Shown here piece by piece: positions 1-64,000 of a stretch of 64,000 bases of DNA. Under the pieces are notes generated by a model. The model ran no database searches and had not been told where the DNA came from. It was given only the letters and a program-made list of their open reading frames with translations. Position 1 is the first letter of the stretch, and the number at the start of each line of letters is the position of its first letter. The DNA comes from Sporodiniella umbellata (Eukaryota > Mucoromycota > Mucoromycetes > Mucorales > Rhizopodaceae). The position numbers and the translations under genes were made by a program. The stretch is from positions 1 to 64,000 of the forward strand of contig JAIXMR010000057.1 in the NCBI GenBank assembly GCA_025677835.1, in the 5' to 3' direction.

Positions 1-231
1 ATGCTCTCTTCTTGAAGGGGGAGACACTAAAGACATATCAGAAACGCGTGCCAACAAACCACTTGCTCTCTTACCTGCAGGCACTCTCTTTTGAGTGGCT
101 CGACGTTGTTCACGACGAGTCGGTGGTTGCTCGCTTTCTTTCTTTTCCAAAGGCTTGGTATTACCCAACTTGTCTACCTCACTGCTTTCTTCACCTGAAA
201 GTGCTGCAAATCGATTCGCTACAAATGACAT
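1..231 (-). CDS. Stm1/HABP4-like RNA-binding protein, 5' end only (partial)
   Basis: The gene runs off the left edge. Exon 1 is 231..75, starting at an ATG (231-229) with the N-terminus MSFVANRFAALSGEE. A GTAAGA donor (74-73) and a CTTTAG acceptor (28-27) define a 46-nt intron, and exon 2 is 26..1, continuing in frame as VSPPSRREH. The N-terminal 'NRFAALxxEE' followed by a K/E/Q-rich stretch and an R-x-E-H segment (start of a possible 'REHDRHSGTG'-type core) resembles the Stm1/SERBP1/HABP4 family, ribosome-associated RNA-binding proteins. Only about 60 residues are visible, so the family call is inference; the presence of a real spliced gene is better supported than its name. Confidence 0.45.
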   Translation of the reverse strand, partial: MSFVANRFAALSGEESSEVDKLGNTKPLEKKESEQPPTRREQRRATQKRVPAGKRASGLLARVSDMSLVSPPSRREH

Positions 232-252
232 CTTTTGGGAAATAAAAAAAGG

Positions 253-283
<31 letters not shown>

Positions 284-527
284 TATTTATAGTGTGAGAA
301 CCAGTTTTTTATATGCAGACATCCACCTTATTTTCGCGTCTCTGTTCTTACTGCGGTCCAAATCACGTGGGATCAGCGATGCCATCGACGTCACTCTTCT
401 TTGCAAGCCCGTTGGAACGCGTCTGTTTCTCAACCTTCCATTTGAATGTCAGATGTCTCTCTGTCCAATCGTTCCACTTTATTTCAAAATAGGTCATCTG
501 CCACGGTTACCAAATAAAGCGAGTTCC

Positions 528-564
<37 letters not shown>

Positions 565-1117
565 TTTTTTAAAAAAAAAAAAAAAAAAAAAGCATCGATA
601 CATACAACAAAAGGTCTGTCAAGAAAGGTGGATCGGATGGCTTTTTTTTTTTTTTTTTTTTTTTTTTTTTCAGGTGTGAGAAGGCCTGAGATTCAATGGA
701 AGGCGGTATTCATTGGGACCAGAGTGATACAGAAACAGTGAAAGAGTCTATAGCAAACCCTATCGGTTCTCTTTCAGAACAAAACAAAGGTTCATCAGAA
801 CAAGTCTTGAAATAGAGAAAGAGTAAGAGAGAACAAGCGAGTGGAAAGCCAAACGACCGTCAGAGAAACAGGGCGAAAGGTAGTACAAGTACGATAAGGT
901 TTGGGTAAAAAAAAAAAAAAAAAAAGCAGATCCCACCTCTCTTACACACAGACGAATTGAGAAAACAGACGGTTCATCCAGTGCGATCTTTGAACCAACA
1001 GTCAAAGAAAAAGAGCAAAACAAAGAAAGAAACAGTGTGTTTTGTATGTTAAACAGAAACCCCTTTCTTGAAGTCTTGATGCTTGAAGTCTTTGATTTTT
1101 CCCGTGCCTCTCCAGTC

Positions 1118-1157
<40 letters not shown>

Positions 1158-1246
1158 TCCTTCTATTTTGTCTATAAAAGCCCAAGCTTTTTTTTTATTT
1201 TTTATTCTTTTTTGGTGATTGATTGACTATTAAGTGAGTTTGTTCA
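232..1246. other. Intergenic region with many long A/T tracts
   Basis: I see no convincing gene between the Stm1-like start codon and the symporter. Open frames here are short, depend on poly-T or poly-A and match nothing recognisable. The stretch holds A or T runs near 253-279, 530-561, 571-591, 643-670, 908-925 and 1118-1156, and presumably carries both divergent promoters. Confidence 0.6.
1118..1156. repeat. T13-A26 inverted homopolymer pair
   Basis: A run of 13 T is followed directly by 26 A, a perfect dA:dT hairpin or rigid nucleosome-excluding tract about 90 bp upstream of the symporter ATG. Its length may be imprecise because long homopolymers are hard to sequence. Confidence 0.8.
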
Positions 1247-2471
1247 ATGCAAGACAAGATCACGGTGGTAGAGAAGAAAGCAGGATCGTTTATGGACAGT
1301 GCTTCGATGACTGAAAATGTACAGATCGAGCACAGTCTCCCTGAACATCTTCGGATTCCAGAGGCCAATGCTACCGAATACCCAGGCTGGTTAAAACGGA
1401 TGGGAAGAGGAATCCATCGTGCACTGGATCTGTTGTTAGCGCCAGGGATCAGCCTGATCCGATATCTCAAGAAGCGAACCAACCTGACGTTCTGGATCGT
1501 TTTGGCCATGGTGGTTGGGATTCTCCTCGGTCGATTTGCACCCAAGGCAGGTGTGGCAATCAAACCGTTGGGAGATGCGTTTATTCAGATGATCAAGATT
1601 ATTATCGTACCTTTGGTCTTTAGCGTACTGGTGATTGGTATTGCTGGCCATGGCGATGATATTCTCAAAGTAGGAAAACTGGCTATCAAGACCATTCTCG
1701 TAAGACTTTATTTTCTTTTCTTTTGGCCTCACTCTTGTTCTTTTATTAGTATTTTGAAGTGGTGACCACACTCGCTTTGGCAGTCGGTCTGATCATGGCC
1801 AACCTCGTCAAGCCTGGCGTGGGTGTCGCTCTACCGGTAGGGCAAGACACTTCCTCTATCGAAGCCATGGCCGCCACTGAAAAAACTGCCATCACCTGGT
1901 CTGGTGAACTCTTTATGATCATACCTGAAAACTTTTTCGTCGCTGCTGTCAATAACAAGGTGTTGGCTATCGTTTTTTGTTCTGTCATGTTTGCCTGTGC
2001 TATGATGAAAGCGGATAGAAAGAGTAAAAAACTCATGCTAGAAATCAACGAGGCACTGTCTCAAGTCATGTTCAAATTTGTTGGCCTTGTCATGAACTGT
2101 AAACTGGCTTAGGTTCATTCTCTCCCCACCACCACTGACTCTCTTTTTTTTTCTTTAGATGCCCCCATTGGTATCGGTGCTGCTCTTGCTGCTACCGTCG
2201 GTGCAAACGGTATTGGCGTCTTGGCTAACCTGGGTAAACTGATCGGTTGTGTCTATGCTTCGCTCGTCATCTTTCTGATCATCGTCTTGATTCCTATCAT
2301 GTTGATCTGTCGTATTCCTGTCCTTGGCTTCTTCAAGGCCATGGCTCAACCTTGGTTATTGGCTTTTAGTTCTGCCTCCAGTGAATCGGCCCTACCCATG
2401 GCTTTTGAACGGATGCGAGAGTTTGGCTGTACAAACGCTTTGACAGGCTTTGTGATTCCTTGGTAATCAAC

Positions 2472-2503
<32 letters not shown>

Positions 2504-2980
2504 AGAGGCTGTAGACTGAACCCTTTTAGTGGCTATTCTTTTAATCTCGATGGTACCACGCTCTATCTATCGTTGGCTGTCATCTTTTCTGCACAGGCTT
2601 CGGGAATGGATCTACCCTTGGCTACCCAACTCTCAATTCTAGGTACTTTGATGTTATCCTCTAAAGGTGTGGCGGCTATTCCCCGTGCTTCCCTCGTCGT
2701 TCTTTCCGGTACTCTCAGTCAATACAATATTCCACTCGAGGCAGTCCTCATGATCATGGGCGTAGACGCCATCATGGACATGGCACGTACTTCGCTCAAC
2801 GTACTCGGTAACTGTCTAGGATGTTGTGTGATGGCCCGTCTCGAAGGCTCTTTCCGAGGTGAAGAATGGCGTAGGGAGGAAGAAGACCGTCGTTATAAAC
2901 GCTATCTGGAGGAACAGCAAAAAGAACAAGCCTCGCTCGACCCAGTCGTTGTCGTGCACGAACTTGAAAAACAATCCTAA
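1247..2980 (+). CDS. Dicarboxylate/amino acid:cation symporter (DAACS/SLC1-type)
   Basis: Exons 1247..1699, 1750..2098, 2159..2462 and 2530..2980 join without a frame break into a 518-residue protein. Three GT-AG introns of 50-67 nt separate them; the third contains a 28-nt poly-A. After a hydrophilic N-terminus of about 75 residues come the family's membrane segments. Recognisable motifs are KIIIVPLVFS, the NYAPIG loop, the re-entrant loop SSASSESALP, CGYSFNLDGTT, SSKGVAAIPRAS and the substrate/cation-site helix GVDAIMDMARTSLNVLGN. These are hallmarks of glutamate/aspartate/C4-dicarboxylate symporters at the plasma membrane. Length is usual for fungal members with an extended N-terminus. The C-terminus is a charged E/R/K-rich tail. 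The exact substrate cannot be told from sequence. Confidence 0.95.
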
Positions 2981-3029
2981 TCATCATCATAATCATCATA
3001 GTAATCATAATAATAAACGGACGCTTTAT

Positions 3030-3818
3030 TCAAACCCAAGCATTCAATACCGCCACAAAAGGCACCAACGCTTCCATCGTGTCCATCACTCGATCCAGAA
3101 AACCTTCACTGACCACTTGCTGGTCCGTAAAGGTCTTGTTCACCACAAAACTTTTGAACCGCAACAGTTCAATCTCTGGATGATCTTTTGCCACATGTTT
3201 CGGTGCCACCTTGAGCTTATCCTCCGTACAGAGCAAGGCTATCCCTGTCTGACCAGAGAACACCTCTTGAACGGCCTCGGTCGATAACGCCTGTCGTAAT
3301 AACTCGCCTTGGTCTACAATCGCACTTCTCACCCGACGCATGCTTTCTTTTCCCGGCTGCCATAAACCCACCGCCAGCAAGGACCGATCGCCAGGTTGGA
3401 TCTGTAAATAGTAGCCTGCATCCGTAAACTTTCGACCCTGGCGTGAGAAAGAAGCCGAGAGATACGTCTTGTAAGGCCGTTTGTCATTCGTAAACCGAAG
3501 ATCCCGATGCTGTCGATACACTGCCTGTTTGGCTTCTTCAATCAACACCTGTCTATCCACACACGGAAGCTCACGTATCACTTGCCCCACAAACCCTGTG
3601 AAATCCTTTCGTACTTGCTCCCACCATTCGCTCTTTAACCGCATAAAATCCCGTTCATTATTCACTTCTAATTCTGATAGAAACGCTAGACTTTCTACAC
3701 TTAGCGCATCCGCAAACGGTCCCCCCGTCACCTTGGGTCGTTTATAATCAGACCTTTGGAAACTTGAATCCCCAATCACTTCTTCATCCTCTGCTCTTTC
3801 CCTTTTTTTCAAGCCCAT
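3030..3818 (-). CDS. DUF2461 family protein
   Basis: A single-exon gene of 262 residues with an ATG at 3818-3816. Residues about 35-250 match the DUF2461 pattern: FLSELEVNNERDFM near the start, the RDLRFTNDKRPYKTYLSA core, GYYLQIQPGDRSLLAVGLWQP, and a LKVAPKHVAKDHPEIELLRFKS segment. The family occurs widely in bacteria and fungi; its biochemical role is unknown. The N-terminus is a K/R/E-rich leader that may be a nuclear signal (KKRER). It converges on the symporter's 3' end, with 49 bp between stops. No introns, in contrast to its neighbours. Confidence 0.9.
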   Translation of the reverse strand: MGLKKRERAEDEEVIGDSSFQRSDYKRPKVTGGPFADALSVESLAFLSELEVNNERDFMRLKSEWWEQVRKDFTGFVGQVIRELPCVDRQVLIEEAKQAVYRQHRDLRFTNDKRPYKTYLSASFSRQGRKFTDAGYYLQIQPGDRSLLAVGLWQPGKESMRRVRSAIVDQGELLRQALSTEAVQEVFSGQTGIALLCTEDKLKVAPKHVAKDHPEIELLRFKSFVVNKTFTDQQVVSEGFLDRVMDTMEALVPFVAVLNAWV

Positions 3819-3832
3819 GCTTCTAATTAATT

Positions 3833-3836
<4 letters not shown>

Positions 3837-3874
<38 letters not shown>
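3837..3874. repeat. Poly-A tract, 38 nt
   Basis: The longest homopolymer in the window. It lies about 18 bp upstream of the DUF2461 start codon, so on that gene's coding strand it is a poly-T core-promoter element. Confidence 0.85.
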
Positions 3875-3876
<2 letters not shown>

Positions 3877-4224
3877 AATTTATTCATCGACAGCCATTGC
3901 CTTGCTAACAAACCATTAGAATAGAATTTTTATTTATTGGGCCAAAAAGAATGATATGAATAAAAATAAAAAAAAGTAGTGTAACAATGTGCCTCATTTA
4001 CTTTTCAGTCTCTCTGCAAGGGAACCTTCTTTTTTTTTTTTTTTTTTGGGTTTAAGGAGAAGTGGGGGAAAGGGGAGATGGGCATGTTATAGAGAAAAAA
4101 GAGAGATTTGGTTTATACAGAACAGATGGAGAGGGAAAAAAAAAAAACCAAAAAAAAACCAAAGAGAGGTTCAAAATAATCGTATGAGTGTCAAAAAAAA
4201 AAAAAAACAATAAATTTCAGTCTA

Positions 4225-4264
4225 TGTGTGTATGTATGTATGTATGTGTGTGTGTGTGTGTGTG
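4225..4264. repeat. (TG)n/(TATG)n microsatellite
   Basis: An imperfect TGTG/TATG repeat about 80 bp upstream of the coiled-coil gene start. Confidence 0.8.
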
Positions 4265-4342
4265 ACGTTAAACTCGTGTGTTTATAGACTTTGAAAAATA
4301 AACTTTTTACAACTTCTTTTTCTTTTTTATATTTTTAATTTA

Positions 4343-5560
4343 ATGGCCATGTCAGAAACAAGATTCAGCGTGAATTCAAACTTGATGAATTATTCAATTC
4401 CTAGTGAAAGTCAACAAGATCATAAACGATTGATCAAGCTAGGAGACAGCGATACACATACTCGCCAGCTTGAAGTGCAGATAGAACAGCTCACACTGCA
4501 GAACGTGAAGCTTCAACGTACCAATCGGCTATTGAAAGTGGACATTGACAATTTAATCGAACAACATACGAGTCCGCTAGAAAAGACGATTGAAGAGCTC
4601 ACCGTAGCCAACATCCGACTTCAACGGGCCACCCGTCTTTTACAACAAGAATTAGACGAAAAATCCATCGAAGCCAATCAGTATAAAGAACATCAAATCC
4701 TCACCATGAAGTCAGTAGGTCCTGAATACGAATTTCTGGTGCAAAACATCAATTTGTTACAACGCCAAGTAAAAATAGATGGAAAAAAAGACAACTAACA
4801 ACAACAACAACCTTTAGATAGCTGGACACCCAACCTGTCAGGAAACATGTTGTTTTACTCTGAAGCCTATCGATCATTCCAATATGATCATGGCCTTACC
4901 TGAAAATGAAGAGGAAGAACTTGAGGCTCAACATATTTGCCGGCCTGTCATTCATTCCGACTTCTCCCAAGGCTCCTACGCATCTGGACTGGAGCACAGA
5001 ATCGTCGGACTCGAACAGTTGATTGAAGAATTGGAATCCGAAAAGGAACAGATGAACAAACAACATACTTACAAAGACATTGACCTCGAGACTCTCAAGA
5101 AAGAATTAAGGGTTAAAGACGAAATCGTCTCTCAACTGGAGCAAGACTTTGTCACTCTAGAAGATCAACTCATCCATTTGCAAAGGGTAAGTCAACCTGT
5201 GTACACCTTACTTTTCTAACCCTCGCTTTAGGAACTCGAAAGGCTCAATCGACATAACGACTTTCTTAGCAGATCTTCTATTCCACATCATCTCAAACGA
5301 CAATCTCAGCTATTGATGGAATCCAAACGAAGATCGCTTGCTATCAAAGATACAAACCTACTCGAACATCTCTTTAAAGGAGAATTACAATCCTCAGATG
5401 AATTCAGTAGTTGTAGTAGTAGTAGTACTAGTTCAGAAGAATACATCGATCCTTACAAAAAAGGTAACCCCCTCTATCCCATTCGCTTGTACCTCATCTC
5501 CCTTCTTTAGTGATCCTCAGTAAAGAAAATCGTTTGAGTTATCTGCGTGTCTTACCCTAA
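4343..5560 (+). CDS. Coiled-coil protein of unknown function
   Basis: Best model: exons 4343..4768, 4818..5186, 5232..5463 and 5511..5560, closing in frame to 358 residues. Residues about 35-135 and 190-290 are heptad-rich (RQLEVQIEQLTLQNVKLQ; LEQLIEELESEKEQ), and the C-terminus ends with a serine-rich stretch and NRLSYLRVLP. Intron 1 has a GTAAAA donor, a clear CTAAC branch site and a TTTAG acceptor, but the reading chosen just after it (IAGHPTC...) is less protein-like than the +1 frame (DSWTPNLSGNML...), so that junction may hide a frameshift or another splice site. No enzymatic motif is visible. I do not recognise a family; a scaffold or cytoskeletal role would be a guess. Confidence 0.7.
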
Positions 5561-5847
5561 TAGACAACCTCCCATACACACGATTTCTCTCCCTATCTCT
5601 CTCTCTCTCTCTAGATACACTCACATATACATAAACATCCATACCTACTTTTCTATATACGCACAGACACACACCCACATACACATCTACAAAATAAAAA
5701 AACACGCACATACATACACCCTACTTTTTTTTTTTTTTTTTTTTTTCATTCTACATGTACATACATGCCTACACGTACATAAATGGCTAGAGCTTGTTCG
5801 TGTTCACTACCCCCTTGATTTATTTTCTTAGCGTGGATCAAGACACG

Positions 5848-6395
5848 TCACACCTTTTCTTTTGAAAGTCCAGTTGGATGTTGAGGACATTCATGCGTTT
5901 CGAAAAATGAGGTATCCATCGGGCCTTCTTTCTTGGCCACCCAAGGGGTTTGTTTCTGTAAGCGTTCCAGAGCATGATAAACACCCTGGGTAGATTTCAT
6001 CAAAAGATCATCCCAGACCAATCCTTCTGTCTGTTTGAAAAGCAAGATGTTGACTTTGTTCTTCTTAAACTAAATAAACCCCCTTATTAAACACACAACG
6101 CCTGTACATGGCCGTACCTTGACTTGGGCCTTGTCCGGAATCACGTGATGATAGAAGGGATTCAACTTGAACTTGTAAATCACTTGCTGATTTATCGCGT
6201 TCTAAACACAGGTTAATACTTTTTTTTTTTTTTTTTTTTTTTTTCCTTTGAACCTTCCTCACTTTACTAAATCAAGCTCAATACTTCTCTCTTTCACATC
6301 CAACCTATACACTTTTTCATTCGTGGGTAGTTTGTTGACTAACGACACAAACAATCTAATCCATCCCATAAGTTTCCATTCCCTCTCTTTCTCTC

Positions 6396-6427
<32 letters not shown>

Positions 6428-6637
6428 GCTTCACCCACAGACTCTTTACGTAATGGTCTGTTCGTCCTGAGTCCAGCCATAGTTGGAAGTAATAAAGCTG
6501 GTTTGTACCTGAGCCTTGGCTATCTTGATAGGCTCCCTTTTTTCTTTCTCAACTAATATCTGTAGCGCCTTTTGTACAAAAGGTCTTTTGGCTAATCCTT
6601 TCAAGTAAATCAATTCTTCTAAATCCTCCTCTTCCAT
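5848..6637 (-). CDS. CS-domain protein, CacyBP/SIP-like
   Basis: Exons 6637..6450, 6355..6268, 6201..6118 and 6069..5848 join in frame to 193 residues. After a short acidic helical N-terminus comes a CS (p23-like) fold: SFITSNYGWTQDEQTITLFV, then KLPTNEKVYRLDVKERSIELDL, the YKFKLNPFYHHVIPDKAQVKF segment and KKNKVNILLFKQTEGLVWDDL. This order matches CacyBP/SIP (calcyclin-binding protein) better than plain p23. Such proteins act as Hsp90 or ubiquitin-ligase adaptors in cytosol and nucleus; that role is transferred from the family. Introns 1 and 2 contain long homopolymers and GA repeats. Function beyond the CS domain is uncertain. Confidence 0.85.
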
Positions 6638-7051
6638 TTGATTTCTTTAAATAAGGAAGAAGAAAAAAAAAAAATAAAAAATAAAAAAATAAAAAGAATC
6701 CGTCTTGCCCTATTCAGGTCAACAAGCGCTTCCCTTGTCTTCTTAAAACGTTTATTTAAAACACAGAAACGTCTTTCATTGGCCCTTCTTCATTCGCTGT
6801 CCAAACACGAGTCAATGCACATCTTTATCAAACACTGTAAGAAACCATAGGTTAAAATAAGCATTTGTTTTCTGTTTTTTTTTTTGTTGGGTATTTAAAG
6901 ATCAAAAGCAAAACAAAGGGAGAAAAATAAAGCACTTTATTTCTTGTACACACTTTTTTTTTTTTTTTTTTTTTTTTATAGTGCGTGCGGGTTTTCGGGC
7001 AAGGGTGAATGAAAAAGAAAAAAAAAAAGTGTGTGTGGATAAAAAGCAAAT

Positions 7052-7312
7052 TTAATGCTTGGGTAATTCAACCACTAAATGCTCGCCTTTGGTATACATT
7101 TGACTAATAGCGGCTTGTCGCTTAAGTACGATCAGGTCTTCTTTGGCTTTTTCGATCAATGCTGCAATTTTTTCAGGATGGGTTTCATTCATATGAGCAC
7201 GGAAGCCATCTCTGGATCGACGGATGGTATAGTCTCTAAAGTTGTAGGAGGCAAACCGGTTACCGTGGCGAATGAACTGGCGATAAAGTGAGAGAATAGT
7301 GGAATTAGACAT
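7052..7312 (-). CDS. ISD11: Iron-sulfur cluster assembly LYR protein Isd11 (LYRM4)
   Basis: A single-exon gene of 86 residues with its ATG at 7312-7310. The N-terminus MSNSTILSLYRQF carries the LYR tripeptide at residues 9-11. The downstream NFRDYTIRRSRDGFRAHMNE and KAKEDLIVLKRQAAISQMY helices are typical of Isd11. The protein stabilises the cysteine desulfurase Nfs1 in the mitochondrial matrix, supplying sulfur for Fe-S clusters. The length fits the family (about 85-95). A longer in-frame upstream reading has no ATG and runs into poly-K, so it was not used. Confidence 0.93.
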   Translation of the reverse strand: MSNSTILSLYRQFIRHGNRFASYNFRDYTIRRSRDGFRAHMNETHPEKIAALIEKAKEDLIVLKRQAAISQMYTKGEHLVVELPKH

Positions 7313-7337
7313 TATACAAAGAAAAGAAAAAAGAATT

Positions 7338-7364
<27 letters not shown>
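7338..7364. repeat. (AC)n microsatellite
   Basis: A perfect CA-dinucleotide run just upstream of the ISD11 start codon. Confidence 0.85.
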
Positions 7365-7370
<6 letters not shown>

Positions 7371-7478
7371 CACACACTATAAAAATAGACGGCGTAGTCA
7401 CTTTTTTTTTTTTTTTTTTTTTTTGCCAACAATTTACAACACTAAATTTTTTTTTTTTTTTTTTGGGGGGAAGGGAAT

Positions 7479-8692
7479 TTAATGATTCTTTTGGGCTGTC
7501 CAGCAATTGAATCTTGAGAATCCTCGATAGTCTTCAAATTCGTTCATCATGTCTTGTATAGCTGAATCGTAATCGTCTGAAGTGAGGCCCCAAAGTGCCA
7601 TATAGTCACTCTTTCGATTTCTTAATAAGGCTTTTTGGATTTCTTTGTTTATAAATCCAAACTGTTTTAATTCTTTTGAAAGATGATCAGTCCCGTTTTT
7701 TTTTTTTTTTTTTTTTTTTTTCTGTCTATAAGCTTACTACCTTCATCCTGAGGCCATTCTCCAATGGGTATATCTAAGCTACGGTATTCGATGGTCTGAA
7801 AACCGGCTGCTTCTATTTCTTTGGGAATTCTTTCGGTAATTCGAAAATCAATCTCATTTTTCTCACACTGCACTTCCAAAAACTCATTAAAGGCTCTCAG
7901 AATAGGGCCAGGGTTATGGTGCCATAGATCGGCTTCAATAAGCTCCATTCTTCCTTTGGGTTTCAATACTCGATGGATTTCACACACCAATTGGGGCCAG
8001 TGTTGTTGAGATATCACATGTCCCATACTACGTTGAAATACACTTTGGATGCTTTGGTTAGCTCTTTTTTTTTTTTTTTTTTTTTTTTTCTCTCTCGCGT
8101 TGGAATACAAAACAACCTACAAATCTACAGAATTCGATTCAATCGGCCAAGGTTGGGTCACATCTGCTTCTGTGTATATCAGATTCTCTGGCTTTCCTTG
8201 ATGTTCTGGTAATCTTACATCGAGCGCAATCACTTTGCATCCACCATACTCTGCAGCTATCTCTAAAGCCCAAATACCATTGCCGGTGCCTGAATCCACA
8301 ATAGTCATATCATCTGTCAGTTCTGTTCCCATATTCGATTTTCTTGCACTCTTTAATAAATAATGCTATTCAAAAAAAAAAAAAGAGAGAGGTTAACCAG
8401 GTTTTGATAGAGGGAGTTCACGTATTACTTGTCTCTGAAGCCTATCAAATTCTTTCAGATCGTCTTGTAATAAGTTCTTCTTGGGTTGTCGGTCATTGTT
8501 CACTGTCAGGAACTCGGGTATTGCTTTCGGTTTGGACGTCTCTTCTTGTACCCAGTCAAAATTACCAGAGAGAGTTCCGTTGCTTTTGGTAACAAAGGAA
8601 CCTAGTGTCACTGTACTCTTTCGACGGTTATTTCTCTTCCTCTCCTTCTTTTCTTTGGATTTCTCCAAAACTTTACTTGCTTGATTTCCCAT
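7479..8692 (-). CDS. SAM-dependent methyltransferase (class I)
   Basis: Exons 8692..8429, 8365..8121, 8042..7741 and 7672..7479 give 334 residues with all phases matching. A basic S/K-rich N-terminus of about 90 residues precedes the Rossmann methyltransferase fold. Motif I is TIVDSGTGNGIWALEIA, where the usual GCGTG is SGTGNG; then VIALDVRLPEH (acidic loop), IESNSVDFVFQRSM (post-motif II) and IHRVLKPKGRMELIEADLWH (motif III). The C-terminus NEFEDYRGFSRFNCWTAQKN resembles the methyltransferase family expanded in Mucorales. The substrate is unknown. Introns 2 and 3 contain 22- and 25-nt A/T runs. Exon 3 could be read through into lysine repeats, but the spliced form restores the family's C-terminus. 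Confidence 0.88.
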
Positions 8693-9192
8693 TTTTTTTT
8701 TTTTTTTTTTTTGAAATAGCTATGTTTTCTTGTATGAAAACACAAAATAAAAAGAAAATAAGAAACTAAAGAAGAATAATAATAATAATAATAAAAAAAA
8801 AAAAAAAAAAAAAAAGAGGCCAATGCAATACATTTCCCCTCACCTTTGCACCCTAATTTTTTTTTTTTTTTTTTCCCAGTACGAAATAACAATAAAGAAC
8901 GGCGCGGGATTTGATTTTTAAAAGGCTCTTCCAATCAAAGAACGGACATATCGTGTCTACTTTTTTCCAAGTTTTTTATAGATTCTTTTTTGCACAAAAA
9001 GTAAGACAATCACACGCTTTCTTTTTTTTTTTTTTTTTTTTTTTCTTGTCACTCTATTTTTGCTCTTATTTTAATAGACCTTCTTCTCTTTCTAGCTGCT
9101 GGAGTATAGACTGAAAAAGGGCTCACCTTTCCATAGGTTGTCTGCTGTCAGTCTTGTATCCGATAACTGAGAAAACTCCGTTCACTACAAAA

Positions 9193-9223
<31 letters not shown>

Positions 9224-10286
9224 CAGTTGTTTTTTGATGTCCTATCCAAGTCAAACTATTACACTTTTTGGCTTTGTTGAGCTTCTATCTTTTCGCTTTC
9301 TTTTCTTACAACTTTTTAGTTGATTCGAACGGTTTGTAACCATAGCTGTAACTACATTCTTTATTTTCTGTTGCAAATAAAAACAAAAGAATCGCTAGTG
9401 GCCTCTTTACTAAAGATACAACAAAAACTTTTTTTTTAAAGCTTACTGATTGAGATATATTAGTATAGATCCAAGTAAAGATTCGTGTAAAAGAGATCGG
9501 ATCAACGTGTAATAATACAGTTATACTAGTGGCTACCTCATTTTATGAGCTATATGCGTTGTATTTCATCGTCGACGCGTATACAAGTGTCAATCGATCA
9601 GGATAAAATCTCTTTTACAAAACCACCAAACAGTAATCATGCGCGCACACTCTTGAAATAAACACGCATGGGAATAGGGACTTACGTTTATTTGTCATTA
9701 AATGATCAAGGCCTTTTTTTTTTCTCTCCAAACGCTTCTGGGTACATGCCCTTTCTCAGCCCTCGTCTCCTTGAATAAAGTCTCTTTGAGCTTCTTGCTA
9801 GATCTTGTTTGTAGATACGCTTTTTCCAAATCCCAACTTTCTTCTTCTCCTCCCCTCCCCCCCCCTCCTTCTTTTTACAAATCAACCCCCAATTCCCTTC
9901 ATGAGCTTTCCTTATTGCATACATTAGACATCCATTGGATTACAGTGTTGACAATCGTTGTATACATATGCTAGGCCGTCTTTCGTGATGCGCTGTATCC
10001 TACCGCAGTCTATAAACTACAGCTTATCTGTCTTTGAAAAAAAAAAACGCACATATTACACAGACGTCAAACTACTAACGTCAAAAAAAATATATATAGG
10101 GTGACAGATAGAGCTCAGCTCAAAAGGCGTCATTGATTAGAAACACGTTAATATAAAAACGTTTCACAGTAGATGGTCAAGATAGTAAACCGTAACAATA
10201 ATGGAATAACGTTCTTTTAGATAAATAAATAAATCTAATGAATTGAGCAAAGTTGTCATCGTGTACGGTTTCACTTTTATTTGCCC

Positions 10287-10318
<32 letters not shown>

Positions 10319-10367
10319 GTGATTAAATAAGTAAAAAGTTCCCAACGTCATTTCCACTCCCTATCTA
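8693..10367. other. Intergenic region, no gene recognised
   Basis: About 1.7 kb of AT-rich DNA between the methyltransferase start and the ALG1 stop, with A/T runs at about 8695-8712, 8794-8815, 8857-8874, 9022-9044, 9187-9213 and 10287-10315. The open frames present are low-complexity. A short stretch around 9070-9180 on the minus strand could be read as spliced coding sequence, but I cannot support it. Confidence 0.5.
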
Positions 10368-12128
10368 TTATTGTCCAAACACCTGTGTAAGCAGTTGTTT
10401 ATATTGGTTTTCCCAAGTGTTGTGTTTGTACTCTTTGATAACATTTTCTCTCAACATGTCTAGTTTACGCGGATTTTTAACAAAGAGTTCCTAAATAAAC
10501 AACAGTCAGGCTATAGAAAGAGTACAGAAATACAATACCCTCCATTGCTCGCACAAGTCTTGCGATGTTTCAAATACTAAACCATTAGTGCCATCCTTGA
10601 CAAGTTCGTTTAAACTAAGAAAAAGGAAATAAGTTCTAGGCCCTGTGGGTTTAGAAAGTACCATGGAAATGTGATAGCACAGACAGGCAGACCACAACCA
10701 AACATGTCTACAACCTTCATAGGCAGATCCAATCCGCTTGAGCTGGTGTGCAATGAGATGCCTAGATCTGCACTGCCCAACAACAAAGGATAATCGTTTG
10801 CTTCTAACCAGGCGGTGATCACTCTTGTTTTGACCAGTGTCATCTTTTCGATTTTCTCGAGGTAGTAAGCTTTCTGAGGTCCATTTCCAGTAATAACAAA
10901 CAGTAGGTTAGGATCTGTAGGTCTGGCCGATTCTTCATAGAACCGAATGGCCTCCAGTAAAATTGAAAAGTCTTCGTCTTCAGTCCAAGAGGTAGAGGAA
11001 ACAATCAGTTTGGGCCGTTGTTCTCTCCAGATCAACCGGCCGGCACTATCTGCATCTGTCAATAGCGTACCGTTCTCTTGGTCCTCATAGCTTCCCAAAA
11101 AGGATGAGCCTGTCAAGTCTTTAGCAAGCGATTGAAGTGAAAAAGTAAACAGGCGATGGATCTGCTCAAGACTCTGACGTTGAAAGTTCACAGGCGGTCT
11201 ATCCCTGAATGTGACCACCTTGCCCTGCACTTTCCATTGACCTTCGATCTGATGATGCATACCATCTGTCACAGTAAGATGGGTATAGGCAAAGCTTCCA
11301 AAATACCTTTCATACCATTCTGCAAATTGAACAACACGGTGTTTCATACCTAAATTAATACCCAAGATAGAATAGCCAAAATTATGCCAATCAATGATCA
11401 ATTTAGATCTACGGATCTTTCCAACAAATTGCGCTACAATTAGAGTGGGAATCGAAGGTGGATTCTAGAGCAGTCAAAAATAGTCATATAACCACAAAAA
11501 AAAAAAAAAAAAAAAAAAAAGTGTATCAGCCAAAAAAAAAAAAAAAACTTTGGATTTATTACAGGCATTTACCTGTACAAGGATAAAATCTGGTTTTTGA
11601 GTTATGCAGGCCATAATCCAGATTAATTGGATCAGCATCCAAGCTGCCTTAAAAGGCGCCCAGAGCAGATACAATGGCTTTGGGCACCCTTTAGGTACAG
11701 ACCAAGGTGCTGAAATGGATCTCACACGAATCTGACGATGAACATTGATTCTTGCACCTGGATTGGTTTCTACTTGTCGAGTAATGGAGATAGATGTATA
11801 TACATAGCGTTGGTTCATTGTTATTCTCTCTCTCTCTCCCCCCTTTTTTTTTTTTAAAAAAAAATAAAACAGTTCAAATAGAATAAAAACCTGTATATCC
11901 AATCAAGTCTACATGACAACCAGCATCTGCCAATGATGTGGCATGGTATCTCATTCTTGGTGAACGTCCTATATCTCCTAAAACAACGACTTGTACAACT
12001 GGTTTTTTGTTGCCGGTAGGTGTATCAATCTGGTACATTACAAACAGTCTCCATAAAATGACACAGCAACACAAAAGTGCCATCATTACACCAGTTGTAG
12101 ACAGGTAACTAGTGTTGCTCGATTCCAT
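10368..12128 (-). CDS. ALG1: Chitobiosyldiphosphodolichol beta-1,4-mannosyltransferase Alg1
   Basis: Five exons (12128..11891, 11772..11573, 11464..10662, 10614..10539, 10490..10368) join in frame to 479 residues. Alg1 adds the first mannose to GlcNAc2-PP-dolichol on the cytosolic face of the ER. An N-terminal membrane anchor (about residues 14-32) is followed by VVVLGDIGRSPRMRYHATSL, PDFILVQNPPSIPTLIVAQF, LIIDWHNFGYSILGINLG and the GT33/GT-B donor-site region [34 protein letters not shown]. These are diagnostic for Alg1. Length is as expected (about 450-480). The start is the ATG at 12128-12126. Intron 2 holds two poly-A tracts. Confidence 0.96.
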
Positions 12129-12397
12129 CAAAACGAGTTTTTTTTTTTTTTTTTTTTTTGAAAAAAAAAGAGGAATAAACTGAAGTTCAAATTGAAAAAG
12201 ACTTTACATATAACAAACAATTATAAAAAAAAAAAGAGATGATGGTATTTATTAGAGTTTAAGAAGGGAACATATAAGTTTACAATTGACATGAAAGAAA
12301 AGCGTATAAATTAATGAGGTGGATGAAAGTATGGTATTTAAAGGATGCATATAGAAAAGGGGGGTAAGGGAAAGGAAAAAAAAATTACAAATGTAAA

Positions 12398-14094
12398 CTA
12401 AAGCTCAGAAGGCAAAGTATGGTTCAAAAACCGAACAAACTCTTTAGACGTTGAGCAAGGTAATAAACTAGATTTTACATGAGCCTCAATCTCAGAGAGG
12501 GTGTCTGAAGCGGTGGGTCTAGTTTCTGGATCTTCATCTAATAGCCAAGCGACCAGGCCACGCATATACATAGTAGGGTAACTATAAGTAAACGTAGGGC
12601 TTGGCTCAGTAGCAATGATGTCAAATAACTCTTCTTCTTCTTTAATAGCATAATGAGGAGGAACACGGTCCATCATCTCAATCACTGTGATTCCCAAAGA
12701 CCACATGTCTACCTTTTCGCTATAGCTTTCCTCTCTAATGACCTCAGGGGCCATCCATTTAGTAGTACCTAATCTCTCATGGTTGGGTTTTTTAATACGA
12801 GCAGAAAGCCCAAAGTCAGCTAAAAAAAAAAAAAAAAAAAAGCTGTTTTAATATACTCTTCTAAAAAAAAAAAGGTAATTTCAATTTCTTTTACCAATCT
12901 TGACTTCTCCGTTCCATCCTAGTAACAGATTCTCACATTTCACATCGCGATGCAGTATGCCTTGACTGTGCAGGTGAATCAAGCCTTTGAGTGTTTCGCA
13001 CGTCATATACACTGTATATTCTTCAGGAATTCCACGCTGACAAAGCACAGCAAAAATCGAACAGCGCATAAGGTCCATGGTCATCAGGATATCCTCTTTC
13101 CATAAAGTGATTTCTCTTAAACGTATCAGGTTGCTGTGGCCAAAAGCCATAATACGTAATTCACGTAGAATAGCTGTACGGTATTCGCGATCAGGGTCCA
13201 GCCGACAGCGTTTAATGGCTACTTTCACGTTGGATAGCTTACGACAGATAGCTTTGACCACAGCGCCATTGACACTTTATAAAAATGAGTTTTTCCTACA
13301 GAATTTTTTAGATTCATTCAACTTACCCAGTGCCAATTTCTTTCAAGTGACGGTAACGACTCGCTGGATCCGAGATATGAATTGGAATTTTGGGTAACAG
13401 TTTTCTCAGCTTTGCTTCGAGTCGATTAGAATTGGCAGTAGCCTTAATTGTATAACGTTGAATAGGCGGGAGATCGGGAATTTCACAATGTGGGCTGGGA
13501 GGATACCATGGGCGCTTTTTTTTTTGTTTTTTTGTTTTTTTTTTTTTTTTTTTTTTTGTAGATTGAAATTTTTTTATTATAATTATTCTTTTAGAAAACA
13601 AATATCGAAACAATAGATATATTTCCATGTACATAAAAGAAAAGCAGGGAAATAAATGAAAAATGCTTACCTTAGAAACCTGTTTTGTTATATCAGTTGG
13701 GCGTAAATCAAGTGCCACAGGAGGACTAGGCTTAAGATAAGCGTGGCCTAAAATATCTGGGATCTCACAATGGCCTGGTGGACGCCAAACCTATCAAGTC
13801 GGTTAGTATTATTTGAAAACAGTAAAATTTTGTAAACAAAAAAAAAAAAAAAAGGACTACTTTGTTAGAACTAGTTGTAGTCGGTGAAGTTGAAGTAATG
13901 CTCATGGAATGTCTGATCGTTCCGGTTGATTTACGTTTTAAAGTACTAAATGTTAAATTATCTGGTTGACAGGTTGATTCTGATTTTGATTTCTGCAGCG
14001 ATGACATCTATTGCTTATAGAGATAAATACGAAGCAACAAACAAAAAATATATCGAACCTTTTCAGATGAACGAATACGTCTGCTGTTAGTCAT
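12398..14094 (-). CDS. STE20/PAK-like protein kinase with tandem HCEIPD motifs
   Basis: Exons 14094..14059, 14007..13861, 13790..13671, 13514..13327, 13274..12895 and 12819..12398 give 430 residues. The first 12-codon exon is probable: an ATG at 14007 would also work. The N-terminus is S/T-rich. Two adjacent exons then encode a repeated element, VWRPPGHCEIPDILGHAY and PWYPPSPHCEIPDLPPIQRY. The kinase domain follows: IGTGVNGAVVKA (glycine loop), VAIKRC (VAIK lysine), ILHRDVKCENLLL (HRD), ADFGLSARI (DFG), GTTKWMAPEVI and DMWSLGITVIEM. The catalytic residues are intact, so it should be active. No CRIB motif is visible, and HRDVKCEN differs from PAK's usual HRDIKSDN. The target is unknown. Confidence 0.88.
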
Positions 14095-17000
14095 TCAATG
14101 TATTTAAAAAGGAAAGGAAAGGAGCGTAAACGATAAGAAAGAGAAAGGAATAAAAGAGCCTGAAGATAAAAGGGATCCCAAATATTTATGAAAAGGAGAG
14201 GTAATAATCAACAGAAAATGTGGTGAATAGAAAGAATGATTGAGCAGAGAAAGACCTAGAGTGAATTTATATATAAAATGAATGTATGGTTTCTAAAAGG
14301 AGGATGTTAATGAATTTCTTTTTATCAAAAGAGGACACCTTCTTATTTTGTAGCGTCAGAATGAAAAAAAAAAAAAAAAAAGAAAGAAATGGGATATGTA
14401 AAAAAAGAAAAAAGAAAGAAAGAGAGGGAATGATGTAAATCTACAAAATTTATATATATTCCTCTGTCTCTGTCTCATTCACTCTTGCTCTTTCTCTGAC
14501 ATTTGATGTCGTACAGTCTATCTCTATTTCTTTTTCCGATACTCATTCCTCTTCATTTTGCCACACTTGTCACTTATTGTTCTGAAGGAGCGTTTCTCCT
14601 TAAATTGCAAAATGAAATATTTTCTATTTCCTTTCTTCGAACGATCTTTTTGATTTTATCAAAATAAAAAGAATTTACATGAGTCTAAAATAGGAGGGAA
14701 GGGGAATGCTTTTTGATCTATTAAAAAAGTATCGTTGCCTTGTTGTACCGGTCGGTTTCAGTGTAATGCAGGGAGTAACACATTGTCTTTTTTTTTTTTA
14801 TTATTGAAGCTAAAAGAAAGTTTCATGACAGAATATGAAGTCCATTAAGCAGTCGTATTCTTTAAAGAAATCTAGACTATCACCATTCATGTCAAAGGGG
14901 TGGTTCGTATTGCAAATCTGCACCAGGTTTCAATTAGCTAACTTAAAAAGCCTTATTTTTTTCCCTTTTTTCTCATAAAGGAGAGAAAAGATTCGTTGTA
15001 AGCCTTATATCTAATCTTACTCTCTCTAAATTCTTAGTTCCGATCACGTGTTTGCGCTGTTGCCCTCGCCCTCACCTTGCTAGTATCTGCAATGTTTGGG
15101 ATACCACTCGAAGCTATGCTTACTGCGAGACTTACACGTAATCTTGAACCACTCTCATCCTTATATTATCGAATCAAAACATAGCAAAGCGTTAATAAAA
15201 TGCCGTCTGTAGAAACTCCTAAGTTTCTGTTTGGATTGGCAATTCAGTTGCCATTATCGCTGTATCTTCCTATCGATCTAATTCAGTTAGTTAGGTGATT
15301 TATAGGCCAAATCAGCCTCGCTCAAGCTCCTTTTTTTTTTTTTTTTTTTTTTTTGGTTTCTTTAAGCATAATGTAAGCTAATATGCTACCATAGTTACGT
15401 ATCCCTTAATTTAACTTTTGTTACAAATAAGTTATGGGACTCTTTGTTTTTTTTTTCGACTCAGTGAAATAATAAATTTTTCTTTAAATGCTTGCCTTAG
15501 GCAGCCAATAATTTGAAATCGATTTGATTTTGTTACACTTAAATTCTCAAGATTTATTCAAGCAAATATAGCTTTTTTGTATTATCCAGTGATATGCATT
15601 TATTCTGTGTGGGGGTTCCTAAATTCGGAAAGCTCAATCAAAGTGTCCTTCACCGGATGCCTTGCTATTCAAGAAGCTGAGGGACTTTATACTGAAGAAT
15701 AACAAGCAGTGCCGCTTTAAAAATTCCAAATATAATTTATTTGGATTAAAGACCTGTATATACAATTGTTAAGAACGATTTTTGGTTTAAAAATATAATT
15801 ACTCTCACCAAAAAACAACAAATCCAATGGTGTTTCTGATACTGGTAGTGTACCCTTACCAACTTTATCTATTGTTTTGAGTGCACTCAATCAAAAGTAT
15901 AGTTGGCGCTGTAACAAATTGTAGAACTCCCTTAGTGGTGTAAAAGGTGTCCATACTACGATCTTATGTTCTCTTTCAAAAGCACTGCCTTGAGTTTTAT
16001 ATACAGTATTGAAAAGTTTACATAAACTAAAAGTTTGGCAAAACTATTCAGTCAGAATATCCATCGTTTATCTTATCCGTTTCATAGCGTTTTTATCGCA
16101 TTTTTATATAAACGTATAACCATTTTATACATCTAATTTGCCTGTATTTTATACATACGGCCGATCTACAAAACCTCTATAGACGTACTGCCTGTAGACT
16201 TCACTGGCGTTTGAATTTGAAAAAAGTACTTCTATTGCACACGAAAACCTTATTCGTTCCTTATAAACGCTTGTTCACTAAAACAGTTTATTATTCCATA
16301 TGTTTGTTTTTGATAGAATATACAGGTAACATTAGTACTATCTACCTATGGCTGTTATATCTTTTGCGAAACACACTGTATTTATGCTGATACTTCAGTA
16401 GTTTAGAAAACATTTCCGTGAACTACTCATTTTAAAGCACTGTTTTTGTCTATTTTCTTTTATGAAAGTAATAGAGGGTAGCATTTTTTAATGCAAAAAA
16501 AAAAAAAACAGTTAAAGAGCGCGAAAAAAGGATCAGATGTGAAAGTTAGATTTAAAAGGAAGATGAAGTGTTTCGCCAAGACAAGACACTTATACACTAA
16601 CTGAAGACGAATTTAGTCTGTCGGTTACAAGTTGTTTTTTAAGATAAAATTAGGATATGCTTTTGCTACGTTTTTTATAAAAAAAAAAACAGAAGAGAGA
16701 TCTCTACAGAAACTTACGACACGTTGGATTGAGAACATGGCTCTTACTAAATTGGAGTTACATACAAGATCAATCTGCATATACTTTTTTGAGGCTTTTT
16801 TTTGAAGAAAATATAGTGAAATGGTAGCTTACCTATAGCTTTTATTAATTTTTTTTGTTCCTTTCCTAGCAAAAATTCTATAGTTTTTTTTTTTTTTTAC
16901 CTTATTCCACCGAAAAAAGCATACATCTTTTATATTTATTGAAAGAGGTAAGATACAATGTGCTGGTTTTGCTCACTGAGCTTGATTGTCTTCGAGATAC

Positions 17001-17366
17001 GTATTATATACTTTCTATTTTAGGACTAAACATTTAATATACTGTATCAGTACATCGAAGACGAAACATAAACTAACAGTACACTCCTTTCAGGGAACCT
17101 AAAGTCTATAGTATTACTTAACCTTATTTGTATTACACATAATCAGTAAATGCTCTTCTAATTACTAATACATATTGCAAATTCTTATTTTATTCTCTTT
17201 CATCTTCATCTAAACGTGTAGCTGTATTGACTATCTTATACAATGAAATTCATCAGCTTTTTTGCTCCAAAGGTTCCAACGAAAAAAAAACCTGCATTTT
17301 AAAGTCAACCGAAAAAAAAGTCAATAAATGCTCGCTTTGTTAATTTATAGATTTTTTCTTCTCTTT
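14095..17366. other. Long AT-rich, gene-poor region
   Basis: About 3.3 kb with no frame above 60 codons and no recognisable domain apart from the doubtful small gene at 14889..15141. It has a T24 run near 15331-15354 and scattered short A/T runs. I found no tRNA or transposon signature. It may carry the kinase promoter, the LysM 3' UTR and otherwise non-coding DNA. Confidence 0.5.
14889..15141 (+). CDS. Doubtful small three-exon gene in a GC-rich islet
   Basis: Candidate exons 14889..14926, 14981..14997 and 15038..15141 join in frame (52 residues) with GT-AG introns. The last exon reads PITCLRCCPRPHLASICNVW and is markedly GC-richer than its surroundings. No signal peptide and no family recognised. 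An alternative plus-strand frame over the same islet is hydrophobic (VCAVALALTLLVSAMF), so the frame itself is in doubt. Confidence 0.2.
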
Positions 17367-18114
17367 TAAGTTTGCATTGTATAGAATTGTGTATTAAGCA
17401 AAGAAAAAGATAATTATTAAACAAGCAAAGCCAATCGCTGCATTTGAAACCACTTTCGAGGATGTGTCCAATGAATTAAAACCAAATGAAGTAAACAAAC
17501 GAGACCGCACACTATTTTCTTGTCGTGCTGTTGGCTGTAAAGGAGTAACTGTAGAGGACGAGGTTACTTTAGCTGAAGCTTGACTTAATAAAGAGGAAGA
17601 GCTAGGGGCTGACGTAGAATTGCTAACAGGGCTTGAGAAATGCTTTACTTCAGCAGGCTACAAAAAACAAAAGTCAGCTACGTGATAAGCACTTAGCAAC
17701 AACCAGTACACAAGGCTGATTTATACATATACAGTAGGCTTTGTTGGTATCTAAATTGTCACAATCCTTTAAAAAAAGATGAGTGGTTGCCTAGTAATTC
17801 TTTTCTACAGTTTGTGCTTACATGTCTGGCACTATGATGCAATCCTGGATTCTTTTACAAAAAAAATGGTGTTTAGGATGTTTTAGCCAAAACAAAACAA
17901 GTCTTACCATGTTATAAAATTGTGTATCTGTGAGCTTGAACTTAGAAATTATCGACATGCAGCTTTCATTAGCAGAGACTATAAAAGATGAACGGATATC
18001 GTTATAACGTTACTGTATGTTACCTTTATACGTCTGAATACACTTTTCTAGCAAATAGGCAGATGTTCGTAGGATTACTAGAGAGTAAGCAAGATAGGCC
18101 ACAATTAACTTCAT
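17367..18114 (-). CDS. LysM-domain secreted or surface-anchored protein
   Basis: Five small exons (18114..18024, 17978..17908, 17851..17822, 17766..17710, 17657..17367) join in frame to 179 residues; exon 3 is only 30 nt. The N-terminus MKLIVAYLAYSLVILRTSAY is a signal peptide. One LysM domain follows: the spliced reading CIQTYKVSANESCMSI, then FKLTDTQFYNMNPGLHH and DCDNLDTNKAYCICINQPC. Paired cysteines and the NPGLH/CDNL signature match fungal chitin-binding LysM proteins. A S/T/P-rich linker leads to a hydrophobic C-terminal stretch (AAIGFACLIIIFSLL) followed by a short polar tail, suggesting a membrane or GPI-type anchor. It probably binds chitin or chitooligomers at the cell surface. Divergent from NUC1. 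Confidence 0.85.
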
Positions 18115-18664
18115 ATGTAAAAGAGAAAAAGAGTAAACTAGGTGTGAAAAATCAATATCTTTTCTTTTATCATATCTTTTGACCGCGTAAAGGGATGCTT
18201 TTGCTAAAGGGTCGAATGGCATAGATACTATATAATACGACCTTCTCCTTTCTAGACAGTGGATTAAAAAAGAGGAGTGGAGTATTGCCCTTAGCTCAAC
18301 GGACCTGGCTTGTTTTAGTTTAAGTAAATTGTTTGAGTTTTGTTTAAGCAAAAATGTCATTGACGCGTGTAGAATACATTGAAGTATTTACTTTTCTCTA
18401 TATTACAATCACTCACTGTTTCATTTTGTTTTTTAAGGCACTGAGTTGTTTTACAAAAGCGCTTTCGGCTCAAAATCCGCAAAGACTATGGTTTCTCCTT
18501 TATATTCTTAGCGTAAATTAATACAATAGTGATTTGTAGAACTTTGTGTTTCCATTGAGGGATATTGGCATGGCGTTTTATTGGCTGTGCTGTACTCTGT
18601 AGTGGCTTGAGATTAAAGTCACATTGCACAAAGCTAGGAACATCTTTTTCTTCCTTTATTATCA
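18115..18664. promoter_or_regulatory. Divergent promoter region LysM / NUC1
   Basis: 550 bp between two divergent start codons (18114 minus, 18665 plus). A CCAAT-box-like ATTGG at about 18561 and again at about 18580 lies upstream of NUC1. No other element was recognised. Confidence 0.4.
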
Positions 18665-19690
18665 ATGGTCGCCGAAAAAGCTGGTTTGATTTTAGGTGGT
18701 GCTGCCTTAGGTGCTGCCTCTTTTGCTGCCTATCAAAAGTTCTCGCAAAAACCTGCTAAGCCATTTGTACCTGTACCTATACCTCAGCAACAACAGCAGC
18801 CACAACAACAGCTCCAGCGACCACCTACTGTCAACAATGCCATGAATAACTTTGAAAAGGCTAAAACCATCTTACCTTTCGGCTTCCCTGGACCAGTTAA
18901 TGATATGGTTTACAGAAGCGCGTATGTTGTATCGCACAACCGACGTGATCGTAATCCCAATTGGGTAGCCGAGCATCTGACTGCTGACAGCTTGAAGCGC
19001 GGCCCCGATGTAGATCGTCAGAAATCTGCCTTTAAAGAAGATGACCACATCCCCCCTCAATTTAGAGCCAAATTGGCAGATTACTTCAAGAGCGGATTCG
19101 ATCGAGGACACATGGTGCCTGCTGCTGATGTAAAGAACAGCCAGGTATCTATGGATGAAACTTTTTATTTAACAAACATATCCCCTCAAGTAGGAGAAGG
19201 ATTTAACAGAAACTGTAAGATACACATATGTGCCGAAATACAATACTTATCTTTTTGTGTAGACTGGGCTCACCTTGAAAATTTTTGCCGAACCCTTACA
19301 CAAAAGTTTTCTGATGTATATGTCTTTACTGGGCCTTTGTATTTGCCTCGTCAAGAAGCTGATGGAAAGTTCTATGTCAAATACCAAATGATTGGCAACC
19401 CTCCCAATGTGGCTGTTCCCACACATTTCTACAAGGTTATCATGACTCATCACAATGGCAAGTATAGCGTGGGCGCTTTCGTGCTGCCAAATCAACCTAT
19501 TTCTGACAAAACACCCTTGGAGGCCTTCAAGGTACCTTTGGATGCTGTAGAAAGAGGGGCTGGTCTTGTCTTTTTTGAAAAAATGGGCGAGGCAAAGAAT
19601 GCTTTGCCTGACCTTTGCAGAGAAACCGAATGTAAAATGGTTATCAGAACATTTAATAATGCCCAGAAAAAAGCATTGCCTTCTCATTAA
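18665..19690 (+). CDS. NUC1: Mitochondrial DNA/RNA non-specific nuclease, EndoG/Nuc1
   Basis: Exons 18665..19214 and 19263..19690 give 325 residues. Splicing restores GFNRNYWAHLENFCRTL, as in EndoG; the 48-nt intron has no stop and is a multiple of three, so an unspliced reading stays open. An N-terminal membrane/targeting segment (LILGGAALGAASFAAYQKF) and a Q/P-rich linker precede the beta-beta-alpha-metal nuclease. The catalytic motif DRGHM is at about residues 146-150, followed by the metal-site segment TFYLTNISPQ. The enzyme resides in mitochondria and degrades nucleic acids in recombination and cell death. Its stop overlaps by 4 nt the stop of the convergent kinesin-like gene. Confidence 0.96.
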   Translation: MVAEKAGLILGGAALGAASFAAYQKFSQKPAKPFVPVPIPQQQQQPQQQLQRPPTVNNAMNNFEKAKTILPFGFPGPVNDMVYRSAYVVSHNRRDRNPNWVAEHLTADSLKRGPDVDRQKSAFKEDDHIPPQFRAKLADYFKSGFDRGHMVPAADVKNSQVSMDETFYLTNISPQVGEGFNRNCKIHICAEIQYLSFCVDWAHLENFCRTLTQKFSDVYVFTGPLYLPRQEADGKFYVKYQMIGNPPNVAVPTHFYKVIMTHHNGKYSVGAFVLPNQPISDKTPLEAFKVPLDAVERGAGLVFFEKMGEAKNALPDLCRETECKMVIRTFNNAQKKALPSH

Positions 19691-21878
19691 AAACACAGAA
19701 ATTTATTTTTTTTACTCATTACTTCTTGTAGCCTATCCTCCATAATTTCACGGGACTTCTTCTCCGTTGACGCTATGCTTTTTTCTTTTTCAAGGCTTTC
19801 GCATGCTTTTTTAAGCTTTTCTTTTAGTTCTTCTTGTTTTTGAAGCAAAGACTTGATATCTTCTTCTTGTTGATCTATTTTTACTTGTAAGTGGTTCAAA
19901 CTGTCGTCCCTTGAAAGCTTTTTGCTTTCTGCTCCTCCCTTAGGTAAAGGGGGAATAGGTTCCGTAGGTGGTTTGCCAAGAGGGGGAATATGTGAAGAGG
20001 GGTGCGGAGAGGCCTTGATTCCAGAATCGCTTTCTGGAGTTTCGTGTTTTTGTGATATTTTTTGTAATGCTGTTCCAGGTGGCGGCGTCCTGCGCTTTTC
20101 GTTGTCAGTACAGAAAAAGTCTTCTAGTTCTTCATTCTCTAAATTGTTTCGAAGATCTCCTTGTTTATGTTGATGACCAGCTGGCGTATAAACACTGTTA
20201 CCGCTACTACGTTTTTGTTCAGAGTCCTCTTGCATGAGCTGCTGATAAATAGCTGGCGATATCTGTTTGAATTTATCGATAAATTTTTGTTTACCCTTGA
20301 TGTCCCTTTCCATTGACTGTATTTTATTGAGGGCATATTCGTATGCCTTTTCGCAGTCTTCGTTTGCTCTCTGTTTCTCTATTTCCATTTTACTTAAATC
20401 AATTTCAAGCTTTTGTATCATTCCTGATATGTCGTTTTTTTCAAACATGTCACGATTTTCCAAAAGCTCTTGTTGTAGTTCATTTACTCGTCTATCAAGT
20501 GAATTGCAGCGAGCAGTCTGAAGGTCAAGTAAATGTTGAGTTTTTTCGGCAGCTTGCTGACGCTCCTGTAATTGAGATTGAAGTTTGTTTCTCTGTGCCT
20601 CGACCCCCTCCTGACTATTTAACAGGAATCGGACGTGTTTCAACTCCTCCATTACTTTAGTATCCCCCTGAGATACTTTTTGAACCGTATCCCACAGCTT
20701 TTGAAGCTCGTCACGGTCTGTGGTTAATTGCTTAAAGTTATAGGATATGCTTTCCAAATCCTTTTGTACATTCTCTTCTAAATGGGTGATCATTTCGTCT
20801 TGCAGAGATACCAGTTGGTCTAGACAGCCTATATGAGATATAGTCTCGTTTAATTCGTGCTCGGTTTGGGCGTTTTGAGCTCGTGCAGCACTCAATTGGT
20901 TTTGCAAATCATCAACTTGGTCAACTAACTCCTTTTCTTCTTCATTAGGTACCGTGAGATGGGTAAAGTTAGATATCGAGGAAAAAGTAGAATGGGCCTT
21001 GTCAGATATAGTTGAAATAGATTGAAGCGATCCTCTGCTGTGAGATCTTAATGAGCTAATTTCATGTGTCATTCTAAGTATTGTTTGGTGTAAATAGTCC
21101 TCAGTTTCGGGGTAGGGACCGGCCCTCTTATTAAGGCGAGACAGAATATCAAGGGAATTGCTAACCATTTCTATATCATCTATTTGACTGATCGAAGCTA
21201 GTAATGTAGTAGTGTCGTCGTTTATAAGCTGAATGATTTGTTCAGGATTTGAGCCAGATATATCAGTAATGCTTAGCTGTGAGGATTTGTTTTCTTGTTG
21301 TATATAAACTGTGAATATTGAATGGGAGTCTGAGTGACGGTTGGAAGCACCGAGTTTGTAATACCTATACTATGTTAAACTACCTACTCATTTAGGCACC
21401 CTCGTTTTTTTCTTTCTTTACCTCAGCATATCGGTTATATTTGTTACGTGTATTGTCTTTTGCTCCAAAAGGTTATGAGTGGCATCGCTTACGACTTCAG
21501 AAAATTCTATGTGTATTGTACATTGATTGTTGTTAAATAAAGGTGATAGGGATAGAATGAGTTTTGTATCTAGCAAATTGTTTCTATTGTGTAATGGATC
21601 CTTTTGTTATGTTAGTGTAACTTGAACTCTTGTACATTTTAAAAAGGAGTCAAACTCACATAAATAGTGATATTCGAATCTTGGCCTAATTGAAGGTAAT
21701 CAGAGATGGAGTCTAACAACACAATATACCTTCAATCAAATCACTAAGTATTTTTTCTGAGAAGTAGCAATCGGATTGGCCTGCCAGATCGAACACATAA
21801 TCAAACATATAAATAGGTGCATTTGTGGCAGACGGTAAAATGACTTGCGTTTCTGATATCTTAATTACATGATCATTG
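19687..21878 (-). CDS. Kinesin-related coiled-coil protein with a degenerate motor domain (5' end unresolved)
   Basis: Exons 21364..19687, 21600..21422 and 21712..21660 join in frame. Upstream, 21878..21730 is joined only if 21729..21713 (GT...AG, 17 nt) is removed. The fold traces a kinesin motor: PIYMFDYVFDLAGQSDCYFS (FDxVF), SNITIY (TIFAY strand), TIHIEFSEVVSDATHNLL (VSxxEIYNE-DLL), SNRHSDSHSIFTVYIQQ (switch I, NxxSSRSHxIF) and LSITDISGSN (switch II, DLAGSE). No GxxxxGK[ST] P-loop follows the TIFAY-like strand, and both switches are altered, so ATP hydrolysis is unlikely. About 490 residues of coiled coil and a P-rich acidic tail follow. It resembles a pseudo-motor such as Smy1 in principle. 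The first exon was not found; a decayed gene cannot be excluded. Confidence 0.75.
21713..21729 (-). other. Putative 17-nt intron or frameshift in the kinesin-like gene
   Basis: On the minus strand this begins GTATAT and ends TTGTTAG. Removing it restores the frame between DLIE and SISDYLQLG; retaining it produces a stop within six codons. It is far shorter than the other introns here (about 40-65 nt). Confidence 0.4.
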
Positions 21879-22080
21879 CTATAAGATGGGAATAGTAGAC
21901 ACAACGCTTAACAGTAGTCAGTTTTGGGTCTATTGTTCTCAAAAAAAAAAAAAAAGTGATAAAATCTGTTTACCAATTTTTAAGCTATTTGACATGTTTT
22001 TTTATACAAAAAGAGGAAAAGAAGAAAAAGAAAAGTTTTATTTTCGATATTTATGTTTAAATAATTGAAAAAGAGTAAAA

Positions 22081-23307
22081 CTACTTTTTTAATATTCGAA
22101 CGGCATCTTTTGAGAATATATAGCTTGCTCCTGACCATATTGTTGTACCTCCCACGATCCATCTAATATGTATTAGAAACACAACATCACGTCATTTGTA
22201 TAGTATTTACTGTAGGCCTGTCATTGCTTCACTAGAAGGTATACCCATAGTAACAGTAGTAAGGGATAGCCCCATTAAAAGAAGCTGTAATGCTGTATTG
22301 ACTTTACTAATTTGTGTTGGTCTTACTTCTGCAGAAGGAATAGATCCATCAAAATAACGTGCTATTGTTTTCTATATAAAGGAAGTGGAGAATTAATTTT
22401 CAGAAGATAATCAAGACAAAAATAAGATTACTGGTTCTGGCAAAGAAATATATCTGTAATAAAAGGCCGATATAACCAATCCAATATCCCTTCCTAAAAT
22501 AATAGTTGCCAAAGGAACTAGAGCGGCATCAGTATGACCTCTTCTAATTTGGCTGTTTTACCAGGAATAATTCCGTCTGCTGCCAATGTAATGGTCATCA
22601 CAGTCATAAGCATTTTATCGGCTGCTGGGTCAATGATAGTGCCTAAAAGTGTCTTCATATTGTATTTTCTGGCAATATACCCGTCTAACTACATATTTAC
22701 ATAAATGTTAGCAAAAAGAGTTTAAAAGCCAAGTGGTTGTGTACCATATCAGTAAAGCCTGCCAAACCAAACAGCCCCAATGCTAGGTTATAGTCGTGTT
22801 CTAATATGAGGTAACCAATATAAGGAGCAGCCAATAGTCTGCCAAAGGTCAAAATGTTGGGAATGGTGTAAATGTTTTCTCGAATTTCCTAAATCAATAA
22901 CGCGTAAATCTTTTAATTCCAACTTTTCTTGGACATTGTACTTTTTTTGCATTCGCATTTTGGTGTAGTTCTTTTTCTTGTTCCTTTCTGTCTTTTTTTT
23001 GTAGCTCATTAGTACATTTGCTAGAGATAAATGTACGCTGAAGAGGTATAGAGGAGCGCAACCTGAAAGCAAATAAATGCTCTGTTTTTATTTTTTATTT
23101 TTTTTTCTCTTAGCTTGACAAAAGCAAGTAGTGCCTTCATATCTATAGATATGTAAAGGGAATTTACCTTGTCACTCTAACAGGTAATGTTCTTGGAAAA
23201 TTAATTTGTATGGTTCTAACTTTCGGCTTTATTTGAATAACATTTTTAATAGAAAGAGGATGTCTTATAGCTGAAGTAAATATTAACCGCGTTTGTATTA
23301 ATGTCAT
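22081..23307 (-). CDS. CRD1: Mitochondrial cardiolipin synthase
   Basis: Seven exons (23307..23168, 23062..22942, 22888..22745, 22688..22562, 22517..22432, 22371..22211, 22162..22081) join in frame to 286 residues. The basic, S/T-containing N-terminus is a mitochondrial presequence. ENIYTIPNILTFGRLLAAPY and the CDP-alcohol phosphatidyltransferase signature DG-x2-AR-x8-G-x3-D-x3-D (LDGYIARKYNMKTLLG, TIIDPAAD) identify eukaryotic cardiolipin synthase. LGRDIGLVISAFYYRY and QWIVGGTTIWSGASY are also typical. The enzyme condenses CDP-diacylglycerol with phosphatidylglycerol in the inner membrane. About 90-200 bp separate it from the tandem kinesin-like gene downstream. Its 5' flank abuts the kinase fragment. 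Confidence 0.96.
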
Positions 23308-23499
23308 TTTGTAAAGGGAAAAAGCAAAAAAAAAAAAAAAAAAAAAAAAACATAACACAGAAAAGGAACTATCGTTGGGACTGTTTTTGAACAGATGTAA
23401 AAATTCATGACAAACTTTGCTTTTTCTCAATGAACATTACAGCTTATATCTTGTTTAGGTACAAAGTTTCAGTCGTATATTTTTGTATAGTTTGTATTA

Positions 23500-23729
23500 T
23501 AGAATGCGGAATTATTTTGGAAACACTAATGCAGAAGTGCTTTTCACCTAATCCGCATAAAAGGCCAACTACAGCTGAAGCGTTAAAAGATGACTGGATG
23601 ACAACTAATGAAGCCAAAGATGTAGATCTTTTAGGTACTGTCTTGGAAAACTTCAATGCATGGCAGGCTCTCAGAAGTGCTGTAAACACTATACAAACTA
23701 TTAATCTAATTAAATTGCATAACAGCTGA
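23500..23729 (+). pseudogene. C-terminal fragment of a Ca2+/calmodulin-dependent protein kinase
   Basis: The frame reads LMQKCFSPNPHKRPTTAEAL, then WMTTNEAKDVDLLGTVLENFN and ALRSAVNTIQTINLIK, ending at TGA 23727-23729. This is the end of a CaMK-type kinase domain (LLxxDPxKRxTAxEALxHPW) plus the autoinhibitory segment that follows (NFNARxxFRxAVxxIxxxN). No catalytic part lies upstream: only about 190 bp separate the fragment from the divergent CRD1 start codon. A possible TTATAG acceptor stands right before it. I read it as a truncated gene relic, probably from duplication or rearrangement; expression as a 3' exon of something unseen is less likely. Confidence 0.7.
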
Positions 23730-23912
23730 GGTTTATTTTAGTGATTTACGTAGCTCACTTTGCAAATTAAACTGTATTTATTAGCTTTAGCTTATTATAC
23801 AAACAAACAAACAAAAACTATGTTTCTATGAGACACACAGTTACTTTACCTGTCGATGTAATAAAGTATTTGATCTTCGTACAGTCAATTATACAGTGCG
23901 TTATGGGTTTTA

Positions 23913-25628
23913 TTAGAGTTGATTCGTGTCTTTAAATTTGTTAAAAATAAGGTTAGAGGTCGTTTTAGCTATGTCGACAAAAAGTCTATATTCTTTTGCT
24001 CTTGATTCAATAAATCCAAGCTTTTCAAATAGCGCAGCTCCTCTTTTGGATTCAAAATTGCATTCAACATAGTCATTACTGAGGCATATTAGTTTCAAAT
24101 GACGTTTTTTGTTTTTCCTTACTTGCTATATAAGTAAAATACAAAGTTTAACAACTCTGATGCTACTTCAGGACTATCATCACCAAAAACACATCCAACT
24201 ATCTTTACAGAATTCCTTAAGCATTCAACAGTCATAGAGATATTATCAAGCATAGCGTGTGTTTCCCCCAGTTGGTCATAATATTCACCTATAGGCAGAG
24301 ACTCATGTATGTAAATACGATCAAGGATAATTTTAGCTTTTTGAAAAAGCCTTAAATCATTGTTCTGTTTTGCAAGTTTCAGCAATCTTTTGGTTTCTCC
24401 TAAGTCCTAAACTCATAGATATTCAAATAAATAATAATGTATATATGCGTAGTAAATACACATTGTTCATCAATATCAGCACTCACTGTCATGATAGACT
24501 TCCAATTTATGATTTTCCAACATCTTCTACATTGTGTTTCCGAGCGAGAAAAGGTTGACAAACAATCTTGACATTTATATATACTAGTTACTGGCTCGTA
24601 GCTATATTTAACCTCTCTATCAGACAAATGCTTTTATATTCTGTATCTACAGTTTACTCTAGTTGGCATGTTTCACAGTTGCAGTTGAAGAAATATTTTT
24701 CTTTCAACTCTTTTTTTCGTTCCTTTTTTTCAGCTCTGGAAAATAATGGCCCGTAGCTAATAGTCAACTCTGAGCCCACAGACTTAGGACCTTTAGTAAG
24801 ATGAATATTTAGCATTGTCCCAATCCTACAGCAGCCAAACTCGGCTAAGGCATTGGGGTTGCATGAGTGATTGAATTTGCTTGCTGATAGATAGATGGCC
24901 CTCCCCAACACGGCGTGTTTTACATGCTCAATATCTCCATCTTTATAACTGATATAGCCTTTAACGGCAAAGGCATTGCAACGAATTTGCGCACTAATTA
25001 TAACCATAGACTCAACTACACCATCAGATAAAAAAAAAGCTTTTTTTAGTTTGCTTCTGTTAATTTTTTCCCTAAAAGCTTCGATGTCTTCAGGCTTATG
25101 CGAGTTTATATTGGAAACAAGCCCGGGTATAATATCTAAGTAATTTTTATGTTGGTTGCAGTTCTTTTCTACAACAATGTTCTTACATTCTCCAGCAGAT
25201 CTGCTAGCTATGTACCCGTGAAAAGCAAACAAAACATCCTTGTCAGTATCCAAAAGTTTACTAAAATTACATAGCCATTTATGCTCAATCATCCAGTGCT
25301 GTCTCTGACATTTTCCTGAGCAATACACAAAGTCCCATTTACATTGTCTATTTTGACACACCTTCTTTGCTCCTTTCAGATCATTAAAACAAAAGGCACA
25401 ATTAGTGGATTTGTAATCGTCGCTTATCTGCATAATGAAGGGGAGCTCCTGAAGAAGTTTGTCGCCAAATACTAACTTTTTGTCGGCAACAATCTGCTCT
25501 CCAACAATCTCATCATTCGTCTTTTGCACTCTAATTCCATTTTTCTCAGCTTCTGTATTGTTTGGCTTCCAGCTGCAAAAGCTTAAATGTGCTGGAGTCA
25601 ATCGTTTGTACTCCGATTCAAGATTCAT
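23913..25628 (-). CDS. SET and MYND domain protein (SMYD-type)
   Basis: Exons 25628..24658, 24616..24460, 24406..24123 and 24078..23913 close in frame to 525 residues. The start is the ATG at 25628-25626; an upstream reading has no ATG. The order is an N-terminal SET part, a MYND zinc finger (CAFCFNDLKGAKKVCQNRQC, then CSGKCQRQHW and HKWLC), the SET core with SKFNHSCNPNALAEF (NHSCxPN), GSELTISYGPLF (ELxxxY) and the post-SET CNCETCQLE. TPR-like helices and a second CxxC pair (CQDCLSTFSR, CRRC) follow. This is the SMYD architecture, protein lysine methyltransferases of nucleus or cytosol. The target is unknown. Intron 1, 41 nt, is the shortest ordinary one in this gene. Confidence 0.9.
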
Positions 25629-25766
25629 GTCAATGACAAAAAATACCTTTTTTTGTTTTGTGCACTTTAAATACAACTTGGTTTGAATTTGACAATGTGC
25701 CCGTCACACCCTAAATGGGATCGAATTTAATGACAATTACATGGTATATGGTTTTTAAAGTCTTTG

Positions 25767-26209
25767 CTAAGTCTGATTTACTAACAAATAGTAAACTATA
25801 CTAAAACAGCCACAATTTCTTTTTCTACTAATACATGGATTAAGAAGGCGATATGCTTTTAATACTTTAATTTTTTTTCTTTTGGTATTGTAACTGGATT
25901 GAGTACTTTGTGCATCTTCCTCACTACCGACATAAGCATTTTTTTAAGGAAGAGTGATTAGAATCAAGTTTCAGTAAACTTGTTTTTAAAAACTAGGTCA
26001 TAAAGGGTTACACTCACGATTTCTGAGAGACATAGTCAATTGCTTTCGCTAAAAGGCCAGCCAAACGCACTGGACTATCTGAAGCAGATTAGTCCATAAC
26101 AGTAAAGGCTTGGTTTGAATCATAGGTGGTGGTGATTGTCTCTTGAGTCGCCAAGGTACTATGGAGGCTGCTCAATATAATGTTTATTTTTGGGTTTGTA
26201 TACAGCATT
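25767..26209 (-). other. Possible decayed coding sequence
   Basis: From an ATG at 26209 the minus strand reads SSLHSTLATQETITTTYDSN, then TVMD, a TAA stop, and continues in the same frame with SPVRLAGLLAKAIDYVSQKS. A GTGAGT donor and TAG acceptor would join this in frame to 25923..25767 (EEDAQSTQSSYNTKRKKIK). The in-frame stop suggests a relic or a missed splice. No family was recognised, and another frame across the first part is also open. Confidence 0.3.
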
Positions 26210-26396
26210 TAAAATATCCACATACTCCGTCTAAGTCTTTAATAAATTATGACATTTGTGCTAATTTTGCAAACAATGATTAACAGATAATACTGCAACT
26301 TTTATTATAATCGCGCTTTAAGGTTCAATATATTTGATGAATGCATTTATATTTACTACCAAAACCAGTGGTGAGACCTATATATTTTAACAGTAA

Positions 26397-27144
26397 CTAG
26401 TGTTGCGAAGAACTTTTAGCGTTGGTTGCCGAGTTTGCTCCATATAGTGCTGTGTAATAGCCAGCATAGTACCAAGACATAACAAGATTCGAGAAGTTGT
26501 CTAACATTATTGTTGTAAGTGCTGAACTCTTTTTTCTAAAAAACAAAAAAAAAAACAAAACAAAAGAGATAGATACCTTGATCTGAAGGATCAGTTTTAG
26601 GCTGGTGTTTATAACTGGTGTATGTGGGTGACGCTCTTTCTGGTTCTAGATTTGTATTTGCTTTTTCTACTTTTTTCTAAGAAAAGTTTCAATGTACTAT
26701 CAACAAAACCCACAATGACTTAGTATAAGCTTTTACTTTATATACAACTTTGGTTTTCTTTGTCTCTTTTTTTCTTTTTGTTCTAGGAAATTCCGCTATT
26801 ACTGATGAGAAACGGTTTGCTTCCTAATTACAGTTTCACCTACAATTCTGGGGATTTTCTCTTTTATTATTTGAGAGCTGATTCTGTTTGGTGATCGTTT
26901 TAGTCTTGCATTAATACCCTACTTATTTTATTGGGCTTTTCTTTACTCTATATAGCTCGACAGTTTTATCCCAGTGATCAATAAGCTCAGAATCATCCCA
27001 AAAATCGCTTTTCTATTGCACATCATTGTAAGACAAACAAATAAAGGTCTCATTCAAAATGATCCTTACTCTGTTTTGACCTGAAGTAAATATGATAGTT
27101 CCTGGAATAATGCTATTGTCCCCATTCTGTGACGGAAAACTCAT
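26397..27144 (-). CDS. SMN (survival motor neuron) homologue, Tudor-less
   Basis: Exons 27144..27070, 27012..26947, 26782..26738, 26676..26577 and 26521..26397 join in phase, giving about 136 residues. Residues 26-47 (KSDFWDDSELIDHWDKTVEL) match the Gemin2-binding helix (WDDSxLIxxxDKA). A lysine-rich region follows (NKKKKRDKKTK). The C-terminus NLVMSWYYAGYYTALYG is the YG-box oligomerisation motif, LxxxWYxxGYYxG. As in Schizosaccharomyces Smn1 there is no Tudor domain. SMN assembles Sm cores on spliceosomal snRNAs. The middle is uncertain: a 164-nt intron or an extra small exon (about 26840-26883) is possible. Confidence 0.85.
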
Positions 27145-27743
27145 TCTGATGCTTGTTTTTTGACAAAAAAAAAAAAAGAAAAAAGAAATGAAAAGGTCCA
27201 TACTTGTACATGTCGTGTAACTTTTACTTTGGAAAGTCTACCTTCTAGGCTAGGGCTACAATGCTTTTTCCATAACGTTTAAAAAGAAACTTTATCCTGT
27301 GCAAATACAGAATAAGGCCATATTTTCTTTATAATCAGACTTTGATAATTACTGTTTAATGATTAAGAGAGAAGACAATAGCAAGAAAAAAACATATGAG
27401 GCACGATCGCTCTTTACATCCGTCTGTTTCGAATATATTCCACTATAGTCTAAAGTTTTGGAAGCTAAAGCGACACAACTCTTGTACCAATCGTATCAAT
27501 CATGCATAATTTATTATTTGACTCACAGCAATGCTTTGAATATTGTTTTTCATTTGAAAGACATATCAAGCTGTTTTTATAGTCGAAGTATTATAGGTGT
27601 TTTTTATAAGGTTTTCAGGTTTGCTTTCCAAAAACACATTTTGTACTACATTTTTCTGACAATGAAAACAGTCTTTGTTTCTAGAAAACGTTGTTTTTAT
27701 ATAAAATTGTTGGAGTCCAGTCAAGCATTTCTCTCATTGTAGC
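27145..27743. promoter_or_regulatory. Divergent promoter region SMN / RdRP
   Basis: About 600 bp of AT-rich DNA between divergent start codons; no specific element recognised. Confidence 0.35.
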
Positions 27744-30700
27744 ATGAATGAACAGATCAGGCACCAAAATGATGGCCAGAAGTGGAACATGAATCACAGA
27801 TCTACACCAAATCGAAGAGAGAACAACTCATTAAGAGATCACAAAGAAGCCGGAGACTCGAAAGGATTTAGAGACTATAAATACTTAGAGCTAAAGAATC
27901 TCAACCCAAAAACGCATAGCTCTACACTATTTGATTACTTCCAGAAGTTTTGCCAAGTAGAGAAGACAAAATTGAACTCTGATGATAGTGCCGATTCTCC
28001 CAATGGAACAGCTACGATTACTTTTCGTCAGATCCCAAAAGGCAGTCTCCGCGACGACTTAGCACAACGGCACAGAATCGATGGTTTCTGGGTACAGGCG
28101 CAATTCTCTATAGAGGATGCAAGCTATGCTCAGCAAAGATACTCTGATCACTCCACTTTGAATGCCCAAAGACTATCACTAGGAAATTTTATCAATACAA
28201 AACATTTTGTGGAGCATTGGTCAACAGAAACTGGTGTCAAATACAAGGTCGTTTACTCAAGACGCTCTGTTGACATACATTTCGTACACTTTAATATAGA
28301 GTACCGTGTGAACTACAACTTCAAAGAGGTAGAGGGAAGCATGGTTGTCGAAAAAGAGAACAACAATACGACGTTTACCATTCCACTACGGTATGTATAT
28401 ACATGTACATATATCAAATTTTTTTCAATTTATCTTTTTCTCTATCACTTAGGTACCCAACACGATATTGGAGACGAAGAGATGGAGTTTTCTATGAAAC
28501 TAAAATGGAAAAATCAGCAAGTGGATGGGAAAGGGTTACAACCATCCCACTATTAGAAACAAGCAAGTCCGAGAAAAAACTAAAAAGACCACTATTGCCG
28601 CTTCCTGAAGAAGAATCCGTCAAAATTGGAGTTTGGACTGTTCTCCGATTAACTTTTTCACCTGAATCCAGAGGTATAGCATTGTTCAACAAGGAGATGC
28701 AAAGAGCAACTGAGTACAACCTTGTGCCTCGTGACCTTAATAAAATGAAGCCTTGTATTAAAGTTACACCTGCTAGTGAACTGCCTGCGCCCTTAAATTA
28801 TTTTGATAGACTTGGATACGACTTTGATTTCAATACTTTCTATTCACTAGAGTCTGCTATTTCTTATGGATACATTAACGAAAATAATATCGACAAAGAA
28901 TTCTACTCAACTATCAAACAACTAGACTCTTCGGTTGTCTGTGGCATATTGGACTTGATCAGTCTGAACAAAAAACGTGTATGGGAGCCGATGACGACTT
29001 TTAGAAACACATGGAGTAAGATGGAGCTAAAGGTGTGTCAGTCGCGAAAAATACCTAATCACTGTGCAATGTTGCGTAAAGTGATTGTCACTCCCAGCAA
29101 AATTTATCTTCAACCTCCCAACCTGGAAACAACAAACCGTGTAGTGAGACATTATAAAGACCACACCGATCGCTTTATCCGTGTACAGTTTACAGATGAC
29201 GGTTTTGGTCGTGTTGGTGCAGCGCGCGCCAAAACCACTAATGAAAATATCTACAATCGCATTTTTGCTGTATTAAAACGTGGCATAAAAATCAGTGATA
29301 GAACATACGAGTTCTTGGCGTTCTCTAGTTCCCAATTACGCGAACACGGCTGCTGGTTTTTTGCCTCAACTCCAGATCTTACACCCGACATGATCCGGAG
29401 CTGGATGGGCGTGTTCTCACACGAGAAAGTTGTTGCTAAACACGCTGTTCGTATGGGCCAATGCTTTTCCTCAACAAGGCCTGTTTGCCATCTGGAAGAA
29501 GATGAAGTGGATTTTATAAAAGATGTGGTCCATAACAAGTTTACATTTTCGGATGGTGTTGGTCGAATAGCACCCTCATTAGCTAATGAAGTGGCTTTGC
29601 AAATGGAAATCAGAACAATTCCGAGTGCTTTTCAGTTTCGTCTTGGTGGAGCCAAAGGCGTTTTAACAGTTGATAACAACCTATCTGAAGGAAAAATAAA
29701 AATTCAGCTTCGACCCAGTCAAAAAAAGTTCGAATCCAAGCATCTAACTTTAGAAGTTATAAGGACATCCACCTACATCCATGGATATTTGAATCGTCAA
29801 GCAATTACTTTGCTCTCTTCTCTAGGAGTAAAAGACGACGTTTTTTTGGAGCTTATGAGAAACATGCTTCGCGATATTGACAAAGTTTTGTCTCAGCCAG
29901 AAGAAGCCGTCCGCGTTTTGTTGAGCAATACAGACGAAGCAGGAACAGCCCCTACAATGGCAACCATTATCCAAGCTGGTTTCTTGGAAAGGGGCGATCC
30001 GTATATAAAAAATCTGTTGAACCTTTTCCGTGTAAACATTTTGAAAGACTTGAAAAAAAAGGCAAAGATCCTGGTACCTCACGGTGCATTTTTGCTAGGT
30101 GTGATGGATGAAACAGGAGCGCTAGAGGAAGGCGAAGTCTTTGTGCAAGTATGGGATACCTCAAAGAATGGAACTATAAACCAAGTGATTACAGGAGATT
30201 GCGTTGTATTTCGTAACCCTTGCTTTCACCCAGGCGATATTCGTGTTGTGAAAGCAGTTAATCGTTCTGAACTACAACATTTGTCAAATGTCATTGTTTT
30301 CTCTTCTAAAGGATTTAGAGATATACCAAGTATGTGCTCAGGTGGAGATTTAGATGGAGACGATTATACGTATGAAAAAAGAAAAAAATAACCTTTCATA
30401 TTCCTATTTGTTCAAAACGGTTCTCTTATCTTTAGTATATTTTGGGACCATAAGCTTATGCCCATAAAAAGAAACTACACTGCAATGGATTATACCGCAC
30501 CAAGCCCTAGGCTTGTGGAAGATGTAACAATTAGTGACATAAAGAAGTTTTTTGTCAATTATATAAATAACGACAACCTCGGTCAAATTGCAAATGCACA
30601 TCTTGCTACAGCTGATGCAAGCGACAAAGGCGCTTTAGACGGAAAGTGTATCAAGCTAGCACATCTTCATTCAGAAGCAGTTGGTAAAACAAAAAAATAA

Positions 30701-31757
30701 GCTCTGATGCAAGAACAAGCTGTAACACTATCAAATAGATTTCCCAAAGTCGGGAAAACCAGCAGTTTTATCCGACGATTTAGTTGTAAAGAAGTTTCCT
30801 GATTTCATGCAAAAGAAGGATAAGGAATCTTACGCATCAACCAAGGTGCTCGGAAACATTTTTAGATCGATTGATAAGTCAGACTACAAAGATTATATGT
30901 CGAAACTCATAGACGAAGCCAAATATGATGTATGTATGTATGTAAGTGGCATGGAATACTATATAGGAGAGGCAAGACAACTTCGGGGAGATTTTAACCG
31001 TGATTTGCTGGGCCTTATGAACCAAAACGGGGTTCAAACAGAAGCAGAGATCACTTCAGGTTACATCATAAAATGGCTAAAAAAGGGAAAAAGCAAAACA
31101 AGGTTTGAGCAACATAATAGTACCATGAAAGCTGTCAAGGCTTTTAAAGCTCAATGGAGAAAGGAGTTCGAAAGGGAATTTATAGAAGATGTTGACAAAA
31201 CCATTGACCCAAGCCATAAATCGGCTATTGACGCAAAGGCTGCCGCGTGGTATTATGTCACCTACCACCCGGAGGAAAGGCAGAGAAATATCTCTGACAA
31301 AAACGCCTTTCTAAGTTTTCCCTGGATCATTTTTGATTACGTATGCGAAATTGCCAAAAAAAATAAGCATAGAAACCATGACCCGTCTTATTTTCTGCCT
31401 ATCGCTGAGGCTATTATTGCAGAGCAATATGAGAGGCGCATGTCGTCTAAGAGACAATTCGCTAATGAAAATGGCGATGAAGAACTGGAAAATCTTACTG
31501 AAATACTAGTAACAGAAGAAGAGTACGATTACGACTCAGATTACAGTGATAATGACAATACAATTTACGGTACTCATACTGGCATGTTTGGTTTCAATAA
31601 TAGGGTTCTTCATGAACTTAGTCAAAACAATAACCAAGTACCAAACAACGCAATCCATAATACAGGCCAGAGACCAGTAAATTCTGGTAGTAATACACAG
31701 CCAGTAGTTAGATCCGATCCAACAATGGAAGACTTAGCGAGAGCTATCTTAGAATAA
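27744..31757 (+). CDS. RNA-dependent RNA polymerase of the RNA-silencing type
   Basis: Exons 27744..28390, 28453..30369, 30436..30683 and 30739..31757 join in frame to 1276 residues. The catalytic core is the eukaryotic RdRP domain: VQFTDDGFGRVG, KFTFSDGVGRIAPSLA, FQFRLGGAKGVL, RNPCFHPGDIRVVKAV and the double-psi barrel motif CSGGDLDGDDYT (DLDGD, about residues 849-853) carrying the metal-binding aspartates. AVDFPKSGKPA follows at an exon junction. The N-terminus has an RRM-like segment (KYLELKNLNPKTHSSTLFDY). The C-terminus has a D/E-rich stretch and an N/Q/S-rich tail. Enzymes of this family make dsRNA for siRNA production; Mucorales use several. It should be active from its motifs. Divergent from SMN. 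Confidence 0.96.
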
Positions 31758-31933
31758 AAAAAGTTGTCGGATAGGATTTGCAAGCTAATGAACAATTTAT
31801 TTACGGTCCGTTAATTTTCCGTTTATTGTTGATTTTACTGAACGCTGAATTTCTGCACTCATACTATATAAATGTCTAGATTATAACTGAGCCCTTCTTT
31901 TTTCTCCCTACATCAATACAAATATATAACTCA

Positions 31934-32830
31934 ATGAATAGCTCAAACGAACGCATTTTTATACTTGGTGGCACGGGCAATGTAGGGGTTAAGACTACCA
32001 AAGATTTGCTTGCCAAAGGAATCCCTGTTACATTGTATGCTCGTCAGCCTGAGAAAGTGAACTCCATCTACTCCAATAATCCTCTTGTTAATACTGTTAA
32101 AGGCGACTATGATGACTTAGCTCCATTGAAGGCAGCATTAAAAGGTCACTCAAGACTCCTCCTACTTGTTGCAGACCTTGAAAAAATGGTCAACATAAAG
32201 AAAAGCGTGGCCAGCTATGCTTACGAAGCAGGAGTCAAACAAATTGTAGATATCTCAAGTGTATGGGTAAGTTTGCCATGGAGATCAACTCATATCAGCA
32301 CTGTACACTACTATTCTGAGAAAGCCATTTATGATTTGCCTGACCGCGGTTCTTTTGTTACATTGCGCCCTGGTCGATTTATGTCCAATTTGATCCACTT
32401 CGATGGGCCTAGAGATGGTTTTGTTTTTGATACTGTAGACGAAAATGCAACTCAAGGTTGGATCTCACCTAATGATATTGGTGCTGTTGCTGCTGTCATT
32501 TTAAGCGAACCTATTGAAAAACATGCCGACTCCGTCTATGAGCTTAGCGGGGATGTCGCAACACCGATTCAGCGCGCCCAATATTTATCTCGCGCTCTTG
32601 GTCGTGAGTTGGTATACAAAAAGATCACCGCAAAGGAAAAATATGATGCAATCATGAGTTCTGGCCATATGAATCACGCTTTGGCATATACTCTTGCAGC
32701 AGGTCTATCTTCAGTCAACTCTCAGCACCATAACATAGCTGATGGCATCTCTATTCTTTTAGGAAGAGAGCCTGAGTCTCTAGAAAAATATATTAATGAT
32801 AACAAGACTTCTTTTACTAACAGTGCATAA
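31934..32830 (+). CDS. NmrA-like NAD(P)-binding Rossmann protein
   Basis: An intronless gene of 298 residues. The N-terminus has the dinucleotide motif FILGGTGNVGVKTTKDLL (GGxGxxG), then TLYARQPEKV, VKGDYDD and VKQIVDISSVWVS, the arrangement of the atypical short-chain dehydrogenase/NmrA family. TLRPGRFMSNLIHF and GWISPNDIGAVAAVILSEP are typical of the C-terminal half. Members include quinone reductases and redox-sensing regulators; the substrate is not evident. Only 176 bp follow the RdRP stop, on the same strand. A typical catalytic Tyr-x3-Lys is not clear; YYSEKA (about residue 125) may serve. Confidence 0.88.
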   Translation: MNSSNERIFILGGTGNVGVKTTKDLLAKGIPVTLYARQPEKVNSIYSNNPLVNTVKGDYDDLAPLKAALKGHSRLLLLVADLEKMVNIKKSVASYAYEAGVKQIVDISSVWVSLPWRSTHISTVHYYSEKAIYDLPDRGSFVTLRPGRFMSNLIHFDGPRDGFVFDTVDENATQGWISPNDIGAVAAVILSEPIEKHADSVYELSGDVATPIQRAQYLSRALGRELVYKKITAKEKYDAIMSSGHMNHALAYTLAAGLSSVNSQHHNIADGISILLGREPESLEKYINDNKTSFTNSA

Positions 32831-32863
32831 CTTTTTTATAAAAAAATAAACAAGTTGCTTCAT

Positions 32864-33166
32864 TTACTGAAAAAATTTGCGGGGTTTACGCTTCACATCA
32901 ATATTGTCTATGAATACAGGTGGTTCTAGTGGCGAAGTTGGTTGCTGTTGTTGTGGTAGTTGCGGTGTATTTACATTGTTTTCCGCTGTGTTTTCTATTT
33001 GTTGAACAGCATCTTGTAAAGTCGTCTTTTTTTTTCTTGGTTCTTGGAGATATTCAGTTAAAACATTGTTTAGACTATCCAAGTCTTTAATATCGCGCTC
33101 TTTCATAATACACTCTAATTTAATGAGGTCAGGAAGACAACTTTCACAGTTTTTGTACGAATTCAT
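32864..33166 (-). CDS. Hypothetical 100-residue protein
   Basis: An intact frame from an ATG at 33166-33164. The first half is helical and charged (CLPDLIKLECIMKERDIKDL, with a CESC pair), the second is Q/P/T-rich (TPQLPQQQQPTSPLEPP) and ends in a basic KRKPRKFFQ. It converges with the NmrA-like gene, 33 bp between stops. About 50 bp upstream is a 15-nt element shared with the other small gene at 36395..36646. I do not recognise the family; it looks like a small subunit or adaptor. Confidence 0.6.
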   Translation of the reverse strand: MNSYKNCESCLPDLIKLECIMKERDIKDLDSLNNVLTEYLQEPRKKKTTLQDAVQQIENTAENNVNTPQLPQQQQPTSPLEPPVFIDNIDVKRKPRKFFQ

Positions 33167-33217
33167 ATAATAAATATACTTTACATCTAACAGTTTTTCA
33201 CTTTTTAGTTACAGTAT

Positions 33218-33232
33218 AAAATCATATAATTT
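33218..33232. repeat. AAAATCATATAATTT element, copy 1
   Basis: An exact 15-nt match to 36686..36700. Both copies lie about 40-50 bp upstream of the start codon of a small minus-strand gene. Confidence 0.6.
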
Positions 33233-33361
33233 CTAAAAGAGGATACTTTGTATAACAGCATTAAAACTCTCGGAATTAAGGTAAATTACCTGTAAAAGTC
33301 ATATGAAAGACTTGCCTCCTTCACTCCTTTTTAGTTTATTCAGCGTACGTAAGTTAATAGT

Positions 33362-33757
33362 CTATTGATCATGTCTGGCAGCTACTGGCTTTTGATGCTG
33401 GAATTGCGAATAGCCAGAATCTTTTAAAGGGATTCGATTGTAAAATTGATATAATAGTCGAAGCTAGTTCAAGTTCCATTACATATCAGTATGCTTCATT
33501 ATATTGTTTTAGTTCTACCCCAATATTTTATATTTGTTACAATGAATTTACCTGTTCTTTTTATAAGTACCTTGGTTTATAACTGAACTCCAACTCACTT
33601 TTCCGAACTGACCGCTACGATTAGAAAACAGCTTCAAAGGTTCTTAATCCATTCCTGATTAAGAGTAGGGGTGAGTTCGTCAATAGCGCTGTTAAAAGAA
33701 GTTCTTAACAGCACGTTTAGCATCACACAAACCTTGGTGGATAGTATCATTTGCCAT
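33362..33757 (-). CDS. Three-exon small protein of 56 residues
   Basis: Exons 33757..33733 (25 nt), 33642..33599 (44 nt) and 33463..33362 (102 nt) join with matching phases and GT-AG introns; the second donor is a strong GTGAGT. The product reads MANDTIHQEPLKLFSNRSGQ, then FGKLRLLYQFYNRIPLKDSG and a QFQHQKPVAARHDQ C-terminus. It has no membrane segment or signal peptide; basic and aromatic residues dominate the middle. It looks like a conserved accessory subunit (perhaps mitochondrial), but I cannot name it. It is divergent from the sulfotransferase with only 77 bp between start codons. Confidence 0.6.
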
Positions 33758-33834
33758 TGTCTAAATTTAGGATAAATATTGTAATTAGGAGGCTGACTCC
33801 GCTGTCTTTTTCTTCAAAGCATGAAAAGTTTCTA

Positions 33835-35180
33835 ATGAGAAATAGTAGGATTTGGTTGAGAATGAAGACGGCCACAATAACTTTTGTTTTGGAAAACCAA
33901 AGACAAGTCTTGCCTTCTGGAAAAATCAAGAGCTACATTAAACGGCATTACTTTATAATCTCGCTTTTGATGTCTTTTGTACTTGCCTTTTATGCTTACC
34001 GCATCACACACAATTTTTGGGAGACGTCAGATCCTAAGGATGAAGGATCTATACTCTCACCATTTGCGCTTCATAAAGTTACTTATAAAGAATACATTAC
34101 AAATCAACCAGCGCACGATGAATCTCTTCAGCCCAAATGTAAGCGCGATATTTTTTTTTTCCAAAGGCAAAATACTAATATGCTTTGTACATAGTGTATT
34201 ACCCCAGAATTTGTCCTGCAGGGCATTTTTCTTGTGCCAAACCCATTCCTTCTTTTATATTTGCAGGTAGTGAGCTCTCAGGGGCTTTCTCTATTTTTCA
34301 AATCTTGAAAAAACATCCACAAGTGTCGAAGGATTCTGTAAACCACTCGAATCAAACTACTGTGTTTAGTAAAGCCGATTCCTTTGATGAGGAGAACGCC
34401 TTTGAAAGATATATGTCACAATTTCCATTTGTAAACGAAGAAAACCAAAAGCTTCTTGTAGGCGAGTACGCACCTCAATACTTATATTCTAGTTATTTTG
34501 CTGCAAAAAGAATCAAGGAGACTTTGCCACAAGTCAAGGCAAGCTACAGCAAGTCAACATGCAGGAAAACTCACATGTATCTGCTAGATTATTCTGTTTC
34601 TTAGAGAGCCTATAGCTCGAGCTTATTTGCAATATTTGAAAGAAAACTCAGGTAAGAAAACTATTGGTATACTGAATGTACAACTTATACTATACTAGAT
34701 TCTAAGCTATCATTTGAAAGCCTTGTTGATTTGGAGCTTCCTACTCTCCGTCGATGTGGTTATACAAGCTACCAAACTGGATGGGAGGGTTTTGTACGAT
34801 GCCATCAAGGAAGCGAAATAGCAGCTTCTTGGAAAACGCTTAACGATAGTTATGCATTTAACTCACTGGCAAAAAGTCTTTATTACCCAGCTTTACAGCC
34901 TTTTTTAAGCCATTTTTCTTCTTCTCAACTATTTGTGATGAAAACGGAAGATGTCGAAACAAATTCCACTCGAGCGCTTACTCAGTTAGCCTTGTTTTTA
35001 GGCATTGATCCTACACTCTTTCCAGAATCACCCGACCTAAAAAGCATCCGTCACCCTGGCCTATCCATTCAATTTAGATTACAGAAAGTATTTAGAGAAA
35101 TCAATAAGCGATTGACGGAGCTTTTCGAAACTTCAATCGCGGATTTCAAAATATGGCCCTATGATGTTGACCAAGGATAA
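33835..35180 (+). CDS. Type II membrane sulfotransferase-like protein with a GC-AG intron
   Basis: Exons 33835..34138, 34195..34538, 34588..34651 and 34699..35180 join in frame to 397 residues. The third junction uses a GC donor (AAG|GCAAGC), which yields LPQVKIILFLREPIARAYLQ, the 3'-phosphosulfate-binding strand (RxPxxRAY). A transmembrane anchor (FIISLLMSFVLAFYAY, about residues 43-60) precedes a luminal domain with SFIFAGSELSGAFSIFQILK where family members have the PAPS loop (KxGTT). The loop lysine and threonines are missing. LFVMKTEDVETNSTRALTQL and LFLGIDP are further family signs. The topology suggests a Golgi glycan sulfotransferase; activity is doubtful because of the altered loop. 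The ATG at 33835 is the first in frame. Confidence 0.82.
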
Positions 35181-35189
35181 AATGATTTA

Positions 35190-36274
35190 TTATACTTTAG
35201 AAGCAATATATTCTCTAATACGACTGGAGCTGATCTTCAAGACCTTCATGTCTTCCTCTCCGATACAATGATTGTCAGCTGAGATAACATCAATCACGCG
35301 AAGTGCTAAAGCCGGGATTCCATTTGTATTTCGTTCTTTGTTAACTTTGTATTATAGCTATTTAGTATAATCTTTTGCAAAAGTTTGTGTCTATTTACCT
35401 AGCTCTCCACCCTTTAAAGTTTCCAAAGAGACAACAAGAGCATCAATGCTTGGGTCTGTTGCAGTAGGGCCAAATGGGTCTGTGATAGGAACTACTTCAT
35501 ATACGATAGTTCTTTTTATAGAATGCAAATATGCCTTCACTTGTTTGATTCTTTCATCAGTAGAAGCAATCAGATTTCTATGCTCTTTGCTTGTCAACAT
35601 GCAGTCATCTGTAATTCAACTGTAAGAATCATAGCCTGACTGCTTGTGCTTTACCTGTCACTCCTACTACCATACTATCCTCGGACAGTAACGCAGTCAT
35701 GGTCAGTAATATTTTGTGTCCTGCATGGAGGTGGTCGAATGTTCCTCCAACTGCCACCCGCTTAAAATTAGTAGGGTATATCCCTGAGTCAATCTGCGGA
35801 AGGCGGATGTCAGGTTCATTGGACTCTAGCTTTTCTTTTTCTAAACTCTCTAAACCAGCGCAAACCCTCTCTTTGTTCCATTGATTTACTTGTGCACTGT
35901 CTTTCCTTCTTTTTTTAGTTATTCCAGTTACTATATCTTTTACCTTCTTCAGAGAAAAAAGCAAGTGTAATTGAAGGCTCGAGGTGTACTGAATATCCAC
36001 ATATGTCTTCGAAAACGATATTGCAATCAAACAATGGTTCATTAGCTTCTTGCGCTTCTAAGAGCTGTTGGGCGCTTATGTGACCTAGAAGCGTTTGTAG
36101 TTTATTCCAAATAGAATCTAAGCAATGTTTTTTCGATTTTATTTCTTCACATTGAATTCCAATGATGAGCTTTACTGAATGTCTTTCGATTGCTGTTTTA
36201 ACAGCTTTTTTCACCAATCCCAAATTGGGTTGCGTTATCTCTTGTAAGCTAATGTGCAAATAAGCAACTGTCAT
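35190..36274 (-). CDS. CAB4: Phosphopantetheine adenylyltransferase (Cab4-like)
   Basis: Exons 36274..35944, 35888..35655, 35608..35399 and 35344..35190 give 309 residues; an alternative acceptor adds four codons at exon 2. The first 110 residues are a poorly conserved N-domain. The nucleotidyltransferase core starts with RVAVGGTFDHLHAGHKILL (the H-x-G-H signature), then MVVGVTDDCMLTSKEH, a spliced LKGGELVNKERNTNGIPALA and the ISSSRIRE motif (family: S-S-T/S-x-x-R) near the C-terminus. It converts 4'-phosphopantetheine plus ATP to dephospho-CoA, the fourth step of CoA biosynthesis. The stop lies 10 bp from that of the convergent sulfotransferase. Confidence 0.93.
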
Positions 36275-36394
36275 AAGAAAAAGGGGAACGCGGTCTTGAT
36301 ATTGACTTTTAAAAGGCCTAATAGAAAATATATTACGAGGGGTGAGTAGGAGTGAGTAGTAATCGTCGAATGGGGATTGAAATATTAGTGCTAC

Positions 36395-36646
36395 TTACTG
36401 GGTATAGACTTTTGCTTTATTTAGTGTATTTTCAGATTTGTTCTTTTCTTCAGTAGTCATATTTTGTAACTGTTGTTCTAGAGTATCTATCCTTTCTTTT
36501 TTCAAATTCTTAAATGTATATATAGTGTAAATATATTTACTACAGTCTATCACAGTATTGTTTATCATACTGCATATCTCTATGTTTTTTATGAATCTAT
36601 ACTTGTTGCTATCATATAATCTATAAGTGTTGTCGATAATTTCCAT
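36395..36646 (-). CDS. Hypothetical small helical protein
   Basis: From an ATG at 36646-36644 the frame runs 83 residues to TAA, with RLYDSNKYRFIKNIEICSM and a predicted coiled coil LKKERIDTLEQQLQNMTTEE. A GTAAGT donor just before the stop (about 36394) suggests another 3' exon may exist, so the C-terminus is uncertain. It shares the upstream 15-nt element with the gene at 32864..33166. The family is not recognised. Confidence 0.45.
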   Translation of the reverse strand: MEIIDNTYRLYDSNKYRFIKNIEICSMINNTVIDCSKYIYTIYTFKNLKKERIDTLEQQLQNMTTEEKNKSENTLNKAKVYTQ

Positions 36647-36661
36647 ATTGTCTTTCTTCAA

Positions 36662-37223
36662 GAACCTTTCTTAAAATTATAGTACAAAATCATATAATTT
36701 TCATTTGTTCAGAAAATATCACCCAATATCACCCCTAGCTAGTTTGTTGTAGAAAGACTTGTTGCAACTTTATTACTGAAAAACTCCAGCCTACTAAAGT
36801 ATTACAATTGTTTTTTCTGTCGACCAAAACATATCGCTAAATATCAACAGAATTTTTGGGTACTCAAAAAACACAATATAGTATGTTAAGCGGGTATTAA
36901 TGCTGTCAGCAGCATAGTATTAATATTCTGGACAGTCAATTCATACCAAAGAAGACTAGGAATTTTGTTCTAAAGAAGAAAGTAAATTTCATTTAGTGTT
37001 CCTCAGAGTATGTACAAGAAGAATTAAGTATTTAGAGAAAAATAAACAATAACACATGTCTGAACATAGATCTCATTTGATTAAAAAGCAACCCAGGTTT
37101 GCCCAAACAATAAATGCTGTCTTCCACATCCAACATGTATCAAACCTTTACAGAAGGGGTTGAAGTATGCATGAGGTTTTTATTGGCTTTCTAACACACT
37201 AATCTCAAAGGAATGGAAGCACA
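36662..37223. other. Intergenic region with a shared upstream element
   Basis: AT-rich; holds the second copy of AAAATCATATAATTT and two ATATCACCC repeats at about 36716-36735. No coding sequence recognised. Confidence 0.5.
36686..36700. repeat. AAAATCATATAATTT element, copy 2
   Basis: An exact match to 33218..33232; 40 bp upstream of the ATG of the 83-residue gene. Confidence 0.6.
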
Positions 37224-39979
37224 TTAGTCGCGTTCATGTGTAGGCTGCTGTGATACGATATCCCTCCGACGACGATAAAATAACAAGTAGGCCGCGTTTG
37301 TCTTTTTGAATAAAGTTTAGAGGGGTAAACTTTTTTTTTTTTAACGATTTTACCTTTATTTCACCATGTGGCACTTTGGTTACTGACAGATCATCAAAGC
37401 TATACCAAGTTCGGTCCTGTGTGTTTAGGGCGTAAGCAGTGTCTATTGGCAAATTAATGCTTTTCCCGTTACTGTCTCTAAAAAAAAAAGGTGTATACAT
37501 TACAGTGGCCGCCTTCTAATCCACCATAATGGTTGTCTATAGCATATAAATCATAAATGGATGATTCATCTTTAGGTCCCCTGATGTACTCTGACATATC
37601 CAGTCCAGAGATAGGAAAGTCTATATACGTATTTAGTTTGCTTCCCCATACCTTTGATTGGCTGAATCTTTTAAAGTGGAAAACTATGATTTCAGGAAGT
37701 TTCCATATATCGAACTTTTTAGTTGCTTTTTGATACGATTTGCAATTGTGACAGTACCACAAATTTTTGCTGTTTAATCGCTCTTCTTTCATAAACTCCT
37801 GGATGCAGCAGTCCAAATCCAAATCCTTTTCATTAGGATGAGAAGTTGGTAGAGCCACGTATTTTTTCCATAGCTCTGTATTCACTACTTTTTCCGTGGG
37901 ACTCTTTAAAACGTACCCAAATATATCAAACGCGCCACTCATGCGCCATTTAATAATTATTCCTTGACCTTTTTGAACTGAAGCAATATTTTCAGATAAT
38001 AATAGTCTTATATCTTCAAGTGATCTGAGTGTTGGAAAACAATCCATAGTAGAGTTTTTACTGTCAAACAGCTGAAGCGAAAATGTTGTACTATCAAGGT
38101 TTTCAAAATTCTTGTTTGTAAATTTCTGAATAAGAAGTACAATGAGCTTTCTTATGTCCGTTGGTCCGTTCAAAGCAATCAAAAATGGGAATCCAAGCTT
38201 TTTTTGGTAGTCATTGTCTTGATCCACTAAAAAATGATATACAGGGAAGAGAACGCAAGAGTTGTTCGTTTTTACAAAAGAAGGGACTTCGTGGGCGTAT
38301 AAGTTTTCCAAAAGAGGTATTTCTGAAATGTGTTCATTTTCTTTAAGTACTTTGTAAACCATTTGCTTTGCTGTTTGAACTATTACTATCTGTGCTCAAA
38401 AATGTTATGAGAAGCTTTCCATACAGCCTCGTACTTACGTGTTCAGGTATTTCCAACTTTCTGCAAATTTCCTGAATTAAATTACGAACTGTTTCATTTC
38501 TATTTATGTATAGAGTAAAACGTGTCTGCTTCATAGAGCTAGAAACAAAAACGATCTTTATCCTACAGTACGTTATAGGTAAAGGTATAGATAAGTGCAA
38601 AAAAGGATCAAATGTGAGCGAAACCTATAGCAAGGTTAGACATGTGCTTTGTATATATGTGTTTATATTCTTGCATTTTGTATTCAGAGAGTACCTTTTC
38701 GCATTGATTACAGATGACTTTGCTTTTTAGCTGGCCATGAAATAGATCCACTATAATTGAGTCATTTCTTGATTTATGGTATTTCCAAAAAAGTTGTGCA
38801 ATTTCATTAGATTGCGTCTCATCTTCGTAGTCGCGAAATTCTATATATGGCTTTTTCGATATTCTATTCATATCCTCGTGCAAGCCATCTAGTAAGAACA
38901 AAAGAAACTCTTGAGAATCCTGCTGTTCATATCCCCTAAAGTGAGCATGGAATTTTTCGAATATTTTCTTCATAGTTTCAGGAGTATTAGTATCGTTTTG
39001 CGTAGTTAAACTATTTCAGTTTGATCTTTACTTTGAACATAAAAGGAGAGACCGTCGCTTTATTTGAACCTGAAAGAGACTGTACTAGCTCGCAGTAGGC
39101 GTTTACTAGTTCACCTCGAAACCCAAGGGGATTGGATACATTTATGTCCTCTTTATACATGCCCGATAAAAACCATTTAGTGAGAAGCTCAGTATTTATG
39201 AGACATTGGATTGCAGAATTCATATAACAAGTGTTTCCCAAGTTCTTTAAGCCACGAGGTTCATTTAAGATAGGCTGACTCTGAAAGTCACTCTTGATTA
39301 CCAAGTAATGCGAGTGGTCTTGATTTTTAGGCAAATGTTCGTTTAAAAAAGAATATAGGGGAAGCACCGAAGGATCTATTTCTTTTTTAGAGATTGAATT
39401 TAGTAGATTCTCTGAGACAAAGCGGTTGCTTTCAATAGCCTGATCCAATAGCCATACGTGTGTAATCGGAGTGGTCATTTTTAATGCAGCAACAATTGCT
39501 TCATAAAGATCCTGTATGGTTGATTTATTATGTAAACAAAAGGCTCGATGTTGTTTTGCTTTTTCATGTAACTGATATATGTAGAAGCGGTATTGTATAT
39601 CAACAAGAATATGCGATTTTCCCTTGATACCGTACCATTCTATTAGGCAACTCCAGGCTATTTCTGGCAAAGAAATAAAATCTTTTCCGTTCAGTAAGTC
39701 CTCCTTTGGATTCATTTTTTCATCGAGCAGCGAGGAGTTGTCAATAGAATGCAAAGTTCCACTTTTATTTTTGCAGTGTATTTGAAACGAACGGTACCAA
39801 GATGTACATAGCATAAAACGTTTGTTAGAATCTTTGTGTACTGTATCCATCAATTTTTGTATATAGTCAAACTGTTCTTCTTTGGGTAGGTTTTTTTTGC
39901 TTTTTGTCTTTTTGCTACAAGCATCTTCTTTACTTTTCATCGATTCAACCATCCTTTTTTTAGAATGGTCGTGTGTCAT
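37224..39979 (-). CDS. Ubiquitin-specific protease, DUSP-USP type (Usp4/15, Ubp12-like)
   Basis: Six exons (39979..39032, 38967..38695, 38624..38439, 38389..37504, 37442..37354, 37301..37224) join in frame to 819 residues. The start is the ATG at 39979; the longer reading begins with TTG. A DUSP-like N-domain (CTSWYRSFQIHCKNK; YGIKGKSHILVDIQYR) precedes the USP fold. Its Cys box is GLKNLGNTCYMNS (Cys about 251), followed by FRGYEQQDSQEFLLFLLDGL and CNQCEK. The His box is restored only by splicing to GGLEGGHYTAYALN, then WYSFDD. The zinc-type CxxC pair CHNCK is also present. The catalytic triad appears intact. It removes ubiquitin from unknown substrates. Divergent from PSO2. Confidence 0.95.
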
Positions 39980-40427
39980 GGTTAACAAGTATTAGCGAAA
40001 AAAAAAAAAAAAAAAGCACTTCGGTCAACTCGCTTGCGTTTTAAAGCCCACAATACATATCGTTTATTACAGCTCTGTTATATATGAATTTCCAACCTTT
40101 TTATGTTTGCTAAAACAATTTGTTTTCTAATAGTAAATTCAATGCGTGCAGTAACTGAAATTTATTGGTAAACCGCCATCTGGTTAGAGGTTACGATTCA
40201 CATTGTCAGGAGTTGGTGGCTGTGATGTTTTTTCTTTTCTTTTTTGGTCTATAAAGACGCCCATAACCTCGAATTAGTGTTTGATTACACTTGAGTCTAT
40301 AAACTGCGCAGCACACAAATCAACATATGAGGTAACGTTGACCTTTAGCTATGTTGTGGCTTTTTTGTGTTTTTTTTATAAAGTTGCCTCAAGAACGCTA
40401 TACCTCATTTCTTTAAAAGTTAAAGAG
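39980..40427. promoter_or_regulatory. Divergent promoter region USP / PSO2
   Basis: 448 bp between start codons, with a poly-A tract at about 39998-40015 and CCAAT-like ATTGG at about 40163. A minus-strand 26-codon frame (40264..40184, MGVFIDQKRKEKTSQPPTPD) lies inside; it has an ATG and plausible composition but no further support. Confidence 0.35.
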
Positions 40428-42939
40428 ATGCCTGTGAACAAAAAAAAACAGCAAGTAAAATCAAAGTATTTTACGATAGATTCGTATTTCAAAGCAGCAG
40501 ATTCGAAGATAATTACAAGAAGTACCACAGAGTTGTGTTTAATTTGTAGTGAAGAAATACAAACAGATTCTATTTCTATGGAAGTCCACACCAATCTGTG
40601 TTTGGACAATCAAGAAAAGCTTGAACAAAAAAAGTCGCCATCTACAAACATGAAAGAACAGTTGTCACTTGGAGACTTTGATACCAAAAAAAATTGTTCG
40701 TCACTATTCAATAGAGGTGATGAAAAATCACTCTCAACGTTCAAAAAAGACCCACCGCTTTCAGACGACGACAATGTCTTGGAAAAAAGTCTTTCTCTTG
40801 CAAACGACGTCAAAAAGGATTCAGTAACTGTGGATGACAATATCCAAAAAGACTTTCAGTCAGCCATCAATATCTTCAGAAATAACTCTCTTTCGCCTTC
40901 CTTTGACTCATTTTTTAATAAGAAAAAAGATGAGCCTCCACTAAGGCCCTGTATGGCTAAACAGAAGATCGAAAAAGGCAATGAGGTTTCTAAAAGAGTA
41001 CTACCCATGGAACTTAAGGACCAATCTGTTACAAACAGTGTTAAAGAAGATTCACCAACCAACGTGGGCTGCTATTTAGATAGCAACAACTTTAGAGAAG
41101 ACTCTAACCTGTTTTCGTTGTGCTTTGATGACAGCAAAAAAACGGCTTCGCATACTACAAAAGTAGAAGATTTACCCTCATTAAGCTACTCCACGGTCAT
41201 TTCTGAGGGTAAGGAAAACACCGAGGTTTATAAAAGAACCTTACCTTCAGCGTTCATGTCTATGGGACCACCGAAAAAAGAGCCTCTGAAATCTAAAGAC
41301 GCGAATATTTTAAAATCGCAAAACAAAGCACCTGAATTTTCTTTATGTTCTATTACTGACGGATCTTCGTCACACAAGAGGAAGGGAGACACAGACACTC
41401 CTTCACCAACATTATGGAAATCTTTATTTGCCATGAGAGTACCTAACGGGAGCAGCCTTACAAAAAACCCAAGCATAATAGATGCGAAACCGTCGCCAAC
41501 CCCAAAAAAGAAAAAAACACCAAAGGTCTGCCCTTTTTACAAGTATGTCAAAGGTATTTCTTTCGTAGCAAGTTTTTATCTGCAGGAAAAATATAACACC
41601 ATCAACAGATACTCGATTTGTCGTTGATGCATTTAGCTATGGAGAAATTGCCAGTTGCACTGGGTATTTTTTGAGCCATTACCATTCAGATCATTATATG
41701 GGTTTACGATCCAGTTGGTCTCACGGTCCCATCTATTGTTCTCAAGTGACCGCAAACTTAATTGGACAAGAATTGAGAGTAGATTCGAAATATATCCATG
41801 CCCTCCCTATGAACAAATTGTGTCGAATACCCCACTCCACAATCCAAGTGGCTCTCATTGATGCCAACCATTGTCCAGGATCTGTTTTGTTTTTGTTTGT
41901 TGTGAAGCGACCGGATAAGACAGTTGTACGACATTTACATACAGGAGATTTTAGAGCATCACCTCGCATGTGTATACATCCACTTATACGCCAGCCAGAT
42001 AACCCCTCTATTCAGTCTCTTTATCTGGATACAACGTATTTGAGCCCTCAGTATGCATTTCCTGCCCAGGAAGAATGTATAAAAGCCGTGTGCGACATTG
42101 CACAAAAAGAAACGATGAACAGCGAATACATTACTATGGAGAGGGCGGTAAGAAGCAAGCGAAGTAAAGAACATATTAAATGATCAATCACCGATTTTTG
42201 ACTAGATCAATACGAGCCCTCTAAGTAGCCTAGTTAAACCCAAAAAAAAGCTGTTCGTCGTCGGAACCTATACTGTTGGAAAGGAGAGGGTTTTTATTAG
42301 TAAGTGTACACAATAAAAAACATATATTTCTAATTTTCGAGAAGACATTGCAAAAAAGCTGAATGTCAAAATATATGCGCCGCAAAAGAAGCTGAGCATT
42401 TTAAAATGCTTAGAAGACGATGAGCTAAAATCAATGTTAACAGAAGACCCAAGGGAAGCCCAGGTTCATGTTATTTCTTTAAGGGATATTAGAGCAGATG
42501 TAATGCAACACAGCCCAATTACTATACTAATGTGTTTCACTAGAAAATGGCTGCCTATCTTTGTGACTTCAAGGATTGTTTTGACTCGCTCATTGCATTC
42601 AAGCCCACTGGCTGGACATATCAATCCAGTAAAGCGGAGCAAGCCAACATGACCTTCTCTTCTTTATCAGATATTGTTACTCCACCTTCCGATCGAAGCT
42701 TGACTTTAACGCCGTACTATGCCTCAAAAAATATAAAACTGTTTGGTGTGCCATATTCCGAACACTCGAGCTTCAGAGAGCTTGCATCATTTATAGCTAG
42801 TCTTACTATTGGATGCGTTGTGCCAACTGTGAATACCAAGCAAGCAGATGAACAACTTCGTATTATAAACCAATGGCAAATGGACAAAACATCTAAAAGA
42901 ACAGAAGTTGTCCCTTATTCTGACGAAAACTACTGGTAG
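40428..42939 (+). CDS. PSO2: DNA interstrand cross-link repair nuclease Pso2/Snm1 (DCLRE1A)
   Basis: Exons 40428..41542, 41586..42147, 42206..42299, 42342..42499 and 42544..42939 join in frame to 774 residues. The start is the ATG at 40428; earlier frame extension lacks an ATG. Near residue 40 is a UBZ4-type zinc finger (CLICSEE ... HTNLC). A low-complexity S/K/D-rich linker of about 300 residues leads to the spliced CPFYKKNITPSTDTRFVVDA, then the metallo-beta-lactamase/beta-CASP nuclease: GYFLSHYHSDHYMG (HxHxDH), LIDANHCPGSV, HTGDFRAS and LFVVGTYTVGKERVFI. VPYSEHSSF is the beta-CASP His motif. It digests cross-linked DNA 5' to 3' in the nucleus. Confidence 0.95.
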
Positions 42940-43142
42940 ACTTTTCTTTCACATTCTGTCTGTACGTGTCTGTATTTTCATATATTTTTGTGATTCTTCA
43001 CAGCGCTATCTAAAAGAGGGGAGAAAAAAAAAGGGAGGCATTGGGTTATGTCATAAATTTTGCCCGCCCCTTTTCTCACAAAAAAATAAAAAATAAAATA
43101 AAATTAAATCTCCCGCCCCTTTTTCTTTTCTTTCACTTTAAA

Positions 43143-44084
43143 ATGTATTCACCTACACAACAAGACTTCAACCTCGAAAACGAAAACTTCTCTTCCAGTG
43201 GTATGACGGGTACCCCTCACACAACAGTGGGCGCTGTGCCTGTGGCTCGAAACAGTCGATTGTTCAATCCTTCTTATCAACTTCATCAAAGGCAAAATTC
43301 TTTTGGTACTGCAGGCTCTATTGCTATGAGCCCTCCTAATCGTACAGGTATTCCCTACGATAATAGCAACTCTCAGAACTGGTTTGGAACAAGCTTAGAT
43401 TCGAACGCTTCTTCTTTTGGCCAATCCCCTATTTTTACTGGTATCGTTTCCCCCTCTGCTTCTACAGGCCATCTTGATAGCTATACCGCCAACAATGACG
43501 ATGATGAAATAAGTCAAAAAAAGTAAGTTTTATTCAATATAGACAGCGCCTCATACTTTAAAGCATCCAAGAGATTTTTGAGAAGCGACGCCGAAGAAGA
43601 GAAAGCCATAATGCAGTAGAAAGAAGGAGAAGAGATAATATAAACGAGCGTATACAAGGTAAATAAACAAAAAGATAAAAAAATAAAAATAAAAAAGTAA
43701 ATAAAAAACATTTAAATTTAATGTTTAAACACAGAACTGTGTACCTTGTTACCTGAAAGATTGATAGATTCAGCACCAACAACGTCTAGCATGATGTCTG
43801 TCAATTCTGGCTCTAATGCGGGAGGAAAAGCAGTAAATAAAGGGACGATCTTAAAGCTATCTGTTGATCACATCAAAGAACTACGTGAAGAGGTTGCACA
43901 GTACCAGCGAAGAATTAAGGAATTAGAGCAGATGGTTGAAGCAGCAAAAAGAGGTGAAATAATAAAAGATGAGCACTCAGAGTACATTTACCACCCAACA
44001 AATGAGAAATGCCATCAACGTGTGGGCTCAATACCTTTCAATCAGCAGTTCAACAATTTACAAATAGGACCTAATCATCATTAA
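43143..44084 (+). CDS. bHLH-leucine zipper transcription factor
   Basis: Exons 43143..43522, 43564..43658 and 43735..44084 join in frame to 274 residues. The basic region and helix 1 are split by the second intron: KRRRRRESHNAVERRRRDN, then INERIQELCTLLPE. Helix 2 is NKGTILKLSVDHIKELREEV, running into a heptad zipper (YQRRIKELEQMVEA). The H-x3-E-x3-R pattern (HNAVERRRR) predicts E-box (CANNTG) binding; it resembles MITF/USF/Rtg3-type factors. The N-terminal 125 residues are N/S/Q-rich and disordered, likely an activation domain. The loop between the helices is long and G/S/N-rich. The regulated genes are unknown. Confidence 0.93.
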
Positions 44085-45306
44085 ACCCCCCCTCCTACTA
44101 ACACAAATATATATATATATATTTATAATTAAAAGACACCTTTTTAAATAAACCTGTTTCATTTAATGCACTCTCATGCAAAAAAAAAAACATAAAAGGA
44201 ACATCTATAGAATGCTGCGCAAACAACCCCTTTGTTGCACAGCAAGAATATAACATACTATTCCTTTGTGGACAGTCTAGTTACACTTGAACAATTAGAA
44301 AGTTCATGTTAAAGGTGTTTTGCTGTGAAAGAAAGCCGGCAAATTAAAATTGAAAGTCAAATCCGCATAAATTGTAAAGACAATAAAACCGATGTTCGTA
44401 AAAATAAGGTTGCTCGAAAAACAACACAGGATATGGCTCTAGGAAATAAAAAGAAGAAATATACAACTCTGAATTGCGGATTGAAAAGAAAAGAAGTTAG
44501 TTCTAACTTGAATGGGACATAAATCTTCGAAAGAGTATATAAGATTGATTTTGGTCGTACTTTTTTGTTTATAATATGCTCCAATAGTAAAACAGCACAC
44601 TTTGCCACATTTTTGAGTTTTGCTAATACAAAAGCCATAGCAACAGCCAAATAGCAAACTTTGGAATCGATTGGTTTTAAAAATAAAGTCTTTAGGCTTT
44701 TTTTTTCAAATGCTTATGCAAGTAAACTTACCTGTCAAAGAAAAAGAGGCAAACAGCCAGCTGGATTTTTTTTAGCTGACAAACATCACCTGCTAAGTAA
44801 ATGCATTCCCCCCATTTTCTAGACTTTTGTATTTGAGACTAGGTAATGGTATGGATGTACATCGCATAACTAGATAAACGCTTTGAAATGTGCTTATCCT
44901 TTATTCTTTGCTCGGTCGTTTTTAATGTATCCTAAATATTGATGAGCGTCACTACATTTTTCTCTGTGTAGTCAAGCAAGAAAACTCACTAGTTTACTAA
45001 TTCAGCTTTTACATCTTTTAAAAAGCTATCTCAAGGCTTCATTTCAAATGCAGAGCATATTTATAAACGAGTGAGTTATCGTAAGCACTACCTTGGATTC
45101 GTTTCATATAGAAAGTTGCACACACTGTGTTTGAATTTTGGTCCGGCTTCACATCAAGTAGTCCGGTCGGTTTCCTACACATTGAATGATTTTTTTCAGT
45201 CTCAGGTTGAGAGGCTGGGGGTCCTAACACCAGTATGCCTTACTTATTTTTTGACTATGGGTCAGTATTCTTTTCTTTAAAAAAAATTCACAGAAACTCC
45301 AAGCAC
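44085..45306. other. Intergenic region, no gene recognised
   Basis: About 1.2 kb. A plus-strand frame at about 44330-44522 is K/R/N-rich and lacks a convincing start or homology. An (AT)n stretch lies at 44108-44125. Confidence 0.5.
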
Positions 45307-48300
45307 ATGGCGCATTTGCAATGTCGACAGCTGCATTCAAGTGCCAGACTAAGCATTGGGCATCGCCTTTTACATCAGTCTAAATCGCCTTCATTAATTT
45401 ACAGCTGTCAAATGAGATCAGCCGCTCATCTATCTACAGGAACCAAAAAAGGTAATCAAGAGAAAGAGGAAGCTTAATTAAATGCTAATTAAAAGATTCT
45501 ATAGATCCTCTTAAAGACTACTTAGATAAAATAGATCAGAACCTTATTCGAGAACAAAAAATAGCCTCCAAGCAAAGAATTCCTCTAAATGTCACTTCTA
45601 AAATCAGCAATCAAGTGGAATCGTCTGTCCTCTTGTCTCTTCATTCTAACCTCACCTCCGACCAGCATCAAGAAGCCTGGAAAACATTTGACAAAGCAAC
45701 CTTGCCTCTTGGGAAACAGCCTATTCCTCCAGCTACAGCCAAGCTATTATTAAAATCGCTTCAAAAAGATGTCATTACCCATCAACCTAAACTTTTGCTC
45801 AAACTTAGAAAACTAGAGCATCTATATTCAATGCGACTGGAAAAATTGGTTGGAATTACTCAAAAGAGCTATCTCTGGGAAACGCCTGAATTCTGTACCA
45901 TAATTGAGTTATATGGTAGATTAAGTCAAGTCAACCGAGCTGAATCCATACTTCGACATATATTTCGGTATTGCCAGGACGCGCCGTCTATCGAAGTTTA
46001 CAATGAGCTAATAGCAGTTTATGTTCGACGTTTCCGAGGAGAAAACGATCTTACTAAAAAACGATATATTTCAAAAATGGATACAATTCTACAAGAAATT
46101 TCACGAAAAGGTTTGGAGCCCAACACAACAACTTACAACTTGCTATTAGCCGCCAAAGTTAAATTCCAAGATTTGAAAGGAGCAGAGAAAGTTTATTCGA
46201 AAATGACAACACCGCCCAACAGAATGACCTATAATATTTTATTGAATGGCTTTTCCAGAGGGGGAAAAACCCCGGAAGACAAGATAATTATCGATGAGTG
46301 GATGGCGAGAATGATAGCTTCCGGAATTTCTCCAGACTTAAGAACATTTAAGAATCTTATAGACGGCCTAGTAGAACAAACAAAATATCACGCTCAAATG
46401 GGCGAGAAGGAAGAGATGGATACCGCTGTTCAATCAGCTTCAGATATTTATGCAATTGCAGCTCAATTCGGGCACGACATTGACTTAGAGACAACAAACA
46501 ACCTACTTCGATGTTACACTGCTGCTAACAACTCAGAAAAAGTAGAAAAAATAGTGGGAATGCTGGCACTTCCAGAAAAAAAAGGGGGTTGTGGAAACTG
46601 TGGATGTAGTAACAAAGATAATCAGGATAAAAAACAAGAGCCTTTGTCAAAGCAAATTACTCCAGATCTGTATACCTTCAACATCTTGATTAAACACCAC
46701 TTATCAAATGGAAACGTTAACAAAGCGTTCCAAACCTATGACACTATGGTGACTATGGATCATGAGCCGGACGTAGTGACTTACAGTAATTTTATATCGT
46801 ACTATACTAAGCAAGGCAAAATTGAAGAGGGCTTGAAATACCTTGATGTAATGCAGAAAAAAGGCATACCTACCAACATTTATATATACAACATACTATT
46901 GTCATCTTCGGTCAAATATCCCGAATACTCACATTTAATATCTCCACATTTAAACTCGATTATTACCTCAGGAACTGTCATGGATAGTATTTCGAGAAAC
47001 ATTCTTATTTTAAAGAGCTCAAAAAAAGACAATTTAGATACCAGCTTTGAAAACCTTTTGGATTCACTAGACCAAAACCTTTTCTCAGTCAACGACAATG
47101 AATTTGGCACCAATATAAGCACTCGAACACACAACACGTTGTTGCAAGCTGCAGGTCAATTTTATAAATCTAGACGTGAGAGATTTGCTCAAGAATTAGG
47201 CTCAGTTATGTCGACTTTAAATACCTCGAACGTTCGGCCTGACATGTTGACATTCGCTCTCAGTATTCGTAACGCTTGCTATCAAGGAGATATGGAAAGA
47301 GCAGAAGCTATTTACAAATCCATGGTGAAAGCTGGCATCAAACCTAATACGTATGTTTTTTCACACCTGATTTATGGTTACAGTCTTACTGGAAAGTTGG
47401 ATAAGGCTCTAGACACTTTGGAGAAGATGCCATCTTATAACGTTTTACCTAATGCTATCAATTATGCGCCTCTTATAAAGGCTTGTGTAGATTCTGCTGA
47501 GTATCAAAAGGCACACAGTCTATTTGAAAAGATGTTAAGCAGAAATATCAAGGCAGATATTTCTATTTACACTATTATAGCAGAGGCCTTTTTACAACAG
47601 GAGAGCTGCAAAAAAGCTATCGATTTATTGGAGAGTGTGGAAAAATCTGGCATACGTATGGACCTTAAATCGCTAACGCTATTAGTGGACGCATATGGTC
47701 TTGACGCTGAATCCAAAATGGAAATCGACGAAAAGTCTTTTGAGCAAGTAGATAGCCTGAAAAACTGCTTAAATATACATACTATCAAAATCAACAATAT
47801 TTACAGTACACTGAGACAGAAAAAATGGCTTGATCCTCAAGCAGTCTTTGTTTTACTAGAAGCGCATATTCGTATGAAAAATCTGGGTGCAGCTTGGGCG
47901 CTGTGGAATGAATGTATACCACTGGGCATTCTTCATTCTGCTCATTACAACCTACTTATTACAGGATTCTCCAAAGACAAGACATGGTACCCAATTGCTA
48001 GGATGACCTATGATAATATGGTACGCGAAAACGGGCTACGGGCGAACGCCTTTACATTCGACACTATGATTTGGTCAGCTTACGTTATGGATGATAGTCA
48101 AACCATCAAAGAACTATGGTGCTCACCGGACCGAAGAGACATAAAAACGAATATGCCATATGCATTAATGGTGCGTACGTATTACGCAGTTATAAGTACC
48201 ATGTTAAAAAGCAACATGTTGAGCATTGCAAAAAGCGCTCTTAAAGAATACCAAACAATACCTAGCTCCCCAGATTCGTCAACCATTTGGAACAAAAAAA

Positions 48301-48335
48301 TTGGGCGCATTAGCTCAACATTACGCTACAACTAA
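45307..48335 (+). CDS. Mitochondrial pentatricopeptide repeat (PPR) protein
   Basis: Exons 45307..45451 and 45505..48335 join in frame to 991 residues. The first exon (MAHLQCRQLHSSARLSIGHR) is Arg/Ser/Leu-rich without acids, a mitochondrial presequence. More than ten 35-residue PPR units follow, with signatures GLEPNTTTYNLLLAAKVK, PDLYTFNILIKHHLSNGN, EPDVVTYSNFISYYTKQGK, IKPNTYVFSHLIYGYSLTGK and RANAFTFDTMIWSAYV. Fungal PPR proteins of this size act in organelle RNA processing or translation. A small Cys-rich insertion (KGGCGNCGCSN, near 46585-46617) interrupts the array and is unusual. The RNA target cannot be read with confidence. Confidence 0.92.
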
Positions 48336-48925
48336 TAAAGAAGCGCTAAAGGGTGTTTGACTTGGTTTTTTTAGTGGTGTGCCCGGCTTCAAATCTTTGT
48401 ATATTTAGATTTATCAGTAGTTACCGTAGCCGTTTTTTCTAATATAAATAGTACTGAGAGGACTGCTGTTAAGCAATAAACATAGCATCTTTACGAAACA
48501 AAGTACCCTTAACAAACCTTTGAAGCTACAACCTGGCGTTATATTTCTTGCTTTTGAAATAAATGTCATATTGTATTAGACAAACTACTTATCGTCTTGA
48601 GAACAAAAAAAAACGAAGGTAGTAGGGTTTTGAGTAATCTGCGAATAATGACTTTTTTTTTCAATGGTCTGTATGGTATATTCTTGTTTAATAACCTCTT
48701 TGTTTTTCATTTTGTTAACCGAATTTAATCAAGGTGGTAGGTCTTGATGGTGCTTATTTTATACTTTATGTATATAGATATAAAAGCTATTCGGTAACTT
48801 TTTAAAATATCTCCCAAAGTATAGAAAGAAAAAAGAGTATAGTGTCCGCATGGCTGGCTCAAAATCAAGAGCGTAAAAAGTGAAACAAAACAAAAAATCT
48901 TGGAGCGCTTCAGAAAGACTATTGT
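48336..48925. other. Intergenic region between convergent genes
   Basis: AT-rich 3' flanks of the PPR and PDCD2-like genes; nothing recognised. Confidence 0.5.
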
Positions 48926-50263
48926 TTATTGTGGTCCTAAGTGAACTCCTTCTGATGAAAAATCCTGTTTCCAGACAACTTCTTCAGCATAACCGTCATT
49001 GCCTGCAGAACAGTTTGCTTTACAACTGTAAATGTAAAGTGAGCCCCAGTCCAAAGAATCGCTGGCAATGTGGTTCACACCAATGTAATTAAGCAAAGTA
49101 GATAGAATTTGAAATTCAAAAGTACGAGGGCCATGACAATGTTCACAGTTGGGTATAGATTCAGGTTTGTAGTTAGCCTGTACCCACAAAGGTTCACGCT
49201 CAGGCATATCATACTCAACACGGTCATATCGAATTACTTGGCTAGGGTACAATTGAATTCTCAATTGAAACTGGAGAAATGTATCATCCACTTGAACCTT
49301 GGTGTCTTCTTCTGCCTCATCACCAGCAGGTACTAAAGCTCTTGATTCAGGCTGTGTAACCTCAGGATTATTTTCTTTTGAAAACGCTTCCTGCTGCTTT
49401 TCTTCTTCTCCATCCTCACCTTTACCTTCGGGTTCACTTACAATTTCTTTTTCTTCAAACATACGAGAAGAACGAAGTTTTTCAATTGTGACTTGATCTT
49501 CAGCACTCAAAGGCTTATTGCAAAACTCTTTATGTCTACACATATTCCAATCGGCCATTTGGTGCTCTCTAGAACAATAAGAAGCGGTTCCACATTTACT
49601 GCATAATTTGGAACCAGCTATTCCGCATATAGTGCATAGCGAAGGAGGGCTGAATGATTTGGGCAAGAGTTGATCTGCTTTTTGACCTGTGGACTCTTCG
49701 CTTTCGGAGTCCTCAGGAGGTGGGTAGTAAGGATTGTCGCAGGGTAGTTGGCTTCTAAATGCTCTGAAACTTATTTATGAAAGGGTTAATATACCGATAC
49801 TGCACATTGTTTTAAAGTTATTTTAACCTTTTTGTCCAATCTTGTTTAACGCAACCTCCTTTTTTGCAGCAAAATACAAAAGTGGTTCTATGGAATGCTC
49901 CTGGAGGAAAATCTTCAGGTGTATATAGCTATTGATCCGAATGAGCATTTCTTTCTTTAAAAAAAAGCCTTCTACTCTAACCTGCACAAGCAAAGCCATT
50001 GGCTGTTCACAGTTACCACAAGTTACGTATTCGACAGGCAAAACATGTTCCGGATTCAACCAGATCTATATAACGCAATTAATGTATAGTCCAAAGTGTA
50101 AGAAAAGGCGCATTACAGGACGTCCGCCCGATTTGCTTGGAAAAGATTCTGCTGTCAACGGCGCTTCAATATCTTCTGCATACCCAAGCTGGGGAGCGTA
50201 TAGATCGTCTAATTCCTTTGGTCCAGATCCCGAAGCATTACTGTTGTCGATGTCAATGGGCAT
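48926..50263 (-). CDS. PDCD2-like protein (ribosomal protein uS5 chaperone family)
   Basis: Exons 50263..50117, 50065..49982, 49928..49828 and 49769..48926 join in frame to 391 residues; the ATG at 50263 is the first in frame. PDCD2 hallmarks: the spliced GGRPIWLNPEHVLP, CGNCEQPMALLVQLYTPEDF, AFHRTTFVFCCKKGGC and FRAFRSQLPCDNPYYP. A central MYND finger is present (CTICGIAGSKLCSKC, YCSREHQMADW, HKEFC). The C-terminal PDCD2 domain has CEHCHGPRTFEFQILSTLLN and DWGSLYIYSC. PDCD2/Tsr4 proteins accompany newly made uS5 (Rps2) in 40S assembly; by domain content (MYND retained) this is the PDCD2/Zfrp8 branch. An E/K-rich acidic insert separates the halves. Confidence 0.93.
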
Positions 50264-50520
50264 TTTTAGCAAACAATAAAAAAGTGTAATTTTTTATAGG
50301 TTGTGGCTTTTAAAGATAAATCTGGAGTTAAATGTTTTTTGGGCCTACCAACCCTTCATTTTTCTTTAATGTTAATCATTGATCAAATCAGCCGGTTAAA
50401 AAAAAAAGCTTGCAATTGTAACACGATTCAAATTGACAAACAAAAAGAACTTTTTTACGCTTTTGAATGCTGCAGCTGTTTCAGAGCAAAAAAGTTTATT
50501 GATTGTGGGTCTGTATACAA

Positions 50521-51639
50521 TTATCGCCTTGCCCTTTTGCTATAGGGAGATAAAGATCTGTCTGGTGACTTTGGGCTATCTCTTCTCCTTCTGTATGTAC
50601 TCTCATACTGGTTCCTTTCTTTTCTTTCGAAAGGTGAGCGTGAGCGTCTTTCTCTACTCCTTTCGTGTCGATGTCTGTTGCTGCTTTTACTTTCTCGATA
50701 GCGTCTTTCTTCCTGTCGATTATTTTTAAAACGAGAATTTCGCTCTTTTTCTATTGGGCTAAGACTTCTGCGTTTATCGCTGTAGCGATTACTACTACTT
50801 GATTTATTGTAATCGTCATCGTCGCTATGACGGCTTCTTTTCTTTTCGCTTTTGTGTTTATGGTGCTTTTTAGATTTTTTCTTTTTGTGGTGCTTATCTT
50901 TGGTGGTATGGCTTACTGCTGAACCCTCAGAATGTCTTCTACCAGTATAGTGCTGTTCTATTAAGCTTCTGTCTCCAGCATTCATTACTTCGACATTGCT
51001 GGAAGAGGGAGGCAAACCAAATCGACTTGACCTATATGTGATATATATTTAGATTTCAATAGCAAATGACAAATTACATATTCCAAACCTTCCATAACCA
51101 AGTCCCTTTTCAGAAGAATCAATTGCTTTCAGTTGCTCATTTTCTGATTCGTCATCGTCTTTATTTAAAGCATGTTTTAATTCTTCTTCTGTAACTTTGC
51201 TTTCAAGAGTTTTCTTTTTCCGGACGCCCCTAAAAACGTCTTAATACTTTCTTTCAAAACTAGTAAAAGAACATTCAATTTACAATGCAATAGCCATCGC
51301 CTCAGCCTCAGCCTCTTTAATCTTAGATAGCTCAGAGGCGTTTGCTCGAGCTTTTTCGTCTTCAGACCCCTTTTTTGCATACCAAGTAAGATCTTTTCCT
51401 TTCTGCCAACGCCCAACAGGCGCCATAAGGGAATGGCCTAAATAGTTTTCTCGATGCTTATCATTCTTCACATCTTCCCAGCTAAACTATAACATAACAC
51501 TGTTAAAGTGTTATACTTTTTTTAAAAAAAAAGTGTGCTTCAATATTACTTGATCTTTTCCTCCACGTGTACCTGGTAGAAGTGTTTAGTATTAAAGCTT
51601 CAGTTATTGAGCTTTACCTCCTCTGGTTGGGTGAAACAT
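50521..51639 (-). CDS. MMTAG2-like nuclear protein with an R/S-rich tail
   Basis: Exons 51639..51618 (22 nt), 51572..51550 (23 nt), 51486..51284, 51229..51089 and 51031..50521 join in frame to 299 residues. The N-terminus, pieced from two micro-exons, reads [20 protein letters not shown], then [20 protein letters not shown] and DLTWYAKKG, the conserved 'kinase phosphorylation' domain of multiple myeloma tumour-associated protein 2. The rest is K/H-rich and then R/S-rich ([18 protein letters not shown]), as in splicing-associated factors. Its molecular role is unknown; an mRNA-processing link is inferred from composition. Confidence 0.92.
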
Positions 51640-52011
51640 TTTTATAGTACTTTTTTTTTTTTGGTAAAAAAAGGAAAACAGGAGATCGAACAAAGTTGTA
51701 AATTATTGCACACAATAAAAAGTCACGCTACACGTTTATCAAGTTGTATTTACGCACAACACGATTACAGAGAGCAGATAGCAAAATTTAGCTAAGATCT
51801 CAAACCAAATACAAATAGATAAAAGATCCGATCAGGTCACTTTAACTACTATGTAAACGTTTTGATGCTAAAAAACTCAATTTGAGACGTCACTCAATCA
51901 TCCATTTGATTTAAAGCATAAAACGAGCTGCAAAACGACCTGACCTGAATACAGAGACAAGAATTCATAACATAATAACTCTTGTTTACAATGCATATGC
52001 AATTATTTTAT

Positions 52012-52643
52012 TTAGAAATCAGCGTTAGCAGGGAATTCAAAGCTGACAGTCTTGCCAGTAAGCTTCTTGTAGACAGAAGAGAAAGTGTCAAGCTTGTATT
52101 CAAGAGAAGTGGCATCCTTGCTATCAAGGAAGACCTTGAGGGTCTTAGAGCCATCGACCTTTTGGCGAAGTCTCTTACCAACGATTTCAGTAGGGTAAAC
52201 CAAATCGTCCAAAATAGCATCGTGGACAGCAGTCAAAGTACGGCTTCTGGGGCGAGGTTGCTTACCGTTAGTGCGACGGGTAGGGACAGGCAAAATACGA
52301 CGTTGAGCGACGAAGACGACGTGACGGTCAGAGAACTTCTTTTCGAGCTCACGAGTAAGCTTGGCTTGAACCTTTTGGAAAGCTCTTTGAGAAGGAACAG
52401 GAACGAAGATAACAATAGCCTTCTTACCAGCACCAATTTCAACCTGTCATTTCTATATTAATTTATGTCTATCTGCACAATTGTATAAAAACAACTTACC
52501 TCCTTGGCAGAAGAGATCTTAAGAGGACGCAATTCGGTCTTCAATTCAGCAACAGAAGACTCCAAGTCCAAGAGAGCTTGAGCGACGGAGAGTTCGAATT
52601 CATCGGGTTGAGCACCGGCAGGTTTAACAATCTTTGAAGCCAT
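52012..52643 (-). CDS. RPS7: 40S ribosomal protein S7 (eS7)
   Basis: Exons 52643..52500 and 52443..52012 join in frame to 191 residues, the expected eS7 length. Typical segments: [95 protein letters not shown] and [19 protein letters not shown]. Codon use is strongly biased to C-ending and AAG codons, as in highly expressed genes and unlike its AT-rich neighbours. Confidence 0.98.
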
Positions 52644-52963
52644 GTTGACAAACTGTAATCAAAAAGTTAATGAGCAATTCAAACATGGTGTAAGGATTGT
52701 ACTATCTCTCAGACCAGGTAAACAAATCAAAAGAAACTGATGCACGATTTTGAACCCACATAAAACTGACATTCTGTACTCACACATGCTCATACACATA
52801 CACATACAAATATTTGCTCAAAAACATCTGTTTCCCCCTCCTTTTTTTTCATCCATCCAAAATCGTGCATCCATCTTTCATTGTATACATAGGTTGAGGT
52901 TCTTGTATATTTTGATTGTTTGGATACATACACGTTGCGAGTTATAAAGGAGGGAGTCTTAAC

Positions 52964-53228
52964 ATGGAACTCATCAAGACCTTAAATTTCGAAAACACTT
53001 CGGAAATTGAAATTCTTTTGTGGCAGAGGGGAATAAACAACGCTCTTATTTGTTGCATACAGTATACGCTGTTACGAATCAAGCAATTTGAATCTTTATC
53101 GTAAGCACTAAGGCCTTTTGTCTGCTTAGCTTATTATTTTCTTTTTTCAAAAAAACTAAATTGCCAGAAATTGCTCTGGCTGCTGTAAAGGCTTCAATGA
53201 TCTGACAAACGACAAAACCAATGAGTAA
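52964..53228 (+). CDS. Candidate two-exon small protein (65 residues)
   Basis: Exons 52964..53100 and 53168..53228 join in phase across a 67-nt intron with a GTAAGC donor, a CTAAAT branch site and a CCAG acceptor. The product starts MELIKTLNFENTSEIEILLW and ends SNCSGCCKGFNDLTNDKTNE. It has four closely placed cysteines if the ICC pair is counted. No family recognised. A minus-strand frame (53294..53079) overlaps and is hydrophobic; only one is likely to be real. Confidence 0.35.
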
Positions 53229-53388
53229 CGATGGATAAGCAAAACAATATAAGCTGATATAAAAAAGGGTGTTGTATGAGGAAAAACTATACATAATACA
53301 AACAGAATAGTATGGAAAGTCTACCTAGTTTTTGAAACTATTGATTTTATTATAAATTGTATACATTTTTTTCTTTTTTTCTGATATG

Positions 53389-53626
53389 TTAGAACAACAT
53401 TAAAGAAATTAATTCAACAAGGACTTCTAATCGTTTCTCAATGTCCTCAAACTGAGCGATAGTTAAATTCTCTTCTAACTTGACGAAGTAGATAGCTGTT
53501 CATTTTTTAAGCAGAAAACCAAAAACCGCTTGTTATTTCGTAAAATATGTTAAGTCATTCAGTAATAACTTAGATTTAGTAAAGCATTCAATTTCCTGCT
53601 TGTATATCTTTCGAGGAATAAAGACA
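53389..53626 (-). CDS. Candidate 3' exons of a small helical protein, start not found
   Basis: Exons 53626..53570 and 53495..53389 join in phase and read SLFLERYTSRKLNALLNLTI, then YFVKLEENLTIAQFEDIEKR and a leucine-rich end (LEVLVELISLMLF). The amphipathic pattern looks genuinely coding. No ATG-bearing first exon could be placed before the upstream gene's stop at 53732. An ATG at about 53505 opens another frame (MNSYLLRQVRREF), which could be the real start of a different product. Low confidence. Confidence 0.3.
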
Positions 53627-53731
53627 CTACAATTAATGCTTAGACTAGTGCTGAGTTATAGCAAATTTTATAACGTAATTCAACTTTGAGGTGCCAAAAC
53701 CAACAGCAAGAAAAAGGTTTGCTAAAATGGT

Positions 53732-54171
53732 TTAATTTTCTTTTTTATTCCCATTTTCAAGTTTTGCAACAAGCCCACCCCCTACTGCGCCGCCTATAGC
53801 ACTACCATAAAACACGACTCCTGTCCTGAATAAAAGCTCCATTCCTAGCTTTAGTGTCTCAACCCTTATATTTGAGTTGGCAGGCGATTTTGCAAAGAAC
53901 AGTCTGTGTCGTGTTTGAGGAGTGAACATGGCTTTACTTAGAGTTCCAGCAGATCCCGCAATACCTACCAGGGCTCCCAAATTCGATGAAAAAGCTTTTT
54001 AAAGTGTTATGATTTCAGTCTTTTATTATTTTAACAAAAAAAAAAAGTCTTACTGCCTTTCTCTTCATTGGGAACAGAAGCAGAAATCTTTTGATTCGCA
54101 TAATCGAAAACTTTGATCCATGTAAAATAGCCAATGGGCGCGCCAATAAGAAGAGGAGCAAACAAGGCCAT
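53732..54171 (-). CDS. Small glycine-rich membrane protein
   Basis: Exons 54171..54054 and 53994..53732 join in frame to 126 residues. The N-terminus MALFAPLLIGAPIGYFTWIK is a hydrophobic anchor or targeting helix. A central LGALVGIAGSAGTLSKAMF and a C-terminal GSAIGGAVGGGLVAKLE carry GxxxG-type glycine zippers, typical of packed membrane helices in mitochondria or ER. The intron contains a poly-T tract on the coding strand. I do not recognise the family. Confidence 0.7.
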
Positions 54172-55393
54172 GTTTTTTTTGCGGCGATCTGTAATGTATT
54201 AAAACAAAAGGTGTTTACCAATAAGAAATTAGTCATTCCCAAATTAATTTGGGACAGAGCTGCGAAAATGGGATACCAATAGAAATTTGAGACAGAGATG
54301 AGGCAAGAGTACATATATGAAACACGGATACGAATATGTGGTTAAGAGAAAATGTCACATATACTTTTTTAGGAGTCTATACTATTAAAATAAGTAACAG
54401 GTGGGTTTGAGGTTTTAACTTTACAAGACTTTGTGTACGTTAGTAAGAAATCAACAATATTATTACTTACTCTTTTGTTTTTTTTTTCAAAAACTTTTAT
54501 GTACACAATCGTATCCGGAAAGTAGAAACGACACTAAAAAGAGTAAGCGGAAGAGGCACAATATAGCAACAATTATCAATATGATCATTACGATATCTAT
54601 TAACGAAAGAAAAGTTGAAAGAAGGTGATTACAATAAAAAACTATTGAGTGTTTTTGAAAAGCTATATAAACAATCAGTGATTCGCGAAAAGCCAGTGGT
54701 TTTTACTTCTTTGTGTGTACTAATAGATGACTTCTAATGTATATAATGTTTACTTAATCATAATACGAATATTGTTACCTCTGCATTGTAAAGAGTTGCA
54801 ATTTGTGCCTTGAAACTGAATTGTGTCATATCACGTACGAAAATGGTGTTGAGAAACACAAAATTTACCAAACACTGTAAAATATCTTGGAACCAAAATG
54901 CTATGGCTTTGAAGAACACACTCGTCATTACTAGGTCTATTTCAAACGACCAAGGACATCTTACTATGTTTATTCGACGAAGCGCCACCTCTAATGTGGT
55001 GCCTGAGCTTTAAGTGGCGAAATCTTGCGGATTCTACAAGAAAACTTCGTTTGGGGCCTTTTATCCAAAAAATGCACTACAATTTCTAAAAGCCAGTCTT
55101 GATTTGTCTGAAAAACACTAAAGCTGTCTCATTATGCCCCCTACCCCTGTTGATATCTTATTTTTGTAATTCTATCCTAAATCAACTTGGAGACGAACAA
55201 TCTTTTGTTGATCCAATTTTAACTTCGTCGACTTTAATAAAGTCCAGACCCTTTGTTTAAGCAGTATAAAACTTTTATTTTAGCTTGAATTGTAAGTTAA
55301 TTACAAAGAAAACGTTACGTATATATGAACAGAAGAGGAAAAATGAAAAGTAAGTACAGATGAGATGAATGTATAATTTGGATGATTGAGCAT
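54172..55393. other. Intergenic region with an unexplained open frame
   Basis: About 1.2 kb. Between 54780 and 55015 both strands are open for 60-75 codons (plus: ALKNTLVITRSISNDQGHL; minus: LRRINIVRCPWSFEIDLVM). Neither has a recognisable domain or clear splice context. It could be a gene relic. Nothing else seen. Confidence 0.4.
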
Positions 55394-57438
55394 TTAGGCA
55401 GCTGGTGCTGCAAACCCTGAGATCCAATGCGATGGCAAGCTGTTTTTGTGTGGCAATCTAGAAATGTTGAAAGACTCGCTCTCAAGAAAGTAGCGAAGAA
55501 CCAATTGAACAAGATGTTGATAAGAGTTTCTGCAACCAGCCTATTGATTGTGTTAGAACATATATAGAGGGCATCATCAAATGCCACATTTACCAGAGAA
55601 GCAGACTCAAACCACTGAAGCGCTTCAAACATATTTCTTTCAACACCAAGCCCTTTTTCATAACACATAGCCAAATGGTACTGAGCCGATATATGTCCTT
55701 GCTCAGCTGCAAGGCGAAAGTAACGTACAGCTAAAGAAAGGTTTTGACGACACCCTGTTCCTGACTGTAGGTGTAAGCCAAGCTTATCTTGTGCTCGAGC
55801 ATGATTCTGTTGTGCTGCTTTATGATACCAGTATACGGCTTTTGCTTGGTTTTCTGGTATTCCAATACCGTTTGAATAGCAAAACCCTAAATTACATTGA
55901 GCCCAGGGATTGTTTTGTTTCGCAGCTCTCATGTACCAGTACACGGCCATTTTAAGGTCTTTTTCAATTCCAATCCCCTCTTCATAGCAAAAACCAAGTG
56001 AGTTTTGAGCTAAGGCGTTGTCTTGGACAGCAGAGAATCGAAACCATTTCACTGCCTCTTTTTCATTCTTTTGGACGCCCACACCATTTCTAAAGCAAAA
56101 CCCAATAGACAACTGTGCTGGCGCATGATTATTTTCAGCACTACGCTTGTACCAGTAAAAAGATTGATATGGATCAGCAGCTACACCAAGACCGTTTTGG
56201 TAACAAAAACCGAGTGAATGGTATGCAAAAATATTGCCTTGATCTGCGGCTTTGTGGTACCACATAAGGGCTAGCTTCAGGTTTTTTTCTACCCCTATAC
56301 CATTCTGATAACAAAAACCAAGGTTATGTTGAGCCCGTGCGTGACCCTGTACAGCGGCCCGAGAATACCAATACGCTCCAAGGCTAGCATCTTTGCTAAC
56401 GCCGATACCATTCTGAAAACAAAAGCCAATGTTGCACTGAGCCCATATATATCCTTGATCCGCAGATTTTTTGTACCATGTTGCAGCCATAGACTTGTCT
56501 TGTTCGATGCCGTTGCCTTCTTCATAACAATACCCAAGAGAGTTTTGTGCGAAAGCGTTGCCTAATTCCGCAGCGCGCTTGTACCAGGTGACAGCTTTAA
56601 TTGGATTCTTTGCTACTCCGATCCCGTCTTCATAACAGTATCCAATATTGTAAACTGCCACGGACTCCCCCTGAGCAGCGGCCATTTTGTACCATTCCAT
56701 AGCGTGTACCTCGTCCTTTTCAACCCCATGTCCTTCTCCGTAGCAATAACCAAGAATACTCTGACCGCGACAATTACCTTGTTTTGCGCTCCTTTTGTAC
56801 CACTTAAATGCTTCAGGTTCACTTTTCGAAACACCAATGCCGTCATAGTAACAGGTCCCTAAGCAATACTGAGAAGATGAGCAGCTGTATTGCTCTGCTG
56901 CATTTTTGATCCATTGAATAGCATTTTCGCCGCGAGCGCTCAGTTTAGATTCCCAGTATTTGGCCTCAACACGATCCATTTGAACACCAGGTCGACCGTA
57001 TTTACGCAAGAAGGCAAGTCGTGATATAGCCATCATTATGGTATCATGAAGTTCAATATGGTTGATTTTTGGATCTTTTAAGTCATCTGATAATAATGCC
57101 GCTTTAATGGATGCAATATAGTTTTTCTCAGCAAGCCGAAAATCGATTGTCGTGCCCAATCCAAACTCAAAACAGAACCCAAGAACTGCTAGAGCTTCGC
57201 CACAGCCCAAAGCAGCAGCCTTTTCAAAACAAAAAAAAGCAAACCTATGGTCGACTTTTTTTTGTAAGCGACCAAACAAGTGATTCTCTCCCATATCAAA
57301 AAGCCTCTGAGAACAACAATTACTATCTTGTATATTTAATTTATCAAAAGAATGGCGCTGGTATATAAATATCCTATTGTTTATTTTTGAAACCGTTCTC
57401 TTTGTTGATATAAGCAGCTGCTTTAAATGTGCAGACAT
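55394..57438 (-). CDS. SEL1-repeat protein (Chs4/Skt5-like)
   Basis: Exons 57438..55594 and 55540..55394 join in frame to 663 residues. The ATG at 57438 is the first in frame. The second exon gives AGCRNSYQHLVQLVLRYF and ends GFAAPAA; reading through the intron would give a spurious tail. Twelve or more SEL1-like repeats of about 36 residues (A-x-WYKRAAEQGx2xAQxxLGxCYxxGxGV) make a solenoid. The flanking helices (ALGCGEALAVLGFCFEFGLG; KYGRPGVQMDRVEAKYWESK) resemble the Chs4/Skt5 family, activators of chitin synthase, but a C-terminal CaaX box is absent (ends PAA). A scaffold role is therefore more certain than the Chs4 link. Confidence 0.88.
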
Positions 57439-58265
57439 ATTGACAATAGTAAATGGGTACAAAAGAGAAATAAAAAGACGATCTGATTTTATTACATTTA
57501 TTTGTTTACTGTTCGCTTCGGAATTTGAATGTATATTCCATTTTTGTTTCTTATGTGTAACTGCTTTACATTTTCCTTGTAAAACAATACGGAGGAACAG
57601 AAGCCGAGTCTTTGACAAGTTTGATACACCCTTAGCACCACCGTACAATATTCACACTTTGATTAAAGCACAATCTTGTTTTTTTTTTTCATTAAAAAAA
57701 GCGTCAGTGTAAATTAAAGTTTTGAACAGTTCTTGGAGATAATAAAAAAGTCAATTTGTAAAGGAAATATACATTTCTTCGGTTCATCTTCTCTGATGTT
57801 TAACAAACAACAACGGATTCTCATTCTTTCTGTGTAATTTGTAACATAAAGTCTTTATTTTTGCGCAAAAAAAAAAAGAAAATTATTGAATACAGTATAT
57901 GACAAGCTAGGCTTTTATCGAATAACTCCCATAAGAAATACCGATTAAATCAGCTTGTCTTTTAATTTGCAAGAACAGCTCAATCATCTTGATAAATTAC
58001 GGTAAAACACATCTGGAAAAATTTTGCATATACAACTTTGTTGTTTTTTGAAATCAATATTTAATACCGAGACAGCTTTAGTTAGTTTAACAATAGCAAA
58101 CATATTGTACAATGTTCAAAAGAGATAAGGCTTTGAAAAACATGGGATGAAATATAAGAACTCGCTTATTGTTCACAAAACAAATGAGTAGACGATTTTT
58201 GTATTCTGTATTAGATCGCTGTACAAAGGATTTACTTATAATATTAAAGATTCAAGGAAAACAGA
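57439..58265. other. Intergenic region
   Basis: No firm gene. A minus-strand 26-codon frame near 57910-57990 (MIELFLQIKRQADLIGISYG) is plausible in composition but isolated. Confidence 0.4.
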
Positions 58266-59420
58266 CTATAGCTTTACACTTGCTAACTTTGAAAAGTTTA
58301 CACCGTAAAGATAAGAGGATGTCATTACAATGAGTGCACCAAAAATAAAAACGCCGGAAGGTTGAAAATTAAATAAATAAATACTGATTATTCCTGAGAC
58401 AATAATCGATAGGCTAGTCGCAAACCCTTTAAGAATATTATCCGCATATTTAACTACAATTGCCACCAACAGCCCACCTAATGCTTGGTTAGCCACTACC
58501 ACCCAGGTTAACCAATCATAGCCTTGAAGCAATCCACCATCTATGATGGGCTGTATGTCGTAAGCTATCATTCCTACAAACGAAAAAAGCGCCCCTGATA
58601 TACCCAGCTGAATATTTCTGACCCACATAGATGTGTCGGATGTCTTCAAGATTTTTTCAAAATAACAACCAGCAAACCCTGATGATATACAGCTTGTTAC
58701 CACAGCAATAAATCCAATCAGAGGACTTTGTGGCGCTAGTATAATATCGTCCGCGTTTTGTTGCGTTGTATTGCTACTATTATTTGCCGACATACTCTGT
58801 GACTGAACAAGTGTCACACCAATCATTAATAGCAACAGGGCAAACCATTTGTCTCGACTCAGGCTTCTTCCTAGTAATACTACACTAAATATGGCTGTTG
58901 ACATTATCTTCATTTGATAAGTGACTTGGAAAGTTGCTGCTTCAAGATTGCTTAGAGCGACATAAAGCAGATTGTTTTGCAATGCGTACAATCCAGAGGG
59001 TATAAGCATTTTCAGCGTTTCTTTAGGCTTTCCTAAAATCTCGCGTCTCACCATCAGACTAAATCTACTCCATGAGCCTTGTTGTTGCCGCATGACTATA
59101 AGGCATGCTACAATTTTTAATATTTCCGCCAGGAACACGGCTGTTGATGCCACATACATTGTTTGCCCAGGCTTTTGTACAATGCGTGAATATCTCATCA
59201 TGAGTACAAGTGTACTGTTTTGAACGACAAGGATAATTAGTGATAATTGCTTTCTAGTCAAACCGAATAGTATAGGATGAGCTGCAAGAGTTTAGATGAG
59301 TCCATTTTAAAAAAAAAATTGTAAAAAGTTTTCTATACCTGTTTTTTTGCTGTCTATAGCTGATGTTGGTAATACGCTTTTAGGTCCAAACGTCCGCCGC
59401 GATTGATGGTAAACAGACAT
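58266..59420 (-). CDS. UDP-sugar transporter, SLC35A-type (Golgi/ER)
   Basis: Exons 59420..59339 and 59281..58266 join in frame to 365 residues. The first exon supplies MSVYHQSRRTFGPK, and the junction reads TAHPILFGLTRKQLSLIILV; without it the only start would be TTG. About ten membrane helices and family motifs are visible: YVASTAVFLAEILKI, IPSGLYALQNNLLYVALSNL, EAATFQVTYQMKIMSTAIFS, SSGFAGCYFEKILKTS, WVRNIQLGISG, QALGGLLVAIVVKYADNILK and GFATSLSIIVSGIISIYLF. This is the UDP-galactose/UDP-GlcNAc antiporter family (SLC35A2/A3), which exchanges UDP-sugar for UMP across the Golgi membrane. The exact sugar is not certain. Confidence 0.95.
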
Positions 59421-60987
59421 GCTCTAGATTATATGATACAGATGTTGAAAGAAAAAAATTAAAAAGCTTCAGTTGCTGTATCTGAAAATATTGTTGTCTA
59501 AAATCCGCTTGTTTCAACAGCTCCTTTCCTAAATACAGGCCCATTAGAGACAGCAAACCAAAACAAAAAAATGAAAAAAAAAAATAGAAACAAATGCAAA
59601 TCACAGAAATTTTTATGTTTATGGAACTTCTTTTCTATTTTTACCCTACAATTATTTTACTTTAAGTATCCTCTATAGTTCTTCACTGTTCACTTTTATA
59701 ATTGTGTATACTTAAGATAGTACATACAAGGTATGCTGATATAGTACACTAATCCGTGAGGTTCAAAGCATAAAACATTTACCCAGAAGGTAATTAAACT
59801 CAGCGATTGATACTAGCAAACTGCACCACTATCCCTCAAATAAACTGGAATAAAAGGGTCCACCAAAAAAAGATAGAATTTTTGTTGAGAAAGGAGCAAA
59901 GTTCTGCGTCAACTGAAACCTTATTACTTTATACAAAAAAAAAAAAACAAGGTAGCTTTGATAAAATATATAGGAACCGATCTTGATTTGTTGGTATGTA
60001 TTTTTAGTTCAACAGTAAATAGGTCCTCAGTCTAGAGTGTTATTGGTTTCTGTAAAGGCCTTTTTCAGTTTTTTTATACAGCAAAACAAGATTGAAGCGA
60101 CTGTATTTATAAATTAAAAATAGCTATTGGTTTTTATACGAGAGCTAGTGCTTTGAATAAATATATTCGTTTCTTGAGCAACAATATATCTTGTACAAAA
60201 AATTTTTTGGCCAGCATATTGATTTGCTTAAAAAAAAACCTTTACTTTTTACGAGATTATACCAGTACAAAAGCAAGGCCTAAGGCATAAAAATTGGAAA
60301 TATCTACCTAACTCTGGAGTGCTCTCAACTCAGCCGTCAGGGTTATTGATTGGAGTTTTTCTAGTTATAATCTCTTGGGTATAGCTTTGCTTCTTGAGAA
60401 AGCAATTTTTATTTAAAAAGACACAGCTTAACATTTGAATAAACGAAGAACACAAACACGCCAGCCTGGTTTTTTATTTTTTTTTTAAAAAAAGAAGGCA
60501 ACATAGCTGTACAAACACTAATTGAATACTCATACTAGATTTTTTTTTGTTAAGAAAGCTAAATAAACGTTAAAGTGCCAGGTTTGAACATCTTTGTCTG
60601 TCCGGTTTGTTTCTCTACTTTCAGCAATAGCCAAAATCAATGCAAATCTGTGATTGAATGTGGCGTTTTGCTTAGTTTAAAGGGCCACGAGAAGAAAGAG
60701 TATGCTATATGCTGACTGTGTAGGTAGTACGTATTTATTTCCTGAATATATGGCTATGTACTTACTTTTTGACTGTAAGTTCTGTAACATCACAGCCACA
60801 ACGAATGCGCAAATATGCATATATAGTGTTTTTTTTTTATTCTGGTAAAGGGTGGCTAATTACAAAATTATTGGCTCTTCTAACAATACTTTTTAAGTGG
60901 CAAACCACTAGCTTAGTTATATTCTAAGTCGTCTTCGTTGATGGTTAGTTGTCTATTCATCTTTCATACATTGTTTTTATCTTAATG
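59421..60987. other. Intergenic AT-rich region, no gene recognised
   Basis: About 1.6 kb with only very short frames; contains short A/T runs (about 59938-59946 and 60476-60490). Confidence 0.55.
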
Positions 60988-61278
60988 TCACTCTGAATAC
61001 GCTTCTACAATACATATACCTCTTGTACCATTTGGCAACAGCTCCATATAGAGCGTATTTTTGAAACTTATTTCCAGCCACAAACACTGACTTGTATCAA
61101 GTTCAAAACTGTCTATGTACTTAATATGGTTGTTGCGAAATTGTGGGTACCAAAGACACCTTATACTTTTTTCTATAGATGAAGACGGTAGTAATCTGTA
61201 CTTGGACTTTACGAATACATGCTTCGAAAAGGAATAGGGTAACTTACCCTTAAAGTCAGAATAAGTATAAGAATTCAT
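60988..61278 (-). CDS. Hypothetical 96-residue protein
   Basis: An ATG at 61278-61276 opens MNSYTYSDFKGKLPYSFSKH, followed by KYRLLPSSSIEKSIRCLWYP, FELDTSQCLWLEISF and MELLPNGTRGICIVEAYSE. The composition is protein-like (beta-rich, aromatic). It is divergent from the 50-residue Cys protein, 130 bp apart. It might be a complete small gene or a fragment of a larger family; I recognise neither. Confidence 0.5.
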   Translation of the reverse strand: MNSYTYSDFKGKLPYSFSKHVFVKSKYRLLPSSSIEKSIRCLWYPQFRNNHIKYIDSFELDTSQCLWLEISFKNTLYMELLPNGTRGICIVEAYSE

Positions 61279-61408
61279 TACTAATGTTGTGGCTCTTCAA
61301 AATTTGAACTGGGTAGCACAGTTCATACTTGACCCTTGACTTTACTTACAAAAGTCAGACCAGGAGACAAAATTAATAAAAAAACTTCTTTTTAATACGA
61401 TCAACACT

Positions 61409-61615
61409 ATGTGCAGAAGAATTACTTGCTCAACTTGCAAAAAACCTACATGGACAGGTACAAGTGCATGCAAGAATTAATTTTTTTTTTTTTAAATAAA
61501 GAGCTGTTTAGGGTGTGGTCAACATGTCGAATCGGCATTAGAAGGTGTATCTAAACAAGATCGTTGTCAATGTCCTGGAATTCTCGAGCGAATAAAAGCT
61601 TTTCTCGGTTTTTAA
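61409..61615 (+). CDS. 50-residue CxxC zinc-binding-type protein
   Basis: Exons 61409..61457 and 61512..61615 join in phase (GTACAA donor, GTTTAG acceptor, 54-nt intron) to 50 residues: MCRRITCSTCKKPTWTGCGQ, then HVESALEGVSKQDRCQCPG and ILERIKAFLGF. The pattern C-x2-C-x-K-x-TW-x-GCG-x-H-V-x4-L-x-GV-x4-RC-x-C, with four or more cysteines and one histidine, matches a small uncharacterised family in fungi and plants as I recall it. It is presumably a one-zinc fold in cytosol. Function unknown. Confidence 0.8.
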
Positions 61616-61655
61616 TTAAAAAAAAAAAGAACTATAATACTCTTTTAAAATCTAT

Positions 61656-62626
61656 TTAAGCAGTGCCAACGTTCAAGAGCAAGTTAGAACCCTGCTTGTT
61701 GTTGGGCAAATAAGTGACATTGCGAGATTGAGATAATGTTTGGGCGATATCCTTGGAGGCTTCAATCTTTCTGAAAGCAACAAAACCTTCGCCAGCCTTA
61801 GCAAGGGCAGAAGAGATCATTTCAGCGGCTTGAGAGTCACCTTCGGCACGAATAATAGCTGCTTGCTTTTCTTGTTCGGCACGGTCGACAATGAATCTAG
61901 CACGCTCAGCCTCTTGTTGAGCAATTTGCTTTTGTTCAACGGCATTGGTGAATTCTTTACCGAAAGTCATATGGGTCTAATAGCATAACAAATATTAGCC
62001 TTTTTTCAATTGAACTGTATAATAAAAGGCACTTACAATAGAAACATCTTCCAATGCAATGTTAAAGTCTCTAGCACGCTTATATAATTCTTCACGGATT
62101 TTAGCAGAAACAACTTCACGTTGAGTAATCAATTCGGAGGCATCGAATTGTGCAACGATAGCCTTCAATACTTCATTACCAATGGAAGGCAAAACTCTTT
62201 CGTCGTAATCTTCACCCAGGTTTTGGTAAATGCTAGACAAGTTCTTCAATTCAGGTCGGTGCAAGACACGAAGAGTCAAAGAGACCATTTGCATATCTTT
62301 GGAACCGGTGGTAGTGGAGATGTTACGAGGCTTGGTACGGACATCAAACAAAACAGCACGTTGGAGCCAAGGAACCAAAAAGTGGGTACCTTCACCTACT
62401 GAAGCTTGCTTGACACCTTGAATACGGTCAAAAATGACAGCGCGATAACCACCTTGGACTAAAATTGGGTCATGTAAGTAAAAAAGCGAAGTAAAAAAAA
62501 AAAAAAAAAAAAAAAGAAAAGGTAATCAATAGGAAGCTTACCATCGTACATGGCGGATTGGGCACCGCCAATAATAAGACCAGCAGGAATAGCGAGCTTA
62601 GCAATCTTCTCAAGAATGGCAGCCAT
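61656..62626 (-). CDS. PHB1: Prohibitin 1 (inner mitochondrial membrane scaffold)
   Basis: Exons 62626..62542, 62458..62037 and 61976..61656 join in frame to 275 residues, the normal length. Segments: an N-terminal membrane anchor ([20 protein letters not shown]), [67 protein letters not shown] and the coiled coil [20 protein letters not shown]. The C-terminus [20 protein letters not shown] is typical of Phb1. It forms ring complexes with Phb2 that protect membrane proteins and organise cardiolipin. Intron 1 contains a poly-T tract on the coding strand. Codon use is biased as for an abundant protein. Confidence 0.97.
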
Positions 62627-62745
62627 TGTGTTTTTTTTCTTTTGAATACAAAATGGATGGTGGTAAAAAGACCCAAGGGAAAAAAAAAGGTATACCCAGC
62701 CTCCGCTGTGACTGTTATTTTATTGAACTATAAAAAAAAAGAAAT

Positions 62746-63953
62746 CTAAAGTTCGATAAGTGGAGCATCGTCTGCTTTTTTTTGCTGAGCAGGCTGCGCG
62801 GGTATTGATGAGTAGTGCTGCTCTGCATGGGCAGGGGGTGGGTGCTGGTAGTAACTTTGATAGTGTTGCTCTTGAGTGTTCAAAGAAGGGTGCGGATAGT
62901 ATGGTTCTACTGAAGCATAACTAGGTTGATGTTGAGCAATACGTTCTTCCAATACTTGATCGTAGGCCTTTACAACAGCATTCAGCTTTTGATGTAACTC
63001 AATGAACATATTACGTTTGCGTATTGTTTCATCCAAGTCTTTGACCAGCTTGGGGTGAAGCGTGCCGATCTGAGTGTAAAGCTGGTTTACTTGAGGATCA
63101 CTTGATACATCTCCTCCTTTAGCCGCTATTCTATCAATAAGAGTGGAAAACAAAAGTATGTTTTCCATTTCTGACGAAGACAAAACATCCCTGGGTGCTT
63201 CTTGATTAGATATATTTAAATCGTTTAGGGAGGCAGCAATGGCAGCTGCCAAGTCTGGGTCTTCGTCTGCCACTGAAGTTTCCTGTCTAGGTTGCAACTT
63301 TACAAACCCGGCGCCGTAACTATTTTTTTGTTGCTCTGCCTCCTTTAAAGACAGCTCTATAGCTTTTTTTATATCATCATCAAACTCATTATTATCGGAT
63401 GCTGACGGCGGCTGCACTGATGGGAGAGTCACGGGATTGCTTGGCGGGGTAGAAGCAGGCTTTGAGCCTACCTTTTCCAATTTTACTTTGATATAACATC
63501 CATCACAGACTCGCACAGGCTCATTGATGCCCAATTGTGGCAAAGGCAAAGATTTAGCCGAACATTGCTGACAGAATGTTCCGCCACATCGACGGCAGTG
63601 ATGCTAAAGCTTTAGTTTAGTCCCTTTCTTTCTTTTAATATAACTTACCTTTCGGTTTGTAAGAGTAAAAGACGTGCGACATCTGTCGCATACATTTGAG
63701 TCAGACCACTCGGGAGCCTACAAAGTAAAATCGTTCAAATTCTTGTTTTTTTGTTTAAAGGCAGTTTGTTTACAGCTGCGGTTTCTAAAAAGATGCTATC
63801 AAGGTTTTCTCTCATAGGAGGGAATGTCATGCCTTCTGCTTTTAAAAGAGTGTAGGTGTCGTGCATGTAACTTAATCTCGGATTATTTCTTGAGGCGGTC
63901 CCCCAGGTTTGAATGATGCTCAAAAGTCTGTCCCTGACATCAACATTGCAAGC
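62746..63953 (-). CDS. VPS27: ESCRT-0 subunit Vps27 (partial, 5' end outside the window)
   Basis: Visible exons 63953..63774, 63717..63649 and 63603..62746 are all phase 0; further 5' exons lie beyond 64000. The order is: end of the VHS domain and linker (DVRDRLLSIIQTWGTASRNN), a FYVE finger (WSDSNVCDRCRTSFTLTNRK, then HHCRRCGGTFCQQCSAKSLP and RVCDGC) with the R/KHHCR PI3P-binding signature, two ubiquitin-interacting motifs (DDIKKAIELSLKEAE; DPDLAAAIAASLNDLN), a GAT-like Vps27-Hse1 interface and a Q/Y/P-rich tail ending LIEL, a clathrin box. It sorts ubiquitinated cargo at endosomes. Confidence 0.96.
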
Positions 63954-64000
63954 CTACAAAGGGCAGTAAGTGTTAATTTTTTTTTTAAAAAAAAGAAAGC

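Follow-up and report, generated by a model that had tools for sequence, protein, structure and literature searches.

A pseudo-kinesin of apparent kinesin-4 descent in Sporodiniella umbellata and Rhizopus

The pseudo-kinesin gene and its neighbours

The window, i.e. the whole stretch of 64,000 nucleotides analysed here, corresponds to positions 1-64000 of contig C152 in the assembly (25.9 Mb, 198 contigs) of Sporodiniella umbellata, a member of the Rhizopodaceae in the Mucorales, in which the own-genome searches were also carried out. According to the splice model, a minus-strand gene at 19687-21995 encodes a kinesin-like protein of 693 amino acids, here called the pseudo-kinesin, in five exons and with no inner stop. 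Its four introns (67, 44, 59 and 57 nt) are all of the GT-AG type. The exon joins are predictions, and the product agrees at 501 of 501 residues, with the four joins included, with P0001, a partial NCBI protein of S. umbellata (501 aa). The one difference is a gap, i.e. 19 coil residues (372-390) are absent from P0001; we retained them because R. stolonifer P0002 has a similar stretch. In the preliminary description the gene was placed at 19687..21878, of which the 19687 end is confirmed, whereas exon 1 and the start of exon 2 (21906) had been missed. The features of the gene are as follows.

21974..21995, minus strand: exon 1, MSNSLKI, strand beta1 (splice model, same letters in P0001, intron site common to both intact kinesin-4 paralogs)
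21730..21906, minus strand: exon 2, end of beta1, FDYVFD (beta2), helix alpha1 (splice and structure models)
21660..21685, minus strand: exon 3, GQDSNITIY, strand beta3 at the TIFAY position (splice model, intron comparison)
21422..21600, minus strand: exon 4, P-loop replacement, short alpha2, beta5, alpha3 (splice and structure models)
21532..21600, minus strand: P-loop replacement DPLHNRNNLLDTKLILSLSPLFN, residues 76-98, standing where the intact paralogs have GQTSSGKT...GIIPRAMTALF
19687..21364, minus strand: exon 5, beta6-beta8, alpha6, neck, coiled coil, Pro-rich linker, C-terminal helix, stop (splice model)
21322..21336, minus strand: HSDSH at the place of switch I (SSRSH) (splice model, alignments)
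21247..21264, minus strand: DISGSN at the place of switch II (DLAGSE) (splice model, alignments)
21211..21246, minus strand: 12 residues between DISGSN and beta8, for which the intact paralogs have 59 and 61 residues (alpha4-L12-alpha5, the tubulin interface)
21043..21120, minus strand: neck helix, DYLHQTILRMTHEISSLRS, similar to the kinesin-4 neck DYLKQIITKLKAEIKSLRH (alignment, structure model)
20257..20940, minus strand: coiled coil, residues about 277-504 (structure model, heptad analysis)
19924..20256, minus strand: low-complexity Pro-rich linker with PPLGKPPTEPIPPLP, a motif also present in both intact kinesin-4 paralogs
19690..19713, minus strand: C-terminal KKNKFLCF, of the form KK[NS]K[FY]xCF-stop that is common to all three paralogs found

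The stop of the pseudo-kinesin and the 3' end of a convergent endonuclease frame (PF01223) overlap by four bases (19687-19690). Upstream on the same strand lies a CDP-alcohol phosphatidyltransferase gene, one exon of which matches PF01066; read by eye, about 85 nt (21996-22080) separate its stop from the pseudo-kinesin ATG. The R. stolonifer protein model P0003 joins the CDP-alcohol phosphatidyltransferase gene to the pseudo-kinesin, thus the gene neighbourhood is conserved in this species. Farther along the window, the plus strand carries an RNA-dependent RNA polymerase of the RNAi type (28295-30391; PF05183, 513 bits) and a 948-aa frame rich in PPR repeats, probably an organelle RNA-binding protein (45489-48335). 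Exon 5 had no match among plasmid sequences, as expected for a fungal gene.

Parts kept and parts lost in the protein

The head is N-terminal and comprises residues 1-216. The kinesin-like motifs named in the preliminary description are all present in the spliced product, i.e. FDYVFD, NITIY (TIFAY-like), IHIEFSEV (VSFxEIYNE-like), HSDSHSIFTVYI and DISGSN. Its statement that the P-loop is absent, with SSRSH changed to HSDSH and DLAGSE to DISGSN, is equally borne out. It had named a hidden exon with a P-loop as evidence that would speak against a pseudo-motor; a search of the three minus-strand frames from 19601 to 24000 found neither G-x4-GK[ST] nor [AG]-x4-GK.

In kinesins, alpha4, loop 12 and alpha5 are the main microtubule contact, and the cluster is defining for the motor domain. 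The 12 residues between DISGSN and beta8 form a single helix of 7-8 residues in two structure models, and the loss falls inside one uninterrupted exon. Judged from the sequence, the pseudo-kinesin appears to have lost more than ATP binding, the alpha4-L12-alpha5 stretch being gone as well. The long insertions that the intact paralogs carry ahead of beta5 and beta7 are also absent.

A profile search, proposed in the preliminary description, is insufficient on its own, as the heads of the window protein (16.0 bits) and of the R. stolonifer protein (19.2 bits) match Pfam PF00225 (Kinesin) below the cut-off of 29.3. The R. microsporus head and five longer sequences submitted did not match PF00225, and no PDB sequence matched at E <= 1. 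In the structure prediction proposed alongside, structure searches found the kinesin fold in two AlphaFold models. Four sequences served as AlphaFold input; the whole-chain mean pLDDT was 58-59, with most of the first 50 residues below 50. Vik1 was absent among the 50 matches listed for the two models, which excludes nothing. A viral fold search was uninformative, giving its best match (E 3e-7) to an unnamed protein with an rmsd of 24, and two matches named as kinesins at E 0.0015 and 0.012. Overall, the gene model, the AlphaFold fold and the orthologs described below support a pseudo-motor with a kinesin fold and no ATP motifs.

The coil is shorter than the approximately 490 residues first ascribed to it: its helix spans about residues 277-493 in the structure model, and the coil ends near residue 504 and is followed by a Pro/Ser-rich stretch with little heptad signal and by a C-terminal helix of about 70 residues, the latter taken from the AlphaFold model of the R. 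microsporus protein. A KIF21A_4th coiled-coil match in the R. microsporus protein P0004 (24.9 bits) was under the Pfam cut-off of 33.1 and was left unused.

Paralogs in the same genome and orthologs in Rhizopus

The kinesin-4 family includes KIF4, KIF21/KLP-12 and KIF7/Costal-2. Cos2 is described as perhaps without motor activity (excerpt of PMC2867816), and fungal kinesin-4 has been reported from filamentous basidiomycetes, A. nidulans and U. maydis (excerpt of PMC8950801). When P0004 was searched against the S. umbellata genome at E <= 1, 11 matches were obtained, i.e. five in the window gene, one on contig C144, four in an intact kinesin on C152 and one in the C-terminus of an intact kinesin on C38. 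The C152 kinesin lies at C152:96752-101511, about 75 kb from the pseudo-kinesin on the same contig. After splicing, the C152 and C38 paralogs have 1485 and 1666 aa, respectively, and the P-loop GQTSSGKT. Both of these motors end in KKSKFMCF. Among the best 60 of 128 PDB matches of the C152 paralog head, the top ones are 7x4n_E ('Kinesin-like protein', which we take to be KLP-12), KIF4 and KIF7, and the paralog is therefore assigned to kinesin-4 by its PDB matches.

All four introns of the pseudo-kinesin are at sites shared with these genes and in the same phase: the C38 gene has all four, the C152 gene introns 1, 3 and 4. The end of exon 3 coincides precisely with the start of the P-loop exon of the intact paralogs, and the intron that the pseudo-kinesin does not have is the one between the P-loop exon and the GIIPRAM exon. 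With insertion sites treated as random, the estimated chance of such sharing is 4e-10 (3e-7 with slack). The similarity of the head to the two intact paralogs is weak but above chance (z 3.9-8.0): in every one of six comparisons, between 0 and 3 of the 500 shuffles scored as high. A profile comparison gave a local match at residues 99-160 with E 3e-5 and a probability of only 73%. As for the neck and the tail, in BLASTP against the C152 paralog, residues 221-433 (neck and first coil) match at E 1e-9, 411-469 (the D-x-[ST]-G segment) at 2e-5 and 643-693 (the C-terminus) at 3e-7, while the C38 paralog is matched only at the C-terminus (3e-6) and in a head stretch (5e-6). The intron sites, the tail similarity and the family assignment of the C152 paralog point to descent of the pseudo-kinesin from a kinesin-4 gene.

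The C144 match is a headless kinesin-4-like paralog (C144:144229-145974, plus strand, 581 aa) that begins near the Ser-rich juxta-motor block and continues with a coil and a KKSKYSCF end. In tblastn over 8 kb, no motor was found upstream of this gene, the matches there being no better than expected by chance (best E 0.15). With E values of 2.3-5.2, three related queries match within positions 3406-3579 of the 8-kb stretch, in which the gene occupies 3730-5475, and a much decayed motor remnant may be present there. From this survey, the genome has two kinesin-4 motors whose motifs are intact, a single stripped head and a single tail that has no head. Low motor-profile scores (27-88 bits) at C153:152618-153010, C14:3573-4356 and C166:321159-321806 possibly mark divergent kinesins.

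In a comparison of seven proteins, the Pro-rich motif is present in six (missing from the C144 protein), the D-x-[ST]-G motif in six (missing from the C38 paralog) and the KK[NS]K[FY]xCF end in five. The two proteins that have no C-terminal motif are P0002 and P0005, the latter also being without beta1-beta2, perhaps because of errors in the models. A DNA pattern for the C-terminal motif matched two places and missed the window gene, so it is uninformative on the number of such tails.

The P-loop is likewise absent from the protein models of three Rhizopus species, R. stolonifer (P0002), R. microsporus (P0004) and R. arrhizus (P0005). In the segment that replaces it (residues 76-98) the identity to the window protein is 20/23, 16/23 and 20/23, respectively, which indicates that the replacement is a conserved motif of its own. 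The corresponding value of the fused R. stolonifer model P0003 is 10/23, because it has neighbour-gene letters there. The other two sites vary: in the window protein, P0002, P0004 and P0005 the switch I place reads HSDSH, NLDAH, DPSTT and SPSAT, and the switch II place DISGSN, DISGLS, DISGQD and NIS-S.

Conservation is higher in the head than in the coil, the identities being 176/241 vs 126/245 in P0002, 132/238 vs 92/245 in P0004 and 103/183 vs 77/199 in P0005. In the fused P0003 they are 129/240 vs 127/245, the head value being low because the first part is the neighbour gene. Coils may simply evolve faster, so this comparison demonstrates constraint on the head but does not measure its strength. 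Within the head, the beta8-alpha6 part (21/43 with P0002) is no better conserved than the coil. The best conserved part with respect to R. stolonifer is the Ser-rich juxta-motor block (31/33), while the tail linker is hardly conserved (22/80). Stop-free models are present in four species, and the clusters of P0004 and P0005 contain 14 and 27 sequences. Stops in relatives, which the preliminary description had named beside a lack of transcription as a sign of a plain pseudogene, are thus absent from the models of all three Rhizopus species. Wider protein searches with a five-sequence profile and with residues 1-290 of P0002 returned the same five proteins only, all from Rhizopodaceae, and no intermediate that still bears a P-loop; the profile search, like the initial protein search, scored only those candidates with the most words in common, and more distant orthologs may have escaped it.

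Possible roles in the light of known non-motor kinesins

The pseudo-kinesin probably works as a connector or regulator and not as a motor, because the ATP pocket and the microtubule-gripping part are lost and yet the gene is kept in related fungi. To go by the missing parts, the head would neither hydrolyse ATP nor bind microtubules in the usual way. More specifically, we give about even chances to the protein being a conserved non-motor offshoot of kinesin-4 that, as a coiled-coil adaptor or regulator, acts on the proteins bound by the tails of the active motors. A kinesin-4 gene would have been duplicated, after which the head of the copy would have been stripped of its P-loop, its switch motifs and the microtubule interface formed by alpha4-L12-alpha5. 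Sequence and models show that the kinesin core sheet persists in the head and that the shortened tail still has its first coil, its Pro-rich motif and the KKxKFxCF helix at the C-terminus. The protein may dimerise via its coil, and the shared tail may dock on the partners of the active kinesin-4 motors, or the pseudo-kinesin may pair with those motors; the stripped head could then be an ATP-independent protein-binding platform that tethers or restrains the cargo of the motor or the motor itself. The kinesin-4 tail ends suggest shared partners, but a common tail could also reflect inheritance without shared partners.

The parents are in the same genome, the losses can be named exon by exon, and the shrunken head is nevertheless conserved. 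Two questions can therefore be asked, namely what a kinesin fold is still used for when ATP turnover and tubulin binding are both gone, and whether kinesin-4 motors come under the control of degenerate copies of themselves. Tentatively, and at somewhat less than even chances, we propose that a head kept by selection without ATP site and tubulin-facing stretch would be a pure protein-binding module, within a set of four members (the two kinesin-4 motors that have kept their motifs, the stripped head and the headless tail) that have one common C-terminal motif and jointly tune kinesin-4 activity in Rhizopodaceae.

In yeast, Smy1 binds class V myosin, and we know of no named parent of Smy1 in the same genome. 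A cargo or cortical adaptor like Smy1 was suggested in the preliminary description, and the pseudo-kinesin may be a scaffold of the Smy1 or KIF26 kind, with partners (myosin, cortex, signalling) unrelated to kinesin-4 motors; we consider this unlikely but worth keeping in view. Smy1, a fungal kinesin relative, is described as deviating both in the ATP pocket and at the sites of microtubule binding (excerpt of PMC3387196), as does the pseudo-kinesin, but it is placed in kinesin-1 (excerpt of PMC5076506) or kinesin-11 (excerpt of PMC3387196), while the apparent parent of the pseudo-kinesin is a kinesin-4. KIF26A and KIF26B (kinesin-11) are described as non-motor kinesins with broken ATP motifs, KIF26B being without IFAYGQT, DLAGSE and ATPase activity (excerpt of PMC3387196), and Kif26a binds Grb2 (excerpt of PMC10585591). 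The highly conserved Ser-rich block would also suit a scaffold. On the other hand, both KIF26 proteins, to which the pseudo-kinesin is likened by description only, still bind microtubules (excerpts of PMC3387196 and PMC10585591), KIF26A without hydrolysis (excerpt of PMC10585591), and the kinesin-4 type of the tail ends suggests shared partners.

It seems rather improbable that the dead head heterodimerises with an intact kinesin-4 and alters its stepping, e.g. by an ATP-independent microtubule foothold, in the manner of Vik1 and Cik1. The motor homology domain of Cik1 is C-terminal, while the pseudo-kinesin head is N-terminal. That of Vik1 is C-terminal as well (excerpt of PMC3544905). Moreover, with alpha4-L12-alpha5 reduced to 12 residues, the usual tubulin surface for such a foothold is absent. 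Vik1 and Cik1, the kinesin-14 partners of Kar3, nevertheless resemble the pseudo-kinesin in having a non-catalytic kinesin-fold head on a coiled coil (excerpts of PMC4338441 and PMC3544905), although the pseudo-kinesin appears to be of kinesin-4 origin. The Cik1 head is required for processive Kar3 (excerpt of PMC4338441), whereas in another study Vik1 rotates with the coiled coil and does not stay bound to the microtubule (excerpt of PMC3544905), so continuous tubulin binding is not required of a partner head, and a kinesin-4 heterodimer stays conceivable even with the tubulin surface gone. The resemblance of the neck and first coil to those of the intact paralogs would fit such pairing.

A kinesin fold turned non-motor is thus already known (Vik1/Cik1, KIF26, Smy1), and the double departure has been stated for Smy1. 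What looks new to us is that the tubulin-facing stretch is missing altogether, Smy1 being set beside the pseudo-kinesin by description only. The pseudo-kinesin shares intron sites, neck, first coil and tail ends with two kinesin-4-type paralogs but differs from them in the absence of the P-loop, switches and alpha4-L12-alpha5 and in its length (693 vs 1485 and 1666 aa). In searches of the open-access literature we recognised no paper dealing with this gene or with a kinesin-4 of Mucorales devoid of the P-loop, and saw none on the variant in which the kinesin-4 parents are in the same genome, a new conserved motif takes the place of the P-loop, the tubulin-facing stretch is gone and the head is conserved. 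A fungal group is already named pseudoKinesin-21, an orphan group reported to occur in fungal taxa only (excerpt of PMC5076506); compared by description only, the present protein may or may not belong to it.

Decay of a duplicate towards a pseudogene would account for the lost head motifs, the headless paralog in the same genome and the diverged tail linker, but is very improbable, because the Rhizopus models are also without the P-loop and conservation is higher in the head than in the coil; the stop-free models in four species, the sizes of the R. microsporus and R. arrhizus clusters and the identity of the P-loop replacement argue in the same direction. Finally, although the exon joins are predicted, a P-loop hidden by a missed exon or an assembly fault is scarcely credible, given the minus frames free of Walker-A-like strings, the same replacement in three Rhizopus species and the absence of alpha4-L12-alpha5 within one unbroken exon.
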